This document shows positions 1 to 64,000 of a stretch of DNA of 64,000 nt, in pieces (positions within the stretch are counted from its first letter, which is position 1; each line of letters opens with the position of its first letter). The stretch is from Candidatus Barnesiella excrementigallinarum (GTDB taxonomy: Bacteria > Bacteroidota > Bacteroidia > Bacteroidales > Barnesiellaceae). The stretch lies in contig DXFL01000020.1 of assembly GCA_019114445.1 (NCBI GenBank), positions 62,001 to 126,000 of the forward strand. The letters are read 5' to 3'. The translations under genes were made by a program, and so were the position numbers. Below the pieces are notes generated by a model. It saw only the letters and a program-made list of their open reading frames with translations, was not told the DNA's origin and did not search any database.

Positions 1-821
1 CCTTGTAAAGAGAGGTTGAGTTTTGGATACAAATTGCTTTGCAAGTCTTGTCGCTGGGCTTGGGCCTGTTCCAATTGGGCTTTGTAAAGTTTCAGTTCGG
101 GGCGATAAAGTGTGGTAGTGTCGATTTGCAGGTCGATAGAAGGCTCTACGAATTGGGCTTGCGAGAGGTCCTCTCCGGTGAGTTTGCCCAGCATGGTTAT
201 GTAGGCTCGACGGTCGGATTTCAAAGCCGAAATGGTTTGTTTGTAATTGAGTATGTTCACATCGACGATATTCAAATTGGATCTGTACGATACGCCATGT
301 TCGATACCTGCTTGAACAGCCTCTCTGTTTCGGTACAGGCATTTGATGACAATTTCGTTTTGGACGATTTGTTTGTCGATTAAAAGAATCCCCAGAAAAA
401 TATTCTCTACCCTCTGTCGGATACTGTACAAGGTGACTTCCAGTTGCTGGCTCTGTATATTGGCATCGGCTCGCAACAGCCTTTTTTTACTGGCCGTGCT
501 ACCGCCGTCCCATATCGTTTGGCTCACTTCCCCGACTAACGAGTACTGGTCGTGGGGCAGATTGAAGTCGAATCCGGGTATGTCGAAAGGCATTTCGACC
601 ACATCGGACTGATATTGGGCTTTGCCGCTGATGGTCAACTGCGGTAACCAATTTTGGCCGGCATTCGACAGGTCGTATTTTTCGGCTTCTCGAATTAGAT
701 CAAGTTCTTTGATTTGCGGATAATTGTTGCGCGCTTTTTCTACGCATTCCGTCAAAGTTACCTGAGCGAATACCGGAATACCGATACAGTTCCATAGTAT
801 AAACAATATCCATTTCCTCAT
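1..821 (-). CDS. TolC-family outer membrane efflux protein, N-terminal part (runs off the left edge)
   Basis: The reverse strand reads open from about 821 to the window edge, covering the first ~273 residues. The product starts MRKWILFILW and has a signal peptide ending in ...IPVFAQ. It then shows the alternating helical pattern of outer membrane efflux channels (for example LTECVEKARNNYP and QLTISGKAQYQSD). Such proteins form the outer-membrane duct of RND or ABC efflux systems. ATG 821 is preceded by GGGAGG at a normal distance; ATG 827, in the same frame, is too close to that motif. A TetR regulator lies just upstream in the same orientation, so the two are probably co-regulated, and the pump and adaptor genes would be expected beyond the left edge. 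No substrate can be named. Confidence 0.85.
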   Translation of the reverse strand, partial: MRKWILFILWNCIGIPVFAQVTLTECVEKARNNYPQIKELDLIREAEKYDLSNAGQNWLPQLTISGKAQYQSDVVEMPFDIPGFDFNLPHDQYSLVGEVSQTIWDGGSTASKKRLLRADANIQSQQLEVTLYSIRQRVENIFLGILLIDKQIVQNEIVIKCLYRNREAVQAGIEHGVSYRSNLNIVDVNILNYKQTISALKSDRRAYITMLGKLTGEDLSQAQFVEPSIDLQIDTTTLYRPELKLYKAQLEQAQAQRQDLQSNLYPKLNLSLQ

Positions 822-903
822 ATCCATAACCTCCCGTGAAACCTTTTTATGTATTGGTAATATGAATTATTCCCGGACAAAACGCCGGATTCTGTGTGTT
901 ATC

Positions 904-1557
904 TTATCGGTTGGGCTCGCATTTCCCGTAAAGACGGTGGTATAGTGTGGCGATTATTTCGTCGTGACGTCTTTTCAACATCCGATCCATTTCTGTCTCT
1001 TTAATATCGACTGCTTGGTTTATGACCGGCAGTAACATATAAGTAGAAAAACTCATGGTGACAATGTCTAAGAACAGTTGTTCGAATGTGATGGGATTGC
1101 ATCGTCCCGCTCGAATTTCGCAATCGAGCAATAGTTTGTGGTGTCCGGCTAAACCCGAAATCAGATTCAATGTGCTTTCGTGGTAGCGCTTCAACAATTC
1201 GGGGTTATGCCGCGCCACGTCGTACAAGAATCCGACCAGTTGCCGATGTTGGTCGAGAAACTCCAACAACCGCGTTACACCCCCTTTCAAGTTCTCCCAA
1301 AACGATATATTTTCGGTCGACATGGCGTCTTTGATAGAGGAGAAAAGATCGTGCAGATTCTTGTCCAGTACTTTGAAAAAGATTTGTTCCTTCGTTTGGA
1401 AATAGTAGTGGAGCATGGCATGAGTTACTCCGGCCCGGCGGGCAATCTCGGTGGTTGTTGCCAGTTGGTAGCCTTTTTCTAAAAATAGCTCTTCCGCGGC
1501 AGCCATGATGGCACCTTCGGTATTCTTTCTCCTGTTGTTATTTTTCGCTGGATTCAT
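904..1557 (-). CDS. TetR/AcrR family transcriptional regulator
   Basis: 217 residues, a usual TetR length. The N-terminal helix-turn-helix is clear at about residues 15-60 (EGAIMAAAEELFLEKGY, TTTEIARRAGVTHAMLHYYFQTKEQIF). The C-terminal ligand-binding half is divergent, as usual. It ends about 80 bases before a TolC-type gene on the same strand, so it probably represses an efflux operon and may share its transcript. An imperfect palindrome lies just upstream of the start codon (1579-1604) and is a plausible autoregulatory operator. The inducer is unknown. Confidence 0.9.
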   Translation of the reverse strand: MNPAKNNNRRKNTEGAIMAAAEELFLEKGYQLATTTEIARRAGVTHAMLHYYFQTKEQIFFKVLDKNLHDLFSSIKDAMSTENISFWENLKGGVTRLLEFLDQHRQLVGFLYDVARHNPELLKRYHESTLNLISGLAGHHKLLLDCEIRAGRCNPITFEQLFLDIVTMSFSTYMLLPVINQAVDIKETEMDRMLKRRHDEIIATLYHRLYGKCEPNR

Positions 1558-1578
1558 GCAAGATTTTATTTAACAGCT

Positions 1579-1604
1579 CTGTTAGTTGCAATTATAACTA
1601 ATAG
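1579..1604. promoter_or_regulatory. Candidate TetR operator (imperfect palindrome)
   Basis: The arms TTAGTT (1582-1587) and AACTAA (1596-1601) flank an 8-base centre. Outer bases CT/AG also match across one G-T mismatch. The site lies 22 bases upstream of the tetR start codon, where autorepressing TetR proteins usually bind. It is inferred from symmetry and position only. Confidence 0.4.
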
Positions 1605-1766
1605 GAATGAATCCGTCAATAAAAAATCGATTTTTAACTAATTTTGAGATTTTGAAAATCGTTGTTTTGTTGTTTCCCCCGTGAAAAAATGAGGGATTGG
1701 TGGTTGGTGAAAATGTGGTTAACGGCTCGAATTGTGTCTTTTTGTCAAAAAAATAGCTAAAATATA

Positions 1767-1797
1767 GTTGTGTATTAAAAAAGAAATGATATTTTTG
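1767..1797 (+). promoter_or_regulatory. Predicted promoter of the Lrp/AsnC gene
   Basis: A -7 box TATTTTTG lies at 1790-1797, with GTTG at 1767-1770 in the -33 position (19-base spacer). This fits the Bacteroidetes primary sigma factor pattern (TTTG, then TAnnTTTG). Transcription would begin about 25 bases before the ATG at 1828. Confidence 0.5.
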
Positions 1798-1827
1798 TCG
1801 CAAAATGATTTATGTAAATAAAATTTT

Positions 1828-2289
1828 ATGGAAAAGATAGATAACCTTGATCGCCAGATTCTTGAAATTATCATGCGTAATGCCCGTATTCCGTCGAAAG
1901 ATGTAGCTGCCGAATGCGGTGTTTCACGGGCTGCCATACATCAACGTATCCAACGCATGATAGATATGAAAGTAATAACCGGTTCGGGGTATCATGTAAA
2001 TCCTAAGTCGTTGGGATTTAGAACGTGTACCTATATCGGGGTAAAGTTGGAGAAAGGTTCGATGTATCGCGATGTCGTTCCCGAACTCGAAAAAATTCCC
2101 GAGGTGGTAGAATGTCACTTTACCACAGGGCCTTATACCATGTTGTGTAAATTGTATGCTCGCGACAACGAACATTTAATGGAGCTCCTTAATGATAAGA
2201 TACAGCATATTCACGGAGTAGTTTCTACCGAGACGCTTATTTCGCTCGAACAAAGTATGAATCGCGAAATTCCGGTAATGAAAGAATAA
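1828..2289 (+). CDS. Lrp/AsnC family transcriptional regulator
   Basis: 153 residues, full family length. The N-terminal winged helix-turn-helix spans about residues 5-60 (LDRQILEIIMRNARIPSKDV, GVSRAAIHQRIQRM). A RAM/effector domain of the alpha-beta sandwich type follows (YIGVKLEKGS, VVECHFTTGPYTMLCKLYA). Such proteins form octamers and regulate amino-acid metabolism or transport. The gene has its own promoter and is separated from the convergent MATE operon by a strong hairpin. The ligand cannot be read from the sequence; neighbouring genes give no amino-acid hint. Confidence 0.93.
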   Translation: MEKIDNLDRQILEIIMRNARIPSKDVAAECGVSRAAIHQRIQRMIDMKVITGSGYHVNPKSLGFRTCTYIGVKLEKGSMYRDVVPELEKIPEVVECHFTTGPYTMLCKLYARDNEHLMELLNDKIQHIHGVVSTETLISLEQSMNREIPVMKE

Positions 2290-2311
2290 ATTTTACTTTT
2301 GACCGATACAA

Positions 2312-2351
2312 ACGGGGCGGCCTCGAATTTTTAGTGAGGCCGCCCCGTTTT
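2312..2351. terminator. Bidirectional terminator between the Lrp gene and the MATE operon
   Basis: A perfect 13-base-pair GC-rich stem (2312-2324 with 2336-2348) and an 11-base loop, followed by GTTTTG on the plus strand and by GTTTG on the minus strand. It sits between two convergent genes and can serve both. Confidence 0.85.
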
Positions 2352-2354
2352 GTG

Positions 2355-3725
2355 TTATTGTTGCGGAATAGCCGTGGTTTTGCGATACAGTTTTTTATTG
2401 GCTCTCCATAGCAAAGCCAAAGTTATGATTGTTGCGATCGTGTCCGATACGGGCATGGCAACCCATACGCCGGTCAGCCCATACATTCGGGGGAATATGA
2501 GCAACAAGGGAATGAGACAAATTACTTGGCGGGTAAGACTGAGGAATATAGATTTTGAAGCCATACCCAGCGACTGGAATAGATTGGTGGTAACAATTTG
2601 TACTCCTACGATGGGGAATACGCCCATTGCAATGCGTACCCCATGTATGGCCACTTGGATAAGCTCCTCGTCGGTAGTGAAGGCCCGTATGATGTAATAG
2701 GGGAAGAACGTAGAGCCTATCCAGCCTATCGTACAGCATACGGTTGCTACTGCGGCTGTCAATAAGAAGGCTTTTTTCATGCGTACATAGTTCCCCGATC
2801 CATAGTTATATCCTACAATGGGTTGCATCCCTTGACATAACCCGATAATAAGCATAACCACAAGTGTAGCATAGCTGTTGAAGATACCGAATGCGCCTAT
2901 CGCCTCGTCGCCTCCGTATCGGTAGAGCGAGGTGTTGATGATGGCATTGATGACACTACTGGCGACATTGACCAAAAAAGGAGCTAAACCAATAGAAACG
3001 ATATTGAACAAGATTGCCCATTCGAGTTTGAAATATTGTCGGTGAAACCGCAACTGACTTTTGGAATTGAAAAAATGGGCCATCACAAAGGCGGCCGAGA
3101 TAGCCATGGCAATGTCGGTGGCTATGGCTGCTCCTTTTATACCCCAACCGAGCCAAAAGATGAATATAGGGGCAAGAATGAGGTTGGAGATGGCTCCTAT
3201 AAGCATGGTATACATGGCTTTGCTGGGATAGCCCGAGGCTCGCATCATGTTGTTGAAACTGTAACACAAGTTGGTACACAGCATACCGGGCATGATGTAG
3301 ATAAGAAATTCGCGAGCGTAAGGTATGGTACGGTCGCTACCTCCGAAACTGCGTAGAATATCGTCCATATAGAGGGCAAAGAATGTGAGGTAACACAAGG
3401 CAAACGAAAGAGTAAGGATAAGACTGTTTGCCAAAATTTTTTCGGCTTTGACTTTGTCGTCTTGTCCCATTACAATCGAGATTCGTGCTGCTGCTCCTTG
3501 TCCTACCAGCATACCGATAGCTCCTGTCAACGACATGATGGGGAAGGTGAGAGCCAATCCCGAAATGGCATCGGCTCCGACTCCTTGACCGATAAAGATG
3601 CGGTCGATAACATTGTATAACGACATGACCATTGTGCCTACGATCGCAGGTACAGAGTATTTCCAAAGCAATCGTCCCACAGGGAGCGAGGCTAATTCTC
3701 GATGAATATCGTTACGGTTTTCCAT
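2355..3725 (-). CDS. MATE family multidrug/cation antiporter
   Basis: 456 residues with about 12 hydrophobic segments in two similar halves, the MATE layout. Typical features are the N-terminal PAIVGTMVMSLYNVIDRIFIGQGVG (shown here in part: MSLYNVIDRIFIGQ), LTFPIMSLTGAIG and, in the second half, GLCQGMQPIVGYNYGSG. MATE carriers export drugs or metabolites in exchange for Na+ or H+ across the inner membrane. It is the last gene of the rpoN - PAP2-like - purE - ispG - MATE unit, starting 16 bases after ispG, and ends at a strong hairpin. The substrate is unknown. Confidence 0.93.
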   Translation of the reverse strand: MENRNDIHRELASLPVGRLLWKYSVPAIVGTMVMSLYNVIDRIFIGQGVGADAISGLALTFPIMSLTGAIGMLVGQGAAARISIVMGQDDKVKAEKILANSLILTLSFALCYLTFFALYMDDILRSFGGSDRTIPYAREFLIYIMPGMLCTNLCYSFNNMMRASGYPSKAMYTMLIGAISNLILAPIFIFWLGWGIKGAAIATDIAMAISAAFVMAHFFNSKSQLRFHRQYFKLEWAILFNIVSIGLAPFLVNVASSVINAIINTSLYRYGGDEAIGAFGIFNSYATLVVMLIIGLCQGMQPIVGYNYGSGNYVRMKKAFLLTAAVATVCCTIGWIGSTFFPYYIIRAFTTDEELIQVAIHGVRIAMGVFPIVGVQIVTTNLFQSLGMASKSIFLSLTRQVICLIPLLLIFPRMYGLTGVWVAMPVSDTIATIITLALLWRANKKLYRKTTAIPQQ

Positions 3726-3741
3726 AAGCGAAACCTCCGAT

Positions 3742-5550
3742 TCAGGCGGGGTCTGTCCAGTCTCCGTTGTCCTTAATGAGGGTGATGAGCTTTTCGATAG
3801 CTTGTTCCTCAGGAATATTTTTTTCGATACACTCTTTCCCTTTGTACAGGCTTACCCGATTCCGTCCGGCGCCTACATATCCATAGTCGGCGTCGGCCAT
3901 TTCGCCGGGCCCGTTTACGATACAACCCATGATTCCTATTTTCAAGCCGGTGAGGTGCGAGGTTGCCGCTTTTACCCGGGCGATTGTCGTTTGCAGGTCG
4001 AACATGGTTCGTCCGCAACTGGGGCAGGATATGTATTCGGTTTTGCTGAACCGCTTGCGGGCGGCTTGCAAAATGGTGAACATATAGTCGATGAGGCTCT
4101 CTCCCGATACTTTCCCGTCGTTGTGGAGGAATATGCCATCGACGAGGTTGTCGAGCAGGAAAGGCCCGAAATCGGCTCCTGCTTTTACCTGTAAATCCTC
4201 CGGGTCGTTTTCGTGATAGTCGGCTCGGAGTATCACCGGGCACGTACAGCCGGCAGTAGTGAGCCGGGCCAGTGCGGCGCGTATGTCGCCCACGGGATTG
4301 GGGTGTTGCGACGACAGGATAAGCACGAGCCCTTTTTCATGGGCAATCCCGGCAAGGAGCTGTTCCGAAAGCTCGGTCGTATCGATTTGCAGGAATCGTA
4401 CGGGGGCATCGACCTCTTTTAATGCGTTCCACTCGTTTGCCCGGAATAACGGATAGCTGTTGGCTTGGCCACAGTAGTGGGCATAATCGACAATGGCGCG
4501 GGTGCGATCGGCGGGTTGGTTGCCGGTGTAGTAGAAATCGGCCTTTGTATTTCCGGCGGGCATACCTTCGGCAATAACTATCGGTTGCTGGCCGGCACCG
4601 ATCCCTTCGCAATGCTCTTTGGCGCGGGAGGCTATTTGTTCGAGCGAAAGATGGGGCGCTGTTATCGGGGTATGGTCGGTTCGACTTGTGATGTAATCGA
4701 CCAGTTTGCGGGCTACCGGCACTTCGGCTTCGGGGGCTTCGCTCAACGAAACCCTGATGGTGTCGCCTATTCCGTCGGCCAGCAAGGTGCCTATACCTAC
4801 GGCCGATTTTATTCGGCCATCTTCTCCGTCGCCGGCTTCGGTAACTCCCAAATGCAACGGGTAGTTCATGCCCTCGGCATCCATCGTTTTGATGAGTAAC
4901 CTCACGGTCTGTACCATGACAACGGTATTGGAGGCTTTGATCGAGATGACTACGTCGTGGAAATTCTCCTCGCGACATATTCTCAGAAATTCCATGCACG
5001 ACTCGACCATGCCTTCGGGTGTATCGCCATAGCGGCTCATGATTCGGTCGGAGAGCGAGCCGTGATTGACCCCCAATCGAATGGCTGTGTGGTGCTCTTT
5101 ACAAATATTTAGGAAGGCAACGAATCGTTCTCTGAGGCGTTTCAGTTCGCCGGCATATTCATCGTCGGTGTAGCTGAGTTGTTTGAATGTTCGGGCGCTG
5201 TCGACAAAGTTTCCGGGGTTTATCCGCACTTTTTCTACGGTGCAGGCCGCTGCGTCGGCAGCTTTGGGATTGAAGTGAATGTCGGCAATCAAGGGGGTGC
5301 GAAACCCGCGGGCGACCAACTCGTGTTTGATTTCACCCAAATTTTCGGCCTCTCTCACTCCTTGTGCGGTGAGCCTCACATAGTCGGCACCGGCCTCGAT
5401 AATGCGGATACACTGTTCCACGCTGCCTTGTGTGTCGAGCGTAGAGGTATTGGTCATCGATTGTATACGTATGGGATATTCGCTTCCGAGGGGCGTTTCC
5501 CCGATGTGTACGGTACTGCTTTTGCGGCGATGATAATTGTAGTAATCCAT
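3742..5550 (-). CDS. ispG: 4-hydroxy-3-methylbut-2-enyl-diphosphate synthase (IspG/GcpE), long form
   Basis: 602 residues. It catalyses the reductive ring opening of MEcPP to HMBPP in the MEP isoprenoid pathway. The N-terminal TIM-barrel substrate domain is clear (PIRIQSMTNTSTLD, EAGADYVRLTAQGV, VRINPGNF, LGVTEAGDGEDGRIKSAVGIG). The C-terminal iron-sulfur domain has the expected cluster cysteines in CPSCGRTMFDLQ (C509, C512) and GCIVNGPGEM (C543). About 200 residues between the two are the inserted domain found in plant, Chlamydia and Bacteroidetes enzymes, against about 370 residues in the E. coli type. It lies in an operon behind purE. Confidence 0.97.
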   Translation of the reverse strand: MDYYNYHRRKSSTVHIGETPLGSEYPIRIQSMTNTSTLDTQGSVEQCIRIIEAGADYVRLTAQGVREAENLGEIKHELVARGFRTPLIADIHFNPKAADAAACTVEKVRINPGNFVDSARTFKQLSYTDDEYAGELKRLRERFVAFLNICKEHHTAIRLGVNHGSLSDRIMSRYGDTPEGMVESCMEFLRICREENFHDVVISIKASNTVVMVQTVRLLIKTMDAEGMNYPLHLGVTEAGDGEDGRIKSAVGIGTLLADGIGDTIRVSLSEAPEAEVPVARKLVDYITSRTDHTPITAPHLSLEQIASRAKEHCEGIGAGQQPIVIAEGMPAGNTKADFYYTGNQPADRTRAIVDYAHYCGQANSYPLFRANEWNALKEVDAPVRFLQIDTTELSEQLLAGIAHEKGLVLILSSQHPNPVGDIRAALARLTTAGCTCPVILRADYHENDPEDLQVKAGADFGPFLLDNLVDGIFLHNDGKVSGESLIDYMFTILQAARKRFSKTEYISCPSCGRTMFDLQTTIARVKAATSHLTGLKIGIMGCIVNGPGEMADADYGYVGAGRNRVSLYKGKECIEKNIPEEQAIEKLITLIKDNGDWTDPA

Positions 5551-5577
5551 GATAAAGGAGAGGATGGTATGGTGTGA

Positions 5578-6084
5578 TCAGTTGGTTTTGAACTTGTATT
5601 TTACTTCGGCGAGTTCTCGGTTGGCTGCCACGATTTTTTGAGTCAGCCCGGCTTTATATTTCTCTACTTTTGCAGCGACGTTTTCGTCGCCGTTTGCCAA
5701 AATTTGAGTGGCAAGGATAGCCGCGTTAAGAGCTGCATTTATCCCGACAGTAGCCACCGGGATTCCGGGAGGCATTTGTACGATGGCCAGCAGGGCGTCG
5801 AGCCCTTCCATACCCGATTTAATGGGTACCCCGATAACCGGCAGTGTTGTCATCGAGGCGATGACTCCGGGCAAGTGGGCAGCCATACCTGCGGCGGCGA
5901 TAATCACTTTTATGCCTCGGCTTTTCGCGTTTTTGGCAAAATCTTCTACTTCGGCAGGTGTACGGTGAGCCGAAAGGGCGAGCATTTCAAAAGGAATTTC
6001 GCACTCGTCGAGCAGCTTGGCGGCCTTTTCCATAATGGGAAGGTCCGATGTGCTTCCCATGATTATACTTACAACAGGTTTCAT
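5578..6084 (-). CDS. purE: N5-carboxyaminoimidazole ribonucleotide mutase (PurE)
   Basis: 168 residues, normal for class I PurE. It interconverts N5-CAIR and CAIR in purine synthesis. The nucleotide/phosphate-binding N terminus (IIMGSTSDLPIMEKA) and the catalytic SAHRTP motif are both present, as is AAAGMAAHLPGVIASMT. It lies between a PAP2-like membrane gene (20 bases upstream) and ispG (27 bases downstream) on the same strand. No purK is in the window. Confidence 0.96.
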   Translation of the reverse strand: MKPVVSIIMGSTSDLPIMEKAAKLLDECEIPFEMLALSAHRTPAEVEDFAKNAKSRGIKVIIAAAGMAAHLPGVIASMTTLPVIGVPIKSGMEGLDALLAIVQMPPGIPVATVGINAALNAAILATQILANGDENVAAKVEKYKAGLTQKIVAANRELAEVKYKFKTN

Positions 6085-6104
6085 AGTTATGTGTGTTTAT
6101 GTGT

Positions 6105-6719
6105 CTATATGAAGAGGAAGAAAAAGCTCCCGCAACTGACTATTCCCAATGCAAATCCGGCAGCTACCTGTCCTAATGTGTGGCGGTTGAGCAGAATGCG
6201 CGCAGAGCCGATCGCCCCAGCCAATAAGATAATGATGATTTGCAACGGGAAAATATAAGGGGTGAGCATAAGATGCGAGAAACTCATCAGAAATACCAAC
6301 GTAACCATCGATCCGGCGGCTACCATGTGTGCGCTTATTTTCCAGTATCGGTTGATAAAGAGGCAGATGATGAGCGAAACGATGGCTCCGGCGATGAACG
6401 AGAGTATCCAACTGGGTACCCCAAACCGATAGAGGTAGAGATAACAGGCTATGTAACAAGCGAAGTTGATGATGTAGGGAACTGTGCGCTCGGTACGGTT
6501 GTGTAGTCTGAAATCGCTTATCTGCCCGGTTTTGTAGAGAATGAATATCCCCAAAGACGGTAACACGCAGGTGGTAAGTAGTACGCCTATGATGATGATA
6601 CCCAGCAGGCGGTCGCCGAAAATGCGCATATACGAAGTGAACAGGGCTATTGCTATTCCATAAGTGGGCATGAGCAGCGGGTGAAATATCGTTGACAGTA
6701 TTGTGGCCAATTGTTTCAT
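6105..6719 (-). CDS. PAP2-like integral membrane protein with degenerate phosphatase motifs
   Basis: 204 residues, mostly hydrophobic, with about six membrane segments. The end resembles a type-2 phosphatidic acid phosphatase: SARILLNRHTLGQVAAG keeps the Arg-x5-His spacing of motif 3, but the final Asp is Gln. ISAHM stands where PSGH is expected. Family membership is inferred from this pattern; phosphatase activity is doubtful. It starts 18 bases after rpoN and precedes purE, so it is co-transcribed with them. A lipid-linked pyrophosphate role would suit the fold but is not shown. Confidence 0.7.
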   Translation of the reverse strand: MKQLATILSTIFHPLLMPTYGIAIALFTSYMRIFGDRLLGIIIIGVLLTTCVLPSLGIFILYKTGQISDFRLHNRTERTVPYIINFACYIACYLYLYRFGVPSWILSFIAGAIVSLIICLFINRYWKISAHMVAAGSMVTLVFLMSFSHLMLTPYIFPLQIIIILLAGAIGSARILLNRHTLGQVAAGFALGIVSCGSFFFLFI

Positions 6720-6737
6720 CTCTTTTGTGTTGAAGGT

Positions 6738-8207
6738 TTAAATTTCTTTTCGTAACCGGGCTACCGGGATCGCTAACTGTTCCCGATATTTGGCTACGGT
6801 GCGCCGGGCTATCGGGTAACCCTTTTGTTGCAAGAGTTCGCACAGCCGGTCGTCCGATAGCGGTTTCCGTTTGTCCTCGTGGTCGACCAGCTCTTGCAAC
6901 AGGCTTTTTATTTCGCGGGTCGATACCTCTTCGCCGGCATCGTTTTGCATAGATTCGGAGAAGAAATATTTTAACGGATAAATACCGAAATTTGTTTGCA
7001 CATATTTGCTGTTACTGGCTCGCGAAATGGTAGAAATGTCGTATCCGGTACGTTCGGCCACATCTTTCAGAATCATGGGTTTGAGGTTTCGCTCATCGCC
7101 GGTGAGGAAGAAATCCTTTTGCAATTCGACAATTACCTTTAAGGTGTTGAGCAGGGTTTCCTGCCGTTGTTTTACCGCATTGACAAACCATTGGGCGGCG
7201 TCGAGCTTTTGTTTGACGAAGAGCAGGGCGTCGCGTTTTTCGCGGGTTTGATTCTGTTTGTTGGAGGTGTAATCCTCGAACATCTCTTGGTAGTCGCGGC
7301 TAATATGCAGTTCGGGGACATTGCTGTTGTTTAGCCCGATGGAGAGTTCTCCGTCTTCTGCTTCGACAAAAAAGTCGGGGATAATGTGGTGTTCCGAGCT
7401 TCCCGAATAGCTGTTGTTCCAAGCACTGCCCGGTTTGGGATTGAGCAGGGTAATTTCGCGTATGGCCTGTTTCAACTCCGCCTCGCTTATCTCGCACTGA
7501 CGCATGATTTTGTCGTAGTGCTTTTTCGAAAACTCATCGAACATTTGGTCGATGATCTTGTAGGCCAACAAGTTGGATTTTGTGCCTTCGCGCCGTTCCA
7601 GTTGGAGCAGAAGACATTCCCGCAAGTTCGAAGCTCCTACGCCTGCCGGTTCGAATTCTTGAATGATTTGCAGGATTGTTTCGACCCGGCTTACGGGCAC
7701 GTCCAACCCCACTTGGAAGATGAGGTCGTCCGAGATGGCTTGTATAGGACGTTGCAGATAGCCGTTGTCGTCGATGTTGCCAATGATGTATTGGGCTATT
7801 TGGTGGTCGGTTTCGCTCAGGGGCAGTTCGCCCAACTGACTTTCCAAAAAGTCGTGGAACGACGAGGCCGAAACGAAGGGGATCTCTTCCCGGCGGTCGT
7901 CTTTCGAGAAGTTGCTGGCTTCGAGGCGATAGTCGGGAATATCGTCCTCATCGCGGTAGTCGCCCAAAGTAAGTTCTTCGGCCGATTCTCCGGGATTCCC
8001 GTCTTCGTCGGTGTTGTCGTTAAATTCGTTTAAGTTGTCCGGGGTTTCTTCCCGACCCTCTTCCAGAGCGGGATTATCGACCAGCTCTTGTTGCACACGT
8101 TCTTCGAATTCGATTTCGGTGAGTTCGAGAAGCCGAATGAGTTGGATTTGCTGGGGCGATAATTTTTGTTGTAGCTTTTGTTGTAATTGCTGTTTTAATG
8201 TTGCCAT
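6738..8207 (-). CDS. rpoN: RNA polymerase sigma-54 factor (RpoN)
   Basis: 489 residues. Region I, the glutamine-rich activator-interacting segment, is at the very N terminus (LKQQLQQKLQQKLSPQQIQLIRLLE). An acidic region II follows at about 50-100. The core-binding and helix-turn-helix parts come next, and the C-terminal RpoN box ARRTVAKYR is intact. It directs polymerase to -24/-12 promoters and needs AAA+ activators, none of which is in this window. It is the first gene of a five-gene operon. A TATCTTCG sequence at 8233-8240 (reverse strand) resembles a -7 box about 26 bases upstream. Confidence 0.97.
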   Translation of the reverse strand: MATLKQQLQQKLQQKLSPQQIQLIRLLELTEIEFEERVQQELVDNPALEEGREETPDNLNEFNDNTDEDGNPGESAEELTLGDYRDEDDIPDYRLEASNFSKDDRREEIPFVSASSFHDFLESQLGELPLSETDHQIAQYIIGNIDDNGYLQRPIQAISDDLIFQVGLDVPVSRVETILQIIQEFEPAGVGASNLRECLLLQLERREGTKSNLLAYKIIDQMFDEFSKKHYDKIMRQCEISEAELKQAIREITLLNPKPGSAWNNSYSGSSEHHIIPDFFVEAEDGELSIGLNNSNVPELHISRDYQEMFEDYTSNKQNQTREKRDALLFVKQKLDAAQWFVNAVKQRQETLLNTLKVIVELQKDFFLTGDERNLKPMILKDVAERTGYDISTISRASNSKYVQTNFGIYPLKYFFSESMQNDAGEEVSTREIKSLLQELVDHEDKRKPLSDDRLCELLQQKGYPIARRTVAKYREQLAIPVARLRKEI

Positions 8208-8303
8208 AAACCCGGAGAGTGATTTGCAAACGAAGATAGCTATTTTTATGCTAAGTAGGTAAAAAAATGAGAAAATTTAACCCGCGGCGAATATCGCCCG
8301 GCA

Positions 8304-8341
8304 GGACAAAAAAAGCCGCATATCAAATTCGATATGCGGCT
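8304..8341 (-). terminator. Intrinsic terminator of pnp
   Basis: An 11-base-pair stem (8314-8324 with 8331-8341) and a 6-base loop. On the minus strand a run of seven T residues follows directly. It starts 25 bases after the pnp stop codon. Confidence 0.88.
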
Positions 8342-8365
8342 CGTATAGAGACGAAACGACTTTCG

Positions 8366-10537
8366 TTATTGATTGTTGTTTTCGTTGCGGGGGTGACGGT
8401 CGCCGCGCGGAGCTCTTTCGGGACGCGGCAGCAGGGCTTTCATCGACAAACGGTATTTACCGGTTTTCTTGTCTATTTCGATGAGTTTTACCGTTACCTC
8501 GTCGCCTTCGTGAATGCCCGATGTTTCCATCGATTCGAGACGATCCCAACTGATTTCCGAGATATGGAGCAATCCGTCTTTGCCGGGGAGAATCTCAACA
8601 AAAGCACCGAACGGCAATATCGATTTCACTACGCCTGTATAAGTTTCGCCCTCTTCGGGTTGAGCCGTAATCGCTTTGATACGGCGTTTGGCGTCTTTGA
8701 TGGAATCGAGGTTGGCTGCCGAAATTTCGATGTGGCCCTCGTTGTTGATTTCGTCGATGGTAACGATGGCGCCACTGGCTTCCTGTATGCTTTGGATAAT
8801 TTTCCCACCCGGGCCTATTACGGCACCGATCATATCTTTGGGGATAATCATCGTTTCGATACGAGGTGCGTGCGGTTTCAAGTCGGCACGAGGTTCGGCG
8901 ATGGTATTGGTGATGATGTTGAGAATGTGCATACGACCTTCGCGAGCTTGGTTCAAGGCTTTTTCGAGAACCTCATAAGAGAGGCCGTCGCACTTGATGT
9001 CCATCTGTGTGGCGGTGATACCGTCGCGGGTACCGGTTACCTTGAAGTCCATATCGCCGAGGTGGTCTTCGTCGCCGAGGATATCGGAAAGGATAGCATA
9101 TTTTACATTGTCTTTGTCGGTAATCAATCCCATAGCGATACCCGATACCGGTTTTTTGATTTTCACACCGGCATCCATAAGGGCCAATGTACCGGCACAA
9201 ACGGTAGCCATCGAAGAGGATCCGTTCGATTCGAGAATATCGGAAACGACACGTACTACGTAGGGGTAGTCGGCGGGAATCATACGTTTAAGAGCGCGGT
9301 TGGCCAGATTCCCGTGACCGATCTCACGACGGCCTACACCGCGTTGGGCTTTGGCTTCGCCGGTCGAGAAGGGGGGGAAGTTATAGTGAAGGAGGAAGCG
9401 GTCGCGACCCTGATTGAGCACATCGTCGAGAATTTTTTCGTCGAGTTTCGTTCCGAGGGTTACGGTCGACAGCGATTGGGTTTCACCACGGGTGAATACA
9501 GCCGATCCGTGAGGGCCGGGGATATAGTCTACTTCGCACCAGATGGGACGAATTTGTGTGGTGGAACGGCCGTCGAGGCGGATACCTTCGTCGAGAATGC
9601 AGCGGCGTACAGCCTCTTTTTCTACATCGTGGTAGTAACGTTTTACGAGAGCCTCTTTTTCGGCAACCTCTTCTTCGCTCATGTTAGCGAGATAGTCTTC
9701 GACGATAGCGTCGAAAGCGTTTTGGCGGGCGTGTTTATCGGCGTTGCCCGAACGAGCGATGGCATAAGCCTTGTCGTAACACTTTTCCCAAACATCTTTG
9801 CGCAATTCTTCGTCGTTGGTTTCGTGGCAATATTCGCGTTTTACAGTCGAACCTACGGCTTCGGCCAATTCTTTTTGTACGAGGCAGTGAACTTTGATGG
9901 CTTCGTGAGCGGCTTTAAGGGCTTCGAGCAAGTCGGCTTCCGAAACTTCGTCCATTTCACCTTCCACCATCATGATGTTTTCGTAGGTAGCGCCCACCAT
10001 CAAGTCCATATCGGCTTTCTCCAATTCGGCGAAAGTGGGGTTTATTTTGAATTTGCCGTCGATGCGGGCTACACGAACTTCGGAGATGGGACCGTTAAAA
10101 GGAATATCCGATACGGCGAGAGCGGCCGAAGCAGCCAAACCGGCCAAAGCGTCGGGCATATCGACGCCGTCGGTAGAGAACAGCATGATGTTCACAAACG
10201 TGTCGGCATGATAATTGTCGGGGAACAAGGGACGCAATACGCGGTCTACTAAACGGGCTGTAAGTATTTCGTAGTCGGACGCACGGCCTTCACGTTTGGT
10301 AAAACCTCCGGGGAAACGGCCGAATGCCGAGTAACGCTCTTTGTATTCTACTTGCAGAGGCATGAAATCCACGCCTTCACCGGCTTCTTGTGCCGAACAT
10401 ACCGTAGCTAAAAGCATGGTGTTTCCCATGCGAACTTCTACGGCTCCATCGGCTTGCTTAGCGAGCTTGCCGGTTTCGATGGTGATGGTCCTTCCATCAC
10501 CCAAATCGATGGTCTTCTTAATAACTTGTTTAATCAT
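8366..10537 (-). CDS. pnp: Polyribonucleotide nucleotidyltransferase (PNPase)
   Basis: 723 residues, typical length. This phosphorolytic 3'-5' exoribonuclease forms a trimer. Two RNase PH domains fill about residues 1-550 (first: [26 protein letters not shown]; second: [24 protein letters not shown]). A KH domain with [13 protein letters not shown] lies near 565-620, and an S1 domain ([26 protein letters not shown]) near 625-695. A short Arg/Asn-rich tail ends the protein. It is monocistronic, with its own promoter and terminator. E. coli pnp is autoregulated through its leader; the leader here is only about 30 bases. Confidence 0.98.
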
Positions 10538-10577
10538 AAAATCGATTTTTCTATATTTTTTTCATCTCAAAATCGTG

Positions 10578-10585
10578 CAAAGATA
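10578..10585 (-). promoter_or_regulatory. Predicted -7 box of pnp
   Basis: TATCTTTG on the minus strand fits TAnnTTTG exactly and lies 40 bases upstream of the pnp start. No clear TTTG is seen at the -33 distance. Confidence 0.45.
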
Positions 10586-10747
10586 ATGAAAGTTTGAGAG
10601 TAAAACTATGATTATGAAATAAAAATGAAAAAATATTGCTTCTAAAAGGGGGGTTGGGTGCCGTTTGTATGGGTTTATTCGCTTTTTTTGTTGTCATTTT
10701 GCTTTTGTCGTGTGCGCGGGGGTAATTGGAATATTTGAAAAAAAACA

Positions 10748-10755
10748 TATCTTTG
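10748..10755 (+). promoter_or_regulatory. Predicted -7 box of the TlpA-like lipoprotein gene
   Basis: TATCTTTG at 10748-10755, with ATTG at 10725-10728 near the -33 position (19-base spacer). The start codon is at 10793. Confidence 0.45.
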
Positions 10756-10792
10756 TATCGGTTTTTCCTTTGGGAAATACCGCCATTAAATT

Positions 10793-11941
10793 ATGCGAAA
10801 AATGAGAAAGTGGATATTTTTATGCGCCATAGCCGTGGCTTTCGCTTCGTGCGATAACAACAAATTTACGATTCGGGGCAATGTGGCAGATGCCGAAGGT
10901 CAGGTACTCTATTTAGAAACGCTGGCGACAGACGGAAAGGCAATTCTCGATTCGGTGAAGCTCGACAAGAAAGGGGCGTTCGAGTTTAAACAAGCAGCAC
11001 CGCAGTACCCTGAATTTTACCAACTGCGGTTGAACGAATCGGTTGTCCATTTTGCTATCGATTCGACCGAAACGCTCAGCTTCTCGGCAAAGGCTGCCGA
11101 TTTTGCCAATGGATATGAACTCAGCGGTTCCGACGAATGTGTGAAAATGCGTATCGTGGCCGACGAGAGTGCGAAGTTGAAGAGGCGGATCAACGACCTT
11201 TCGCAAGCCATTTCGACTCAAAGCGATCAAGTGGAAACGTTGCGGGCACAAGCTGTTGCCGACTTGGAGGCATACAAAAAGAAAATGCTCGATTTGGTAT
11301 TGGAGAATCCGGCTTCGGCAACTGCATATTATATTGTATTTCAAGAGATAAATGGAGATAAGATATTTACGCCCTATGACCTGTCGGACCGGCGGTTGAT
11401 TGCGGCGGTTGCCACGGGATTCGATGTGCGTTACCCCGATTCGCCTCGTTCCAAACAACTCAAAGATATGACATTGGCTGCCATTGCCGCTCAACGGGCC
11501 GCCCAACAGAAGGTTCCTGAGATCGAAGCGCAAGCGGCTTCGTTTTTGGAGGTGGAGCTATACGATTTGCGGGGGCGTAAACAGACATTGTCACAGGCGG
11601 TAAATGCCAATCGGCTTGTACTCCTCGATTTTACATCGTATCAAACCGATTATTCGCCGGCTTACAACATGAAGTTGGCCGAGCTGTATAAAAAATACAA
11701 TTCGAAAGGTTTGGAAATTTTCCAGATTTCGATCGATACCGACGAACAGGCGTGGAAAGTGGCGGCCGATAATTTGCCATGGATTTGCGTGCGCGATCCT
11801 CAAAGCCTCTATTCTCACAATGTGTCGATGTATAATGTGACGTCGTTACCCACTTGTTTTGTTATAGATCGTAACGAAGGTATACTGAAACGGATAGAAA
11901 AGGCCGATGAAATAGAACGAGCCGTACAGTCCCGGCTTTGA
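10793..11941 (+). CDS. Thioredoxin-fold (TlpA/DUF4369-type) lipoprotein lacking the CxxC motif
   Basis: 382 residues. A lipoprotein signal ends in AFASC (lipidated Cys about residue 20). Residues ~25-130 match the DUF4369 beta-rich domain common in Bacteroidetes (FTIRGNVADAEGQVLYLETL). A helical linker follows, then a TlpA/AhpC-like thioredoxin fold from about 250 (VELYDLRGRKQTLSQ, LVLLDFTSYQ). The usual WCxxC sits where this protein has TSYQTDYSPAYN, so there is no redox pair. The cis-proline loop TSLPTCFVID is kept. It therefore probably does not act as a thiol-disulfide oxidoreductase; a binding or structural role in the cell envelope is an inference. Confidence 0.85.
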   Translation: MRKMRKWIFLCAIAVAFASCDNNKFTIRGNVADAEGQVLYLETLATDGKAILDSVKLDKKGAFEFKQAAPQYPEFYQLRLNESVVHFAIDSTETLSFSAKAADFANGYELSGSDECVKMRIVADESAKLKRRINDLSQAISTQSDQVETLRAQAVADLEAYKKKMLDLVLENPASATAYYIVFQEINGDKIFTPYDLSDRRLIAAVATGFDVRYPDSPRSKQLKDMTLAAIAAQRAAQQKVPEIEAQAASFLEVELYDLRGRKQTLSQAVNANRLVLLDFTSYQTDYSPAYNMKLAELYKKYNSKGLEIFQISIDTDEQAWKVAADNLPWICVRDPQSLYSHNVSMYNVTSLPTCFVIDRNEGILKRIEKADEIERAVQSRL

Positions 11942-11991
11942 GTGCCGATAGGGTTGAAAAATAAACTTTTAGACGAATATCGCCGTTTTTT

Positions 11992-12022
11992 TTTGGAAGA
12001 TCAAAAAAAGAGCGTATCTTTG
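11992..12022 (+). promoter_or_regulatory. Predicted promoter of greA
   Basis: TTTG at 11992-11995 and TATCTTTG at 12015-12022 with a 19-base spacer: both boxes match the Bacteroidetes consensus. Transcription would begin near 12029, leaving a leader of about 90 bases before greA. Confidence 0.65.
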
Positions 12023-12040
12023 TCACAGTGAAATCACAAA

Positions 12041-12075
12041 AAGGAGTCCCGGCTAACGGCGGGATTTCTTTTTTG
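12041..12075 (+). promoter_or_regulatory. Terminator-like hairpin in the greA leader (possible attenuator)
   Basis: An 11-base-pair stem (12041-12051 with 12060-12070, two G-T pairs), an 8-base loop and a following T-rich tract. It lies only about 12 bases after the predicted start of transcription and about 45 bases before the greA ATG. It could terminate part of the transcripts. It could instead stabilise the 5' end. Confidence 0.5.
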
Positions 12076-12120
12076 TTTAATATGGAATAAAAAATTTAAT
12101 AACACTATAGGAGAAAAATT

Positions 12121-12591
12121 ATGGCAATTACGTACATGACCGAAGAAGGTTATAAGAAATTGATGGAAGAGATTGCTTATCTCGAAAACGTGAAGCGTCC
12201 CGAAATATCTCGGGCCATCGGTGAAGCCCGCGACAAGGGTGACCTCTCGGAAAACGCCGAGTATGATGCGGCCAAAGAGGCGCAGGGAATGCTCGAAATG
12301 AAAATCTCTCAGTTGAAAGACTTGGTGGCCAATGCCCGCTTTATCGACGAGAGCAAGTTGAATACCCATACGGTTCAGATATTGAATACGGTAAAAATTA
12401 AAAATGTAAAGAACGGTGCGGTAATGTCCTACACCATCGTGTCGGAGTCGGAAGCCAATTTGCGCGAAGGTAAAATATCGGCAACGACTCCCATTGCCAA
12501 AGGTTTGCTGGGCAAGAAGGTAGGCGACATTGCCGAGATTCAGGTTCCTTCGGGAATGATGTCGTTCGAAATTGTCGACATATCCATTTAA
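12121..12591 (+). CDS. greA: Transcription elongation factor GreA
   Basis: 156 residues, the normal length. GreA enters the secondary channel of RNA polymerase and stimulates cleavage of backtracked RNA. The N-terminal coiled coil has the acidic tip GDLSENAEYDAAKE (about 40-55), and the C-terminal FKBP-like domain includes ISATTPIAKGLLGKKVGD. It stands alone, with its own promoter, a hairpin-containing leader and two terminators downstream. Confidence 0.97.
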   Translation: MAITYMTEEGYKKLMEEIAYLENVKRPEISRAIGEARDKGDLSENAEYDAAKEAQGMLEMKISQLKDLVANARFIDESKLNTHTVQILNTVKIKNVKNGAVMSYTIVSESEANLREGKISATTPIAKGLLGKKVGDIAEIQVPSGMMSFEIVDISI

Positions 12592-12600
12592 CGTATATAA

Positions 12601-12632
12601 GCCGGTGTGCATTTTGCATATCGGCTTTTTTG
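12601..12632 (+). terminator. Terminator of greA
   Basis: An 11-base-pair stem (12601-12611 with 12615-12625, two G-T pairs), a 3-base loop and a run of seven T, 10 bases after the greA stop codon. Confidence 0.85.
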
Positions 12633-12638
12633 TTCCCA

Positions 12639-12690
12639 CGTTCCCCCTTTCCCTCCTATAGTTTTATGGAAAGGGGGAACGCTTTTTTTG
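12639..12690 (+). terminator. Second tandem terminator after greA
   Basis: A perfect 14-base-pair stem (12639-12652 with 12668-12681), a 15-base loop and CTTTTTTTG. It follows the first terminator by only seven bases. Confidence 0.85.
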
Positions 12691-12782
12691 TTCGGCATGA
12701 ATATCGGGGCGAATGATTTTTGCTGTTTTTAGATGAGGTAAGAGGCGGCTTGGGAGGGCGAAACTGAAAAATTATCTTTTTC

Positions 12783-12814
12783 GTTTGTCTCTCCACTCGC
12801 CTTTCACTATTTTT
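12783..12814 (+). promoter_or_regulatory. Predicted promoter of the HIT gene
   Basis: TTTG at 12783-12786 and TATTTTTG at 12807-12814 with a 20-base spacer, about 26 bases before the ATG at 12841. Both boxes match. Confidence 0.6.
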
Positions 12815-12840
12815 GTGTAAACTAAAAAACACAAGAGATT

Positions 12841-13236
12841 ATGGCAACCATATTTAGTCGTATTGTGGCCGGTGAAATACCGTGCTACAAAGTAGCAGAA
12901 GATGAGAATTACTTTGCATTTCTCGACATCAATCCCGTAGCCAAAGGCCACACATTGGTGATTCCCAAGAAAGAGGTAGACTATATTTTCGATTTGGACG
13001 ACGAAACATACGAAGGCCTCACTCGCTTTGCCAAACGCATGGCAAAAGCTATCGAGAAGGCTGTGCCTTGCAAGCGGGTAGGTGTCGCCGTGATGGGGCT
13101 CGAAGTGCCGCATACACATATTCATCTCGTTCCCATCAACCGCGAGGCCGATATGAACTTCTTCCGCGAGAAGCTTTCGCTCGAAGCAGCCGAAATGCAG
13201 GCTATTGCCGAGGCGATTGCCCGTGAAATGAAGTAA
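12841..13236 (+). CDS. HIT family nucleotide-binding protein (Hint-like)
   Basis: 131 residues. The HIT signature HTHIHLVPI (about residues 98-106) carries the histidine triad, and the N terminus (TIFSRIVAGEIPCYKVAEDE, FLDINPVAKGHTLVIPK) is that of the Hint/PKCI branch. These proteins hydrolyse AMP-lysine-type or dinucleotide substrates; the cellular role in bacteria is poorly defined. It has its own promoter. It ends three bases before the end of the convergent LolC/E-like gene, with no room for a terminator between them. Confidence 0.93.
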   Translation: MATIFSRIVAGEIPCYKVAEDENYFAFLDINPVAKGHTLVIPKKEVDYIFDLDDETYEGLTRFAKRMAKAIEKAVPCKRVGVAVMGLEVPHTHIHLVPINREADMNFFREKLSLEAAEMQAIAEAIAREMK

Positions 13237-13239
13237 GGG

Positions 13240-14481
13240 CTATTCTCTATTCGATTTTGCGGCAAGTAGTCGTTTGCGCAGGAACTTGGCGGGATACCAA
13301 GCGGTGACGAATCCCATGAGAAGGACGACAAGCGTAACGGCGAGGGTGTCGAAAAATTCGAGTTTCACGGGATAAGCGTCGGTGATAAACATACCCTCGG
13401 AACTGCCCAGTTTCAGCAGTCCGTACTCTTGTTGCAGGTAGCAGAGCAGAACCCCGAGAATCAGTCCCGAACCGGCTCCTATGGCCGAGATAAACCACCC
13501 TTCGGCGAGAAAAATTTTAGAAATGAGACGGTCATCGGCACCTAAGTTTTGCAGGGTGTCGATGTCGCGTTTTTTATCGATGATGAGCATCGAGAGGGCC
13601 CCGATGACGTTGAAGGTGGCAATCATGAGGATAAACGAGAGGATCAAGAAGGTGATCCACTTCTCTATCTGTACCCATTTGTACCATTCGTTTTGTTCGA
13701 TGTGGGTGGCCACACGATAGTTGTCGCCGAGGTATTCCCGCAGTTTTTTGGCTACCTTATTTTCATCGGCCGAGGGGGCGAGCTGTAGCTCTATGGCGGT
13801 TGCCTCGCTGGTGTAACTGAACATTTCGCGGGCGACCGATAAGGGGAGTATAACCAGTTGATCGTCGTAGACCGCTTGATTGGAACAGAAAATCGAGGCG
13901 ACAAATATGCGCCGTCCGTTGAACGATTGCGAGGGATTGGCTAAATTGACTTTCCCCAGTCGGTTGGGCGCGTACAACTCTACGGGGTAGGGCGAGTTGG
14001 CTACTACACCCAATTGCCCTGCGACACCTATTCCCAGCGACACATAGTCTATTCGCCCGTCGTTGAGTTGGAATGTCCCGCCGCTGACAATGTCCTGAAT
14101 GTGGGAGAGGCGGGTGTAATTGTCGGGGACGCCTTTTACCAATACGGGTCGTTGCCTCTCTTTGTAGAGGCAGAGGGCATTTTCTTCGATGACTGGCGAG
14201 AATACCTCTATTTCGGGCCATTCGGCTATTTGTTCGATGGCTCGATCGTTCGTGTCGATAGTTTTTCCCTGTTGCGGTGTTATTTTTATTTGCGGGTCTA
14301 TTTGGGAGTAGAGCGAGCCTATCAGTTCGGTAAATCCGTTGTAGACCGAGAGCGTACAGATGAGAGCCAGCGTGGTAATGGCTACCCCGCATACCGATAC
14401 GATCGATATGGCATTAATGGCGCTGTGCGACTTCTTGGAGAAGAGGTATCGCCACGCAATTTTTCGGGAGAGCCGGCTCAT
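13240..14481 (-). CDS. ABC transporter permease of the LolC/LolE (FtsX) type
   Basis: 413 residues with one N-terminal membrane segment (SAINAISIVSVCGVAITTLAL), a large periplasmic domain (about 45-265) and three C-terminal segments (WITFLILSFILMIATFNVIG, FISAIGAGSGLILGVLL, LAVTLVVLLMGFVTAWYPA), the FtsX-permease layout. LolCDE proteins release lipoproteins from the inner membrane; the partner ATPase is not in the window. It is the last gene of the aroQ - pyk - methyltransferase - rbfA unit, starting nine bases after rbfA. Lipoprotein transport is the likely role; another MacB-like function cannot be excluded. Confidence 0.85.
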   Translation of the reverse strand: MSRLSRKIAWRYLFSKKSHSAINAISIVSVCGVAITTLALICTLSVYNGFTELIGSLYSQIDPQIKITPQQGKTIDTNDRAIEQIAEWPEIEVFSPVIEENALCLYKERQRPVLVKGVPDNYTRLSHIQDIVSGGTFQLNDGRIDYVSLGIGVAGQLGVVANSPYPVELYAPNRLGKVNLANPSQSFNGRRIFVASIFCSNQAVYDDQLVILPLSVAREMFSYTSEATAIELQLAPSADENKVAKKLREYLGDNYRVATHIEQNEWYKWVQIEKWITFLILSFILMIATFNVIGALSMLIIDKKRDIDTLQNLGADDRLISKIFLAEGWFISAIGAGSGLILGVLLCYLQQEYGLLKLGSSEGMFITDAYPVKLEFFDTLAVTLVVLLMGFVTAWYPAKFLRKRLLAAKSNRE

Positions 14482-14490
14482 AAACGGGTG

Positions 14491-14826
14491 TTATTTTTTA
14501 AGCAGGGCGTCGATATTCTCGATGTAGTCGAGCGAATCGTCGAGGAAGAATGCCAGTTCGGGAGTTTTGCGTAGTTGATAACGCACCCGTTGTGACAATT
14601 CGTATCGAATGGTTTTTGCATTGGCTTTGATGTTTTCGAGCATTTCGGCACTTTTTTCGGGCGGGAATATGCTCAGGTAGGCTTTGGCGACGCTCAGGTC
14701 GGGGCTTACCCGTACTACACTTACCGAAATAATTACACCGTGGGTCTTTCGTGTTTCGGCCAAGAATATGTCGCTCAACTCTTTTTGGAGCAGTCGGCTT
14801 ATTTTGTTTTGTCGGGTTGTTTCCAT
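14491..14826 (-). CDS. rbfA: Ribosome-binding factor A (RbfA)
   Basis: 111 residues. The small KH-like fold of RbfA is recognised from the N terminus TRQNKISRLLQKELSDIFL, the strand VSVVRVSPDLSVAKAYLSIFP, and the helix with RYELSQRVRYQLRKTPELAFFLDDSLDY. It binds the 30S subunit during 16S 5'-end maturation and matters in the cold. It sits between the methyltransferase gene (53 bases upstream) and the permease. Confidence 0.95.
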   Translation of the reverse strand: METTRQNKISRLLQKELSDIFLAETRKTHGVIISVSVVRVSPDLSVAKAYLSIFPPEKSAEMLENIKANAKTIRYELSQRVRYQLRKTPELAFFLDDSLDYIENIDALLKK

Positions 14827-14879
14827 ATAGATTGTTTTTTAGTTATAACAAAGTTTTGTAGCAAATGACAGTGTCGCGG

Positions 14880-15515
14880 TTATGGTTTTTTCCAAAGAAT
14901 CGTCAGTCCGTCGCGCAGGGGAAGTATGACCTTTTCCACACGGCTGTCGCCGGCGATGAAGTCGTTGAATTTCTCTATGCCGATGGTTTGGGCATCGCGG
15001 CTGTGGGGGTCGGTCACCACCTTCCCGTCCCATAATGTATTGTCGGCGAGGATAAAACCTCCGGGGCGCACTATGGGAAGCACAAGCTCGTAGTATTTGA
15101 GGTAATCCCGTTTGTTGGCGTCGATAAATACGATGTCGTATGTATCGATGAGCGAAGGGATTATATCGACGGCGTCGCCAATAAAGAGCTTTATGCGATC
15201 GCGAAAGGGAGAGCGGTCGATGTGGCTGCGGGTAAAATCCTCTATTTCGTCGTCGATTTCTATGGTGTGGACTTCGCCCCCGTCGACAAGACCTTCGGCT
15301 AAACAGAGAGCCGAGTATCCGGTGAATGTACCCAGTTCGAGTATTCGTCGCGGGCGAATCATGCGGCAGAACATTTTGAGGATACGCCCTTGCAAGTGCC
15401 CCGACACCATGCGGGGACGCAGGTGATAGAGGTGGGTATCCCGGTCGAGCGTGGCCAGCAGTTCGTCTTCGGGGTCGATATGGTTTAATATGTATTCTTC
15501 CAGTTCGAGGGTCAT
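14880..15515 (-). CDS. Class I SAM-dependent O-methyltransferase (COMT-like)
   Basis: 211 residues. The SAM-binding motif ILELGTFTGYSALCLAEGL is at about 75-95, and the metal-binding region DIVFIDANKRDYLKYYE and GGFILADNTLWDGKV follow, as in bacterial catechol-type O-methyltransferases. It begins inside the end of pyk (four-base overlap) and precedes rbfA, an arrangement that suggests translational coupling. The natural substrate is unknown. Confidence 0.92.
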   Translation of the reverse strand: MTLELEEYILNHIDPEDELLATLDRDTHLYHLRPRMVSGHLQGRILKMFCRMIRPRRILELGTFTGYSALCLAEGLVDGGEVHTIEIDDEIEDFTRSHIDRSPFRDRIKLFIGDAVDIIPSLIDTYDIVFIDANKRDYLKYYELVLPIVRPGGFILADNTLWDGKVVTDPHSRDAQTIGIEKFNDFIAGDSRVEKVILPLRDGLTILWKKP

Positions 15516-16975
15516 ATTTCGGAGTCTTCCATATTAGGCAGCGTGTAGTGGTTGAAGTTGTCGAGGACTTCGCTTATCCGGTTTATCTCCAAGAAAGTCG
15601 TTCCTTTTCCTTCGCCGAATCCGCCACCCAAGTAAGCAATCAAGTCGTTCCGGCCGATGAGGTGCTGTTCCATGAGGTGGTTCAGTCCGTTGAAAAGGTA
15701 TTCGCGCGAGGTGCGGGTACGCTCTTGGTAAAGCGGGAAAACCCCATACGAGAGAGCCAACAGCCGTATGGTGCGTTCGTAATAGCAGATGGCCAGTACC
15801 GGATAGCGCCCGCGGTGTGCGGCTACGTATCGGGCTGTCCGGCCGGTATAACTGTCGGTAACGATGGCTTTTGTGCCGAGCTTGTTGAAGGTTTTTACGG
15901 CCTGTTTGGCGAGGAACGATGTTACATCGGGTTCGTCGGGCGATATTACCCGGATATTGTTTTCGGTGAGTTTATTGTTTTCGGCCTCTTCGGCTACGCG
16001 AGCCATAGTTGCCACTGCCTCCACGGGGTATTTGCCGTAAGCGGTTTCGCCGCTGAGCATAAGCGCGTCGGTATGCTGGTAGATGGCATTGGCGATGTCG
16101 GTCACTTCGGCGCGAGTGGGGCGCGGGTTCTTTATCATCGAATGGAGCATTTGCGTCGCTACGATCACCGGCTTTTTGGCTTGAATACACTTTTTGATGA
16201 GCCGGGCCTGTATGCCGGGTATTTTTTCCTGAGGAACTTCGATACCCAAGTCGCCGCGGGCAACCATCACGCCGTATGCGGCTTCGAGAATTTCGTCGAT
16301 ATTGTCCACGCCTTCTTGATTCTCTATTTTGGCGATAATCTTGATGGGACTTTTGTGCTCGTCGAGAATGGCTTGTATGTCGAGTACATCTTGTTTGTTG
16401 CGGACAAAGGAATGGGCAATGAAGTCGATATCCTGTTCGATGGCATAGCGGATATTGCGAATATCCCGTTCGGTGAGCGAGGGGAGGTTTATTCGTACTC
16501 CCGGTACGTTCACGCTTTTGCGGGCGCCCAACTCCCCGTTGTTGAGCGATTCGCACAACAAGGAGTCCTCTTCTTTCCCACGTACGACAAATTCGAGTTC
16601 TCCGTCGTCGATGAGGATATGGCTCCCCTCTGCCAAGTCTTGGGCGAAGTTCGGGTAGTTTACGCCGATATAACCGTTCCCGGTGAGGGTGCCTTCTTTC
16701 CCGGTAATGCGTACGATGTCGCCGGTTGAAAATTGAATGTTTGTACCGTCGGCCAACGGAGTTGTGCGCACTTCGGGGCCTTTGGTATCCATTAAGATGG
16801 CTATTTTGTTGGAGACGGCACGGACGTTGTTGATGATTTTTTGGAATCCCTCTTCCTGCAAATGAGCCGAGTTGAGGCGAACCACATTCATGCCGCACTC
16901 GTATAATTGTTTAATAAAGTCGACATCGCAGCGCGCATCGGAGATGGTCGCTACTATTTTGGTATATTTGGACAT
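15512..16975 (-). CDS. pyk: Pyruvate kinase
   Basis: 487 residues. It makes ATP and pyruvate from phosphoenolpyruvate. Typical elements are TKIVATISDA at the N terminus, MDTKGPEVRTT, the K+/Mg2+ site KIENQEGVDNIDEI, VARGDLGIEVPQEKIP, the signature KPVIVATQMLHSMIKNPRPTRAE (shown in part: VATQMLHSM) and ALMLSGETAYGKYP. The C-terminal domain is complete. The N-terminal motif reads VRLNSAH rather than VRMNFSHG, a variant that I understand is usual in Bacteroidales. It lies 12 bases after aroQ. Confidence 0.97.
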   Translation of the reverse strand: MSKYTKIVATISDARCDVDFIKQLYECGMNVVRLNSAHLQEEGFQKIINNVRAVSNKIAILMDTKGPEVRTTPLADGTNIQFSTGDIVRITGKEGTLTGNGYIGVNYPNFAQDLAEGSHILIDDGELEFVVRGKEEDSLLCESLNNGELGARKSVNVPGVRINLPSLTERDIRNIRYAIEQDIDFIAHSFVRNKQDVLDIQAILDEHKSPIKIIAKIENQEGVDNIDEILEAAYGVMVARGDLGIEVPQEKIPGIQARLIKKCIQAKKPVIVATQMLHSMIKNPRPTRAEVTDIANAIYQHTDALMLSGETAYGKYPVEAVATMARVAEEAENNKLTENNIRVISPDEPDVTSFLAKQAVKTFNKLGTKAIVTDSYTGRTARYVAAHRGRYPVLAICYYERTIRLLALSYGVFPLYQERTRTSREYLFNGLNHLMEQHLIGRNDLIAYLGGGFGEGKGTTFLEINRISEVLDNFNHYTLPNMEDSEI

Positions 16976-16987
16976 ATTCTGATGGGG

Positions 16988-17416
16988 TTATTTATCAAAT
17001 TTTTCGATGAGCGCTTCTATGGCGAGCCGGTATGAGTCGAGCCCGAATCCGATAATCGAGCCGGTGGCTGCTGCGGCAATCATAGATTGGTGGCGGTACT
17101 CTTCCCGCGCGTGTATGTTGGAGATATGAACCTCTATGACGGGAGCGGGGACAGCCCGAATGGCGTCGCTTATGGCAATGGAGGTGTGGGTATAAGCTCC
17201 GGCATTGAGGACAATTCCGTCGCACGAGAAGCCGGCTTCTTGTATTGTATCGATGATTGCACCTTCGGAGTTGGACTGGAAATAGTCGATACGGTGCCCG
17301 GCGTATCGTTGTTTCAAAGATTCGAGGAAATTGTCGAAAGGACATTCTCCGTAAATGCTTTTTTCCCTTTTCCCCAAAAGGTTTAGGTTGGGGCCGTTGA
17401 TAATAAGTATGTTCAT
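16988..17416 (-). CDS. aroQ: 3-dehydroquinate dehydratase, type II
   Basis: 142 residues, the type II size. It removes water from 3-dehydroquinate in the shikimate pathway. The N terminus INGPNLNLLGKRE, the SNSEGAIIDTIQ motif, LNAGAYTHTSIAISDAI and EVHISNIHAREEYRHQS hold the active-site Asn, Glu, Tyr and His residues. It is the first gene of a five-gene operon and is divergent from xerD, a neighbour arrangement known in other Bacteroides-like genomes. Confidence 0.96.
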   Translation of the reverse strand: MNILIINGPNLNLLGKREKSIYGECPFDNFLESLKQRYAGHRIDYFQSNSEGAIIDTIQEAGFSCDGIVLNAGAYTHTSIAISDAIRAVPAPVIEVHISNIHAREEYRHQSMIAAAATGSIIGFGLDSYRLAIEALIEKFDK

Positions 17417-17471
17417 AAAAACAACTGTTTAGAAGAGGAGTTTGACTTGTCGCTTCTCCCCGGATTTTTTA

Positions 17472-17479
17472 TATCTTTG
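17472..17479 (+). promoter_or_regulatory. Predicted -7 box of xerD
   Basis: TATCTTTG at 17472-17479. CTTG near 17446-17449 may be the -33 element (22-base spacer). A long leader of about 140 bases would precede the xerD ATG. Confidence 0.35.
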
Positions 17480-17626
17480 TATCGGAACGAGTTTGGGCCA
17501 ATTCCCGGCGGTGTTGTCGGTTGGGCTTTTCTTCGTTCGGGTTTACCTTTATGAGAAGACTAAAAGAATCTATCCCTAAGGTAGGGCAAAATTACGAAAA
17601 AAATCGAGATATCGGATAAAAAGAGT

Positions 17627-18538
17627 ATGTCATTAGTCGATACGGATAATTTGTTGAAACGGTTCGGCCGGTATTTGAAGTTGGAACGAGGCCTTTCGGA
17701 TAATACTGTCGAAGGATATATGACCGATGTGGAGAAGCTCGCGGGCTTTATCCAAAGCGAAAATTTAGCGTGGGACAAGATTACGGGAAACGATTTGCAC
17801 CGGTTTGTATGTACTTTGCAGGAGTTGGGGATAGGGGCTCGGTCGCAGGCTCGAATCATTTCGGGAATCAAGTCGTTTTTCGGCTTTTTGAGGTTGGAAC
17901 AGCTTATCGAGACAGACCCTTCGGAGTGGATAGATACTCCCAAATTGGGGGTGAAACTCCCCGATGTATTGACTATTGCCGAAATTGAGGCGATGGTCGA
18001 GTCGTGCGACCTTTCACAACCCGAAGGCCGCCGCAACCGGGCCATCATCGAAACCCTTTACGGGTGCGGGCTCCGGGTTTCGGAACTGGTGGGATTGCGT
18101 ATTTCGGACCTCTATTTCTCCGATGGTTATATTTTGGTCGAAGGCAAAGGCGGTAAACAACGGCTGGTACCCATATCGGAAAACGCCGTTCGCGAAATAA
18201 TCCTTTATATGGAGGATCGGAAGGAGTTGGACATAAAGCGGGGAAACGAAAATATACTGTTCCTTAACCGCAGGGGTACGAAATTGTCGCGTGTAATGAT
18301 CTTTTACATTGTAAAGCAGGCTTGCGAAAGTTGTGGTATCCAAAAAAAAGTAAGTCCTCATACCCTTCGGCATACATTCGCTACTCATTTGTTGGAAGGA
18401 GGAGCCAATTTGCGGGCGATACAGCAGATGCTCGGACACGAAAGTATTACTACTACCGAAATATATACCCATCTCGACCGGCAATTTTTGCGGCAAGAGA
18501 TATTGCAGCATCACCCCAGAAATGTGAGAAGGTTATAA
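17627..18538 (+). CDS. xerD: Site-specific tyrosine recombinase XerD
   Basis: 303 residues. The N-terminal SAM-like core-binding domain covers about 5-95 and the catalytic domain about 110-295. All catalytic residues are visible: R150 in GCGLRVSE, the beta-hairpin lysine in EGKGGKQRL (174-177), H245 and R248 in HTLRHTFATHL, H271 in GHESITTTEIYTH and the nucleophile Y280. It resolves chromosome dimers at dif with XerC. The housekeeping context next to aroQ argues against a mobile-element integrase. Confidence 0.93.
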   Translation: MSLVDTDNLLKRFGRYLKLERGLSDNTVEGYMTDVEKLAGFIQSENLAWDKITGNDLHRFVCTLQELGIGARSQARIISGIKSFFGFLRLEQLIETDPSEWIDTPKLGVKLPDVLTIAEIEAMVESCDLSQPEGRRNRAIIETLYGCGLRVSELVGLRISDLYFSDGYILVEGKGGKQRLVPISENAVREIILYMEDRKELDIKRGNENILFLNRRGTKLSRVMIFYIVKQACESCGIQKKVSPHTLRHTFATHLLEGGANLRAIQQMLGHESITTTEIYTHLDRQFLRQEILQHHPRNVRRL

Positions 18539-18586
18539 ATTATAAGGCGTGATAAAAAAAATTGTATAAAAATAGTGCGAGTGTTC

Positions 18587-18604
18587 TATTTTTGTTTATT
18601 TTTG
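18587..18604 (+). promoter_or_regulatory. Two overlapping -7 boxes before the OmpA-like/TPR lipoprotein gene
   Basis: TATTTTTG occurs at 18587-18594 and again at 18597-18604. A weak TTG lies near 18562 for the first. Either would give a leader of about 70-90 bases. Confidence 0.4.
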
Positions 18605-18682
18605 CCTTAAATATCGAAGTGTATTTAAACGATTGAGAAAATATATTCAAAAATAAGTGTAACCAAACAATTATTATTTATT

Positions 18683-20362
18683 ATGATTAAGAAAATCTAT
18701 CTTCCCCTTATGCTTCTCGTGGCATTGGCATTTGTTGGGTGTAACAAAGACATGAAGCCGTTGTCGGCCGATTCGTTTAAGGTGACTCCTTCTCCTCTCG
18801 AAGTAGTTGGTGGTCAAGTTCCTGCAACCATTACCGGAACTTTCCCCGAAAAATATTTCGATAAAAAATCGGTAGTGACAGTGACACCCTATTTGGTTTA
18901 TGCCGAAGGTGAAACTGCCGGGACTCCGTTTGTTTATCAAGGGGAAAAAGTAGAAGGTAACGATCAAGCCATCTCGTACAAAATGGGTGGTGTGGTAACA
19001 ATGCCTGTTAATTTCACATACATTCCCGCTATGCGGAAATCGGAATTGCAACTGGCTTTCAAAGTACAGAGAGGTAAGAAAACGTATGATCTCCCTCGTA
19101 TAACGGTTGCCGAAGGTGTAATTTCTACCGCCGAAATCGCTAATGCACAAGAGGTAGAACCTGCTATTACGCCCGATAAGTTCCAACGTATCATTAAAGA
19201 AACTTATTCGGCCGACATCATGTTCCTTATCCAACAAGCCAACTTGCGTTCGGAACAGTTGAAATCGGAACAAATGAAAGCTCTCCACAACGAAATCAAT
19301 GCTGCTGCCGAAGCTCCCAACAAAGAGTTGACCAACATCAACATTTCGTCGTATGCTTCGCCCGATGGTGGTGTTAAACTGAATACCACGTTGGCCGAAA
19401 ACCGTGAGAAAAATACGGTTGACTACATGAAGAAGAGCTTGAAGAAAGACAAAGTTGAAGCCGACATGACTGCCGAATTTACCGCACAAGACTGGGAAGG
19501 CTTCCAAGAATTGGTTTCGAAATCGAATATCCAAGACAAAGAACTTATCTTGAATGTGCTCTCGATGTACTCCGATCCCGAACAACGTGAGCGTGAAATC
19601 AAAAATATGTCGTCGGTATTCAAAGTATTGGCCGAAGAGATCCTTCCGCAATTGCGTTATTCGAGAATTACTGCATCGGTAAATGTAATTGGTAAATCGG
19701 ACGAAGAAATTTTGAAACTGGCTAACGAAGATGCAAAAGCTCTTACGGTAGATGAGTTGCTTTATGCTGCAACTTTGGTAAAAACCAACAAAGAAAAAGC
19801 TGCTATCTATGCCAAAGTAGTTGAAATTTATCCTAACGACTATCGTGGATACAACAACTTGGGTATGGTTCAATACGAGGAAGGCGATTTGGCTGCTGCT
19901 CAAAGCAACTTCGAGAAAGCTGCCCGCATTGCTCCCAATACTCCCGAAGTGGCTATGAACCAGGGTTTGATCGCTCTTTCGAAAAACGACTATGCTGCTG
20001 CTGAACAAGCCTTCGGAAAATCGGCTGGCGTAGAAGAATTGAACGAGGCTTTGGGTGTATTCTACATGAAGAAAGGCGACTATAATGCAGCTGTAAAAGC
20101 ATTTGGCGATGTAAAATCGAACAATGCCGCTTTGGCTCAAATCTTGGTAAAAGATTACAGCAAAGCAAAAGCCACTTTGGCCGGTGTTGAAACTCCCAAT
20201 GCAAATACTTATTATTTGATGGCTGTGCTGGGCGCACGTACCAACAACGAGCAAATGGTAGTTTCTAACTTGAAGAAATCTATCAGCATGGATTCTGCAA
20301 AAGCTCAACAAGCTGCTACCGACCTCGAATTTGCAAAATACGATCTCTCTTCGATTAAATAA
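18683..20362 (+). CDS. Lipoprotein with OmpA-like segment and TPR repeats
   Basis: 559 residues. The lipoprotein signal ends in FVGC (Cys about residue 20). A beta-rich region follows, then at about 205-260 a stretch resembling OmpA C-terminal peptidoglycan-binding domains (NINISSYASPDGGVKLNTTLAENREKN, given here as ISSYASPDGG and LAENREKN). At least three TPR motifs lie after residue 380 (YRGYNNLGMVQYEEGDLAAA, PEVAMNQGLIALSKNDYAAA). The codons are unusually uniform and A/T-ending, as in highly expressed genes. A cell-wall-anchored scaffold of the outer membrane is the likely role, by inference. It is monocistronic, ending at a strong terminator. Confidence 0.85.
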   Translation: MIKKIYLPLMLLVALAFVGCNKDMKPLSADSFKVTPSPLEVVGGQVPATITGTFPEKYFDKKSVVTVTPYLVYAEGETAGTPFVYQGEKVEGNDQAISYKMGGVVTMPVNFTYIPAMRKSELQLAFKVQRGKKTYDLPRITVAEGVISTAEIANAQEVEPAITPDKFQRIIKETYSADIMFLIQQANLRSEQLKSEQMKALHNEINAAAEAPNKELTNINISSYASPDGGVKLNTTLAENREKNTVDYMKKSLKKDKVEADMTAEFTAQDWEGFQELVSKSNIQDKELILNVLSMYSDPEQREREIKNMSSVFKVLAEEILPQLRYSRITASVNVIGKSDEEILKLANEDAKALTVDELLYAATLVKTNKEKAAIYAKVVEIYPNDYRGYNNLGMVQYEEGDLAAAQSNFEKAARIAPNTPEVAMNQGLIALSKNDYAAAEQAFGKSAGVEELNEALGVFYMKKGDYNAAVKAFGDVKSNNAALAQILVKDYSKAKATLAGVETPNANTYYLMAVLGARTNNEQMVVSNLKKSISMDSAKAQQAATDLEFAKYDLSSIK

Positions 20363-20385
20363 GCCGATACACGGTTTTAATATAG

Positions 20386-20419
20386 AACCGGGAGTGCAAA
20401 AGCGCTCCCGGTTTTTTTT
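20386..20419 (+). terminator. Terminator of the OmpA-like/TPR lipoprotein gene
   Basis: A 9-base-pair stem (20386-20394 with 20405-20413), a 10-base loop and a run of T to 20419, about 25 bases after the stop codon. Confidence 0.9.
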
Positions 20420-20505
20420 GTCTTTGTCCGCAACATAAGGGCAATGGATAAATGTTTTTGTTTCAGATTGTTTGTTTTGGAGCGTGATTTTTACAGGTAA
20501 ACTTG

Positions 20506-20513
20506 TACATTTG
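20506..20513 (+). promoter_or_regulatory. Predicted -7 box of the YfhO gene
   Basis: TACATTTG fits TAnnTTTG. It places the transcript start near 20520, so translation should begin at ATG 20538 and not at the upstream in-frame ATG at 20472. Confidence 0.45.
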
Positions 20514-20537
20514 CAAAAAAAATACAGATTTGATACA

Positions 20538-22985
20538 ATGAAAAGTCATAAAAATCTTTGGGCACTGTTGCCGGTCCTGTTGTTTGTCGTGTTGTCGTTT
20601 GTCTATTTTTCGCCCGATGTAATCGACGGTAAAATTTTGTTTCAGCACGATACCCAGCAAGGGTTGGCTATTGGTCACGAAGCGAAAACCTATGTCGAGG
20701 AGACCGGCGAGATGCCCCGTTGGACGGGGTCGGTATTTTCGGGTATGCCTACTTTCCAGATTGCACCTACCTATTCGAGTAACGAACCGTTGAAATGGTT
20801 GCAAAACGTATATAATTTGTGGTTGGTATCGCCGGTATCGCTTGTGTTTATCATGATGCTGGGCTTTTATATTCTTTTGCTGACGTTGAATGTCCGTTGG
20901 TATTTGGCAGCATTCGGGGCAGTGGCTTATGCCTTTTCGTCGTATTTCTTTATTATTATCGCGGCGGGACATATTTGGAAGTTTATCACGTTGGCCTACA
21001 TACCGCCTACGATTGCGGGCGTGATTTTGGCTTATCGGGGCAAATATATATTGGGTGGAGCTTTGGCGGCGTTGTTCGGCGCTTTGCAAATCATGTCGAA
21101 CCATGTGCAAATGTCCTATTATTTCTTGTTTGTCATTTGTGCCATAGTCATTGCTTACGGAGTGGAACATTATCGCACCCATACGCTACCTGCCTTTTTC
21201 AAGGCTACCGGCGTGTTGTGCGTTGCTGCAATGTTGGCCGTGGGAGCCAATGCGTCGAATTTGTATCATACCTATAAATATTCCAAAGAGTCTATGCGTG
21301 GCGGACATACCGAGTTGAGTTCGCCCGACGATAAACAAAAACCGGCCGGTAACGGATTGGACAAAGAGTATATCACCCAGTGGAGTTATGGAAAGATGGA
21401 GACACTCACTTTGCTTATCCCCGACAGTAAGGGGGGTGCAAGCGGTCCGTTGTCGGAGAGCGAGCGTGCTGTCGCTGCTGCCGATTCGCAAATTCGTCCG
21501 TACCTGTCACAAGTCGATCGTTATTGGGGCGACCAGCCGTTTACTTCGGGTCCGGTGTATGTGGGCGCGTTGATATGCTTTTTGTTCGTGTTGGGCTGTT
21601 TTATTGTCCGCACGCCGTTGAAGTGGGCTTTATTGGGGATTACCCTGCTGACGATAATGCTTTCGTGGGGTAAAAACATGATGTGGCTTACCGATTGGTT
21701 TATCGATTATTTTCCCATGTATAATCGGTTCCGTACGGTATCGAGCATTTTGGTGGTGGCCGAATTTTGTATGCCTTTGCTTGCCGTGTTGGCGTTGAAG
21801 AAGATATTCGATGACCCGTCGATTCTCAAACGGGAAAAAGTTTCGTTTTATGCGAGTGCCGGAATCGTGGGGGGTATAGCCTTGCTGGCGGCTTTGGTTC
21901 CCGGATTGTTCGACACCTTCTTGAAAGATTATGAATTGGAGGCTGCCCGGCAGCCCGGTTATGGCGAACTGTTTGCCGGTATTGCCGAAGCGCGTAAGGC
22001 CATATTTACCGCCGATGCGTGGCGTTCGTTCTTTGTTGTGGCATTGGGTTTTGTGGCCTTGTGGTTTTTGCGGGAGAAGAAACTTTCGCCTACTGTGGTC
22101 ATGATTACGCTGGCTGTTATTTTGGTGGGCGATATGTACCCGGTCAACAAGCGTTACCTCAATAGCGATAACTTTGTAACGCCGGCTCGTAAAACCAATC
22201 CTTTCCCCATGACCGATACCGATAAATACATTTTACAAGACAAGGATATGAATTATCGGGTGCTGAATGCGGCAGCCGGTGAGAATCTCTCGGCCAGTTT
22301 CAACGAACCGCGCACCTCGTATTATCATAAATCGGTGGGAGGTTACCATGCTGCTAAATTGCGCCGCTATCAGGATTTAATCGAGCGGCAACTCGTGAAT
22401 GGCAATCCGGCAGTGTTGAATATGCTTAATACCCGTTACATTATACAGCCGCTCGATGGGGGTCGGGAAACGGTAGTCCGCAATCCCGGAGCTTTGGGCA
22501 ACGCTTGGTTTGTATCGGAGGTGAAATGGGTGGATAATGCCGATGAAGAGATGGCGGCAATTACCGATTTCGATCCTGCTTTTACAGCCGTGGCCGACCG
22601 TAAATTTGCCCGGGAAATCGGCGACAAGGTGGTGGCTCCCGCTGCCGGCGATACGATTTATGAGACGGCATATAAACCCGATGAACTCACGTATCGTTAT
22701 CGTTCACAAAACGGTGGACTGGCTGTCTTCTCGGAAATTTATTTCCCGTGGGGCTGGCAGGTAACAGTCGATGGCCAGCCGATAGAGATGGGACGTGTGA
22801 ATTATGTGTTGCGGGCTGTGAACCTTCCGGCCGGTGAGCATGAAGTGATATTCCGTTTCGATCCTAAATCGGTACATACGACCGAGACCATCGCCTATAT
22901 CTCGTTAATCCTTATATTTGCCTCATTTGTGTGGATAGGGGTGAGTGCGTGGCGAAAACGGAAATTGTCGCCTAAGGAGGCCTAA
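20538..22985 (+). CDS. YfhO family polytopic membrane protein
   Basis: 815 residues from ATG 20538 (MKSHKNLWALL). An in-frame ATG 66 bases upstream would add 22 residues but lies before the predicted transcript start. A first membrane segment (LLPVLLFVVLSFVYFSPDVI) is followed by about a dozen more and then a C-terminal soluble beta domain (about 590-780) and a final segment. This is the layout of YfhO proteins, which are related to GT-C glycosyltransferases and thought to modify cell-wall or lipid-linked glycans. The conserved TGEMPRWTGSVFSGMPTFQ region (ETGEMPRWTG) lies in the first outer loop. Its substrate is unknown. Confidence 0.87.
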   Translation: MKSHKNLWALLPVLLFVVLSFVYFSPDVIDGKILFQHDTQQGLAIGHEAKTYVEETGEMPRWTGSVFSGMPTFQIAPTYSSNEPLKWLQNVYNLWLVSPVSLVFIMMLGFYILLLTLNVRWYLAAFGAVAYAFSSYFFIIIAAGHIWKFITLAYIPPTIAGVILAYRGKYILGGALAALFGALQIMSNHVQMSYYFLFVICAIVIAYGVEHYRTHTLPAFFKATGVLCVAAMLAVGANASNLYHTYKYSKESMRGGHTELSSPDDKQKPAGNGLDKEYITQWSYGKMETLTLLIPDSKGGASGPLSESERAVAAADSQIRPYLSQVDRYWGDQPFTSGPVYVGALICFLFVLGCFIVRTPLKWALLGITLLTIMLSWGKNMMWLTDWFIDYFPMYNRFRTVSSILVVAEFCMPLLAVLALKKIFDDPSILKREKVSFYASAGIVGGIALLAALVPGLFDTFLKDYELEAARQPGYGELFAGIAEARKAIFTADAWRSFFVVALGFVALWFLREKKLSPTVVMITLAVILVGDMYPVNKRYLNSDNFVTPARKTNPFPMTDTDKYILQDKDMNYRVLNAAAGENLSASFNEPRTSYYHKSVGGYHAAKLRRYQDLIERQLVNGNPAVLNMLNTRYIIQPLDGGRETVVRNPGALGNAWFVSEVKWVDNADEEMAAITDFDPAFTAVADRKFAREIGDKVVAPAAGDTIYETAYKPDELTYRYRSQNGGLAVFSEIYFPWGWQVTVDGQPIEMGRVNYVLRAVNLPAGEHEVIFRFDPKSVHTTETIAYISLILIFASFVWIGVSAWRKRKLSPKEA

Positions 22986-22997
22986 GGGGATCGCGTC

Positions 22998-23723
22998 ATG
23001 CAAAAGAGATTTTGGAAAGACTATACTACACCGATGAGCCGTATGCGTCAAGCATGGGGGTTCGGCATACATTCGCCTTTTGCGTTCCGCCTGATTACGA
23101 AAGTAATCCGGGAAAAAGCCCGCTATTATGCCTATGACGATATAGAAGCAATTCGTCACGAAAGGGTAGAAAACCATTTGTCCCGAAGCCAAAAACGTTT
23201 GCGCAAACGTATCTCTACAAGTCGGGGAAGGCTTTTTTTCAGACTTACCAATTTTTTCAGGCCTCACAAAATTCTTGAAATAGGTTCTTCGTGGGGGATT
23301 TCTACGTTGTATTTGAGGTTGGCCGACCGTTCGTCGCAACTGACGGTGGCTGAGCCGGTGGACGAAGTTGCCCGTTTTGCCGAGAGCCTGTTGGCCGAGG
23401 CGGGTGTCAAGGCCGATTTTGTGCGGGAGAATTACGAAACTTTTCTTCCCGATTATTTGGGGCGGAACTCCGAACGATTGTATATCGTAGTCAATCGTTT
23501 GCCTAAATCGTACTACGGTATCTTGTCCCGTCTTTTGGATACGGCTCTCGATAAGCAGTCGCTGTTGATTATCGATGGGATTCGCAGCAATAGCGCGGTG
23601 AAATCGTGGTGGGAAAGCCTCATCAAGGACCCTCGGGTGAGGGTGACAATCGATATGAAAAACGTAGGGTTCGTGTGTTGCGACCCCAAACTGAACAAGC
23701 AGGATTATCAAGTAGCTTTATAA
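22998..23723 (+). CDS. SAM-dependent methyltransferase (O-methyltransferase-like)
   Basis: 241 residues. The SAM-binding signature ILEIGSSWGISTLYLRLAD lies at about 94-112, after a basic N-terminal region. LLIIDGIRSNSAVKSWWE stands where class I O-methyltransferases have the IDG/D motif. It starts 12 bases after the YfhO gene and is probably co-transcribed. It runs into the convergent ribF, overlapping it by six bases. No substrate can be proposed. Confidence 0.82.
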   Translation: MQKRFWKDYTTPMSRMRQAWGFGIHSPFAFRLITKVIREKARYYAYDDIEAIRHERVENHLSRSQKRLRKRISTSRGRLFFRLTNFFRPHKILEIGSSWGISTLYLRLADRSSQLTVAEPVDEVARFAESLLAEAGVKADFVRENYETFLPDYLGRNSERLYIVVNRLPKSYYGILSRLLDTALDKQSLLIIDGIRSNSAVKSWWESLIKDPRVRVTIDMKNVGFVCCDPKLNKQDYQVAL

Positions 23724-24653
23724 ATCGGTTATTTTCGAAAGGATATTGCGGGTATTCTCTTTGTCGGCGATCAGTTGTGCCCGCAAGGCTGTCGTGTCGG
23801 CAAATTTTTGTTCGGGGCGAAGGTATTCGATCAATTCGACCGATATTTCCTGCCCGTACAAGTCGCCCGAAAAATCGAAAATGTGGGCCTCGATACTATA
23901 ATCGTCGGGACGGTTTAAGGTAGGTCGATGGCCTATGTTGAGCATGGCATCGTGTTTGCTGCCGTCGCACAGCACCGCTTGCACCGCATAAACACCGTTG
24001 GCCGGTATCAATTTGTCGGGATAATCTATGGCTATGTTGGCGGTGGGGAAATCGATTGTTCTACCTACTTTGAATCCGTCGACAACTTTCCCGTGTAAGG
24101 TATAGGGATAAGAGAGCAGCCGGTTAGCGGTGGCGACATCGCCTTGCAAAAGGTGTTTGCGAATAATCGACGAACTTACCGGCCCGGCATCGGAGATGAG
24201 TTCGCCGGTATGAATAATTTCTATGCCCAGCTCGTGACCGTAGCGTACATAGTCGTCGAATCCTTCGGCCCGGTTATGCCCGAAACGGTGGTCGTAACCG
24301 ATGACGAGGCCTTTTACTTGGAATCGGGAAGAGAGAACTTTCAAGAAATCGTAAGCCGAGAGTTTCGACATCTCGAAGGTGAAATCGAGGAATATAGTTT
24401 GGTCGATACCCGTTTGCTGTAACAGAAAGGCGCGCTCTTCGGGTGAAGTGAGCATGGGGAATGGTGTTTCGGGGTGAAGTACCGTTTGTGGGTGGGCCCG
24501 AAACGAGATAACAGCCGATGACAAGCCTCGTGCGGCAGCCTCTCTTTTTACGGCGTCGATAACGGCGCGGTGACCTTTGTGAACACCGTCGAAAACGCCG
24601 AGGGCAGCAAAAATGCCGAGATGGTCCGGGGTATCTTTATGGGGGGCTGTCAT
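23718..24653 (-). CDS. ribF: Bifunctional riboflavin kinase / FAD synthetase
   Basis: 311 residues, the standard RibF size. The N-terminal adenylyltransferase domain has GVFDGVHKGHRAVID (the HxGH-type nucleotide site) and GYDHRFGHNR. The C-terminal flavokinase domain has GRTIDFPTANIAID with the PTAN motif. It converts riboflavin to FMN and FAD. It starts within the end of the HAD phosphatase gene (four-base overlap) and ends on top of the convergent methyltransferase gene. Confidence 0.97.
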   Translation of the reverse strand: MTAPHKDTPDHLGIFAALGVFDGVHKGHRAVIDAVKREAAARGLSSAVISFRAHPQTVLHPETPFPMLTSPEERAFLLQQTGIDQTIFLDFTFEMSKLSAYDFLKVLSSRFQVKGLVIGYDHRFGHNRAEGFDDYVRYGHELGIEIIHTGELISDAGPVSSSIIRKHLLQGDVATANRLLSYPYTLHGKVVDGFKVGRTIDFPTANIAIDYPDKLIPANGVYAVQAVLCDGSKHDAMLNIGHRPTLNRPDDYSIEAHIFDFSGDLYGQEISVELIEYLRPEQKFADTTALRAQLIADKENTRNILSKITDL

Positions 24654-25294
24654 AGGTTCGTGTAGTGGTTGAAGAATGAAACAATATCGTTTTGCGATGT
24701 GACGAGGACGGTTTTAAATCCCAAAGCCGTGGCAGTCTCTAAATTCTTTTGAGAGTCGTCGAAAAACAGAGTTTCTTGGGGGATAATATGCGCCTGTTCG
24801 ATGACTTTCTCGAAAATTTCGGCATTCGGTTTGCTCGCCTTTAATTGATAGGAGAGAAATATATCATCGAAATAGTGCGATACCGATAATCCTTCTTGCA
24901 TGAAAAGATCGGTAATTTTGGTATCGAACATAATGGGATTGGTATTGCTCAACATAAATACCTTGAATCGTTTGCGCAGTTGCCGCAGCAGTTGTAACCG
25001 TTCTACGGGAATGCCGATAAGAAATTCGTTGATGGCATCGATAATCTCTTTGTCCGACGCTTTTCGCCCGATTCTTCGACGCATATAATCGAGAAACTCG
25101 GTGGCCGACATAGCTCCCTCTTCCAATTTCATGAATTCGCCCTGTTGGGCGTACAATTGCAGCATTTCTTTGGCATGGGTATCGCCTAATGCCGTAAGAG
25201 CAGCGATGCACCGCGCTTGGTCGAGGTCGATGATTACTCCACCCAAATCGAACAGTAAATTACGGATACCTGTCAGTAATCTCTCCATATACAC
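24650..25294 (-). CDS. HAD family hydrolase (sugar-phosphatase type)
   Basis: 214 residues. Motif I is FDLGGVIIDLD, motif II lies in VFMLSNTNP, motif III in LKASKPNAEIF and motif IV in TLFFDDSQKNLETA, so the active site is complete. The cap is the small helical type (about residues 20-85). It is translationally coupled to ribF through an ATGA-type overlap. A phosphatase acting on flavin intermediates would suit the pairing, but that is only a guess from position. Confidence 0.9.
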   Translation of the reverse strand: MYMERLLTGIRNLLFDLGGVIIDLDQARCIAALTALGDTHAKEMLQLYAQQGEFMKLEEGAMSATEFLDYMRRRIGRKASDKEIIDAINEFLIGIPVERLQLLRQLRKRFKVFMLSNTNPIMFDTKITDLFMQEGLSVSHYFDDIFLSYQLKASKPNAEIFEKVIEQAHIIPQETLFFDDSQKNLETATALGFKTVLVTSQNDIVSFFNHYTNL

Positions 25295-25306
25295 GATAAA
25301 CTATTG

Positions 25307-25314
25307 CAAAAATA
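25307..25314 (-). promoter_or_regulatory. Predicted -7 box of the HAD - ribF operon
   Basis: TATTTTTG on the minus strand, 12 bases upstream of the HAD gene start. No TTTG is evident at -33. Confidence 0.4.
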
Positions 25315-25481
25315 ACGAATTTTGTGCAGGAACGGGAATTTAAAGGGAGAATTTGGTTGGTAGCCCGGAGTGAGAGGGTATGAGAGAGGCATTATGGCAA
25401 TTAGGTATATAAATTGTCGGGTGGAATTCGCTCTGTTTGGGCGTGGCTCTTTATTATATTTGAAGAAAAACGGGAAAATAT

Positions 25482-25512
25482 TTTGGCTTTTCTTTGAAAA
25501 CGCCTATCTTTG
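25482..25512 (+). promoter_or_regulatory. Predicted promoter of the CAU tRNA
   Basis: TTTG at 25482-25485 and TATCTTTG at 25505-25512 with a 19-base spacer, 26 bases before the tRNA. Both boxes match the consensus. Confidence 0.7.
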
Positions 25513-25538
25513 CACACGCTTACGGAAATATCCGTGCC

Positions 25539-25612
25539 GGTCCTATAGCTCAGTTGGTTAGAGCATCTGACTCATAATCAGGGGGTCCTTGGTTCAAGCC
25601 CAAGTGGGACCA
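25539..25612 (+). tRNA. tRNA with CAU anticodon (Met or Ile2)
   Basis: 74 bases. The acceptor stem GGTCCTA/TGGGACC, D-arm AGCTCAGTTGGTTAGAGC, anticodon stem with CTGACTCATAATCAG, and T-arm with GGTTCAAGCC all fold. The acceptor does not begin with an initiator-type mismatch, so it is not initiator tRNA. CAU without knowledge of lysidine modification could be elongator Met or the AUA-reading Ile2. No CCA is encoded. Confidence 0.92.
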
Positions 25613-25621
25613 CACTTAAAC

Positions 25622-25655
25622 AAAAAGAGATGGAATTTATTTCCATCTCTTTTTG
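25622..25655. terminator. Bidirectional terminator between the tRNA and kbl
   Basis: A 14-base-pair stem (25622-25635 with 25641-25654). A-tracts and T-tracts flank it on both strands, so it can end the tRNA transcript and that of the convergent kbl. Confidence 0.85.
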
Positions 25656-25714
25656 TTTTTCCTCCCGGTTAGGCAGGAGCTGTTGAAAAACAGCCCCTTG
25701 CGAAAGTGGTATGA

Positions 25715-26908
25715 CTATTTAAGCACTCCCAAGTTTTTCCCTACTTTGATAAAGGCTTTGATACAAGCATCGAGTTCTTCGCGCTTGTGTGCTGCCGACA
25801 GTTGTACCCTTATGCGGGCTTGCCCTTGCGGTACGACGGGATAGTAGAACCCGGTTACGTAGATACCTTCGTCGAGCATTTGGGCGGCAAAGGTTTGCGA
25901 TAGTTTGGCGTCGTAGAGCATAACTGCACAGATGGCCGATTGGGTGGGTTTGATGTCGAATCCGGCGGCCATCATTTTGTCGCGGAAGTAGGTGACGTTT
26001 TCCATCAGACGGTCGTGCAACTCGTCGCTTTCGTCGAGCATTTTGAATACCTCGATTCCGGCTCCTACCACGGCAGGCGGCAGGGAATTGGAGAAGAGGT
26101 AGGGTCTCGACCGCTGACGCAACATATCGATAATCTCTTTGGGACCTGTGGTGAAACCTCCGATGGCTCCTCCGAAAGCTTTGCCGAGGGTGCCGGTGTG
26201 AATATCGATTCGGCCGTAGAGGTTGAAGAGTTCGCTTACGCCTCGTCCTTTGGGACCGACAACTCCTGCCGAGTGGCATTCGTCAACCATGACCAAAGCG
26301 TTGTATTTCTCGGCGAGGTCGCATATCTTGTCCATAGGAGCCACATTCCCGTCCATCGAGAATACGCCGTCGGTGACGATAATGCGGAACCGTTGTGCTT
26401 GTGCCTCTTGCAGACATTTTTCAAGCTCTTCCATATTGGCGTTGGCATAACGGTAACGTTTGGCTTTGCAAAGCCGTACCCCGTCGATAATCGAGGCGTG
26501 GTTGAGGGCGTCGGATATGATAGCGTCTTCTTCGGTAAAGAGGGGTTCGAATACACCTCCGTTAGCGTCGAAGCAGGCGGCATAGAGTATGGTATCTTCG
26601 GTTTTGAAGTAGCGGGCGATCGCTTTTTCGAGTTCGAGATGCAGGTCTTGTGCCCCGCAGATGAATCGAACCGACGACATACCGAATCCATGAGAATCCA
26701 TTGCTTTCTTGGCCGCTGCGATGAGGCGGGGATTGTCCGATAGGCCCAAATAGTTGTTGGCGCAAAAGTTCAATACTTTCCCGCTTCGTTCGGCAATTCT
26801 TATGGCCGAGCTTTGCGGTGTGATGATGGTGCGTTCTACTTTGTACAATCCGTTGGCTTTTATCTCGGCGAGTTGGTTGGCCAAGTACTCTTTCATTTGT
26901 GTAAACAT
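25715..26908 (-). CDS. kbl: 2-amino-3-ketobutyrate CoA ligase (glycine C-acetyltransferase)
   Basis: 397 residues, normal length. This PLP enzyme of the alpha-oxoamine synthase group splits 2-amino-3-ketobutyrate with CoA into glycine and acetyl-CoA. The PLP lysine lies in HTGTLGKAFGGAIGGFTTG. NFCANNYLGLSDNPRL, DGVFSMDGNVAPMDKI and MVDECHSAGVVG are further family signatures. It starts six bases after the threonine dehydrogenase gene; together the two form the two-step threonine-to-glycine route. Confidence 0.96.
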   Translation of the reverse strand: MFTQMKEYLANQLAEIKANGLYKVERTIITPQSSAIRIAERSGKVLNFCANNYLGLSDNPRLIAAAKKAMDSHGFGMSSVRFICGAQDLHLELEKAIARYFKTEDTILYAACFDANGGVFEPLFTEEDAIISDALNHASIIDGVRLCKAKRYRYANANMEELEKCLQEAQAQRFRIIVTDGVFSMDGNVAPMDKICDLAEKYNALVMVDECHSAGVVGPKGRGVSELFNLYGRIDIHTGTLGKAFGGAIGGFTTGPKEIIDMLRQRSRPYLFSNSLPPAVVGAGIEVFKMLDESDELHDRLMENVTYFRDKMMAAGFDIKPTQSAICAVMLYDAKLSQTFAAQMLDEGIYVTGFYYPVVPQGQARIRVQLSAAHKREELDACIKAFIKVGKNLGVLK

Positions 26909-26914
26909 AGGCGT

Positions 26915-27871
26915 TTATTTAAGGAGTTTCTTTTTCAGGTGGTTGATCATGTCGACCGACATGGTTTCGAGGTCGTAGTCGGGTTTCCAGTCCCATTCGG
27001 CACGTGCGCACGAGTCGTCGAGCATATCGGGCCACGAGTCGGCAATCTGTTGCCGCACCGGGTCGATGTTGTACTCGGCAACGAAATCGGGGTAGAATTT
27101 TTTGATTTCGTGGTAGATGATTTCGGGGTCGAAGCTCATGGATGCGATGTTGAATGCGTTGCGGTGTTTCAATCGCGAAGGGTCGGCTTCCATAAGCATG
27201 ACCATTGCTTTGAGGGCGTCGGGCATATACATCATGTCCATAAACGTCCCGGCTTTGACCGGTATCTCGAATTTTTCGCCTTTTACGGCGGCATAGTATA
27301 TTTCTACGGCATAGTCGGTTGTCCCGCCGCCCGGAAGTGTTTCGTAAGAGATGAGCCCCGGAAATCGTACCGAGCGGGTGTCTACTCCGTAACGGTAGAA
27401 GTAGTAATCGCTCAACAATTCGCACGATACTTTGCTCACCCCGTAGATGGTACGGGGACGTTGTATGGTCTCTTGTGGCGTTTTCATTTTGGGGGAGGAG
27501 TCGCCGAAGGCACCTATAGAACTGGGCGTAAAGAGCGAGCATCCTTTTTCTCTCGATATTTCGAGCAGGTTGAGTACGCCACCTATTTGAATGTTCCAAG
27601 CCAGTAACGGTCGCTTTTCGGCTTGTGCCGAGAGTATGGCGGCCAAGTTGTATATCGAATCGATTTTGTATTTGTCGACAATGGCGGCTATTTGTTGGGC
27701 GTTGGTTACATCGGCCACTTCCAAAGGCCCTCCGTTTTTTAATTCATCGGACAAAGGAACCCCTTCGATATATCCTCCAACTACGTTGTCGTTTCCATAC
27801 TCTTTGCGGAGTTTGGTCATTAAGGCCGAACCTATTTGTCCGGTGGCTCCGATTACAAGAATTCTTTTCAT
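26915..27871 (-). CDS. L-threonine 3-dehydrogenase, SDR (epimerase-like) type
   Basis: 318 residues. The NAD-binding motif ILVIGATGQIGSAL and the catalytic YGVSKVSCE (YxxxK) place it in the extended short-chain dehydrogenases. RSVRFPGLISY and DMMYMPDALKAM match the threonine dehydrogenases of this type, rather than the zinc-dependent Tdh of E. coli. Its position directly before kbl supports oxidation of threonine to 2-amino-3-ketobutyrate. A promoter is predicted about 70 bases upstream. Confidence 0.93.
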   Translation of the reverse strand: MKRILVIGATGQIGSALMTKLRKEYGNDNVVGGYIEGVPLSDELKNGGPLEVADVTNAQQIAAIVDKYKIDSIYNLAAILSAQAEKRPLLAWNIQIGGVLNLLEISREKGCSLFTPSSIGAFGDSSPKMKTPQETIQRPRTIYGVSKVSCELLSDYYFYRYGVDTRSVRFPGLISYETLPGGGTTDYAVEIYYAAVKGEKFEIPVKAGTFMDMMYMPDALKAMVMLMEADPSRLKHRNAFNIASMSFDPEIIYHEIKKFYPDFVAEYNIDPVRQQIADSWPDMLDDSCARAEWDWKPDYDLETMSVDMINHLKKKLLK

Positions 27872-27939
27872 TGTTATTTTTTTACCTTTTTAAATAACCG
27901 ATTTGAGCGTTGATAGGATTATATTAAGGTCTTTTGCGG

Positions 27940-27947
27940 CAAATATA
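27940..27947 (-). promoter_or_regulatory. Predicted -7 box of the tdh - kbl operon
   Basis: TATATTTG on the minus strand, 68 bases upstream of the dehydrogenase start. No -33 match is seen. Confidence 0.4.
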
Positions 27948-27987
27948 CATATTTTTTGCCCTGCTTGTTATTAAAAGGGCGATTATC

Positions 27988-29109
27988 TTATAGCGAGTCC
28001 GGTTTATTTTTAAGGGTATATGAAGTCCCTTTTAAAAGGCCGTGGCTTTCTATCAGATTTTGTTGCCGTAAATAGAGCAAGTCTTTTTTTATGGTATTGA
28101 TGGACACAGAGCCAAGTGCACAGGCTATGTCGCTCACTTTGACAGGTTCTTCCTCTCGCATATAGGCCAAAATCTTTTTTTGGCGGGCATTTAGATAGAC
28201 GAGGTTTTTACGGGGAATGTCCGGTTGTCGATTGGCTTTTGAGGAGACCGTTTTTTCCGGAGGGGAGGGTTGTACCGGGGGTTGTATCTCTTTTGCGGGG
28301 AGAAGTGAATGCAAGGCTTGCAACCATATACGGCATAGGAATTGAACCCACTCTGTAATGTCTTCGTCGACGGAGTAACGGTTTTGTTGCCCTTTTTTTA
28401 AGGTGCCGTGATAGTGGGTGCGGTTCTTTTCGATGAAACTGTCGATGGGGGTTTGTCCGGCCCATTCGTAGCCGTTTTGCAGGAGCAACAAGGTAGAGAG
28501 TATGCGCGACAATATTCCTTTCCCTTCCCGAAAGGGGTGTATGGATATAAATTCGTAGGCAAAAGCCGCTATGATAATGAGCTTGTGCCGGTTGTTTTGG
28601 GTAAGTTCCCGGTTTGTCCATTCTACTAAATCGTGTATTTCGTTGTTAACCGAAAGTGTTTTGTTCCGGTTGAACAGGGTGGGCTTTTTGTAGTCGAGGA
28701 AGTTTACGGCTCCGGGCTTTTGTGTTTTATTACCCGATGCTTTTTTCTCATGGGGGAACAGCGTCGAGTGCAGGGCGATAATGGTGTCTTCGCACAGCGG
28801 GTAGTCGTTTGGATTTGAAAAGAGGGCGTTGAGTATGGTGTTGTATCCGGCGATAAGCCCCTCTTTTAATTCTCCTGTCGATTCCTTTTGAGAGATTTCG
28901 TTGTGGATTTGGTTTTTTGAAAAGGAGCTGTTTTCGAGCGAAAGGGAGGCTGCGATAACCTCTTCGATACACGATTCTTTTTCGTCGGGTGTCAAAACAC
29001 GGGGAGCCCTGTTGTGCCACTCTTTTGTCAGTTTGTCGATTTCGAAGATGCTCTCTTCTAACCCTTTACCTGCCGATTCGGGCGTTTTTATTTTTTGGAA
29101 TATATCCAT
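27988..29109 (-). CDS. Fic family protein with variant active-site motif and C-terminal winged helix
   Basis: 373 residues. An N-terminal helix carries SLSLEN (S55, E59, N60), matching the autoinhibitory (S/T)xxxE(G/N) motif of class II Fic proteins. The Fic core follows; its active site reads HPFREGKGILSR (H191-R202). Against the canonical HxFx(D/E)GNGRxxR, the Asn is Lys197 and the first Arg is Ile199, while the catalytic His, Phe, Glu and last Arg remain. From about 305 there is a DeoR-like winged helix (NARQKKILAYMREEE, SVSINTIKKDLLYLRQQNLI). AMP transfer activity is uncertain. No antitoxin gene is adjacent. Confidence 0.88.
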   Translation of the reverse strand: MDIFQKIKTPESAGKGLEESIFEIDKLTKEWHNRAPRVLTPDEKESCIEEVIAASLSLENSSFSKNQIHNEISQKESTGELKEGLIAGYNTILNALFSNPNDYPLCEDTIIALHSTLFPHEKKASGNKTQKPGAVNFLDYKKPTLFNRNKTLSVNNEIHDLVEWTNRELTQNNRHKLIIIAAFAYEFISIHPFREGKGILSRILSTLLLLQNGYEWAGQTPIDSFIEKNRTHYHGTLKKGQQNRYSVDEDITEWVQFLCRIWLQALHSLLPAKEIQPPVQPSPPEKTVSSKANRQPDIPRKNLVYLNARQKKILAYMREEEPVKVSDIACALGSVSINTIKKDLLYLRQQNLIESHGLLKGTSYTLKNKPDSL

Positions 29110-29210
29110 ATTATATCTATATTTTACACGAAAATATAATAATTCCGGTCAGCGTCCAAACGAAAAATACTTTTTATGTTTTGTTAAAGCGCGGTAATCG
29201 CATAAGACAG

Positions 29211-29257
29211 AAGAAGCGCTCCTACCCGTTGGAAACAGGTATCGGGGAGCGCTTCTT
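29211..29257 (-). terminator. Hairpin after the DEAD-box helicase gene, probable terminator
   Basis: A 12-base-pair stem (29211-29222 with 29246-29257) with a short inner stem (29223-29226 with 29238-29241). It lies about 40 bases past the helicase stop. The T-tract after it is weak. Confidence 0.55.
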
Positions 29258-29297
29258 GTAATTGATGTATAGCTGGTGCTGTTACCGGCTTTCCCGC

Positions 29298-31103
29298 TTA
29301 TTTCTTTTTGTTTTTATGAGGTTTGGCAGAGTGCCGTTCTTGTTTGAAACGGCTATTCGACGCGCTTTTTCGGGAGTTCCCGTAATGCTTGTCGTTGCTT
29401 CCGTATCCGTTCGATTCTTTGCTTTTTCTCTTCCCTTTGCCTTTTGCCACATAGTCTTTGTCGGTAGCGACCTCGGCATAGATACGGTGCCCGTAAAATT
29501 CGTTGCCTTTTAGTGCGGCGACTACCTTTTTGGCGCTTCCTTTTTCCACATCGAAGAGAGAATAGGCCGGCAGCAAGTCGATGCGGCCGATGTTTATTCG
29601 TCCCGGAACAAGCGAATTGATCATGTCGATGAGGTTAGGCGGGAAAAATCCGTGAGCCTTGCCGAGATTGATGTATATGCGTTCGAAGCCGGCTTCGGCT
29701 GTGCGAATGTCTTTGTTTCTTCCTTTTTTACCCTCCTTCGCATTATTCCCCTCTTTGGGTTTCCGGGTGTTTTCGTCGGGTATGTCGAGGTCGGGGGTAT
29801 CGCGGTAGTAGTCGATGAGGCGATTAAATTCGAGCGAAACGATACGTTTGATAAGGTCTTGCTCGGTGAGCCACCCCAGTTTCCGGTAGATATTGGGCAG
29901 ATATTTGCCAATTTCCTCTTCGTTTACCTTCACCTTTTCGATACGGTCGGCAAGGTTGAACAGTTGTTTTTCGCAAATTTGTTCACCGGTGGGAACCAGT
30001 CTCCGTTCGAACTTTTTGCCGATGATTTTTTCGATAGCGCGCATTTTACTCTTCTCGCGGCTGTGGACGATGGCTACCGAAATACCCGATTTCCCGGCAC
30101 GGCCGGTACGACCGCTGCGGTGAGTGTAGGTTTCGATGTCGTCGGGCAGACCGTAGTTGATGACGTGGGTAAGGTCGGTAACATCGAGACCTCGGGCTGC
30201 CACGTCGGTAGCGACGAGCAGTTGCAGATTGCGCAAGCGGAATTTTTGCATAACGGCATCGCGTTGGGTTTGCGACAGCTCGCCGTGCAGCGAGTCGGCA
30301 TTGTACCCGTCGGCAATCAGTTGGTCGGCAATTTCCTGAGTCTCTTTACGGGTGCGGCAAAAAATAATGCCGTATATACTCGGATAATAGTCGGCAATCC
30401 GTTTCAGGGCAGGATATTTGTCTTTGGCGTGTACCATGTAATAGACGTGGCGCACGTTTTCGGCGCCTTCGTTTCGGCTGCCTATGACAATCTCCTGTGG
30501 ATTGTGCATATAAGTGCGGGCAATCTGTTCGATTTCGCGGGGCATGGTGGCCGAAAAGAGCAGCATTTTGCGCTCTTGGGGTACTTGGGATAGAATGGCG
30601 TTGATACTGTCGAGAAATCCCATGTTGAGCATTTCGTCGGCTTCGTCCATAATTACGGTCGATACATGGTCGAGTTGTACCGTGCGGCGTTCGATCAAGT
30701 CGAGCAGTCGCCCCGGCGTGGCAACGATGATATGAACACCCTTTTTCAGGGTTCGTATTTGGCTTTCGATACTCGATCCGCCATATACGGGCAGGATAGA
30801 GAGCCCGTTTATATATTGGGAATAATCGGTGAGGTCACCGGCTATTTGTAGGCACAATTCGCGTGTGGGCGATAAGATGAGAGCTTGCGGTTGTCGCAGG
30901 GATAAATCGATCCGTTGGATCACGGGAAGCCCGAATGCGGCTGTTTTGCCTGTGCCGGTTTGAGCCAAAGCTACCAAATCGGTCTCTTCGTTAAGGAGGT
31001 GGGGTATAACTTGTTCTTGTACGGGCATGGGATTTTCGTATCCCAACTCGGTGATTGCTTTCAGTATCTTATCGCAGATACCTAATTCTTGAAATGTTTT
31101 CAT
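29298..31103 (-). CDS. DEAD-box ATP-dependent RNA helicase (DbpA/CsdA-like)
   Basis: 601 residues. The helicase core has AQTGTGKTAAFGLP (Walker A), PTRELCLQIAGDL, VIMDEADEMLNMGF (DEAD), LLFSATMP and HRSGRTGRAGKSG. A DbpA-type RNA-binding domain follows at about 465-545 (INLGKAHGFFPPNLIDMINS, GRIDLLPAYSLFDVEKGSA). The last ~55 residues are Lys/Arg/Ser/Asn-rich and disordered. Such helicases act in ribosome assembly and in RNA unwinding in the cold. The gene has a leader of more than 100 bases. Confidence 0.94.
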   Translation of the reverse strand: MKTFQELGICDKILKAITELGYENPMPVQEQVIPHLLNEETDLVALAQTGTGKTAAFGLPVIQRIDLSLRQPQALILSPTRELCLQIAGDLTDYSQYINGLSILPVYGGSSIESQIRTLKKGVHIIVATPGRLLDLIERRTVQLDHVSTVIMDEADEMLNMGFLDSINAILSQVPQERKMLLFSATMPREIEQIARTYMHNPQEIVIGSRNEGAENVRHVYYMVHAKDKYPALKRIADYYPSIYGIIFCRTRKETQEIADQLIADGYNADSLHGELSQTQRDAVMQKFRLRNLQLLVATDVAARGLDVTDLTHVINYGLPDDIETYTHRSGRTGRAGKSGISVAIVHSREKSKMRAIEKIIGKKFERRLVPTGEQICEKQLFNLADRIEKVKVNEEEIGKYLPNIYRKLGWLTEQDLIKRIVSLEFNRLIDYYRDTPDLDIPDENTRKPKEGNNAKEGKKGRNKDIRTAEAGFERIYINLGKAHGFFPPNLIDMINSLVPGRINIGRIDLLPAYSLFDVEKGSAKKVVAALKGNEFYGHRIYAEVATDKDYVAKGKGKRKSKESNGYGSNDKHYGNSRKSASNSRFKQERHSAKPHKNKKK

Positions 31104-31468
31104 TTATTGTGTTGTAATTTTTTGCTTTATCGCAGGGGCACAAGGCCTTTTTCGTCCTCAAACAGGGCTAAGGGGGAGAGGGTGAATAAAAACTTGTCGT
31201 ACGTTAAAGTTTTGTTTGCGGGGGCAAAGGTACGGATAAAAAATGGAATATGGTTGATTTAGAGGGATAACTTCGTTTTTGTTTTGTTTCGGGGGCAAAG
31301 TTTGGGTATTGCCCCAAAGAGGAGTTGTCGATAAGGTGACTTGGGAGACTGGCCGGCCTTTTAGTCTCGTAAAGGTTATAAAATGGCTTTTTGTAGGGGG
31401 GCGACATTTATTTGGGAACAGATAATTCCCTTCTCCGCTGATATATTGTTGCAAAACTTGCGGTTCTG
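31104..31468. other. 365-base intergenic region upstream of the helicase gene
   Basis: No gene is seen. On the minus strand it holds a -7 box, TACCTTTG, at 31225-31232, giving a helicase leader of about 115 bases. Two small hairpins lie further upstream: 31292-31315 (7-base-pair stem, GGGGCAA with TTGCCCC) and 31345-31368 (6-base-pair stem around GGCCGGCC). Neither is followed by a T-run, so neither is an obvious terminator of the phosphatase-like gene. Confidence 0.5.
31225..31232 (-). promoter_or_regulatory. Predicted -7 box of the helicase gene
   Basis: TACCTTTG on the minus strand, 122 bases upstream of the helicase start. No -33 box is evident. Confidence 0.35.
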
Positions 31469-32521
31469 TTAATGCAACAAAAGTCGTTTGAGCTGTCTCT
31501 TCTTGTCGGGCGTTACACCTAACTCCTCTTCCAGATAGTCGTTGATAGAGCCATATTCTTGGCGAATGTATTCACGGGCATAGGAGAGGAACCGGCTGTC
31601 GGCCGATTGTATGAGCGATAGGGCTTCCTGAGTTTCGTCGCAGCAGTCTTTGGGATCGAACGAGGTTCTTCTTTTGTCGAAATAACGATTGGAAAGCAGA
31701 TAGTCGTTCATGATGGTCTCTTCGGGAATGTCGAGGACTGTAAGTAGCAGCGAAACGGCAAATCCGGTATAGTCTTTCCCGTTTACGCAACTGAGTACGA
31801 TGGGGTAATTGTCTTCTACCAGCAGTTGGTTGAACATGGATTTGAATGCCCTTTTCGAGCCCGATACCATAGCGACATAGAGATCTTGCATGAAAATGTT
31901 GGCATCGCCACGGTGCAACTCTTCTTTTTCGAGTCGAGGACGCAAGTTCTGTCGGTAATGAATGGCTCCGGGCAGGTTTATCACATTGTCAAGGCCAAGT
32001 TCGGGGCTTGGTTTGATTACATCTTCGCTGTCTCTAAAATCGATCAAAGTCTTGATCCCCATATTTTTTATTCGGGATATACTTGTAGCGGTTAAAGTGT
32101 TGAATTCGCCCGACCGGAATATTTTGCCCCATCGAATCTGTTTCCCGTTTTTCGACGCATAGCCGCCCAAATCGCGGAAGTTTTCGATGTATTTCAGCCG
32201 TTCGGCCCGAGGTCCGGTGATGTATTCGTAGCGGTTGTTGAATTGGAGTAGAAAATAGTGCCGGTATTCTTGTGCGCTTTCGGGAATGATTATATATCCG
32301 TTTTGGATAGAGGTGGTGGCTATGGGACTTTCTTGGGTATTGAAGTTTTCGGGGTCGGTCGATTGATAAATTTGGACATCACCTTCGATTCTCGGAGTGG
32401 TTTCCCATTTCAAGATGTAGTTGTTTTGCAAATCGATTTCACACGCCACATCAATGTCGGGGCTGTGCGTAGAGCAAGCACTCAATGCGAGGAGCCAAAA
32501 ACAAAGTTGTAGGTAACGCAT
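31469..32521 (-). CDS. Tyrosine-phosphatase-like lipoprotein with altered active site
   Basis: 350 residues. The lipoprotein signal ends LALSAC (Cys16). Residues ~25-105 form a fibronectin-like beta domain. From about 112 the protein follows the Y_phosphatase3 pattern (YIENFRDLGGYASKNGKQI, RWGKIFRSGEFNTLT, IKTLIDFRDSED). The active-site loop reads SCVNGKDYTG (244-253) instead of HCxxGKDRTG: Cys245 and Asp250 are kept, but the P-loop His is Ser and the essential CX5R arginine is Tyr251. It is therefore probably a non-catalytic, substrate-binding protein of the envelope. It has its own promoter and is monocistronic. Confidence 0.82.
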   Translation of the reverse strand: MRYLQLCFWLLALSACSTHSPDIDVACEIDLQNNYILKWETTPRIEGDVQIYQSTDPENFNTQESPIATTSIQNGYIIIPESAQEYRHYFLLQFNNRYEYITGPRAERLKYIENFRDLGGYASKNGKQIRWGKIFRSGEFNTLTATSISRIKNMGIKTLIDFRDSEDVIKPSPELGLDNVINLPGAIHYRQNLRPRLEKEELHRGDANIFMQDLYVAMVSGSKRAFKSMFNQLLVEDNYPIVLSCVNGKDYTGFAVSLLLTVLDIPEETIMNDYLLSNRYFDKRRTSFDPKDCCDETQEALSLIQSADSRFLSYAREYIRQEYGSINDYLEEELGVTPDKKRQLKRLLLH

Positions 32522-32547
32522 ATCGTATGGGTGATGAAATTTTACTG

Positions 32548-32555
32548 CAAAGATA
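32548..32555 (-). promoter_or_regulatory. Predicted -7 box of the phosphatase-like lipoprotein gene
   Basis: TATCTTTG on the minus strand, 26 bases upstream of the start codon. It fits the consensus exactly, but no TTTG is seen at -33. Confidence 0.42.
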
Positions 32556-32604
32556 AGGGCGTATGATAGTTACCACTCTTCGGGTTTATTTTATTTTAGA
32601 ATAT

Positions 32605-33549
32605 TTATAGGGAGTTTGTAATATTTTTTGTGGCATAAGAGGTTGCCAATTCGGTTGAAATATAGTTGTCCATACTGCAACATACTGCCGACGCAAACTC
32701 CATGCCGTATTGGATAATGGGTTCCCACTCTTCGGTTGTGAGGGCATATAATTTGTCGAGTGTAATATCGTGTTTGAGCAGCCCGAACAAGATGCCGGCA
32801 TTGAACGAGTCGCCTGCACCGATGGTGCTTATTGGTTCTACGGGAGTTGCGGCAAATTGTTTTTCTCCATTCGGGCAGAATAGCGATGCTCCTTTGCTGC
32901 CCAACGTACAGATGAAATTGGGGCAGTAAAATTTAATGTGGTCGAGGTATATTTTTCGAGGATCGTTTTGGTGGAACAGGTTATTGAAATCGTCCACCGA
33001 ACCTTTCACTAAATCGGCATATTCGAGATTTTCGAGTACCGAAGGCATAAGTTTAACCGCTTCGTGGGCATGGGCGTCGCGAAAGTTGGGGTCGTAGTAG
33101 ATGATGGCTTTGCGGGTTTTGGCATATTCGATCAATTCGCATACCTTTTCCCGGATAGCGGGGTTGAGCGCAAAGTAGGAGCCGAAGACAATGATATCGT
33201 CCTTGTCGATACGGGGCCACACGAAGTTGAGCCGGTCTTGGGGAAACTGGTTGTAAAACATATATCGGGCCTCGTTGCGGCTGTCGAGGAACGCGAGAGA
33301 TATGGGGGTTTTCCCGTCGGTGAAAATGTCAAGATTTTCGGTACCTACGTTGTTCGTACGCATAAAATCGAGAATCATGTCACCCACGGTGTCCTGTCCT
33401 ATTTCGCTGATAAAGGTGGTAGGCATACCCAGTCGTCCGAGAGAGATGAGGCTGTTGAATGTGGAGCCGCCCGGAACGGCTTGCGACGGTTTCCCCTCTT
33501 TGAAGATGATGTCGAGAATGGTCTCTCCTATTCCTATGATTTTACGCAT
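32605..33549 (-). CDS. PfkB family carbohydrate kinase
   Basis: 314 residues from ATG 33549 (MRKIIGIGETILD), chosen because the family begins at this strand and this gives 10 bases from the upstream gene; an in-frame ATG at 33627 would overlap it. PfkB signatures are GGSTFNSLISLGRLG near residue 30 and the C-terminal ISTIGAGDSFNAGILFGLL, with the catalytic Asp in GAGDS. It phosphorylates a sugar or nucleoside, fructokinase-like; the exact substrate is not readable. It follows a SIS isomerase gene in one operon, which suggests a sugar-phosphate pathway. Confidence 0.87.
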   Translation of the reverse strand: MRKIIGIGETILDIIFKEGKPSQAVPGGSTFNSLISLGRLGMPTTFISEIGQDTVGDMILDFMRTNNVGTENLDIFTDGKTPISLAFLDSRNEARYMFYNQFPQDRLNFVWPRIDKDDIIVFGSYFALNPAIREKVCELIEYAKTRKAIIYYDPNFRDAHAHEAVKLMPSVLENLEYADLVKGSVDDFNNLFHQNDPRKIYLDHIKFYCPNFICTLGSKGASLFCPNGEKQFAATPVEPISTIGAGDSFNAGILFGLLKHDITLDKLYALTTEEWEPIIQYGMEFASAVCCSMDNYISTELATSYATKNITNSL

Positions 33550-33559
33550 ACGGTGCTGT

Positions 33560-34177
33560 TTAGTTTTTGTTTTGGCTTTGTTCGCGGGAACGGGCTCCCA
33601 AATATCCTCCGTGGTGACGCAAGGCATATTGGCTGACGTCGAAGTGGGTGGCCTCCATGGTTCCTACGACCAAAATGTCGCCGATGACAGTCATGAGGGT
33701 AGTCGACGTAGTGGGAGTAAGTCCCAGCGGACATACTTCTCCCGGAGCTCCGGTGAAGAGGCACACATCGGCACGCAGGGCCAGCTCGCTTTGGTTATTG
33801 CCGGTGATGACAATAAATTTGAGGTCGGGCATGAGGGTTGATGCCAGTTGCAGGAGTTCGAGTATTTCGCGCGTTTTCCCCGAATTGGAGATGACCAACA
33901 TCAAATCGTTTTTTTGTAAAATGCCCAAGTCGCCGTGTTGCGCTTCGCTGGGGTGCAGAAATACGGCGGGAATGCCTGTCGAACAAAATGTGGTGGCGAT
34001 ATTCATGGCTATCTGTCCGGCTTTGCCCATCCCGCTGGTAACCAGTTTCCCTCCTTTCTCGTGTACCTGTTCGACAATAAGTTTAACGGCTTTTTCAAAC
34101 TGGTCTGTCATGGGTATATCCAAGATAGCTTGAGCCTCTTTTTGCAGTATTTCTTGTATTTTTTCTGTAAAGACCAT
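33560..34177 (-). CDS. SIS-domain sugar-phosphate isomerase (arabinose-5-phosphate isomerase type)
   Basis: 205 residues: one SIS domain only. The E. coli KdsD type has two extra CBS domains (about 320 residues). Motifs are VTSGMGKAGQIAMNIATTF, FLHPSEAQHGDLGIL, LMLVISNSGKTREILELL and, towards the end, VCPLGLTPTTSTTLMTVIGD, all as in KdsD/GutQ. Stand-alone SIS forms in Bacteroides carry out ribulose-5-phosphate to arabinose-5-phosphate conversion for Kdo synthesis. It heads an operon with the PfkB kinase. Confidence 0.85.
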   Translation of the reverse strand: MVFTEKIQEILQKEAQAILDIPMTDQFEKAVKLIVEQVHEKGGKLVTSGMGKAGQIAMNIATTFCSTGIPAVFLHPSEAQHGDLGILQKNDLMLVISNSGKTREILELLQLASTLMPDLKFIVITGNNQSELALRADVCLFTGAPGEVCPLGLTPTTSTTLMTVIGDILVVGTMEATHFDVSQYALRHHGGYLGARSREQSQNKN

Positions 34178-34213
34178 GATTCCGGTAATCTTGAATGATA
34201 GTAAATATTAGTG

Positions 34214-34221
34214 CAAAAATA
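34214..34221 (-). promoter_or_regulatory. Predicted -7 box of the SIS isomerase - PfkB operon
   Basis: TATTTTTG on the minus strand, 36 bases upstream of the isomerase start. No -33 match is apparent. Confidence 0.4.
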
Positions 34222-34265
34222 ATAAAAGACGGTGAGAATGTTTGGGGCAGGGGATCATTTTGTCA

Positions 34266-34706
34266 TTATTTTTTTCGAAGGTCTTTCCCTTCGAATTGGC
34301 AGATCGCCTCTTTCCATTCGTCGCTGATGGGTGCCGCGCTTCCTGTGCCGATGTCGAATCCTACCATTACGGTGCGGCATATCCCTTTTATTTGGCCGGT
34401 TTGGGTGTTGACAATTTGTTGCAGGAGTTTGAAACTGCGATTCCCTATTTCGATGGTACAGGTTTGTACGGCGATTGTTTCGCTCGGATAGATGGGCGAT
34501 ACGAAATCGGCATTGACATTGGCTACAACGACGTCGGCCTTTTTCCAATCTATGTTTTGAGTTTTGACAGCCTCGAAATAGCGGGCTTTCCCCAAATCGT
34601 AAAAAGAGAAGTAAATCGAATTGTTTACGTGTCCCAGCAGATCCACGTCGTTGAACCTCAGTTGCAGGGGCAAGGTATGTCGGAAGGTTGGTAGGTTGGA
34701 TTCCAT
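34266..34706 (-). CDS. Acyl-CoA thioesterase, hotdog fold (4-hydroxybenzoyl-CoA type)
   Basis: 146 residues. The active-site strand RFNDVDLLGHVNNSIYFSF, with the catalytic Asp, is at about 17-35, as in FcbC/YbgC thioesterases. SFKLLQQIVN and the C-terminal strands complete the hotdog fold. It hydrolyses acyl-CoA or acyl-ACP; the chain specificity is unknown. It lies 20 bases after the DciA-like gene, as the third gene of the recF unit. Confidence 0.88.
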   Translation of the reverse strand: MESNLPTFRHTLPLQLRFNDVDLLGHVNNSIYFSFYDLGKARYFEAVKTQNIDWKKADVVVANVNADFVSPIYPSETIAVQTCTIEIGNRSFKLLQQIVNTQTGQIKGICRTVMVGFDIGTGSAAPISDEWKEAICQFEGKDLRKK

Positions 34707-34726
34707 GATTTATCGAAAATTGAATT

Positions 34727-35017
34727 TTATCTGAAAATAATATTGTCGATTACCTGATGTCCGATTTCAGCGTTGAGTTTTTGCAATAGTTCGCTGCGCA
34801 ACATCATTAGCTCGTTGCGAAGGACGGCCGATGACAGTTGTACATAGAGTGTACGGTTATGCACATGTAGCGATTGGGTGTAACTGCCGATTATCTCGCC
34901 GGCTACACGGGGCCACAATTGCATGATTTGAGTTTCGTCGAGTTTTTGCCCAAGCTCGTTTTGGGCTATGAATTGTGAAATGATTTCTCCGATAGATTGT
35001 GAGTTGTGCCTTTTCAT
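34727..35017 (-). CDS. DUF721 / DciA-like protein
   Basis: 96 residues from ATG 35017 (MKRHNSQSIGE). The start overlaps the recF stop codon by an ATGA, which supports it over upstream starts. MQLWPRVAGEIIGSYTQSL and LYVQLSSAVLRNELMMLRSELLQKLN mark DUF721. DciA proteins load the replicative helicase where DnaC is lacking. Its coupling to recF fits a replication role. DciA identity is inferred from family and context. Confidence 0.88.
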   Translation of the reverse strand: MKRHNSQSIGEIISQFIAQNELGQKLDETQIMQLWPRVAGEIIGSYTQSLHVHNRTLYVQLSSAVLRNELMMLRSELLQKLNAEIGHQVIDNIIFR

Positions 35018-36120
35018 GATAATGCATCTTCTAAAAGTGAGAACTCTCCCCGGTTCACCGAAAAGATGCGATATTGTGCCCCGATGAACTGAACAATTTC
35101 GTCGAGGTATTTTCGGTTGGTATCGGTGATGAATATTTGTCCGAAGTGGTCGGACGATACGAGCTTTACAATTTGTTGCACCCGCTCGGTGTCGAGTTTG
35201 TCGAAAATGTCGTCGAGCAGCAATATAGGGGTGGTGTCGCCTTGTTCGCGCAAAAAATCGTATTGGGCCAGCCGTAAGGCAATCAGGTAAGTTTTGCATT
35301 GTCCTTGCGACCCGATTCGTTTCATGGGGTATTCGCCCAACATCATTTCCATTTCGTCCCGGTGTATTCCTCGGGAGGTATATCCTAAAATGAGGTCTCT
35401 TTGCCGGGTTGCTTTCAACTGGGGAAGGAGGGGTCCGTCGGCAAGGTGCGATTTGTAAACCAAGTCGGCCCATTCGTTTTGCGACGAAATTTCGCTGTAA
35501 AACCGGCGAAACACGGGAATGAACGATTGCAAAAATTGTTCTCGGCTTTTATAGATTTGTGCGGCGGCCGAGTCCATCTGCTCTTCCCAAATTTCATACA
35601 ATATCTCTTCGGCACACTCTTGCCGCAACAGGGCGTTGCGCTGTTCCAATGCTTTGTTGTACCGGATAAGGGTGTTCAAATATTGTTTGTCGAATTGGCT
35701 GATTACCAAATCGATGAATTTGCGCCGTTCTTCGCTTCCCCCCTGTATCAATTCGTTGTCCGAGGGCGCCGCCATGACCAACGGGGCAAAACCGATGTGA
35801 TCCGAGAGCCGGTCGTACTCTTTCTTATTCCTTTTGAATGTTTTTTTTTGCCGGCGTTTAATTCCGCAATAGAGCTCCTCGTCGTTCCCGTTTCGTTCGT
35901 AAGAACCTTGAACGACAAAAAAATCCTCGCCATGCCGTATGTTTTGCGAGTCGGGGTTTCGGGTGTAGCTTTTACAAAACGAAAGGTAATAGATAGCGTC
36001 GAGCAGATTGCTCTTTCCCATGCCGTTGTTACCCAAAAAACAGTTGATGTTGGGCGAGAAATCCAAATCGGCCTGTGCAATATTTTTGAAGTTGACTATC
36101 GAGAGCCGCGAAAGAATCAT
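35014..36120 (-). CDS. recF: DNA replication and repair protein RecF
   Basis: 368 residues. The Walker A motif NCFLGNNGMGKSNLLDAIYYLS is at about 29-50 (shown in part: GNNGMGKSN). The ABC-type signature lies in GSQGQCKTYLIALRLAQ and Walker B in PILLLDDIFDKLD. RecF binds gapped DNA and loads RecA through RecOR. It is the first gene of the recF - dciA-like - thioesterase unit, with a predicted promoter about 30 bases upstream. Confidence 0.96.
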   Translation of the reverse strand: MILSRLSIVNFKNIAQADLDFSPNINCFLGNNGMGKSNLLDAIYYLSFCKSYTRNPDSQNIRHGEDFFVVQGSYERNGNDEELYCGIKRRQKKTFKRNKKEYDRLSDHIGFAPLVMAAPSDNELIQGGSEERRKFIDLVISQFDKQYLNTLIRYNKALEQRNALLRQECAEEILYEIWEEQMDSAAAQIYKSREQFLQSFIPVFRRFYSEISSQNEWADLVYKSHLADGPLLPQLKATRQRDLILGYTSRGIHRDEMEMMLGEYPMKRIGSQGQCKTYLIALRLAQYDFLREQGDTTPILLLDDIFDKLDTERVQQIVKLVSSDHFGQIFITDTNRKYLDEIVQFIGAQYRIFSVNRGEFSLLEDALS

Positions 36121-36144
36121 GTCGAGTTATCGTTTTTATCTCTA

Positions 36145-36152
36145 CAAATGTA
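36145..36152 (-). promoter_or_regulatory. Predicted -7 box of recF
   Basis: TACATTTG on the minus strand, 24 bases upstream of the recF start. CTTG (36177-36180) is at a somewhat long spacing of 24. Confidence 0.42.
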
Positions 36153-36292
36153 CATAAATAATTTGGGTTTTTAGAACAAGGAGAGTTCGAAATAGAACGA
36201 TTCCGTGGGATAAAAAGTTGTACCTACGGGTCTATTGGGGCTTCTTGTACAAAAAAAAGAAGATGAAATTTTATTTATAACAAGAAATAAAT

Positions 36293-36300
36293 TACTTTTG
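36293..36300 (+). promoter_or_regulatory. Predicted -7 box of the TPR membrane protein gene
   Basis: TACTTTTG fits TAnnTTTG; TTTT at 36269-36272 is a weak -33 match. The start codon lies 64 bases downstream. Confidence 0.4.
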
Positions 36301-36363
36301 TCACTCAATTCCTTATCAGGGGAATTTCCATGAGGATAAAAATAATTAAAAGACAAGAAAAAT

Positions 36364-37035
36364 ATGGCAGAAAAAGAAAAAGACGAGCTTGAGAAAATGA
36401 ACGAAGCTCTCTCGATGTCGGAACAGTTTGTTGAAAAGTATCAAAAACCCCTTTTGATAGGCTTGTTGGTTGTAGTGGTTATTATCGGCGCTATTTTGGG
36501 CGTTCGCCACTTCTATCTGTTGCCTCGTGAGGATAAAGCTCAGGCTGCAATGTATCAGGCAGTAATGGCTTTTGAAAATGATTCGATCGATTTGGCAATC
36601 AATGGGAATGAAAAATTCGATGGCCTGTTGGCCGTAGCCGATCAATACGGTTCGACCGCCGCCGGCAATTTGGCAAACGCTTATTTGGGTTTGGCCTATT
36701 ATGAAAAGGGAGAATATGAAACGGCTCAAAAATATCTTTCCAAATTCAGCGCCGATGAAAGTGTGCTGGCTCCCGCAGTAATGGCTGCTATTGGAAACTG
36801 CTTGGTCGATATGGAAAAATACGACGAAAGCGTTAAATACTTCGAAAAAGCTGCTAAGGCATCGGATAACGCAGTTTTCAGCCCTATCTATTTGAAAAAG
36901 GCTGCCACTGCGTATGAGAAAGTTGGCAATAACAATGCTGCCGTAAAACTTTATCAAGAGATAAAAGATAAATATCCTACCTCGAACGAAGCACGTGGAA
37001 TTGAACGTTATATCGAACGGGCTCAAAGCAAATAA
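36364..37035 (+). CDS. TPR-repeat membrane protein (YfgM-like)
   Basis: 223 residues. A charged N-terminal stretch is followed by one membrane segment (PLLIGLLVVVVIIGAILGV, about 28-47). At least three TPR units follow, which would face the periplasm (NLANAYLGLAYYEKGEYETA, AAIGNCLVDMEKYDESVKYF, KKAATAYEKVGNNNAAVKLY). The architecture matches YfgM/DUF2133-type proteins. Its function in Bacteroidales is not defined. It lies between recF (divergent) and ribH and ends at a terminator. Confidence 0.82.
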   Translation: MAEKEKDELEKMNEALSMSEQFVEKYQKPLLIGLLVVVVIIGAILGVRHFYLLPREDKAQAAMYQAVMAFENDSIDLAINGNEKFDGLLAVADQYGSTAAGNLANAYLGLAYYEKGEYETAQKYLSKFSADESVLAPAVMAAIGNCLVDMEKYDESVKYFEKAAKASDNAVFSPIYLKKAATAYEKVGNNNAAVKLYQEIKDKYPTSNEARGIERYIERAQSK

Positions 37036-37056
37036 TTAAAAAATTAGATATAAGGT

Positions 37057-37090
37057 AAGGCCGTCTCTCGAAAGAAAGGCGGCCTTTTTT
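37057..37090 (+). terminator. Terminator between the TPR gene and ribH
   Basis: A 7-base-pair outer stem (37057-37063 with 37080-37086) enclosing a purine-rich loop, followed by T residues to 37090. It ends only 18 bases before the ribH start. Confidence 0.8.
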
Positions 37091-37107
37091 GAAAAAAAGG
37101 AGAAGAT

Positions 37108-37599
37108 ATGGCAACTGCTTATCACAATTTATCGTCGTACGACGCTGCCAGTATGCCCGATGCTTCGGGTATGAAAGTGGCTATTGCCGCAGCCGAATGG
37201 AATGCCGAGATTACCGATGCCCTGTTGAAAGGCGCCGTCGATACTTTGGTACGGAATGGTGTAAAAGCCGAGAATATTTATGTGGCCCGTGTGCCGGGTA
37301 CTGTCGAATTGACGTTCGCTTCGCAACAAATGGCCGAGTTTTATCAACCCGATGCCGTAATTGCCATCGGTTGTGTAGTACGGGGAGATACACCCCATTT
37401 CGATTATGTTTGTCAAAGTGTTACCCAGGGTATTACTCACCTTAACACGCTGTTTGGCATCCCGTTTATTTTTGGAGTTCTTACCACCGATACTATGGAG
37501 CAGGCGAGAGATCGTGCCGGAGGCAAGTTGGGAAATAAGGGCGACGAAGTGGCCGTAACGGCAATAAAAATGCACGATTTCGTTTGTAAATTAAAATAA
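37108..37599 (+). CDS. ribH: 6,7-dimethyl-8-ribityllumazine synthase
   Basis: 163 residues. It condenses the pyrimidine and butanone-phosphate precursors in riboflavin synthesis. The substrate-binding [20 protein letters not shown] and the catalytic segment [22 protein letters not shown] are both complete, as is [19 protein letters not shown] terminator sits directly before it, so it either has a promoter inside the hairpin region or depends on read-through. I see no FMN riboswitch fold upstream. Confidence 0.96.
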
Positions 37600-37613
37600 G
37601 AGTGCTATCTTTG
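37583..37613 (+). promoter_or_regulatory. Predicted promoter of the tRNA-Tyr/tRNA-Gly unit
   Basis: TTTG at 37583-37586 (inside the end of ribH) and TATCTTTG at 37606-37613 with a 19-base spacer, 12 bases before tRNA-Tyr. Both boxes match. Confidence 0.7.
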
Positions 37614-37625
37614 CACTCGCTTTAA

Positions 37626-37708
37626 GGGCAAATTCCAGAGTGGCCAAATGGGGCAGACTGTAAATCTGCTGGCTTACGCCTTCGGTGGTTCGAATCCATC
37701 TTTGCCCA
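37626..37708 (+). tRNA. tRNA-Tyr (GUA)
   Basis: 83 bases with the long variable arm of class II tRNAs. The acceptor GGGCAAA/TTTGCCC pairs fully; the anticodon stem holds CAGACTGTAAATCTG, with anticodon GTA. T-arm GGTTCGAATCC is normal. No CCA is encoded. Confidence 0.95.
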
Positions 37709-37715
37709 CAATTTT

Positions 37716-37788
37716 GCGGAAGTAGCTCAGTTGATAGAGCATCAGCCTTCCAAGCTGAGGGTCGCGAGTTTGAGCCTCGTCTTCCGCT
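37716..37788 (+). tRNA. tRNA-Gly (UCC)
   Basis: 73 bases, seven bases after tRNA-Tyr and surely co-transcribed. The acceptor GCGGAAG/CTTCCGC pairs fully; the anticodon arm TCAGCCTTCCAAGCTGA carries TCC. No CCA is encoded. Confidence 0.95.
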
Positions 37789-37803
37789 CTCTGTACGGCA
37801 AGA

Positions 37804-37833
37804 TGTTCTCCTATACAGGAGAGCATTTTTTTT
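37804..37833 (+). terminator. Terminator of the tRNA unit
   Basis: An 8-base-pair stem (37804-37811 with 37818-37825), a 6-base loop and a run of eight T, about 15 bases after tRNA-Gly. Confidence 0.9.
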
Positions 37834-37884
37834 GCCCTTTCCCGTAGATTTATTTTGAGGATTTAGGCTGTTCGAGGCGGAGTA

Positions 37885-37921
37885 AAAACAAAATCGCCGG
37901 TATCGGCTGTCGATACCGGCG
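37885..37921 (-). terminator. Terminator of the M3 peptidase operon
   Basis: A perfect 11-base-pair stem (37895-37905 with 37911-37921) and a 5-base loop. ATTTTGTTTTT follows on the minus strand. Confidence 0.88.
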
Positions 37922-37950
37922 GTATTGTCTTATGGAATGACGGGAAAATA

Positions 37951-40041
37951 TTATTTCAGTCCGCGGTTCCTGAGCAGTGCATCGGGGTTGGGATCGGCAC
38001 CACGGAATTGGCGGTAGAGGATCATGGGATCTTCACTGCCTCCTTTTTCGAGAATATTCTCGCGGAAAGCTTTGGCCGTGGCGGGATCGAAGATGCCGTG
38101 TTCTTTGAAGGCATCGAAAGCGTCGGCGTCGAGTACTTCGGCCCAAATATAGCTATAATATCCGGCGCAGTAGTCGTTGGTAAAGATGTGCGAGAAATAG
38201 GTGCTGCGGTAGCGGTAGGTGATTTCGTCGATGAGGCCGATAGATTGAGCCACCTCTTTTTCGAATTGGCGGACATCGTACTCCTTAGCTTCGCTTATTT
38301 CGTGCCAACGCATATCGAGAATGGCAGCCGCAAGGAATTCGGTGGTAGCAAATCCCTGATTGAACTTCGAGGCAGCTTCCATCTTTTCGATGAGCGAATC
38401 GGGAATGATTTCACCGGTTTGGTAATGTTTGGCATAGAGTTTCAATACCTCGGGGTGTGTGGCCCAATGTTCGTTGATTTGAGAGGGCAACTCCACAAAG
38501 TCGCGGGCAACGCTGGTGCCGCTTACCGAAGGATAGTGACAACGGGTGAGCATACCGTGCAAAGCGTGGCCGAACTCGTGGAAGAGGGTTTGCACTTCGT
38601 CGATCGTGAGCAACGAGGGCGTATCGGCGGTAGGTTTGGTGAAGTTGGCTACGTTGTATACGATAGGACGCACTTCGTTGCCGTCCTGAACATACGATTC
38701 GCGGAAGTTGTACATCCAAGCTCCGGCGCGTTTGCCGGGACGGGGGAAATAGTCGGTATAGAATACGGCGAGGTGTTTGCCATCGGCGTCTTTTACTTCG
38801 AAGGCACGTACATCGGGGTGATATACGGGCATATCTTTCAACTCGGTAATGGTAATCCCGTAGAGTTTGTTGGCTACCATAAAGGCACCTTCACGTACGT
38901 TGTCGAGGCTGAAATAGGGTTTCAGTTCGTCCTCGTTCAAGTCGTATTTGGCTTTGCGGACTTTCTCGGCATAATACCACCAGTCCCACGGGGCAAGTTT
39001 GAATCCGCCGCCTTCGGCGTCGATGATTTTTTGCATATCGGCAACCTCTTCTTTGGCGCGGGGAATGGCAGCGCTCCATACACGGTTGATAAGGTCGTTT
39101 ACATTTTTATCGGTTTTGGCCATGCGGTCGTCGAGGGCAAAGTCGGCATAGGTTCCGAATCCCATGAGGTTTGCTTTTTTCAATCGGAGATTGACCATTT
39201 TCGAAACGATAGCCTTGTTGTCGTAAGAGTTGTCGTTGTCGGCTTTATTGACGTAGGCTTTGTATACTTTCTCGCGCAGGTCGCGGTTGTCGGCGTATTG
39301 CAGGAACGGTATGCGGCTGGGCGCATCGAGGGTGAATACCCATTTGCCGGCTTGGTTGCGGGCAGCAGCTTCGTCGGCAGCGGCTGCAATTACGGCTTCG
39401 GGCAGTCCGGCGAGGTCGTCTTTATTGTCGATGACAAGCTCAAAAGCATTCGATTCGGCCAATGCGTTATCGCCATACTGAATGGAGAGCATAGCCAACT
39501 CCTTGTTGATTTCGCGCAGGGTGTCTTTGTCGGCTTCGGAAAGGAGGGCGCCGGCACGCACGAAGTCTTTGTAATGGTTTTCGAGGACTTTCATCTGTTC
39601 GGGGTCGAGGCCTTCGTTTTCACGGTTTTCATAGACGGTTTTGATACGGGCGAACAGGTCGGCGTTCAGCGAGATGTTGTCGTAGTGTTCGGTCAGCTTC
39701 GGCGAAATTTCTTTGGCGATAGCTTGTAGCTGGTCGTTGGTTTCGGCTTCGGTGAGGCTGCTGAAAATAAGATTTATCCGGGTTAACAGCAATCCGCTGA
39801 ATTCGAGCGGTTCGATGGTATTTTTGAATGTGGGCGCTTCGGGGTTGGCAACGATGGCGGCAATTTCGGCATCGTGTTGTTTGATAGCCTCTTCGAAGGC
39901 CGGCATATAGTGTTCCGGTTTGATTTGTTCAAACGGCGGAACCCCGAACGGCGTATTGAATTCGCCGAGGAGCGGGTTCTCTTTTTGACTGCAAGAAATC
40001 ATCATAAGACAAATTAATGATGTGACTAAAAGTTTTTTCAT
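37951..40041 (-). CDS. M3 family metallopeptidase (peptidyl-dipeptidase/oligopeptidase), lipoprotein
   Basis: 696 residues. A lipoprotein-type signal ends MMISC (Cys17). The N-terminal helical half starts LLGEFNTPFGVPPFEQIKPE. The zinc motif is TLFHEFGHALHGML (HExxH), with the downstream glutamate helix near VARDFVELPSQINEHW. It degrades short peptides; family members are Dcp and oligopeptidase A, but the lipobox implies a periplasmic or surface place here. It is last in a unit behind two rhomboids and an endonuclease-like protein and ends at a strong terminator. Confidence 0.94.
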   Translation of the reverse strand: MKKLLVTSLICLMMISCSQKENPLLGEFNTPFGVPPFEQIKPEHYMPAFEEAIKQHDAEIAAIVANPEAPTFKNTIEPLEFSGLLLTRINLIFSSLTEAETNDQLQAIAKEISPKLTEHYDNISLNADLFARIKTVYENRENEGLDPEQMKVLENHYKDFVRAGALLSEADKDTLREINKELAMLSIQYGDNALAESNAFELVIDNKDDLAGLPEAVIAAAADEAAARNQAGKWVFTLDAPSRIPFLQYADNRDLREKVYKAYVNKADNDNSYDNKAIVSKMVNLRLKKANLMGFGTYADFALDDRMAKTDKNVNDLINRVWSAAIPRAKEEVADMQKIIDAEGGGFKLAPWDWWYYAEKVRKAKYDLNEDELKPYFSLDNVREGAFMVANKLYGITITELKDMPVYHPDVRAFEVKDADGKHLAVFYTDYFPRPGKRAGAWMYNFRESYVQDGNEVRPIVYNVANFTKPTADTPSLLTIDEVQTLFHEFGHALHGMLTRCHYPSVSGTSVARDFVELPSQINEHWATHPEVLKLYAKHYQTGEIIPDSLIEKMEAASKFNQGFATTEFLAAAILDMRWHEISEAKEYDVRQFEKEVAQSIGLIDEITYRYRSTYFSHIFTNDYCAGYYSYIWAEVLDADAFDAFKEHGIFDPATAKAFRENILEKGGSEDPMILYRQFRGADPNPDALLRNRGLK

Positions 40042-40060
40042 GAGATATATTATTACTGTG

Positions 40061-41137
40061 TTAATGATTTTCGGGTTTTTCCCAAATGAACCGAGTGATA
40101 AGCGGGTAGTGGTCGGAACTTTTGTTCCGTTGCCTTGTGAGCCATTGGGCTTCCATGTTGCCTTTGTAGAGAATGTGGTCTATGCGAAACCAAAACCGGT
40201 TGGCATGGTAGGTGATTCCGGGTCCTAACCCCAACTCGTTGTATGCGTTGCGGAATCCCATACGGCGGAATCGGCGAACGGAGTAGGATAGCGGTGAGTC
40301 GTTGAAATCGCCACAGACAATGACATTCCCGGTGGTATCTTCTATCTTCCCGGCGGTTTGGTCTGCCTGTTCGTTACGAGTTGCCGCTGCTTTTACGAGT
40401 TTGGAGAGCAGGTGTTTTTTGACTTCGTTGAGGTAGTCGGTATTGGGGTGGGCGGTTATTTCTTGATAGAGTTCTTTGTCGGTTTGGGTAAGTCCGATGG
40501 ACTCCATGTGCTGGTTGACAATAGTTACTTCGCGTTGGTCTATTTTTACGCGGTAAATAGCCATGGCACTCGATTCGGAATAGATGGTGTCGAATATTAA
40601 TTTTGCCGGATATTTCGAAAGAAAGTTCATGCCATGCTCTGTGGGGATACGGTATGGATATAGCGCGTGTATGCTGTCGATTTGAGCTTTCGAAATTTTT
40701 AATCCCGGATTTGGGCTGCTGAGTGTAGGGCTTTCTTGCAGGCAAACAATATCGGCATTTTGCGACAGTATGTAAGAGAGTGTGCGGTTTTGCGGGGCTT
40801 CACTTCCTTCGTAATCGAGGAAAAAGTAGGTGTTGTAGGTCATAAAGGTGAAGCCGGGCTCGTTACAGTCGATGGGCTTGGGCTTATGAATGGGGCAGTA
40901 TCGGGCAATTCCACCCCAAGACAAAATAAGCGCTGCTGCCGGTACCCATATATAGCGTGGATTGTAAACGAGCCAAATAAAAAGTAATGCTATACAAACA
41001 AAGAGAGTCACGGGGAATAAAAGTTCGAGTAAAATTCCTATTTTGGTAGGACAATAGGCCGAATAAGCTCCCATGATGAGCAGAATCCCCCATAACAGGC
41101 TGAACAGCAGTAATATGATTTTTATGAGGTGTTTCAT
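40061..41137 (-). CDS. Endonuclease/exonuclease/phosphatase family membrane protein
   Basis: 358 residues. Three N-terminal membrane segments (about 5-100) precede an EEP-fold catalytic domain: FTFMTYNTYFFLDYEG, CLQESPTLS, VCGDFNDSPLSYSVRRFR and the C-terminal RIDHILYKG and SSDHYPLI, which hold the usual Asn, Glu, Asp and His residues. The catalytic part would face the periplasm. The substrate (phospholipid, sugar phosphate or DNA) is unknown. It lies between the rhomboid pair and the M3 peptidase gene, with 7 and 19 bases of spacing. Confidence 0.88.
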   Translation of the reverse strand: MKHLIKIILLLFSLLWGILLIMGAYSAYCPTKIGILLELLFPVTLFVCIALLFIWLVYNPRYIWVPAAALILSWGGIARYCPIHKPKPIDCNEPGFTFMTYNTYFFLDYEGSEAPQNRTLSYILSQNADIVCLQESPTLSSPNPGLKISKAQIDSIHALYPYRIPTEHGMNFLSKYPAKLIFDTIYSESSAMAIYRVKIDQREVTIVNQHMESIGLTQTDKELYQEITAHPNTDYLNEVKKHLLSKLVKAAATRNEQADQTAGKIEDTTGNVIVCGDFNDSPLSYSVRRFRRMGFRNAYNELGLGPGITYHANRFWFRIDHILYKGNMEAQWLTRQRNKSSDHYPLITRFIWEKPENH

Positions 41138-41144
41138 GCCATTG

Positions 41145-42041
41145 CTATTTTTTACCCATTTCGAACAACCTTTTCTTCTCTTCGGTCGAGAGTGACGAGT
41201 ATCCCGATTTCTTTATTTTATCGAGAATGATGTCTATCTCTTCGTTTTCCTTTTTTTTTCGAGTGTGGTATTCGGCATCGGTTTCGGGTCGTGTTGTGGT
41301 ACGACGAGTATGGCTTCGCGATATTTTTATTTTGGGTCGTGGCTTGCAGAAGGTTACAATCCTATCGATAAGCCTGTTGATGGGAGCTGTAATGTCTTTC
41401 CCTTTTTCCCAACGCGCAATAAACCAGTATCCGATGATAGCTCCTCCGAGGTGTGCGATGTGCCCTCCTCCGTTGGTCGATGTGACACTTAACAAATCGA
41501 TGATGATGGTGACGATGGCAATGTATTTGAGCGGTATGGCACCGAGGAAGAGCAAATTGATTTTATAATCGGGCATTCGGAAAGCGGTGGCTACGACAAT
41601 GGCTATTATCGAGGCTGATGCTCCGCACATGAGGCCCTCTTTCCCGTCGAAGTAGGGAAACAGATTGTACGACAACAGATAGAGCAATCCGCCTGCAATA
41701 CCCCCCCACAAGTATAGCCCTACCATTTGTTTCTCGCCAAACGATAAGAGAAATATTTGTCCGAACCAGTAGAGCCAAAGCATATTGAATAAAATATGCC
41801 ATACGTCGAAATGAACAAACATATAGGTGAGCAATGTCCACGGACGTGTGATAAAGAGATCGGGTGCCGACGGCATTTCGATAAACGAGAGAATTTGGGA
41901 GCCATCGACATTGAACAGTATTAATCCTACCCATATAAGCCGTAGCAGGAGGAATATAGCTACGTTTATATAGATGAGTTTCAGCAATACAGAGCCTTGC
42001 TTGAATTGCCGTTTAAGATTGTCAATAATAGAAGCCGCCAC
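41145..42041 (-). CDS. Rhomboid family intramembrane serine protease, second copy
   Basis: 298 residues. About six membrane segments. The nucleophile region is MCGASASIIAIV (GASA where GxSG is usual; the serine is kept). The catalytic histidine is in GGGHIAHLGGAIIGYWF. A basic, charged C-terminal tail of about 90 residues extends into the cytoplasm. It overlaps the first rhomboid gene by 20 bases, so the two are translationally linked. Targets are unknown. Confidence 0.93.
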   Translation of the reverse strand: MAASIIDNLKRQFKQGSVLLKLIYINVAIFLLLRLIWVGLILFNVDGSQILSFIEMPSAPDLFITRPWTLLTYMFVHFDVWHILFNMLWLYWFGQIFLLSFGEKQMVGLYLWGGIAGGLLYLLSYNLFPYFDGKEGLMCGASASIIAIVVATAFRMPDYKINLLFLGAIPLKYIAIVTIIIDLLSVTSTNGGGHIAHLGGAIIGYWFIARWEKGKDITAPINRLIDRIVTFCKPRPKIKISRSHTRRTTTRPETDAEYHTRKKKENEEIDIILDKIKKSGYSSLSTEEKKRLFEMGKK

Positions 42042-42720
42042 CGCCTATGCCTTTCTTTTTCCAGTAACGAATGAGGAAGAATCCAAATAACATACCTCCC
42101 AAATGGGCAAAATGGGCTACGCTGCTCATCGTTCCGCTGATACCGAAAAAGAGTTCGAGAATACCGTAGAAGATTACAAAGTATTTTGCTTTGATGGGTA
42201 TGGGTATGAATATGATGAAGAGTGGAGCGTTGGGGAATAACATACCAAACGCCAATAGGATACCGAATGCGGCACCGGAGGCTCCGACCGTGATGAATTG
42301 GTTGAGAAGTTGTGAGGTTTGTTCCCAACCCAATTGGTTTACAGTTGCTTCGATAGCCGAGTGCAGCTCGAAATACCAAGCTACCTCTTGTATCAAGGCG
42401 GCACCTATACCGGTGGTAATGTAGTAGAACAGGAAACGTTTGCCTCCCCAAACGGCTTCGAGAGTTCTACCGAACATAAAGACCGAGAACATATTGAAGA
42501 AAATATGGTCGATACTCCCGGTGTCGTGCAAGAACATATAGGTGACCAGTTGTATGGCGTTGAAGTCGTCGGCTTCGAAATAGTGTAACCCCAACCAGTA
42601 ATTCAAATTTATACCGGCAATTTTGGGTAGAGTCAAGGCGGCCAGCCACACGATAAAATTGACGATAATCAAGTTGAGCGTTACTGGCGGAATTGACCCA
42701 AAAAACGATTTGTTTTGCAT
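42022..42720 (-). CDS. Rhomboid family intramembrane serine protease, first copy
   Basis: 232 residues with about six membrane segments and almost no tail. The serine motif is ITVGASGAAFGILLAF (canonical GASG) and the histidine lies in SSVAHFAHLGGMLFGFFL. ALIQEVAWYFELH marks the loop 1 region. It heads the rhomboid - rhomboid - endonuclease-like - M3 peptidase unit; its predicted promoter is at 42799-42831. Confidence 0.94.
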   Translation of the reverse strand: MQNKSFFGSIPPVTLNLIIVNFIVWLAALTLPKIAGINLNYWLGLHYFEADDFNAIQLVTYMFLHDTGSIDHIFFNMFSVFMFGRTLEAVWGGKRFLFYYITTGIGAALIQEVAWYFELHSAIEATVNQLGWEQTSQLLNQFITVGASGAAFGILLAFGMLFPNAPLFIIFIPIPIKAKYFVIFYGILELFFGISGTMSSVAHFAHLGGMLFGFFLIRYWKKKGIGGGGFYY

Positions 42721-42798
42721 ATATTATGTATTTTCTTACAGAGATATAACAAACTCGTTTATAGAAATATAAAATTTTGCAATACCTCAATTTGCAGA

Positions 42799-42831
42799 CA
42801 AAAATAGTGATTTTTCGAGTATTTAATCAAA
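42799..42831 (-). promoter_or_regulatory. Predicted promoter of the rhomboid operon
   Basis: On the minus strand TTTG (42828-42831) and TATTTTTG (42799-42806) with a 21-base spacer. It lies about 80 bases before the first rhomboid start. Both boxes match. Confidence 0.6.
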
Positions 42832-42887
42832 CGAGATGGGTTTATATTACAAATTCAAGGCTTTTATTATATTTTTTTACTGTATTG

Positions 42888-42919
42888 TTTGCACTATTTC
42901 ATTTTAATCTTTACATTTG
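42888..42919 (+). promoter_or_regulatory. Predicted promoter of the HU gene
   Basis: TTTG at 42888-42891 and TACATTTG at 42912-42919 with a 20-base spacer, in an AT-rich region. The start codon is 53 bases downstream. Confidence 0.65.
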
Positions 42920-42971
42920 TGGTGCTGCTCTTCATGGAGAATTATTTATTTAACTTTAAATTATACGTGTT

Positions 42972-43244
42972 ATGAACAAGACTGAACTTATTAATGCCAT
43001 GGCCGAAAAAGCCGGTTTGAGCAAGGTAGATGCCAAAAAAGCTTTGGAAGCTTTTGTAGATGCTGTTTCGGAATCTCTCGTTAAAGGCGACAAAGTTGCC
43101 CTTATTGGTTTTGGAACTTTTGGCGTTTCGGAAAAAGCTGCTCGTACCGGTATCAATCCTGCTACTAAACAAAAAATCACTATCGCTGCGAAGAAAGTGG
43201 TTAAATTCAAAGCAGGTGCCGAGTTGGCTGATAAAGTAAAATAA
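42972..43244 (+). CDS. HU-family DNA-binding protein
   Basis: 90 residues, the exact HU size. MNKTELINAMAEKAGLSKVDAKK (beginning shown as NKTELINAMAEKAG) forms the helical base. GFGTFGVSEKAARTGINPATK is the DNA-binding beta-arm region with the conserved RxGxNPxT pattern. It bends DNA and organises the nucleoid. The short gene has a strong promoter and a strong terminator, as expected for an abundant protein. Confidence 0.97.
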   Translation: MNKTELINAMAEKAGLSKVDAKKALEAFVDAVSESLVKGDKVALIGFGTFGVSEKAARTGINPATKQKITIAAKKVVKFKAGAELADKVK

Positions 43245-43265
43245 GAGTTTATTTTATGAAGGTAT

Positions 43266-43299
43266 AAAAGGGAAGGCGAATTGAGCCTTCCCTTTTTTG
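43266..43299 (+). terminator. Terminator of the HU gene
   Basis: A perfect 12-base-pair stem (43266-43277 with 43285-43296), a 7-base loop and continuing T residues, 21 bases past the stop codon. Confidence 0.9.
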
Positions 43300-43393
43300 T
43301 TTTAGGCAGGAGTAAAGTTTATGCGTAGATAATGTGCAACGGGGGCAGGCAAGGTATGCTATTGCGCGTTGTTGTGCAGGAACAGGATAGCCT

Positions 43394-45547
43394 TTAAAGC
43401 TCTATTTTCTTTTTGCGGTTACGGTGTGTCCACCGTTTTTTGTAAGCGATAAGTTTTCGGAAAATCTTTTCGATTCCTAATATCTCGGTATGGCTGAGCA
43501 TATCGTGCGACATGGGTTCGATAAACGACGATGGTGCCGGTTCGGCCGTCCCGAATTGTTCGGGGTACAGGACAATCAAATTATTGTTGGCAAAATATTT
43601 CGAGAGGAACGAGGGTATTTTGTCTGCATCGGCATGGAACGATACCGAGGTAGGACGGGCGCTCACGATGATAAACAGGTCGTCGTCGAGGACGGCATTG
43701 GCCAAAAGTAAGAAGTCGTCCCAGTTTTCGAGTATTTCAAATTCGTTGCGTATATTGTACCGGCCGGCTCGTAGACGAGCTTTCAGGTAAGGAATGGTTT
43801 CGGCATAGGCATAGAATATGGCACGGCAGCCAATTTGTTTGGCCATATTGGCTACCCGGTCTATCCATCGAGCGAATCCGGTTTCATATTCGGCCTTGCG
43901 AGGCACGGCGATAACAATACGGGTAACGGTGTTTATGGGGTTTACACACTTCGAGATGAGTATCATCTTGTTGGTGTTTTTAAGAAGCGACTCGATTTTC
44001 GCGCCAAAAAAGGTATCGACAATATTGGCTTTGTGGTGTAACCCGAGCACGACTTCCGTAATGTTTTTTTCTTTCATGGTGTGGATAATTCCACTGGTTA
44101 TGTTCATGTCGTACCGGGCGATGGGAATCAGCCTCGTATCGGCCGATGAAGCTACTTTACCGGCCTGTTCGAGCAAGGATTGCGAGAGATAATTGTTTTT
44201 TTTCTCGTCGTCGGTCACGTGCAAGGCATAGAGCGATGATTTTCTTTGCGGCGATTTCAATAACAGGGCCAGGTTGATGAGGTTTTCGATCGTGCTGGGA
44301 TTTGCGATGGGGATTAGTATCTGTTCGTTTTGTATAGGCGATTTGTAGTTCGTCGGTTCGTTGTTTTGTATTTCGATAACCATACGGCGGGCCGCTTTCT
44401 CGGTAACTAACGAACTGATAATGCAAGTCACTAAAATCATGACAATGGTTCCGTTGAGTATTTCCTCGTTAAAAAGGCCTATGTCGTGGCCGATAATTAC
44501 GGCGGCCAGTGTCGCTGCCGCTTGGGCGTTGCTCAACCCGAATATGAGCTGCCTGTCGAGCTTGGTCATGTGGCAGGTCTTTTGGGTGAGCCATGCGGCC
44601 AGCCATTTGCACAGGGTAGCGACAATCGACATATTGGCGGCCACGATAATTGTTTCGGTACTCTTGAAAATGACCCGCAGGTCGATAAGCATACCTACCC
44701 CAATCAGAAAGTAGGGTATGAACAAGGCATTACCTACAAATTCGAGCCGATTCATCAAAGGCGATACGTTGGGTATGAACCGGTTTAGAACAATCCCGGC
44801 GAAGAATGCCCCTAAGATGGCTTCCAATCCAATTACTTGGGCCATATAAGAAGCCAAAAACACCAGTGCCAAAATAAAGATGAATTGGGTGACGTTGTCG
44901 TTGTATGTTTTGAAAAACCAGCGAGTCAGCCGGGGATAGATATATAAGATGGCTAAACTGTAAATGATAATGTTGACCGATAGCCTCAACCAAAAAAATT
45001 CTGTGAGGTCCCCTCGCACCATTCCCGAAATTACCGCTAAAATAATCAAGGCACCGAGTACGGTAAAAATAGTTCCGGCAATGGTAATGGGTACCGCCCG
45101 GCTGCGCGAAATGCCGTATCGGCTGATGATGGGATAGGCTATGAGTGTGTGCGACGCGTACATACTTGCCAGCAAGATGGAGGTCATGAGGTCGAGATGC
45201 AGGGTATAGTAGCTGATGGTGGTACCCAAAATCATGGGAATGAGGAAGGTGTACAGCCCGAATATGATACCATCTTTTTTGCTGTTTTTGAAATCGTACA
45301 TATCGATTTCGAGACCGGCCAAAAACATTAAATAAAGAATACCCACATTGCCGAAGATCTCGAAACTGCTGTCCCGTGCCAACAGATTCAACCCGTTGGG
45401 CCCGATGATTATACCGGCAATAATCAAGCCGATGATATGTGGAATGCGTATACGGTTGAGGAGTATGGGGGCGAGCAGGATAATAACCAATACGATAAAA
45501 AATATCAATACCGGATTTTCAATAGGTAGAGTCGTAATACCGCCCAT
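43394..45547 (-). CDS. CPA2-type cation/proton antiporter with cytoplasmic USP-like domains
   Basis: 717 residues. About 12 membrane segments fill the first 395 residues (FFIVLVIILLAPILLNRI, HIIGLIIAGIIIGPNGLNLL, IGLEAILGAFFAGIVLNRF, ALFIPYFLIGVGMLIDLR), the Na+/H+ exchanger domain. From about 410 to 700 two universal-stress-protein-like domains follow (ILIPIANPSTIENLINLALLL, RIVIAVPRKAEYETGFARW), the usual place for nucleotide regulation. It probably exchanges Na+ or K+ for protons. It is monocistronic, with a predicted promoter about 40 bases upstream. Confidence 0.92.
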   Translation of the reverse strand: MGGITTLPIENPVLIFFIVLVIILLAPILLNRIRIPHIIGLIIAGIIIGPNGLNLLARDSSFEIFGNVGILYLMFLAGLEIDMYDFKNSKKDGIIFGLYTFLIPMILGTTISYYTLHLDLMTSILLASMYASHTLIAYPIISRYGISRSRAVPITIAGTIFTVLGALIILAVISGMVRGDLTEFFWLRLSVNIIIYSLAILYIYPRLTRWFFKTYNDNVTQFIFILALVFLASYMAQVIGLEAILGAFFAGIVLNRFIPNVSPLMNRLEFVGNALFIPYFLIGVGMLIDLRVIFKSTETIIVAANMSIVATLCKWLAAWLTQKTCHMTKLDRQLIFGLSNAQAAATLAAVIIGHDIGLFNEEILNGTIVMILVTCIISSLVTEKAARRMVIEIQNNEPTNYKSPIQNEQILIPIANPSTIENLINLALLLKSPQRKSSLYALHVTDDEKKNNYLSQSLLEQAGKVASSADTRLIPIARYDMNITSGIIHTMKEKNITEVVLGLHHKANIVDTFFGAKIESLLKNTNKMILISKCVNPINTVTRIVIAVPRKAEYETGFARWIDRVANMAKQIGCRAIFYAYAETIPYLKARLRAGRYNIRNEFEILENWDDFLLLANAVLDDDLFIIVSARPTSVSFHADADKIPSFLSKYFANNNLIVLYPEQFGTAEPAPSSFIEPMSHDMLSHTEILGIEKIFRKLIAYKKRWTHRNRKKKIEL

Positions 45548-45588
45548 GACCCTGTTATTTTTAAGATATAGAAACTATGTTTTTGCAA

Positions 45589-45620
45589 CAAAAATACAAA
45601 TAAAAGTTATCTCTTGCAAG
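45589..45620 (-). promoter_or_regulatory. Predicted promoter of the antiporter gene
   Basis: On the minus strand CTTG (45617-45620) and TATTTTTG (45589-45596) with a 20-base spacer; one mismatch in the -33 box. Confidence 0.5.
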
Positions 45621-45720
45621 GAATAACAATCTTCTGTTTAAAAACTCCAATTATTGGCTAAAATGTAGGCCAAACGATATAATTATATTCGTTTTGTTAT
45701 GGAATCGTGTAATTTGTTGT

Positions 45721-45728
45721 ATATTTGC
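45721..45728 (+). promoter_or_regulatory. Predicted -7 box of asd
   Basis: TATATTTG at 45721-45728, with TTTG at 45694-45697 (23-base spacer, slightly long). The start codon is 60 bases downstream. Confidence 0.5.
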
Positions 45729-45788
45729 GTCAATTTTCGGAATTTGGCAATAAATAAGTATTCTAAATAAATTTATAAAAGAAAAAAG

Positions 45789-46793
45789 ATGAAAGTCGCT
45801 ATTGTGGGCGCCAGTGGCGCTGTCGGACAAGAGTTCCTGAGAGTTTTGGAGGAGCGGAATTTCCCGATCGACGAATTGTTGTTATTCGGGTCTTCTCGCA
45901 GTGCAGGTCGTGAATATACATTCCGTGGTAAACAGATTGTAGTCAAGGAGCTGAAACACAATGACGATTTTAAAGGTGTGGATATAGCTTTTACCTCGGC
46001 AGGAGCCGGTACGTCGAAAGAGTTTGCCGAGACGATAACCCGTTATGGGGCGATTATGATCGACAATTCGAGTGCATTCCGTATGGACGACGATGTGCCT
46101 TTGGTGGTTCCCGAGGTAAACGGCGACGATGCCTTCGTGCGTCCCCGCGGTATTATTGCTAATCCCAACTGCACGACCATACAGATGGTGGTCGCATTGA
46201 ATGCCATAGAATCGTTGTCGCATATTAAGCGGGTTCATGTAGCTACATACCAAGCCGCCAGTGGCGCAGGGGCTTCGGCGATGGCCGAGTTGAAAAAACA
46301 GTATGAACAATTGGTTGCGGGCGAAAAGCCCACGGTAGAGAAATTTTTCTTCCAGTTGGCCTACAATCTTATTCCTCAGGTCGATGTATTTACCGATAAT
46401 TTATATACCAAAGAGGAGATGAAGATGTATAACGAAACTCGCAAGATCATGCACTCCGATATTGCTGTAAGCGCAACTTGTGTCCGTGTACCGGTCATGC
46501 GGGCTCACTCCGAGGCCATTTGGGTGGAGACCGAGCGACCCGTTTCGGTGGCCGAGGCTCGCGAGGCTTTCGCTAAGGCCGAAGGTGTTGTGCTGGAAGA
46601 TGATCCTGCGAACCGGGTATATCCCATGCCGTTGGAGAAGGCCGGTCACGATCCCGTGTATGTAGGGCGTATTCGTGCCGATATTTCGAATCCCAACGGG
46701 TTGACTTTCTGGACGGTGAGCGACCAAATCAAGAAGGGTGCCGCACTGAATGCCGTACAGATTGCCGAGTATCTGTTAGCTCATTCTAAATAA
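45789..46793 (+). CDS. asd: Aspartate-semialdehyde dehydrogenase
   Basis: 334 residues. It reduces aspartyl phosphate to the semialdehyde, the branch-point compound for lysine/DAP, threonine and methionine. The NADP motif [18 protein letters not shown] opens the protein. The catalytic cysteine is in [13 protein letters not shown] (about residue 128) and the catalytic histidine in [14 protein letters not shown]. It is monocistronic and ends before a strong hairpin. No lysine riboswitch-like fold is seen in the 240 bases upstream. Confidence 0.97.
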
Positions 46794-46860
46794 ACCCGAT
46801 AGGGGTGGTTCTCCAATGAGACCATTTTTGTGATAAAACTTTTGCCAATAATATAAAAAT

Positions 46861-46894
46861 GAAGAGAGCCGTACAATTTTGTACGGCTCTCTTC
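46861..46894. terminator. Bidirectional terminator between asd and the GH20 gene
   Basis: A perfect 14-base-pair stem (46861-46874 with 46881-46894) and a 6-base loop. On the minus strand ATTTTTATATTATT follows; on the plus strand only ATTTG. Confidence 0.85.
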
Positions 46895-46911
46895 ATTTGC
46901 CTATATGGCGG

Positions 46912-49413
46912 TTACTTTGTCGAGAGATTGGTGGTAAGACTTTCTTTTCCTAAGTAGAAAAGTTTTGCCTTTACGATCGAAGCATTGCAGTCGACCGGAG
47001 CTTCCCACAATGTAGAGTTTGCCGTAGGTTCGGTTCCGTCGATGGTATACCGGATTTCGGCTTGCGGTATGGGCGAATTGGCATAGAGTTTACCTTCGAC
47101 AATTTTAATACCGGGTTGAGCAATCCTGAAATTGACATTATCGAGAGCCAACCGGGGTAATTCTATTTGAGCGAGTTTGGCGTTATAGATAGCCCGGGCT
47201 TTCTCGTATAACGGTTGTTTGTCGTCGCTGGTTGTGGGCGACCATTCGGGGAATGCATTCCACCCGCGTTCCACGAGACCGAAAATTTTGGGGAAGGTAT
47301 AGTATTGTACCATATCGAATCCACCTATGGTTTCGGAGAACAGTTGTGCTTGTATACCTTTGATGTGGGGGCGAGACTTTTCGGTAAGTTGTATTTTCCC
47401 TTTGCCGGCCGTTTTGAGGTCGGTTTTCTCGCCTGCCATATTTTCCCGAGCCGAACAATAGATGTTGTAGGGGAGCATATTGAACGAAGCAAATTCGTTG
47501 ACATATCCGCCCCATGTAAGTCCCGGTTCGTTTTTGTGCGGGTTGTATGCCAAATCGAGGTAGAAATTGTTCACGTTGCAAAGGATTACGTCGTAGCCTT
47601 CGTTGGCGACGGTGTATGGGACAATGCTGTTTTTGCCGATGGTACTCCAACAATATACGCCGTGGAAGCGGGGTGCGATTCGGGCGTTCAGTTCGGGCGA
47701 ATGGTTGAGGGCAACTTCTTGCCAGCCCGATGTTTTAAGCCCTTTGTCCGAGAGCATTTGGGAAACATTTTCCAAGAAATATTCCGACAGTTCGTGGACA
47801 TTTTTCATACCATGTTCTTCCATGAATCGATGGCAAAGGGGAGAACCTTCCCATGAGCCGTGAGGAACTTCGTCGCCTCCGATGTGAATGGTTTCGAGAG
47901 GAACGCCGGCCTCTTTATACATGGCGATAATTTCGTCGCTAACTTTTTCCATGAAGCGATAAACCGAGGGGAGCGCAACATTCAGCACATTATCGGTATA
48001 GGCTTGTGCCGAGACATATTTCGAGGTGTCGGCTTCTTCCGATAGCAGATATTCTTCGGCTTGTTCCCGATTGCTGTCTTTCAATCGATTGTATCGGGCT
48101 TTCATGGCTATGATTGCAGCCCGTGCGTGTCCCGGCGATTCGATTTCGGGAATGACGGTGATGTGCCGTGCCGCAGCATATTGCAGCACTTCGATAAAGT
48201 CTTGTCGGGTGTAATATCCGTTTGCCGTGGTGGTTGTGTCGGCTGGATTCCACCCTCCATAAAATATGGGGTAGAGGCATTGGCTTTCGTCGCGGGTGAA
48301 TCCCCGTCGCGAGCCGATTTCGGTCAACTCTTCCAATCCGGGAATTTCGAGTCTCCACGCTTCGTCGTCGCTGAAATGGAAATGGAATACGTTGATTTTG
48401 TAATTGGCTAAGACATCGAGCAGTTTCAACAAATCGGCTTTTTTAGTAAAGTTGCGCGAGATGTCGAGCATCATACCCCGGTAAAGCAGGTCGGGATAGT
48501 CGTTTATGGCTACATTGTCGAGCCGTGCCGGTATCTCTTGTCTTTTCAGCAGGGAAAGCAGGGTGCGGGTTCCGTTGAATATGGCGTGGGGAGTTCCGCC
48601 GCTTATGGTCACATAGTTGTTTTTGATGTCGAGCCTGTAGTGTTCGTCATTTTTGACGGGCATATTTTGGGGGAAATGGCACAAGGCAATTACTGTTTGA
48701 CCCTTGTCTGTGACGTTGTACCCCATTGCTTTTAGTTCGTCCATCAGCAGTTGGGCTTCGTTGGCGAATCCCTCTTCGACACTTAACGATATATCTTTGA
48801 ATATGATACTTGTCCCTTCTCTTGGGGTTGCCTCTTTGAGCGAAGGCAACATATCGTAGGGTTGTATGGCATAATCGGTTGCGAGAGCTTCATTGTGGGC
48901 ATAAACAATCTCTCCGTCGGGATAGGGGGGAGCTACTCTTCCGGGGACTGTCCATTGCTCTTCGCGGTCGAAAGGTGCGATAACGAGTGGAACGGGAACG
49001 GGGTTGTTATTACCTGTGACAAAGAACGGGGATTTAGGGATAAATTGTGTTTGAACGAAAATTCCTTTGTTCAAATAGTTGACAGTTATCGAATCGCCCG
49101 GAGCAAGCGTTTCCCAAGTGGACGAGGGTGTTATCTTGTAGAATCCGGGATTTACCATTTCGATGATAATGGGCGAGCCTTCGTTCATCGTCACTTGTCG
49201 GGGAGAGAGTTGTGTGTAGTAGATTTCCCAGTTGGATTCGATAGGCTTGTTCGACGTGTTGATTAGGGTAAATGAACTTTCATAAAATCCGGGAACAATT
49301 CCATTTTTACCCATTTCCCATTGCAGGGCGATGGGACTTTCCTGTGTCGAGCACGCGCATAACAAAGAGGCTGTCGACGCAAGGAGTAGATGATGCAATT
49401 TTTTCGTTTTCAT
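46912..49413 (-). CDS. Beta-N-acetylhexosaminidase, GH20, lipoprotein
   Basis: 833 residues. The lipoprotein signal ends LLCAC (Cys21). An N-terminal carbohydrate-binding-like domain (about 28-170) is followed by the GH20b domain and the GH20 TIM barrel (YRGMMLDISRNFTKKADLLK, HFHFSDDEAWRLEI). The catalytic pair is D514-E515 in HIGGDEVPHGSW. A C-terminal Ig-like domain holds AEIRYTIDGTEPTANSTLW. It removes terminal GlcNAc or GalNAc from glycans (mucin, N-glycans or chitobiose), probably at the cell surface. Confidence 0.95.
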   Translation of the reverse strand: MKTKKLHHLLLASTASLLCACSTQESPIALQWEMGKNGIVPGFYESSFTLINTSNKPIESNWEIYYTQLSPRQVTMNEGSPIIIEMVNPGFYKITPSSTWETLAPGDSITVNYLNKGIFVQTQFIPKSPFFVTGNNNPVPVPLVIAPFDREEQWTVPGRVAPPYPDGEIVYAHNEALATDYAIQPYDMLPSLKEATPREGTSIIFKDISLSVEEGFANEAQLLMDELKAMGYNVTDKGQTVIALCHFPQNMPVKNDEHYRLDIKNNYVTISGGTPHAIFNGTRTLLSLLKRQEIPARLDNVAINDYPDLLYRGMMLDISRNFTKKADLLKLLDVLANYKINVFHFHFSDDEAWRLEIPGLEELTEIGSRRGFTRDESQCLYPIFYGGWNPADTTTTANGYYTRQDFIEVLQYAAARHITVIPEIESPGHARAAIIAMKARYNRLKDSNREQAEEYLLSEEADTSKYVSAQAYTDNVLNVALPSVYRFMEKVSDEIIAMYKEAGVPLETIHIGGDEVPHGSWEGSPLCHRFMEEHGMKNVHELSEYFLENVSQMLSDKGLKTSGWQEVALNHSPELNARIAPRFHGVYCWSTIGKNSIVPYTVANEGYDVILCNVNNFYLDLAYNPHKNEPGLTWGGYVNEFASFNMLPYNIYCSARENMAGEKTDLKTAGKGKIQLTEKSRPHIKGIQAQLFSETIGGFDMVQYYTFPKIFGLVERGWNAFPEWSPTTSDDKQPLYEKARAIYNAKLAQIELPRLALDNVNFRIAQPGIKIVEGKLYANSPIPQAEIRYTIDGTEPTANSTLWEAPVDCNASIVKAKLFYLGKESLTTNLSTK

Positions 49414-49454
49414 GGCCTGTTTTGTATATATGTGTGATTAATAATTTTCTTGGG

Positions 49455-50693
49455 TTACCAGCCCGATGTGGATCCTCCGCCACCGGTAGCACCGCCACCG
49501 AATCCTCCGCCAAAGCCGCTGCCTCCGAACCCTCCGCCTCGTCCCGAACCGCCGATTATTGTTGCGGCTGCGAGCATGGGAATAATGTATTGTTTGCGGT
49601 CTATCTTGTGGCAATGGGCACAGCAGTAACGCTTTTCGCCCAGTCCGGTGCTGACGGTGGTGGCCCTGCGCAAAATGTGGTCGCCTTCGAAGCTGTAAGC
49701 TCGGCTATGGCAATAGGGGCATCTTTGGAATTGGGTGAATTGGTTTTCGTAGGGATATACCAGCGTGTTTCCGCATTGGTCGCAAAGCCATACGTCGTAA
49801 TCTACCGAATGGAGTTTCTCTTCGGTATTCTCTTGCGGGGTGAGGTATAGGTTATCCTCCTCTTCGTTGAGTTTTCTCATTTTGTTCCCACACAATTCGC
49901 ACACGCGGGTTTTATTGCGCAGCCGTTTCAAACGGCGTTTAAGTCCGAGGTAAAGGAGAATGATAAAGAAGGGGAATAGAAAACATCCGGCTAAAAGGAA
50001 TGGGCGGAGCCCGGCCAGCCGTTTATAACGTTCGTAAGGTTCTTCTTTGGTATGGCGTATCGTAATCCAAATCATATAAAATAAAAGGGCATGCGATACG
50101 ACGAGTGAAATAGTAATGTAGATATTGAATATCCGGTTCCAGTCGGTGGTGGACCTCTCGGCGGGCAAAGCTGTAAGTTCACTTACGGCCTCGGGCGTGG
50201 TTAATATTTGAACGATAGCGTTCATCCCGTCGAGGATTCCCCGGTCGTAGTTGCCCTCTTTGAATTGCGGTATGATGTATCGCGACTGTATACGTTTGCA
50301 AATGGCATCGGGCAATACTCCTTCTATGCCATAACCGGTGCGGAATGTGATTTTACGCTGGTCGAGGACAAGCAGCACAAGCAGGCCGTTGTCGTTCTGT
50401 TTGCCTATACCCCATTGTGTGAAGAGGTCGGTAGCAAAGAGGTCTATGTCGCTGTTGCCAATCGATTGTAGGGCAACTACCGCGACTTCCGAGGTGTTGG
50501 TTTCTTGCAGGGAGAGGAGCATTTGGTCGAGGCGGCTTACGGTTTCGGCCGAGAGAATACCGTCGGGATTGGTTACAAATCGTCGGCCGTCGTTGAGGTG
50601 TACGTTGGGTACTTGTTCGACGGTGTACTCCACAGCCCAAAGCAGCGGTGTAATAAGGAACAGGAGCAGAAGTATTGTGGCAATTTTCTTCAT
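49455..50693 (-). CDS. TPM-domain membrane protein with zinc ribbons and glycine-rich tail
   Basis: 412 residues. A signal peptide (LLLLFLITPLLWA) precedes a TPM domain at about 25-160 (FVTNPDGILSAETVSRLDQML, TQWGIGKQNDNGLLVLLVLDQR, GYGIEGVLPDAICKRI). Two membrane segments follow (about 190-240). Four CxxC pairs (CELCGNKM, CDQCGNTL, CPYCHSR, CAHCHK) make one or two zinc ribbons on the cytoplasmic side. The C terminus is a GGGFGG-type tail. TPM proteins aid photosystem repair in plants; in bacteria the role is unknown. It is 14 bases after dgt. Confidence 0.85.
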   Translation of the reverse strand: MKKIATILLLLFLITPLLWAVEYTVEQVPNVHLNDGRRFVTNPDGILSAETVSRLDQMLLSLQETNTSEVAVVALQSIGNSDIDLFATDLFTQWGIGKQNDNGLLVLLVLDQRKITFRTGYGIEGVLPDAICKRIQSRYIIPQFKEGNYDRGILDGMNAIVQILTTPEAVSELTALPAERSTTDWNRIFNIYITISLVVSHALLFYMIWITIRHTKEEPYERYKRLAGLRPFLLAGCFLFPFFIILLYLGLKRRLKRLRNKTRVCELCGNKMRKLNEEEDNLYLTPQENTEEKLHSVDYDVWLCDQCGNTLVYPYENQFTQFQRCPYCHSRAYSFEGDHILRRATTVSTGLGEKRYCCAHCHKIDRKQYIIPMLAAATIIGGSGRGGGFGGSGFGGGFGGGATGGGGSTSGW

Positions 50694-50707
50694 GTGATGT
50701 TCTTGTT

Positions 50708-52072
50708 TTAGAGTGATGGCAGGCTCATACCGTTGATTTTACGATAAAGATCAAGGGCATAAACGTCGGTCATACCCGATATGTAGTCGATAACGGCTTG
50801 TACCTTCCCGTAAAGCGAGGGTGCCCGTACTTCGTATTGTTGGGGAACTTTGTTCAATAGCAGTTTGGAGTATGCCTTGTCGGGGAATCGCACAGCATCC
50901 AAGAATTTGTCGAGTAGAACCGAGATAATGCGGTTACCGGCCAACTCAATGTCTAATACGTCGGACGATTTGTAGATTTTTTCCGAAGCGGTTGCCGCGC
51001 AGTTTTGATAGGCTTTACGAGGCATTTCGGAGATGTGATCGACCAATGCTCCGGTAAATTTGCCTTCGAGCAGAGTTTGTTCTTCGCGGCAGAAGAGGGC
51101 CGAACATTCGTCGATGAGGGTGCCGATCACACAGGAGCGGAGGTAGACGATTTGCTCGTTGAGGTCGGTAACCACTTTTAATACGTCGTTGATATGTTTT
51201 TTCCGTTTCTCGTCGAAGAAGTCGAGAAACAACTTCTTGACAGTTTCGGTAGTGAGTATTTTCAGTTTGTGGGCATCTTCGATGTCCATGATTTGGTAAC
51301 AGATGTCGTCGGCGGCTTCGACCAAATAGACCAGCGGGTGGCGGTGATACCGTTCCCCGCTATCGCCTTCGGGCAACAGTCCCAAATCGTCGGCAATACG
51401 GAGGAAATCTTTTTTTTCGGAAGTGAAAAATCCCGATTTCCCCTTTTTGGTCGACTGGATCGAGGAATAGGGGTATTTGACGATCGAGGCCAAAGTCGAG
51501 TAGGTGAGCGCAAAACCTCCGGGCCGGCGGCCTTGAAATTGGTGGGTGAGTAATCGGAAGGCGTTTGCATTGCCTTCGAAATGAGTGAAGTCTTGCCAAT
51601 GGTGTTCGTTCCTCAACTCTTTTTTCAACACTTGTCCGTTCCCCTCCGAGAAGTAGGTGGCAATAGCCCTTTCGCCCGAATGTCCAAAGGGTGGATTCCC
51701 CAAATCGTGAGCCAAACAAGCTGCCGAGGTGATGGCTCCCAAATGATAGAGTTTGTGGCACCACGGTTCGGCACTGTATTTTTCGGAGAGTGTAGCCGAC
51801 ACATTATTTCCCAACGATCGTCCTACACAAGATACTTCGAGGCTGTGAGTCAGTCTGTTGTGAACAAAAATACTCCCCGGCAACGGGAATACCTGCGTTT
51901 TGTTCTGCAACCGGCGGAATGGCGCCGAAAAAACCAACCTGTCGTAGTCGCGTTGAAAGTCGGTTCGAGTATGGCGTCTGTCGTCGTGATATTGCTCCAT
52001 GCCAAACCTTTTGGAAGTGATCAGTCTCTCCCAATACATTTGTGAGGAGTGCTCTTTGGCTTGTGTGTTCAT
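50708..52072 (-). CDS. dgt: Deoxyguanosinetriphosphate triphosphohydrolase (dGTPase)
   Basis: 454 residues from ATG 52072 (MNTQAKEHS). An in-frame ATG at 52099 is possible but falls before the predicted transcript start. The HD-domain metal ligands are seen in VHNRLTHSLEVS and AHDLGNPPFGHSGE; FRRLQNKTQVFPL is another family mark. It hydrolyses dNTPs to deoxynucleosides and triphosphate, so it may help balance the pool. It is divergent from dut, another nucleotide-pool enzyme, and co-directional with the TPM gene. Confidence 0.93.
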   Translation of the reverse strand: MNTQAKEHSSQMYWERLITSKRFGMEQYHDDRRHTRTDFQRDYDRLVFSAPFRRLQNKTQVFPLPGSIFVHNRLTHSLEVSCVGRSLGNNVSATLSEKYSAEPWCHKLYHLGAITSAACLAHDLGNPPFGHSGERAIATYFSEGNGQVLKKELRNEHHWQDFTHFEGNANAFRLLTHQFQGRRPGGFALTYSTLASIVKYPYSSIQSTKKGKSGFFTSEKKDFLRIADDLGLLPEGDSGERYHRHPLVYLVEAADDICYQIMDIEDAHKLKILTTETVKKLFLDFFDEKRKKHINDVLKVVTDLNEQIVYLRSCVIGTLIDECSALFCREEQTLLEGKFTGALVDHISEMPRKAYQNCAATASEKIYKSSDVLDIELAGNRIISVLLDKFLDAVRFPDKAYSKLLLNKVPQQYEVRAPSLYGKVQAVIDYISGMTDVYALDLYRKINGMSLPSL

Positions 52073-52096
52073 ACGGATTTTTGTCGTCAATCTTTG

Positions 52097-52104
52097 CAAA
52101 TGTA
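52097..52104 (-). promoter_or_regulatory. Predicted -7 box of dgt
   Basis: TACATTTG on the minus strand, 24 bases upstream of ATG 52072. This supports that start over ATG 52099. Confidence 0.45.
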
Positions 52105-52265
52105 GTAAAAAAAGAGAGATAAAATATTGCGATGTGGTAAAAAGCTCTCTCTATTTGTGATATATCGAATTAAAATATAAAAAATAGGGTGCTTTTTTGA
52201 TAGGATTTCGTTATTTTCGCAAATTAAAAGAGCAGGAGTAAGTATTTTTATAAAAGTATATTTCG

Positions 52266-52706
52266 ATGAAAGTTTCAGTTAAGATAGTCAATAAGTCGCA
52301 TCATGCGTTACCCTCTTACAGCACCTTGTTTTCGGCGGGTATGGATATTCGTGCCAACTTGTCGGAACCGGTAGTGCTGGCACCCTTAGAGCGCAAGCTC
52401 ATACCTACCGGGCTTTATATCGCCTTGCCCGAAGGTTACGAGGCCCAAATTCGTCCGCGCAGCGGATTGGCTTTGAAACATGGTATTACCATACCCAATA
52501 CGCCGGGGACAATCGACGCCGATTATCGGGGCGAGGTGGGTATCATTGTACTGAATGTTTCGGATAAGCCCTTTACTATTGAAGATGGGGAACGGATTTG
52601 CCAAATGGTGGTAAAAGAGTATTGCCGGGTAGAGTGGGACGAGGTCGATAGCTTAGATGAGACGGAGCGTGGGGCCGGAGGGTTTGGCCATACGGGTGTG
52701 AAATAA
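52266..52706 (+). CDS. dut: dUTP diphosphatase
   Basis: 146 residues, the trimeric dUTPase. All five motifs are present: [12 protein letters not shown] (I), [10 protein letters not shown] (II), [20 protein letters not shown] (III), RICQMVV (IV) and [11 protein letters not shown] (V). It prevents uracil incorporation and supplies dUMP for thymidylate. It opens a likely operon with a TPR lipoprotein gene 21 bases downstream. Confidence 0.97.
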
Positions 52707-52727
52707 AAGTCTCCGCGAAAGATTACA

Positions 52728-54476
52728 ATGGGGATAGGAATGCGAAAATATGGATTAATGGGATTGCAATGCCTGATATTGGGTATTGTTCTCATGGGTT
52801 GTGCCCTACATAAAGATGTAGCGAAGAGCGAAGGGCTATCGTTTGATGAGCAGCGAAAATTTGATTATTTTTATTTGGAGGCCGAACGGCTGAAAGCGAT
52901 CGGGGAGAACGATGCGGCTTTCGATTTGATGAGCCGGGCCGTCGAAATAGATACGACCAGTGCCGCCGCCCGTTTCTTTTTAGCTCCCTACTATTTGCGT
53001 TTGGGCCGTTATGAACAGGCTCGAAAGGACTTGTGCTATGCTGCCGAAAAGTATCCCGATAATTATTGGTACAATGCGGTATATGCCAATTTTTCACAGC
53101 AAAGCGGCCACCACGACGAAGCCATAAGGATATGGTCCCGGTTGTTGAAAAAGAATCCCGACAAGAGCGAAATAAATTCGGCTTTGGCCGAAGCATATAC
53201 AGCCAAAGGCGACATTAAGTCGGCCGTGGCCTGTTACGACAGCATGGAACTTTCGATGGGTATGATGGAGCCTATTACCATAGAGAAATTGAAACTGTAT
53301 GAGTATATGGGCGATCGAGAGGCTATGGTTTCCGAAGCCGAAAAGTTGCAACGCACATTCCCTCAAAATACCGATTATATGCGGCTTTTGGGCGATATCT
53401 ATTTGGAGGCGGGAAACGATTCGGCGGCGCTGTCGATGTACGACAAAGCGTTGGAAACAGAACCCGAGAATGGCTATATTTATTTGTCGAGAGCCGGTTA
53501 TTACGAAAAGAAAGGCGACTCGATTGCCTATAATAACGAGATTCGCAATGCTTTGATAAACCGCCACATCGATGTCGATACGAAGTTGAGTATTTTCAGT
53601 ACGTATATTGTGGACTTGATGAAGAAAAATCAGGAGCTCAACCGGGTAGATTCGCTTTTTGCCGAAATGCTGGAACAGTACCCGCAAGAGGAGCCGGTTC
53701 ATCGCCTTTTTGGAATGTATCTGTCGAGCCGCAAGGAGTTTGCCAAAGCCGAGGAGCAATATGCTTTTGCAGCGGATTTGTCGCCTACCAATCCCGAAAA
53801 CTGGTTGCAGTTGATAGGTTTGTATCTTTATCAGGAAAAATATCCCGAAGTGATACAGGTGGGTAAAAGAGCCATACAATATGTTCCCGACCAAAAGGAC
53901 ATTTATATGTATGTGGCGGTAGCCAGTGCACAGACCAAGAGTTACACCGAGGCGCTTGAAATGTTGGAAACGGGATTGACCTATGTCGATGAGGGCGATG
54001 GCGGGACGAAATCGTTTTTTTACGGACAGATGGGCGACGTCTATTATTCGGCAGGAGATCGCGACAAGGCGTATGAAATGTACGATAAAGCCTTGCTGTA
54101 CAATGCTTCGAATATTCCGGTGCTGAACAATTACAGCTATTTCTTGGCGGTGGAAGGACGCGATTTGGGTAAAGCCGAGCGAATGAGTGCACAAACGGTG
54201 AAGGCCGAACCCGATAATGCCACTTACCTCGATACCTATGCTTGGATATTTTTTAAGCAGGGCAATTACTCTTTGGCGCGGCTTTATATGAAGAATGCTT
54301 TGGATAAAGCCGAGGCACCGAGTGCCGAATTGTTTGAGCATTACGGCGATATTTTGTTTATGTTGGGCGAGGTCGACGAAGCCGTGGAGTATTGGCAAAA
54401 GGCGCTCGACACGGGAAGCGAGTCGGCCGATTTGTTGAAGGAGAAGATTAAGCAAAAGAAATATATAGAGAAATGA
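52728..54476 (+). CDS. TPR-repeat lipoprotein
   Basis: 582 residues. The signal ends VLMGC (Cys about 25). The rest is a chain of TPR units, at least ten (AFDLMSRAVEIDTTSAAARF, LLGDIYLEAGNDSAALSMYD, MGDVYYSAGDRDKAYEMYD, LFEHYGDILFMLGEVDEAVEYW). It is anchored in the outer or inner membrane and probably works as a scaffold. It overlaps the next gene (DUF4292) by four bases and follows dut closely; the dut - TPR - DUF4292 - EnvC-like order is, as far as I know, common in Bacteroidales. Confidence 0.88.
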   Translation: MGIGMRKYGLMGLQCLILGIVLMGCALHKDVAKSEGLSFDEQRKFDYFYLEAERLKAIGENDAAFDLMSRAVEIDTTSAAARFFLAPYYLRLGRYEQARKDLCYAAEKYPDNYWYNAVYANFSQQSGHHDEAIRIWSRLLKKNPDKSEINSALAEAYTAKGDIKSAVACYDSMELSMGMMEPITIEKLKLYEYMGDREAMVSEAEKLQRTFPQNTDYMRLLGDIYLEAGNDSAALSMYDKALETEPENGYIYLSRAGYYEKKGDSIAYNNEIRNALINRHIDVDTKLSIFSTYIVDLMKKNQELNRVDSLFAEMLEQYPQEEPVHRLFGMYLSSRKEFAKAEEQYAFAADLSPTNPENWLQLIGLYLYQEKYPEVIQVGKRAIQYVPDQKDIYMYVAVASAQTKSYTEALEMLETGLTYVDEGDGGTKSFFYGQMGDVYYSAGDRDKAYEMYDKALLYNASNIPVLNNYSYFLAVEGRDLGKAERMSAQTVKAEPDNATYLDTYAWIFFKQGNYSLARLYMKNALDKAEAPSAELFEHYGDILFMLGEVDEAVEYWQKALDTGSESADLLKEKIKQKKYIEK

Positions 54477-55303
54477 GATATGCACGAATTTTGGCCTGTT
54501 TGGCCGTGTTGGCGATTTTGGCGGGTTGTAAAAGCGGAAAGGAGTTGACCTCTCGTCAGTCTGTCCCGCAGGAGGTTGTCAACAACTTCGAGTTGTTGAC
54601 CGCATCGTATCCCGAATGGACGACTTTTTCTTCGAAAGGTTCGGCCACATTTTCATTCGGTTCGGGCAGTTCGCTCAGTGCCTCTACACAAGTGCGTATG
54701 ATTCGGGGCGAGGCGTTGCAAGTTTCGGTGAGAGTTTTGTTGGGGATAGAGGTAGCGCGGGTATATATGACAGCCGACAGCCTTTTCATAATGGATAAAA
54801 TGCAGAAACGCTATCTGTCCGAGTCGTTGCAGAGCATAGGCAACCGATTGTCCAATCCCATATCGTTGCAAACCATACAAGATGCTTTGTTGGGAAGGAT
54901 ATTTTTGTTGAAAAGCGAGACAAATTCGTATACGTTGGCCGATTTTGAGGTGGTCGATAATGGATCTTCGCGATGGAGCCTTTCGCCCCGGGACCGGGAT
55001 AGTCGGTTTGGGTATCGGTTCGATTTAGAAGGGACGAAATTGCTTTCTACGGTATTGACTTCGTCGGGCGGGAGCAAGGCGATAAATTGTTCCTATTCGC
55101 AATTCATCAAACAGGGGCAAAGCGGGAATTTCCCTACGGAAATGAAAATCACGTTGAAGGGTTTGAGCTTCCCGATAGCTTTGAATCTTGGCTATGATTC
55201 CTCTTCCATTTCTTGGAACGGGAAGTTGAGTATAGAAAAACCCGATTTGTCGAGGTACACTCGCCTCTCGGCTACACAGTTGTTGAAGGAGTTGTCGTTA
55301 TGA
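54473..55303 (+). CDS. DUF4292 lipoprotein
   Basis: 276 residues. The lipoprotein signal ends AILAGC (Cys18). After a short linker the DUF4292 beta domain begins (TFSSKGSATFSFGSGSSLSA, LLGIEVARVYMTADSLFIMD, RYLSESLQSIGNRLSNPIS). The half-barrel pattern resembles LolA/LolB-type lipid carriers. A role in lipoprotein or lipid handling at the outer membrane is inferred from the fold only. It overlaps the TPR gene (ATGA) and the EnvC-like gene (ATGA), giving translational coupling throughout. Confidence 0.87.
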   Translation: MRYARILACLAVLAILAGCKSGKELTSRQSVPQEVVNNFELLTASYPEWTTFSSKGSATFSFGSGSSLSASTQVRMIRGEALQVSVRVLLGIEVARVYMTADSLFIMDKMQKRYLSESLQSIGNRLSNPISLQTIQDALLGRIFLLKSETNSYTLADFEVVDNGSSRWSLSPRDRDSRFGYRFDLEGTKLLSTVLTSSGGSKAINCSYSQFIKQGQSGNFPTEMKITLKGLSFPIALNLGYDSSSISWNGKLSIEKPDLSRYTRLSATQLLKELSL

Positions 55304-56541
55304 AAAGATTTTTAGTCATATTCTGTTTGTGCTTGGGCGTTTCGACAACACTTTTTTCGCAGACTCTCGAAATGGAGAAGTTGCGGAAAAACCGGGAACA
55401 GACACTAAAAGAATTGAATGAGACCAACAAGAAACTCGATAAGACGCTGCGTAGCGCCAAAAGTTCGTTGAACGAGTTGAATAGTATTACAGCCGAAATA
55501 AAACAACAGCGTAACCTCATTGCAAAGATAAACAAGGAAATAGCTGTGATTAATCGCAAACAGCGGGCGGTAAAGGATACTATTTATCTGTTGCAAAAAG
55601 ATTTGACAGCCAAAAAGCGTAGCTATGCCAACGCGGTGAAGCGTATGGGACATCAGCGGTCGGAGTACGACGAATTGATGTTTATCTTTTCGGCTTCGTC
55701 GTTGAGCCAGTCGTATCGTCGGGCTCGTTATTTGAAAGAATATTCGGCGTGGCGTAAACGGCAGGCTGCCGAAATTGCCGAGCGTAAACAGCAGTTGGAG
55801 GAGTTGCAGAAACAATTGGCGAAGAGCGTTGCCGAAAAGAATGCCGTGTTGAAGGAACGCAATGCCGAAGCCGAGGTATTGAAAAAACAAGAGGGCAGCA
55901 AACGTACCTTGATTGCCGGATTGAAGAAGCAGGAGCGGCAACTGAAAAAAGAGATAGAACGAAAGCGCAAACAAGCCGAGGCTTTGGACCGTAAGTTGGA
56001 ACAACTCATCGCCGAGGAGGAACGCAAGTCGTCGGATAGAGCGAATAAGGCCAAAGGCGGAACGGCCACCGCCCAACGTTCGACCAAAGGGTACAAGATG
56101 ACCAAAGAGGAGTTGGCCCTGTCGGGCAGCTTTGAAAAGAACAAAGGGAAATTACCCTTCCCGTTGTCGGGCAGTTATAAGATTGTGGCCCATTTCGGTA
56201 TCCAGCGGCATCCCGAATTACGCTACGTGCAGACCGAAAACAGCGGAATCGATATAGAGACTACACCGGGTACAAAAGCACGGTCGGTATTCGACGGCGT
56301 TGTCTCCCGCATTTTCGTGACGCCGGGGTATAACAGTACCATTATTGTTCGTCACGGTAATTACCTCACGATTTATGCCAACCTGAGCGAGGTGTATGTG
56401 CGGGCGGGCGAGAAGGTAACGACCGGGCAGAATTTGGGAAAAATCTATTCCGATTCGCAAGACGGCAACCGTACGATACTTACTTTCCAGTTGTGGAAGG
56501 AACGGACGAAACTGAATCCTGAATCGTGGCTTAACCTGTAA
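55300..56541 (+). CDS. EnvC-like coiled-coil protein with degenerate LytM (M23) domain
   Basis: 413 residues from ATG 55300 (MKRFLVIFCLCLG), chosen because it overlaps the upstream stop and starts a good signal peptide. About 25-265 is a long coiled coil. The last 130 residues are a LytM fold (YKIVAHFGIQRHPELRY, TPGTKARSVFDGVVSRI, HGNYLTIYANLSEVY). Of the usual zinc ligands, the HxxxD histidine is Asn in NSGID, the HxH region reads HGNYLTIYANL with Asn for His, and LHFEL is LTFQL. It is therefore most likely a non-catalytic amidase activator in cell division, like EnvC. Confidence 0.88.
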   Translation: MKRFLVIFCLCLGVSTTLFSQTLEMEKLRKNREQTLKELNETNKKLDKTLRSAKSSLNELNSITAEIKQQRNLIAKINKEIAVINRKQRAVKDTIYLLQKDLTAKKRSYANAVKRMGHQRSEYDELMFIFSASSLSQSYRRARYLKEYSAWRKRQAAEIAERKQQLEELQKQLAKSVAEKNAVLKERNAEAEVLKKQEGSKRTLIAGLKKQERQLKKEIERKRKQAEALDRKLEQLIAEEERKSSDRANKAKGGTATAQRSTKGYKMTKEELALSGSFEKNKGKLPFPLSGSYKIVAHFGIQRHPELRYVQTENSGIDIETTPGTKARSVFDGVVSRIFVTPGYNSTIIVRHGNYLTIYANLSEVYVRAGEKVTTGQNLGKIYSDSQDGNRTILTFQLWKERTKLNPESWLNL

Positions 56542-56555
56542 AAAGAGAAGATGTT

Positions 56556-57488
56556 ATGGAGATTCATCGCTATACTGCGGCTTATCGTCGGGATTGGAAC
56601 GATTTTGTAAACGAGTCGTCGAACGGTACGTTTCTGTTTTTGCGGGAATATATGGAGTATCATGCCGACCGCTTTACCGATTATTCGCTTTTGATTTATG
56701 AAGGGAATAAGTTGTTGGCGCTGCTCCCGGCCAATAAAACGGGCGATGTGCTTTATTCGCACGCCGGACTTACTTATGGCGGACTGATTGTTACCACTCG
56801 CAACACAACGGTACAAGTGCTTGAAATTATGCAATTAATAGTCGATTTCTTGCGAAAAGAGCGATTTGTCAAATGGGTGTACAAGTGTGTGCCCCATATA
56901 TACCACCGTTATCCCTCGGAAGCCGATGTGTATGCTTTGTTTAGGCTGGGTGCCCGGTGGGTGGGGTGTAATATTTCGTCGACGGTCGAACAGGCTTGTC
57001 CGTTACGCTTTCGGGCCGATCGCCGCAGCCGTATAAAGAAAGCACAGCAAGCCGGCTTACAGGTAGTCGAGACGACCGATTTCGCTCCTTTTTGGTCTAT
57101 CTTGGAATCCAATTTACAAGAGCGATTTCGGGTGAAACCGGTTCATTCGTTAGCCGAGATAGAGTTGCTTCACAGCCGTTTCCCCGATCGCATACGCCAT
57201 TTTGTAACCATGCGCGACGGGGTGGTACTGGCGGGCAGCGTGGTTTACGACACGGGTATTGTGGCTCATGCGCAATATACTTCGGCTTCGGCCGAAGGAA
57301 AATCTTCGGGAGCTCTCGATCTGTTATATGGGAAAGTCATTGGCGAGATATTTGCCAGTCGCAAATGGTTCGATTTCGGGCAGTCGACCGAAGATATGGG
57401 TCATTATCTTAATGAAGGGCTTATTACCCAAAAGGAAGGTTTCGGGTGTCGTGCGATAGCCTATAACATATATGAAATTGCGCTATGA
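56556..57488 (+). CDS. GNAT/FemAB-like acyltransferase
   Basis: 310 residues. Two acyltransferase-like halves are seen; the second has FVTMRDGVVLAGSVVYDTG, AHAQYTSASAEGKSSGALDLLYGKVI and KWFDFGQSTEDMGHYLNEGL, typical of FemAB-like GNAT enzymes. RRSRIKKAQQAG matches the basic motif of such enzymes that work on cell-wall or glycan precursors. It starts 14 bases after the EnvC-like gene and overlaps the flippase gene by four bases. A role in modifying a lipid-linked glycan is likely but the substrate is not readable. Confidence 0.78.
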   Translation: MEIHRYTAAYRRDWNDFVNESSNGTFLFLREYMEYHADRFTDYSLLIYEGNKLLALLPANKTGDVLYSHAGLTYGGLIVTTRNTTVQVLEIMQLIVDFLRKERFVKWVYKCVPHIYHRYPSEADVYALFRLGARWVGCNISSTVEQACPLRFRADRRSRIKKAQQAGLQVVETTDFAPFWSILESNLQERFRVKPVHSLAEIELLHSRFPDRIRHFVTMRDGVVLAGSVVYDTGIVAHAQYTSASAEGKSSGALDLLYGKVIGEIFASRKWFDFGQSTEDMGHYLNEGLITQKEGFGCRAIAYNIYEIAL

Positions 57489-58936
57489 ACGAAGGAGAGG
57501 AGAAAAATCTGTACCGTACTATCGTGAAGGCGACCGGCCTTTTCGGGGGGACACAGGTCTTTACTATCCTCTGCTCGATTATTAAAACCAAGCTGGTGGC
57601 AGTGTGGTTGGGCGAAGTAGGCGTGGGTATCATTGGGTTGTATAACAATACGGTGGAGATGATCTCTTCGCTCACGAAGTTGGGTATCGGTACCAGTTCG
57701 GTGCGCGATTTGTCGAGAGCCTTTAAATCGGGCGACCTTAGCCGATTTAGCGAATTGGTAACGGTTGTGCGCCGTTGGATTTGGTTTACGGGATTATTGG
57801 GGGCGGTGGTTATGCTCACCTTTGCCCCCGTGTTGAGCCGTTATACGTTTGGCGACGATACCCACATTTGGGGATATGTATTTTTGTCGTGTACATTGCT
57901 GTTCACTTCGCTCACCGAGGGAGAGCGAGCTGTGATACAGGCGTCGGAACGTTTGCGCGTATTGGCCCGATGTTCGGTTTTAGGTTCGTTTTTGGCTCTG
58001 TTGCTGTCGTTGCCGCTATTCTATTTTTTCGGAATTTCGGGTATCGTGCCGGCAATTATTGTTCACACGTTTGCAATTTGGATTGTTACCGTTTTGTTGG
58101 GACGTCGCATGAAGATCAAACCGGTGCCGATGAGTTGGGGCGAAACCTATCGACAGGGAAAGCATATCGCTTCGTTGGGAATTTACATGACGGTGAGCGG
58201 TTTCGTTACGACACTATACTCCTATTTGTTTGTCGCTTGGCTCAATCATCGTGGCGGTACGGGAGAAGTGGGATTTTTTCAGGCCGGCTATACGTTGGTC
58301 ATGCAGTATGTGGGTTTGGTCTTTACGGCGATGTCGATGGAGTATTATCCCCGATTGTCGGCAGTGTGCGAGGATCGGCAACTGTTATCGAAGCATGTTT
58401 CGCAGCAGATAGAGACTTCGTTGTTGATTTTAGCCCCTTTCATTTCGCTTTTTATCGTCATGCAGACGGTGATTATACATATATTATATACGGCCGATTT
58501 TTTAGTGATAGGGGGGTATATCTCGTGGGCGGCATTGGGTATGCTGCTACGAGCCTTCTCGTGGAGTGTCAGTTTCGTGCTGTTGGCTAAGGGAGCCGGT
58601 CGTCTCTACCTGATTACCGAGGTTTTGGCCGATACATTGATGTTTGTCCTTTATTTGGTGGGATATACCCAGTGGGGATTGACCGGTGTAGGTGTAGCCT
58701 ATCTGTTGGCGTACTTGTTTTCGGGAGTGGGTATTTATTTGCTTTGCCGGATAAAGTTTGGGCTTCGTGTCTCTTCGCGGGTATTTGTGTTATTGGTGCT
58801 TGGTGTAATGGGATGTGCGGCTGTGTTGTTGCTGTGGCATAGCGATTATGTGATAGGCGCTTGGGTGGTTACGGCGGCGTGGGTGCTTCTGTCGGGAGTG
58901 CAGTTAAAACGGCGTTTGTCGCAACCGGGAGGCTGA
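57485..58936 (+). CDS. Wzx-type polysaccharide flippase (O-antigen translocase)
   Basis: 483 residues with about 12-14 membrane segments in the MATE/MVF-like arrangement. TGLFGGTQVFTILCSIIKTKLVAVWLG and GLYNNTVEMISSLTKLGIG mark the N terminus of Wzx/RfbX proteins. It moves lipid-linked oligosaccharides across the inner membrane. It is coupled to the acyltransferase gene upstream and followed by a glycosyltransferase after 69 bases. No Wzy polymerase is present nearby. Confidence 0.9.
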   Translation: MNEGEEKNLYRTIVKATGLFGGTQVFTILCSIIKTKLVAVWLGEVGVGIIGLYNNTVEMISSLTKLGIGTSSVRDLSRAFKSGDLSRFSELVTVVRRWIWFTGLLGAVVMLTFAPVLSRYTFGDDTHIWGYVFLSCTLLFTSLTEGERAVIQASERLRVLARCSVLGSFLALLLSLPLFYFFGISGIVPAIIVHTFAIWIVTVLLGRRMKIKPVPMSWGETYRQGKHIASLGIYMTVSGFVTTLYSYLFVAWLNHRGGTGEVGFFQAGYTLVMQYVGLVFTAMSMEYYPRLSAVCEDRQLLSKHVSQQIETSLLILAPFISLFIVMQTVIIHILYTADFLVIGGYISWAALGMLLRAFSWSVSFVLLAKGAGRLYLITEVLADTLMFVLYLVGYTQWGLTGVGVAYLLAYLFSGVGIYLLCRIKFGLRVSSRVFVLLVLGVMGCAAVLLLWHSDYVIGAWVVTAAWVLLSGVQLKRRLSQPGG

Positions 58937-59005
58937 GTATGGCAATAACCGGGAAGCGATTGACGTTTTTCAAATAAGAATGATATTCAAGAAGAGTATA
59001 GATTC

Positions 59006-60115
59006 ATGAAGATATTGTTAGTAGGCGATTATAGCAACTATCACCGGGCGTTGTCGTTAGCGCTGCGCCGTTTGGGGCACGAGGTTGTGGTGGCTTCGGA
59101 CGGTTCCCGCTGGATGAATACCGGCCGGGATATAGATACTTCGCGGCCTTTCAAGAACAAGGTAGGGGGATTGTTGTTGTGGTGGAAGCTAAGCCGGTTG
59201 CTACAATCGCGTTTGGAAGGGTATGATATTGTGCAAATAAATTCACCTGTGTTCATGTCCTTGCATCCCTATCGGTTGAAGCCGTTGTTCGACCGATTGG
59301 TCGAGAGGAATGGGGCGGTTTATCTTACAGCTATGGGCACCGATTCGTATTATATTGATTTTTGCCTGTCGGGGGCCTTGCGATATAGCGAATGGCAAAT
59401 AGGCGATAAGCTTTCGCCTCTTGCCCTTGCCCAGCATGATGAACTTTTGCGTTGGCAGGCTCCGGTGCTGACCGATTATACCCGGTATGTGTATGAACAT
59501 ATCGATGGGGTAGTGAGCGGTTTGTATGAATATCACGAATGCTGCAAACGAATTGTGCCTCCATCGAAGCTCGCTTATGCCGGCATTCCTATCGATACCG
59601 ATTCGTTGACAATGGCTCATGGCGACGAAATTCCTGCAAAGGTAAAATTGTTTTTGGGTGTGCATAAGGAGCGTATGGTCGAAAAAGGAACCGACCGAAT
59701 GTTTGCTGCCGCTCGAAAAGTGGTAGAACGGTATCCCGACAAGTGCGAGTTGGTTTATGTAGAGAATCGTCCTTATAGCGAGTATGTGAAATTGATGCGC
59801 TCGTCGCACGTGGTACTCGACCAACTTTACAGCTATACTCCCGCCACCAATGCGCTGTTGGCGATGGCTCAGGGTTTGGTGGTCGTGAGCGGGGCGGAAC
59901 CGGAATATTACAATTTCATTGGGGAGCAGGAGAATAGACCTATCGTCAACGCCATTCCCGACGATGAGAAACTGGTTTCGCAACTCGAAGATATTGTACT
60001 TCACCCCGAACGGCTTCCCGAACAGGCTCGCCGTAGTCGAGCGTTTGTAATAAAACACAATCGCGATGCGGTGGTAGCGCAACGCTTCCTCGATTTTTGG
60101 GCAACTCGTAGGTGA
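59006..60115 (+). CDS. Glycosyltransferase, GT4-like (GT-B fold)
   Basis: 369 residues. The N-terminal half begins MKILLVGDYSNYHRALSLALRRLGH, a nucleotide-fold start (shown in part: LLVGDYSNYHRALS). The C-terminal half has FLGVHKERMVEKGTDRMFAAA, VLDQLYSYTPATNALLAMAQGL and VVSGAEPEYY, the donor-binding region of GT-B enzymes, with the E-x7-E-like pattern weakly kept. It adds a sugar to a lipid-linked glycan; donor and acceptor are unknown. It ends three bases from the convergent GT2 gene. Confidence 0.82.
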   Translation: MKILLVGDYSNYHRALSLALRRLGHEVVVASDGSRWMNTGRDIDTSRPFKNKVGGLLLWWKLSRLLQSRLEGYDIVQINSPVFMSLHPYRLKPLFDRLVERNGAVYLTAMGTDSYYIDFCLSGALRYSEWQIGDKLSPLALAQHDELLRWQAPVLTDYTRYVYEHIDGVVSGLYEYHECCKRIVPPSKLAYAGIPIDTDSLTMAHGDEIPAKVKLFLGVHKERMVEKGTDRMFAAARKVVERYPDKCELVYVENRPYSEYVKLMRSSHVVLDQLYSYTPATNALLAMAQGLVVVSGAEPEYYNFIGEQENRPIVNAIPDDEKLVSQLEDIVLHPERLPEQARRSRAFVIKHNRDAVVAQRFLDFWATRR

Positions 60116-60118
60116 CGG

Positions 60119-61144
60119 TTACAACTGTTTTTTTATCCACTCTTTTCCTCTCGATAGGGTTAACAAAGCTCCGTCGGTGAGCCGTTGGTTTTTCCAGCGC
60201 AAGGCAATTTTCATTAATCGGAAGATAAGAGGCAGCCATGTGGCTTGTTGTACCATTTCGTAATCTTGCCGATAGACCTCTTCGATAAATGCCCATCGTT
60301 CGCGGGCAGGATAGTTCCCCTCGGCTGTGTATAGGGCATAAATCGATTGGTAGATGAGGTGAGCCCGTTCTTCCAAGATATAACGGTCGTACTCTTTGTT
60401 ATTATTAATTCCAAACTGTTGTTTAAGTTCCTGCCGTTGTGTATAAGCCTCTCTGGCATAGGCCGATAATTCTTTATACGGAAGTAGCCGGTTGGTAAGC
60501 GAATTTGTATTGCGCTTGATATAGAGATAATTCGACCGGTCGACGGTGGAGATAGATTGGCAATGTTTTACATATTCGAGTACGAATAGATGGTCCTCGC
60601 CGTAGGAGTAGCGAGGGTCGAATTGAATGTTGTATTGTTGTATGAGATCGTGTTTGTAGAGTTTGGCGCAAGGCCCTTTTGTTGTAGACCGAATTTCGGC
60701 ATCGGCAAAAAGGGTCCCTCGCTCGCGCTCGGACAGGGCTATGGTTGTATGGTCGAATCCGCACGTATTCGATCGTCCCGACCGTTCTTCGATAAGCGAT
60801 ATTCCTTGTATGGTCAGATCGGACGGGGCAAGAAGAAAGTCGGAGAGGTAGGTGGGAGTTACTCGATCGTCGGCATCGACGAATGTGATATATTCGCCCC
60901 GGGCAACGTCCATACCCCGGTTTCGTGTTCTCGATACGCCTGCATTGTGTTGGTGCAGGGCGACGATACGAGGATCTTGTGCGGCATATTGGTCGATAAT
61001 TGCCCCCGAACCATCGGTCGAACCGTCGTCGATTAAGAGGAGTTCGAACGACGGATAGTCCTGACAGCGTATGCTATCGATGCATACTGGCAGGAATCGT
61101 TCGGTGTTGTAAACCGGTATGATGACAGAGATGAGCGGTTTCAT
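60119..61144 (-). CDS. Glycosyltransferase family 2
   Basis: 341 residues. The GT-A fold shows ISVIIPVYNTERFLPVCIDSI, LLIDDGSTDGSG, NRGMDVARGEYITFVDADDRV (the DxD motif is DADD) and a helical C-terminal third. It transfers a hexose or similar to a glycan acceptor. It is read towards the GT4 gene; only three bases separate their ends. It belongs by content to the flippase cassette, but is transcribed from its own promoter. Confidence 0.92.
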   Translation of the reverse strand: MKPLISVIIPVYNTERFLPVCIDSIRCQDYPSFELLLIDDGSTDGSGAIIDQYAAQDPRIVALHQHNAGVSRTRNRGMDVARGEYITFVDADDRVTPTYLSDFLLAPSDLTIQGISLIEERSGRSNTCGFDHTTIALSERERGTLFADAEIRSTTKGPCAKLYKHDLIQQYNIQFDPRYSYGEDHLFVLEYVKHCQSISTVDRSNYLYIKRNTNSLTNRLLPYKELSAYAREAYTQRQELKQQFGINNNKEYDRYILEERAHLIYQSIYALYTAEGNYPARERWAFIEEVYRQDYEMVQQATWLPLIFRLMKIALRWKNQRLTDGALLTLSRGKEWIKKQL

Positions 61145-61181
61145 GACCTTTTGGTTTCGTAGGGATTGGTTGCTACCGAAA

Positions 61182-61189
61182 CAAAAGTA
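61182..61189 (-). promoter_or_regulatory. Predicted -7 box of the GT2 gene
   Basis: TACTTTTG on the minus strand, 37 bases upstream of the GT2 start. No -33 match is clear. Confidence 0.38.
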
Positions 61190-61321
61190 ATTATTTTTAG
61201 AGAAAAATTGGTGAAATCTCTTGTTGAAATAAATTTGTTGGGGAGATGAGCAAGACCGATTTGATTGATTGGAGATTTCGAAACCGAAACTTTTCTTACA
61301 AGAGATGTGTGATTATAGGGT

Positions 61322-62059
61322 TCAGGAGATATTCATTTTGTTTTGTCTCCGATAAGCCATGGGCGATATTTTTTTCTGTTTCTTGAAAAATTTGCAGAAA
61401 GAGGCTTGATCGGAAAAATGGAGAGTTTCGGCAATTTCGCCTATGGATATGCTGTCGTCTTCGAGCAATGTCATGGCTTGGTGAGTGATTTCATCGCAAA
61501 TGACCGTGTGAGGAGTTTTGCCAATCATCTCTTTGATGACACGGGTGAGGTGCTTGATAGAGATGCATAGGGAATCGGCGTAAAATTCGATGTGATGTTC
61601 TTTGGCAAAATGTTTCGAGACTAGTTTCATGAAGTTGAGTGTGATGAAATCGCGCCTGCTGAAGTAAGGGGGGATGTCGCTTTTTTCCTGTTGATAAAGG
61701 AGCATGATATTGCCCAGTTCGAGACTGAAACTTTTGAAATAAAGTTCGGTGAGTTCCTGTCGGAAGTAGTGGGTTGTACGGTCGAGAATGTCGTTTAGCA
61801 AATATAGTTGCCGTTCGAGAAGGATAAATTCGCCTTCGGTGAAATGCCATATAGGTATCTCTTTGCATTCTAAGGAATAGGGCAGCGACCCCGATATGGC
61901 AGCAGTGAACGTACAGAACAAGGTCTCGACGGCCACTTCGCTTTTGCCGGCCGAAGTGACGAAGGTGGGCGTGACTACCATGAAACGCCAAAGCAGTATG
62001 TTGAAAATTTTCGGGCTATATAGCCCAAACGGCACATACGACGAAAAATTCCTTACCAA
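61322..62059 (-). CDS. AraC family regulator, N-terminal part lost (chimeric start)
   Basis: 245 residues as an open frame, but only about residues 61-245 are AraC-like. The C-terminal helix-turn-helix pair is intact: FYADSLCISIKHLTRVIKEMIGK and ISIGEIAETLHFSDQASFCKFFKKQKK (shown in part: SIGEIAETLHFSDQASFCKF). The first ~60 residues are read antisense through an RND efflux gene, up to a junction near 61,880. Family members are about 280-300 residues, so ~100 N-terminal residues (ligand domain) are missing. The gene is probably non-functional or translated without its sensing domain. Related regulators sit divergently next to efflux operons. Confidence 0.75.
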   Translation of the reverse strand: MVRNFSSYVPFGLYSPKIFNILLWRFMVVTPTFVTSAGKSEVAVETLFCTFTAAISGSLPYSLECKEIPIWHFTEGEFILLERQLYLLNDILDRTTHYFRQELTELYFKSFSLELGNIMLLYQQEKSDIPPYFSRRDFITLNFMKLVSKHFAKEHHIEFYADSLCISIKHLTRVIKEMIGKTPHTVICDEITHQAMTLLEDDSISIGEIAETLHFSDQASFCKFFKKQKKISPMAYRRQNKMNIS

Positions 62060-64000
62060 TTACCTGAGCATTAACGTCAAACCGCAGATACAACGTATAT
62101 CGGGAGTCGGCGAGGTGAATGTGATGGGAGGCGATTATGCCATGCGTATTTGGTTGAAACCCGATGTGATGGCGCAGTATGAGTTGGAACCGAGCGACGT
62201 GGAAGCCGCGTTGTCGAGCCAAAACATAGAGGCTTCGACAGGAGCTATCGGCGAGGATTCGAAAAACGTGTATCAATATACGTTGAAATACCGGGGCCGG
62301 TTGGAAAAGGAGCAGGAGTTCGAAGAGATTGTCATTAAGGCCTACGACGACGGCCGGGTGTTGAAACTGAAAGATATTGCTACCGTGGAATTGGGCTCGC
62401 AGAGCTACTCTTATACCGGCCGGGTGAATGGCGCTGCGGGATCAACCTGTATGATCAACCAGATGGCGGGAACAAATGCCAACGAGATTATTACGGATAT
62501 AGACAAATTGTTGGCCGAGGTGCAAGAGTCGTTGCCGGAGGATATGGAGATTGTGGAGTTGATGAGTACCAAAAATTTTCTCGACGCTTCGATCAACGAA
62601 GTGATTAAAACTTTGCTCGAAGCGATTATTCTGGTCGTGCTTGTCGTTTATGTCTTTCTGCAAAATCCGCGTTCGACGCTTATCCCCACGATCAGTATCT
62701 TTGTCTCGTTGATCGGTACGTTTGCGGTCCTGTATGTGGCCGGGTTCAGTATCAACCTGCTCACGTTGTTTGCCCTTGTATTGGCTATCGGTACGATAGT
62801 GTCCGATGCCATTATTGTGGTGGAGGCGGTGCAGGTCCGTTTCGATGAGGGATACCGTTCGCCCTATAAAGCCTCAATCGATGCGATGAGTGGTATTTCG
62901 TCGGCGATTGTAACCTCTACGCTGGTGTTTATGGCCGTGTTTGTGCCGGTTTCGTTCATGGGCGGTACGTCGGGTGTTTTCTATACCCAGTTTGGTATTA
63001 CGATGGCTGTGGCTGTGGGTATCTCGGCCATCAATGCTTTGACCCTTTCGCCGGCTCTTTGTGCGCTGTTGCTGCGTCCGAACGAGATATTGGTCGACGG
63101 GAAAAAGCCCGAATTTTCGACACGCTTCCGCTTGGCTTTCGACGCCGTGTTCAAGCGGTTGGTATTGAAATATAAAGAAGGTGCTAAGTTTTTCATTAAA
63201 CGTAAATGGTTGGTTTGGACGGCTTTTGCCGCTTCGGTTCTTTTGTTGTTGTATTTTATGGGTACGACCAAAACCAGTTTGGTGCCTTCGGAGGATACGG
63301 GTTCTATTTTTGTAAGCCTCGATACGCCGGCGGGCAGTACGTTGGCCGAAACGGCAAGTATCATGGATAAAGTAGAAGCCGAGTTGAAACAGATTCCGCA
63401 AATAGAGAATTTCAACAACGTGGCCGGATTCGGCATGGGTACGGGCAGTGGTTCGTCGCATGGTATGTTTATCGTTAAATTGAAACATTGGGACGAACGA
63501 AAAGGCGAAGATGGCAGTGTCGATGCCATTTCGGCCGAGATTTACCGCCGTACGGCACATATCAAGAATGCCCGCTTGTTTGTCTTTTCGCCGCCGATGA
63601 TTGCCGGATACGGTACCGGAAACAGTTTTGAACTGTATATGCAGGATCGTTCGGGAAAGGGTATCGAGGCTTTGAGCCAAGTGACAAACGATTTTTTGGC
63701 GGAATTGAACAAACGTCCCGAAATACAAATGGCTTATACTTCGTTCAGCTCCAATTTCCCCCAGTATCGGGTCGATGTGGATGAGGCTCAGTGTCAACGG
63801 GCGGGGATTACCACGGAAAAGGTGCTTTCGGTATTGTCGGGTTATTTCGGCAGTATTTATGCTTCGAATTTCAATCGTTTTACCAAATTGTATCGGGTTA
63901 TCATACAGGCTCCGTCGGATAGTCGCAAGAGTATCCAGTCTCTCGACAATGTCTTTGTCAAAACAGCCGATGGTATGGCTCCCGTCAGCCAGTTTGTGAA
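61881..64000 (+). CDS. RND efflux transporter permease (HAE1/AcrB-type), 5' end lost, runs off the right edge
   Basis: Open for 706 codons from 61881 to the window edge. It begins GSDPDMAAVNVQNKV, which corresponds to about residue 88 of AcrB, so membrane helix 1 and half of the first porter subdomain are absent; a TAG lies directly before. Downstream the family pattern is complete (ISGVGEVNVMGGDYAMRIWL, LALVLAIGTIVSDAI). In helix 4 the AcrB Asp407 position is Ser (62802-62804) while Asp408 remains. Possible starts are ATG 61896 or 61980, but neither would give a complete pump. The adaptor gene that normally precedes it is missing. Confidence 0.8.

What the first reader, a model, noticed from the sequence alone, without database searches (positions are those of the whole stretch)
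61860..62000. Head-to-head join of a truncated AraC regulator and a truncated RND pump
Seen: at about 61,880 the minus strand leaves AraC-like coding (ends with LPYSLEC towards the N terminus) and the plus strand starts RND coding at GSDPDMA. A TAG lies directly before it in the RND frame. About 100 AraC residues, about 88 RND residues, the intergenic region and the adaptor gene are absent. Known: Bacteroidales often carry AraC divergent from adaptor - RND - TolC. Inference: one deletion of about 2 kb joined the two, or an assembly artefact did. The antisense reading adds a new 60-residue N terminus to AraC.
Basis: partly seen in the sequence, partly recalled or inferred. Interest (0 to 1): 0.7.

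Follow-up and report, generated by a model that had tools for sequence, protein, structure and literature searches.

The report
Repeatedly broken efflux pump operon
A gut bacterium has lost about 2,000 DNA letters from a gene switch and its drug-type efflux pump, and related species carry the same pump broken in other ways, which suggests that this pump is repeatedly thrown away.

Summary
The join is in the assembly and reads as a simple deletion. The window is from Barnesiella. Congener G006 has an intact divergent AraC | adaptor-RND-OMF operon at the same place; relative to four congeners the window lacks 1,950-1,957 bp: about 106 AraC residues, the intergenic region, the adaptor and 97 RND residues. 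The missing DNA was not found elsewhere in the assembly, in either orientation; only paralogous regions match. So no inversion, and a misassembly on a shared word of at most 7 bp is unlikely. Reads were not available.

The larger finding is outside the window. Of five Barnesiella genomes with an RND gene at this site, four are broken, each differently (about 1.95 kb; 1,955 bp; 120 bp plus a stop; 144 bp plus a frameshift). A single-contig genome keeps an OMF stub, and in three nothing was found there. The 59 other RND genes of the nine genomes match nearly end to end without stops. The remnants show no relaxed selection, so the breaks look young. Best reading: recurrent, recent loss of one pump, like mtrCDE loss in gonococcus. 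The selective agent, if any, is unknown.

The parts
61322..61885 (-). 3' remnant of the AraC-family regulator gene (C-terminal 186 residues with the whole HTH domain); about 106 N-terminal residues and the start are missing
   Evidence: ORF and stop; Pfam HTH_18; alignment to Barnesiella orthologues of 293-295 aa
61879..61885 (.). Deletion join AGGGCAG, where the AraC and RND homologies overlap; in the four relatives the two sides share only 2-4 identical bases in register (GCAG in two)
61878..61880 (+). TAG stop directly before the RND frame, on the AraC side of the join
61879..64000 (+). RND (HAE-1/CmeB-like) permease gene lacking its first 97 codons; runs past the window end to contig position 126730, open to its stop
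62802..62804 (+). Serine codon in GTIV-S-DA where five compared orthologues have aspartate (G006 residue 405, aligned to CmeB D409); a second lesion, in the proton relay
   Evidence: AcrB D407N inactive per PMC4359379 passages; D407 equivalence by recall
61322..62059 (-). Mechanical antisense extension of AraC (245 aa, TTG start); no sign of function
60119..61144 (-). Left neighbour (glycosyltransferase by recall), found at this place also in G001, G003, G004 and G005; not part of the operon

Best explanation
In this Barnesiella an illegitimate deletion of about 1.95 kb removed the control region, the adaptor gene and the 5' ends of the divergent AraC regulator and RND permease genes, so the tripartite pump is dead (deletion shown on the assembly; loss of function inferred from anatomy). 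It is one of at least four separate, recent inactivations of the same ancestral pump in the genus (G000, G003, G005, and G008 with or without G001; shown by comparison of assemblies), besides three genomes with an empty site. The likely driver is that the pump is useful over long times, as its sequence was under strong purifying selection, but costly under present conditions, so that broken copies rise repeatedly and are later trimmed away (inferred). Other RND pumps in the genome may make the loss tolerable (inferred). The confidence given is for the recurrent, recent deletion; for the selected driver I would say about one half, the neutral rival below differing only on that point.
For: (1) Same chromosomal place in the nine Barnesiella genomes held: G006 intact; G000, G003, G005 and G008 broken differently; G001 has only an OMF C-terminal stub (88% aa to G006); in G002, G004 and G007 no operon gene was found. 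(2) Different joins: G000 1,950-1,957 bp; G003 1,955 bp with a 10-bp repeat GCATCATGGA; G008 120 bp in frame (repeat GGCCAT), removing the GTIVDDA relay segment, plus a stop at codon 242; G005 144 bp in frame (GACGG with G006 as proxy), removing the SKTAILL segment, plus a frameshift near residue 1009. (3) Of 64 RND genes in the nine genomes, 4 of 5 at this site are broken against 0 of 59 elsewhere, hypergeometric P about 8e-6; with the window copy, which led me here, left out, 3 of 4 against 0 of 59, P about 1e-4. (4) RND dN/dS between these orthologues is about 0.02-0.04. N/S private to G000 is 0.22, against 0.36 in intact G006 and 0.21 pooled over three intact paralogues of G000; more than about 4% of the G000 branch without constraint is excluded at 5%. 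(5) G003 and G005 are pure-culture isolates and G001 is one contig.
Against: So each lesion rests on one assembly. Nothing was measured about cost or benefit. The shared bases at the G000 join are 2-4 in the relatives, no more than chance (P 0.06-0.66), and for G005 the repeat is 5 bp (P 0.018) with one proxy but 3 bp (P 0.22) with the other. G008 and G001 are sisters, so an earlier shared lesion erased in G001 is possible. N/S of G000 is 1.14 in AraC (G006 1.75) and 0.40 in OMF (G006 0.86): not raised, but the AraC piece is small.
Confidence: 0.78

Rival explanations
1. Assembly or binning artefact: two distant pieces of an intact operon were joined wrongly.
For: The window genome is a draft of 30 contigs, 93.6% complete; no reads could be mapped.
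Against: The shared word is at most 7 bp, while de Bruijn assemblers join on longer words (recalled; the An22/An55 paper used k 20-110; the assembler of the window genome is unknown). The missing 1.95 kb was not found elsewhere in the assembly. Four other assemblies show other lesions or remnants of the same operon while 59 other RND genes are whole.
Confidence: 0.1
2. Neutral decay: the genus, or several of its species, no longer needs the pump, and lesions accumulate at random without any benefit of loss. This agrees with the best explanation on the lesions and differs on the driver.
For: Two lesions each in G005 and G008, and the relay substitution plus deletion in G000, fit further decay after a first inactivation; deletions at short repeats are ordinary mutations.
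Against: Decay since before speciation would raise N/S; it is not raised. Young lesions in four of five carriers, with none in 59 other RND genes, need a recent cause common to several species.
Confidence: 0.35
3. DNA inversion or programmed rearrangement that can restore the operon.
For: Bacteroidales use invertible DNA widely (recalled).
Against: The missing DNA was not found in either orientation; each species has a different break, not a shared switch site.
Confidence: 0.02
4. The remnants work: an HTH-only AraC fragment with a new N terminus and a shortened permease form a new unit.
For: Both frames are open to their stops; the HTH domain is whole. The promoter scans do not speak against it: the exact TTTG-N18-21-TANNTTTG pattern is absent within 61.3-62.3 kb but is also absent from the intact G006 operon.
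Against: The permease lacks its N-terminal 97 residues, its adaptor and a relay aspartate.
Confidence: 0.04

Closest known systems
Recurrent loss-of-function of the mtrCDE RND pump in Neisseria gonorrhoeae (Ma et al. 2020, PMC7431566; abstract, outline, section 8 and passages seen)
   Same: An RND efflux operon, valuable in other settings, is broken many times; the authors propose a niche-specific cost of the pump
   Different: There, mostly a 2-bp deletion in one hexarepeat of mtrC in about 1 of 25 isolates of one species; here, different deletions of 120 bp to 1.95 kb in several species of a gut genus, with no phenotype or niche data
CmeB / AcrB HAE-1 RND permeases (best PDB match CmeB 5t0o)
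   Same: Closest solved relative by sequence; same family and TM4 relay motif in the orthologues that keep it
   Different: The window gene lacks 97 N-terminal residues and has serine at the position aligned to CmeB D409
Bacteroides thetaiotaomicron BT2792-BT2795 bile-salt efflux operon (PMC10994844 and PMC11078008, passages)
   Same: Tripartite RND operon in a gut Bacteroidales; a lead for the substrate (bile salts)
   Different: Orthology was not tested

Membership tests
HAE-1 RND multidrug permease (AcrB/CmeB) | ACR_tran domain over the whole protein | tested here: not met
   78-1020 of 1021 in the contig gene, with a TAG inside the match; orthologue homology starts at residue 98. Met in G006 (3-1020)
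HAE-1 RND multidrug permease (AcrB/CmeB) | Two adjacent relay aspartates in TM4 and a lysine in TM10 (TM numbering by recall) | tested here: not met
   Window has S-D in TM4; the SK motif of TM10 is kept. G003, G005, G006, G016 and G029 have D-D
HAE-1 RND multidrug permease (AcrB/CmeB) | Cognate periplasmic adaptor gene in the operon | tested here: not met
   Adaptor absent at the site; the matches in the own genome at E up to 1e-100 are 52% and 48% identical, at other loci
Recurrent loss-of-function of an RND efflux operon (mtrCDE-like) | Separate lesions in several lineages, intact orthologue in a relative | tested here: met
Recurrent loss-of-function of an RND efflux operon (mtrCDE-like) | Lesions concentrated in this operon rather than in pumps generally | tested here: met
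   4 of 5 here against 0 of 59 other RND genes in the genus; 3 of 4 without the window copy
Recurrent loss-of-function of an RND efflux operon (mtrCDE-like) | Association of loss with a niche or a measured fitness effect | not testable with these tools
   One genome per species and no phenotype data
Invertible (phase-variable) DNA | Missing segment present in inverted orientation | tested here: not met
Invertible (phase-variable) DNA | Inverted repeats at the ends of the segment | not tested
   No inverted-repeat search was run at the ends; only same-strand bases were compared

The most novel reading that the evidence does not exclude
The operon is a contingency-by-loss locus: kept by long-term selection in the genus, but selected against so strongly in the current host setting that nearly every sampled species that still carries it has a fresh, private break. 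The proton-driven permease is the preferred target (relay aspartate segment deleted in G008, relay lysine segment deleted in G005, relay aspartate changed in the window), so the cost would come from transport itself rather than from making the proteins.
Probability: 0.25. Interest if true: 0.72.

Novelty: new member of a known kind. Interest (0 to 1): 0.5.

Why it matters
Efflux pumps are mostly studied for being gained or overproduced. A pump that several commensal species discard separately and recently would point to a present cost of efflux in the animal gut, and to a natural source of susceptible commensals. It is testable by read mapping in public data, strain surveys, and removal of the intact operon.

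Tried and rejected
Rejected: inversion (the missing segment was not found in either orientation); a functional antisense-extended AraC (the added part aligns poorly with the five AraC relatives and has no Pfam match); general decay of the neighbourhood (the flanking FemX-like, flippase, GT2 and ArgE genes, names by recall, are nearly full length wherever the fetched stretch covers them; in G001 the flippase match is only 33% identical, and the left glycosyltransferases differ between species).

Tried with little gain: Rfam scan of the window (3 tRNAs); sigma-70 and terminator scan; the Bacteroidales promoter pattern (recalled) has no match near the join, but none in the intact G006 operon either, so it tells nothing. 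One search gave one 29-base match of G002 to the G006 stretch, outside the operon genes; no match in G004 or G007. Literature: the listings (titles and starts of abstracts) (0 papers; 4; 12 of 14 listed; 8 of 9 listed; 1) showed no report on this operon in Barnesiella, which does not show that none exists; passages of PMC10881964 and PMC12889059 had nothing on it; some searches were used for leads. A first species tree was spoiled by antisense ORFs taken for some genomes and was replaced. The order-wide search is no fair background for broken genes, because its E-value limit favours full-length matches; I did not use it for the count. The N/S counts are made base by base and contain false nonsynonymous calls, in controls alike; the relay codon was not counted there because G008 lacks it. 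One search used G000, G005, G006 and G008 only; G003 was left out because nearly half its RND gene is missing. Residues at lesion edges of G003 and G005 were masked. The chance figures are for places centred on the repeat by eye, so they are somewhat generous.

Full report
What was checked. The window is contig C19, 62001-126000, of a 2.61 Mb, 30-contig genome. An22 and An55 are chicken-caecum pure cultures, listed there as B. viscericola and assembled with IDBA-UD at k 20-110; the median coverage over all isolates of that study was 312-fold (PMC6069880, passages).

The join. AraC homology on the minus strand runs through 61885 and RND homology on the plus strand begins at 61879 (G005, G006) or 61876 (G003, G008). 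These four congeners have an AraC gene of 293-295 aa divergent from an adaptor of 376-378 aa, followed by RND and outer-membrane factor (OMF) genes or their broken forms, at the same place. Between the two homologies they hold 1,950, 1,957, 1,955 and 1,956 bp (G008, G003, G005, G006) that the window lacks: about 106 AraC residues, 203-207 bp between the genes, the adaptor and 97 RND residues. The join in the window reads AGGGCAG. In the four relatives the two sides share only 2-4 identical bases in register (GCAG in two), which is no more than chance.

Is the missing DNA elsewhere? The G005 segment used as query gave three matches in two other regions of the own genome, C27 and C30, at 64-81% over parts. 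Its adaptor gave two matches at E up to 1e-100, 52% and 48% identical, while the adaptors of G003, G008 and G006 are 94, 92 and 82% identical to it. So the segment was not found in this assembly in either orientation. Without reads an artefact is not excluded, but a misjoin on so short a word, leaving no trace of the missing part, is unlikely.

The series of losses. At this site G006 is intact (AraC 295, adaptor 378, RND 1046, OMF 456 residues, no stops). G008 lacks 120 bp in frame from the RND gene, removing GTIVDDAIIVVEAVQ and what follows, with a 6-bp repeat, and has a stop at codon 242. G005 lacks 144 bp in frame, removing the segment with SKTAILL, with a 5-bp repeat (G006 as proxy), and has a frameshift near residue 1009. 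G003 lacks 1,955 bp (G008 as proxy) between a 10-bp repeat in RND and OMF, giving one fused frame of 850 codons. The chance of a repeat as long at random register pairs was 0.004 for G008, 0.018 for G005 (0.22 with the other proxy) and 0.0004 for G003. G001, a single-contig genome, keeps only OMF residues 253-456 there; in G002, G004 and G007 no operon gene was found between the neighbours. On a tree of three paralogous pumps G000 is sister to intact G006, G003 to G005, and G008 to G001 (supports 88, 72 and 100). So the breaks of G000, G003, G005 and G008 are different and separate; G008 and G001 could share an earlier, erased lesion. The safe count is four inactivations, plus whatever emptied the other three sites.

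Control. Over the nine genomes a Pfam ACR_tran search gave 66 rows. Seven rows belong to the five RND genes at this site (one intact, four broken); the other 59 each cover the model from position 1-4 to 1019-1021 with no stop. Four of five against none of 59 has a hypergeometric P of about 8e-6. The window copy led me to this site; without it, 3 of 4 against 0 of 59 gives about 1e-4.

Age. Between the Barnesiella orthologues RND dN/dS is about 0.02-0.04 (dN 0.014-0.043, dS 0.4-1.9; the larger dS values are near saturation). Changes private to G000 in the RND remnant are 22 nonsynonymous and 99 synonymous (0.22); intact G006 has 33 and 93, and the three intact paralogues of G000 pool to 0.21. 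G008 and G005 have 7/55 and 12/63. A simple Poisson bound excludes more than about 4% of the G000 branch without constraint (neutral ratio assumed 3). The lesions look young against the age of the species.

Second lesion in the window. Where G003, G005, G006, G016 and G029 have GTIVDDA, the window has GTIVSDA, codon 62802-62804 (G008 lacks the segment). This residue aligns to CmeB D409, which is AcrB D407 by recall. D407N, D408N, K940A and R971A of AcrB are inactive (PMC4359379, passages). Three of the four broken RND genes are thus hit at or around the relay. This was noticed after the fact and is only suggestive.

How it most likely works. Shown on assemblies: a deletion in this genome, different deletions in related genomes, whole paralogues, and no sign of long relaxed selection. 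Inferred: the pump is dead here, other RND pumps soften the loss, and a cost of the pump under present conditions lets broken alleles rise. A bile-salt role of a B. thetaiotaomicron RND operon (PMC10994844, PMC11078008, passages) is a lead for the substrate, not a test. The closest known case is the repeated mtrCDE loss in gonococcus (PMC7431566: abstract, outline, section 8 and passages), where a niche cost is proposed.

Limits. One genome per species; two of the other broken genomes are isolates, one is a MAG, and for G001, G002, G004, G006 and G007 the origin is not known to me. No reads, no phenotypes, no within-species frequencies; metagenome, viral, phage and plasmid collections were not searched.

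Noticed in passing
L026:5222-7774 (G003 = Barnesiella sp. An22): The 1,955-bp deletion joins RND (to about residue 592) in frame to the OMF, giving one open frame of 850 codons, a chimera that is probably dead.
   Followed up: partly
L109:7953-8564 (G001, single contig): Stub of the OMF C terminus (95% nt identical to G008) at the same place, with an unrelated 297-aa minus-strand ORF at 6381-7272 to its left.
   Followed up: partly
window 61,880 and L026 near 6990: The deletions in G000 (1,950-1,957 bp) and G003 (1,955 bp) have nearly the same length although they remove different parts of the operon; probably coincidence.
   Followed up: no
L114:5098-11811 (G049, another family) and L054 (uncultured Bacteroidales, OMF seen only to residue 52): Unbroken relatives of the operon have RND proteins 89-90% identical to Barnesiella G006 but AraC only 48-52%; the permease is conserved far better than its regulator.
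   Followed up: partly
G200:C6:74180-77296, G111:C33:73112-76231, G088:C28:16698-19817: RND relatives with one in-frame stop reported inside a nearly full-length match (TGA, TGA, TAA) in other Bacteroidales genomes.
   Followed up: no
window 56556-61144: FemX-like, flippase and glycosyltransferase genes (names by recall) beside the operon; the gene at 59006-60115 has an 82-84% match in G001, G003, G004 and G005 but a 39-41% match on the other strand in G002, G006, G007 and G008, as in an exchanged surface-polysaccharide locus.
   Followed up: no
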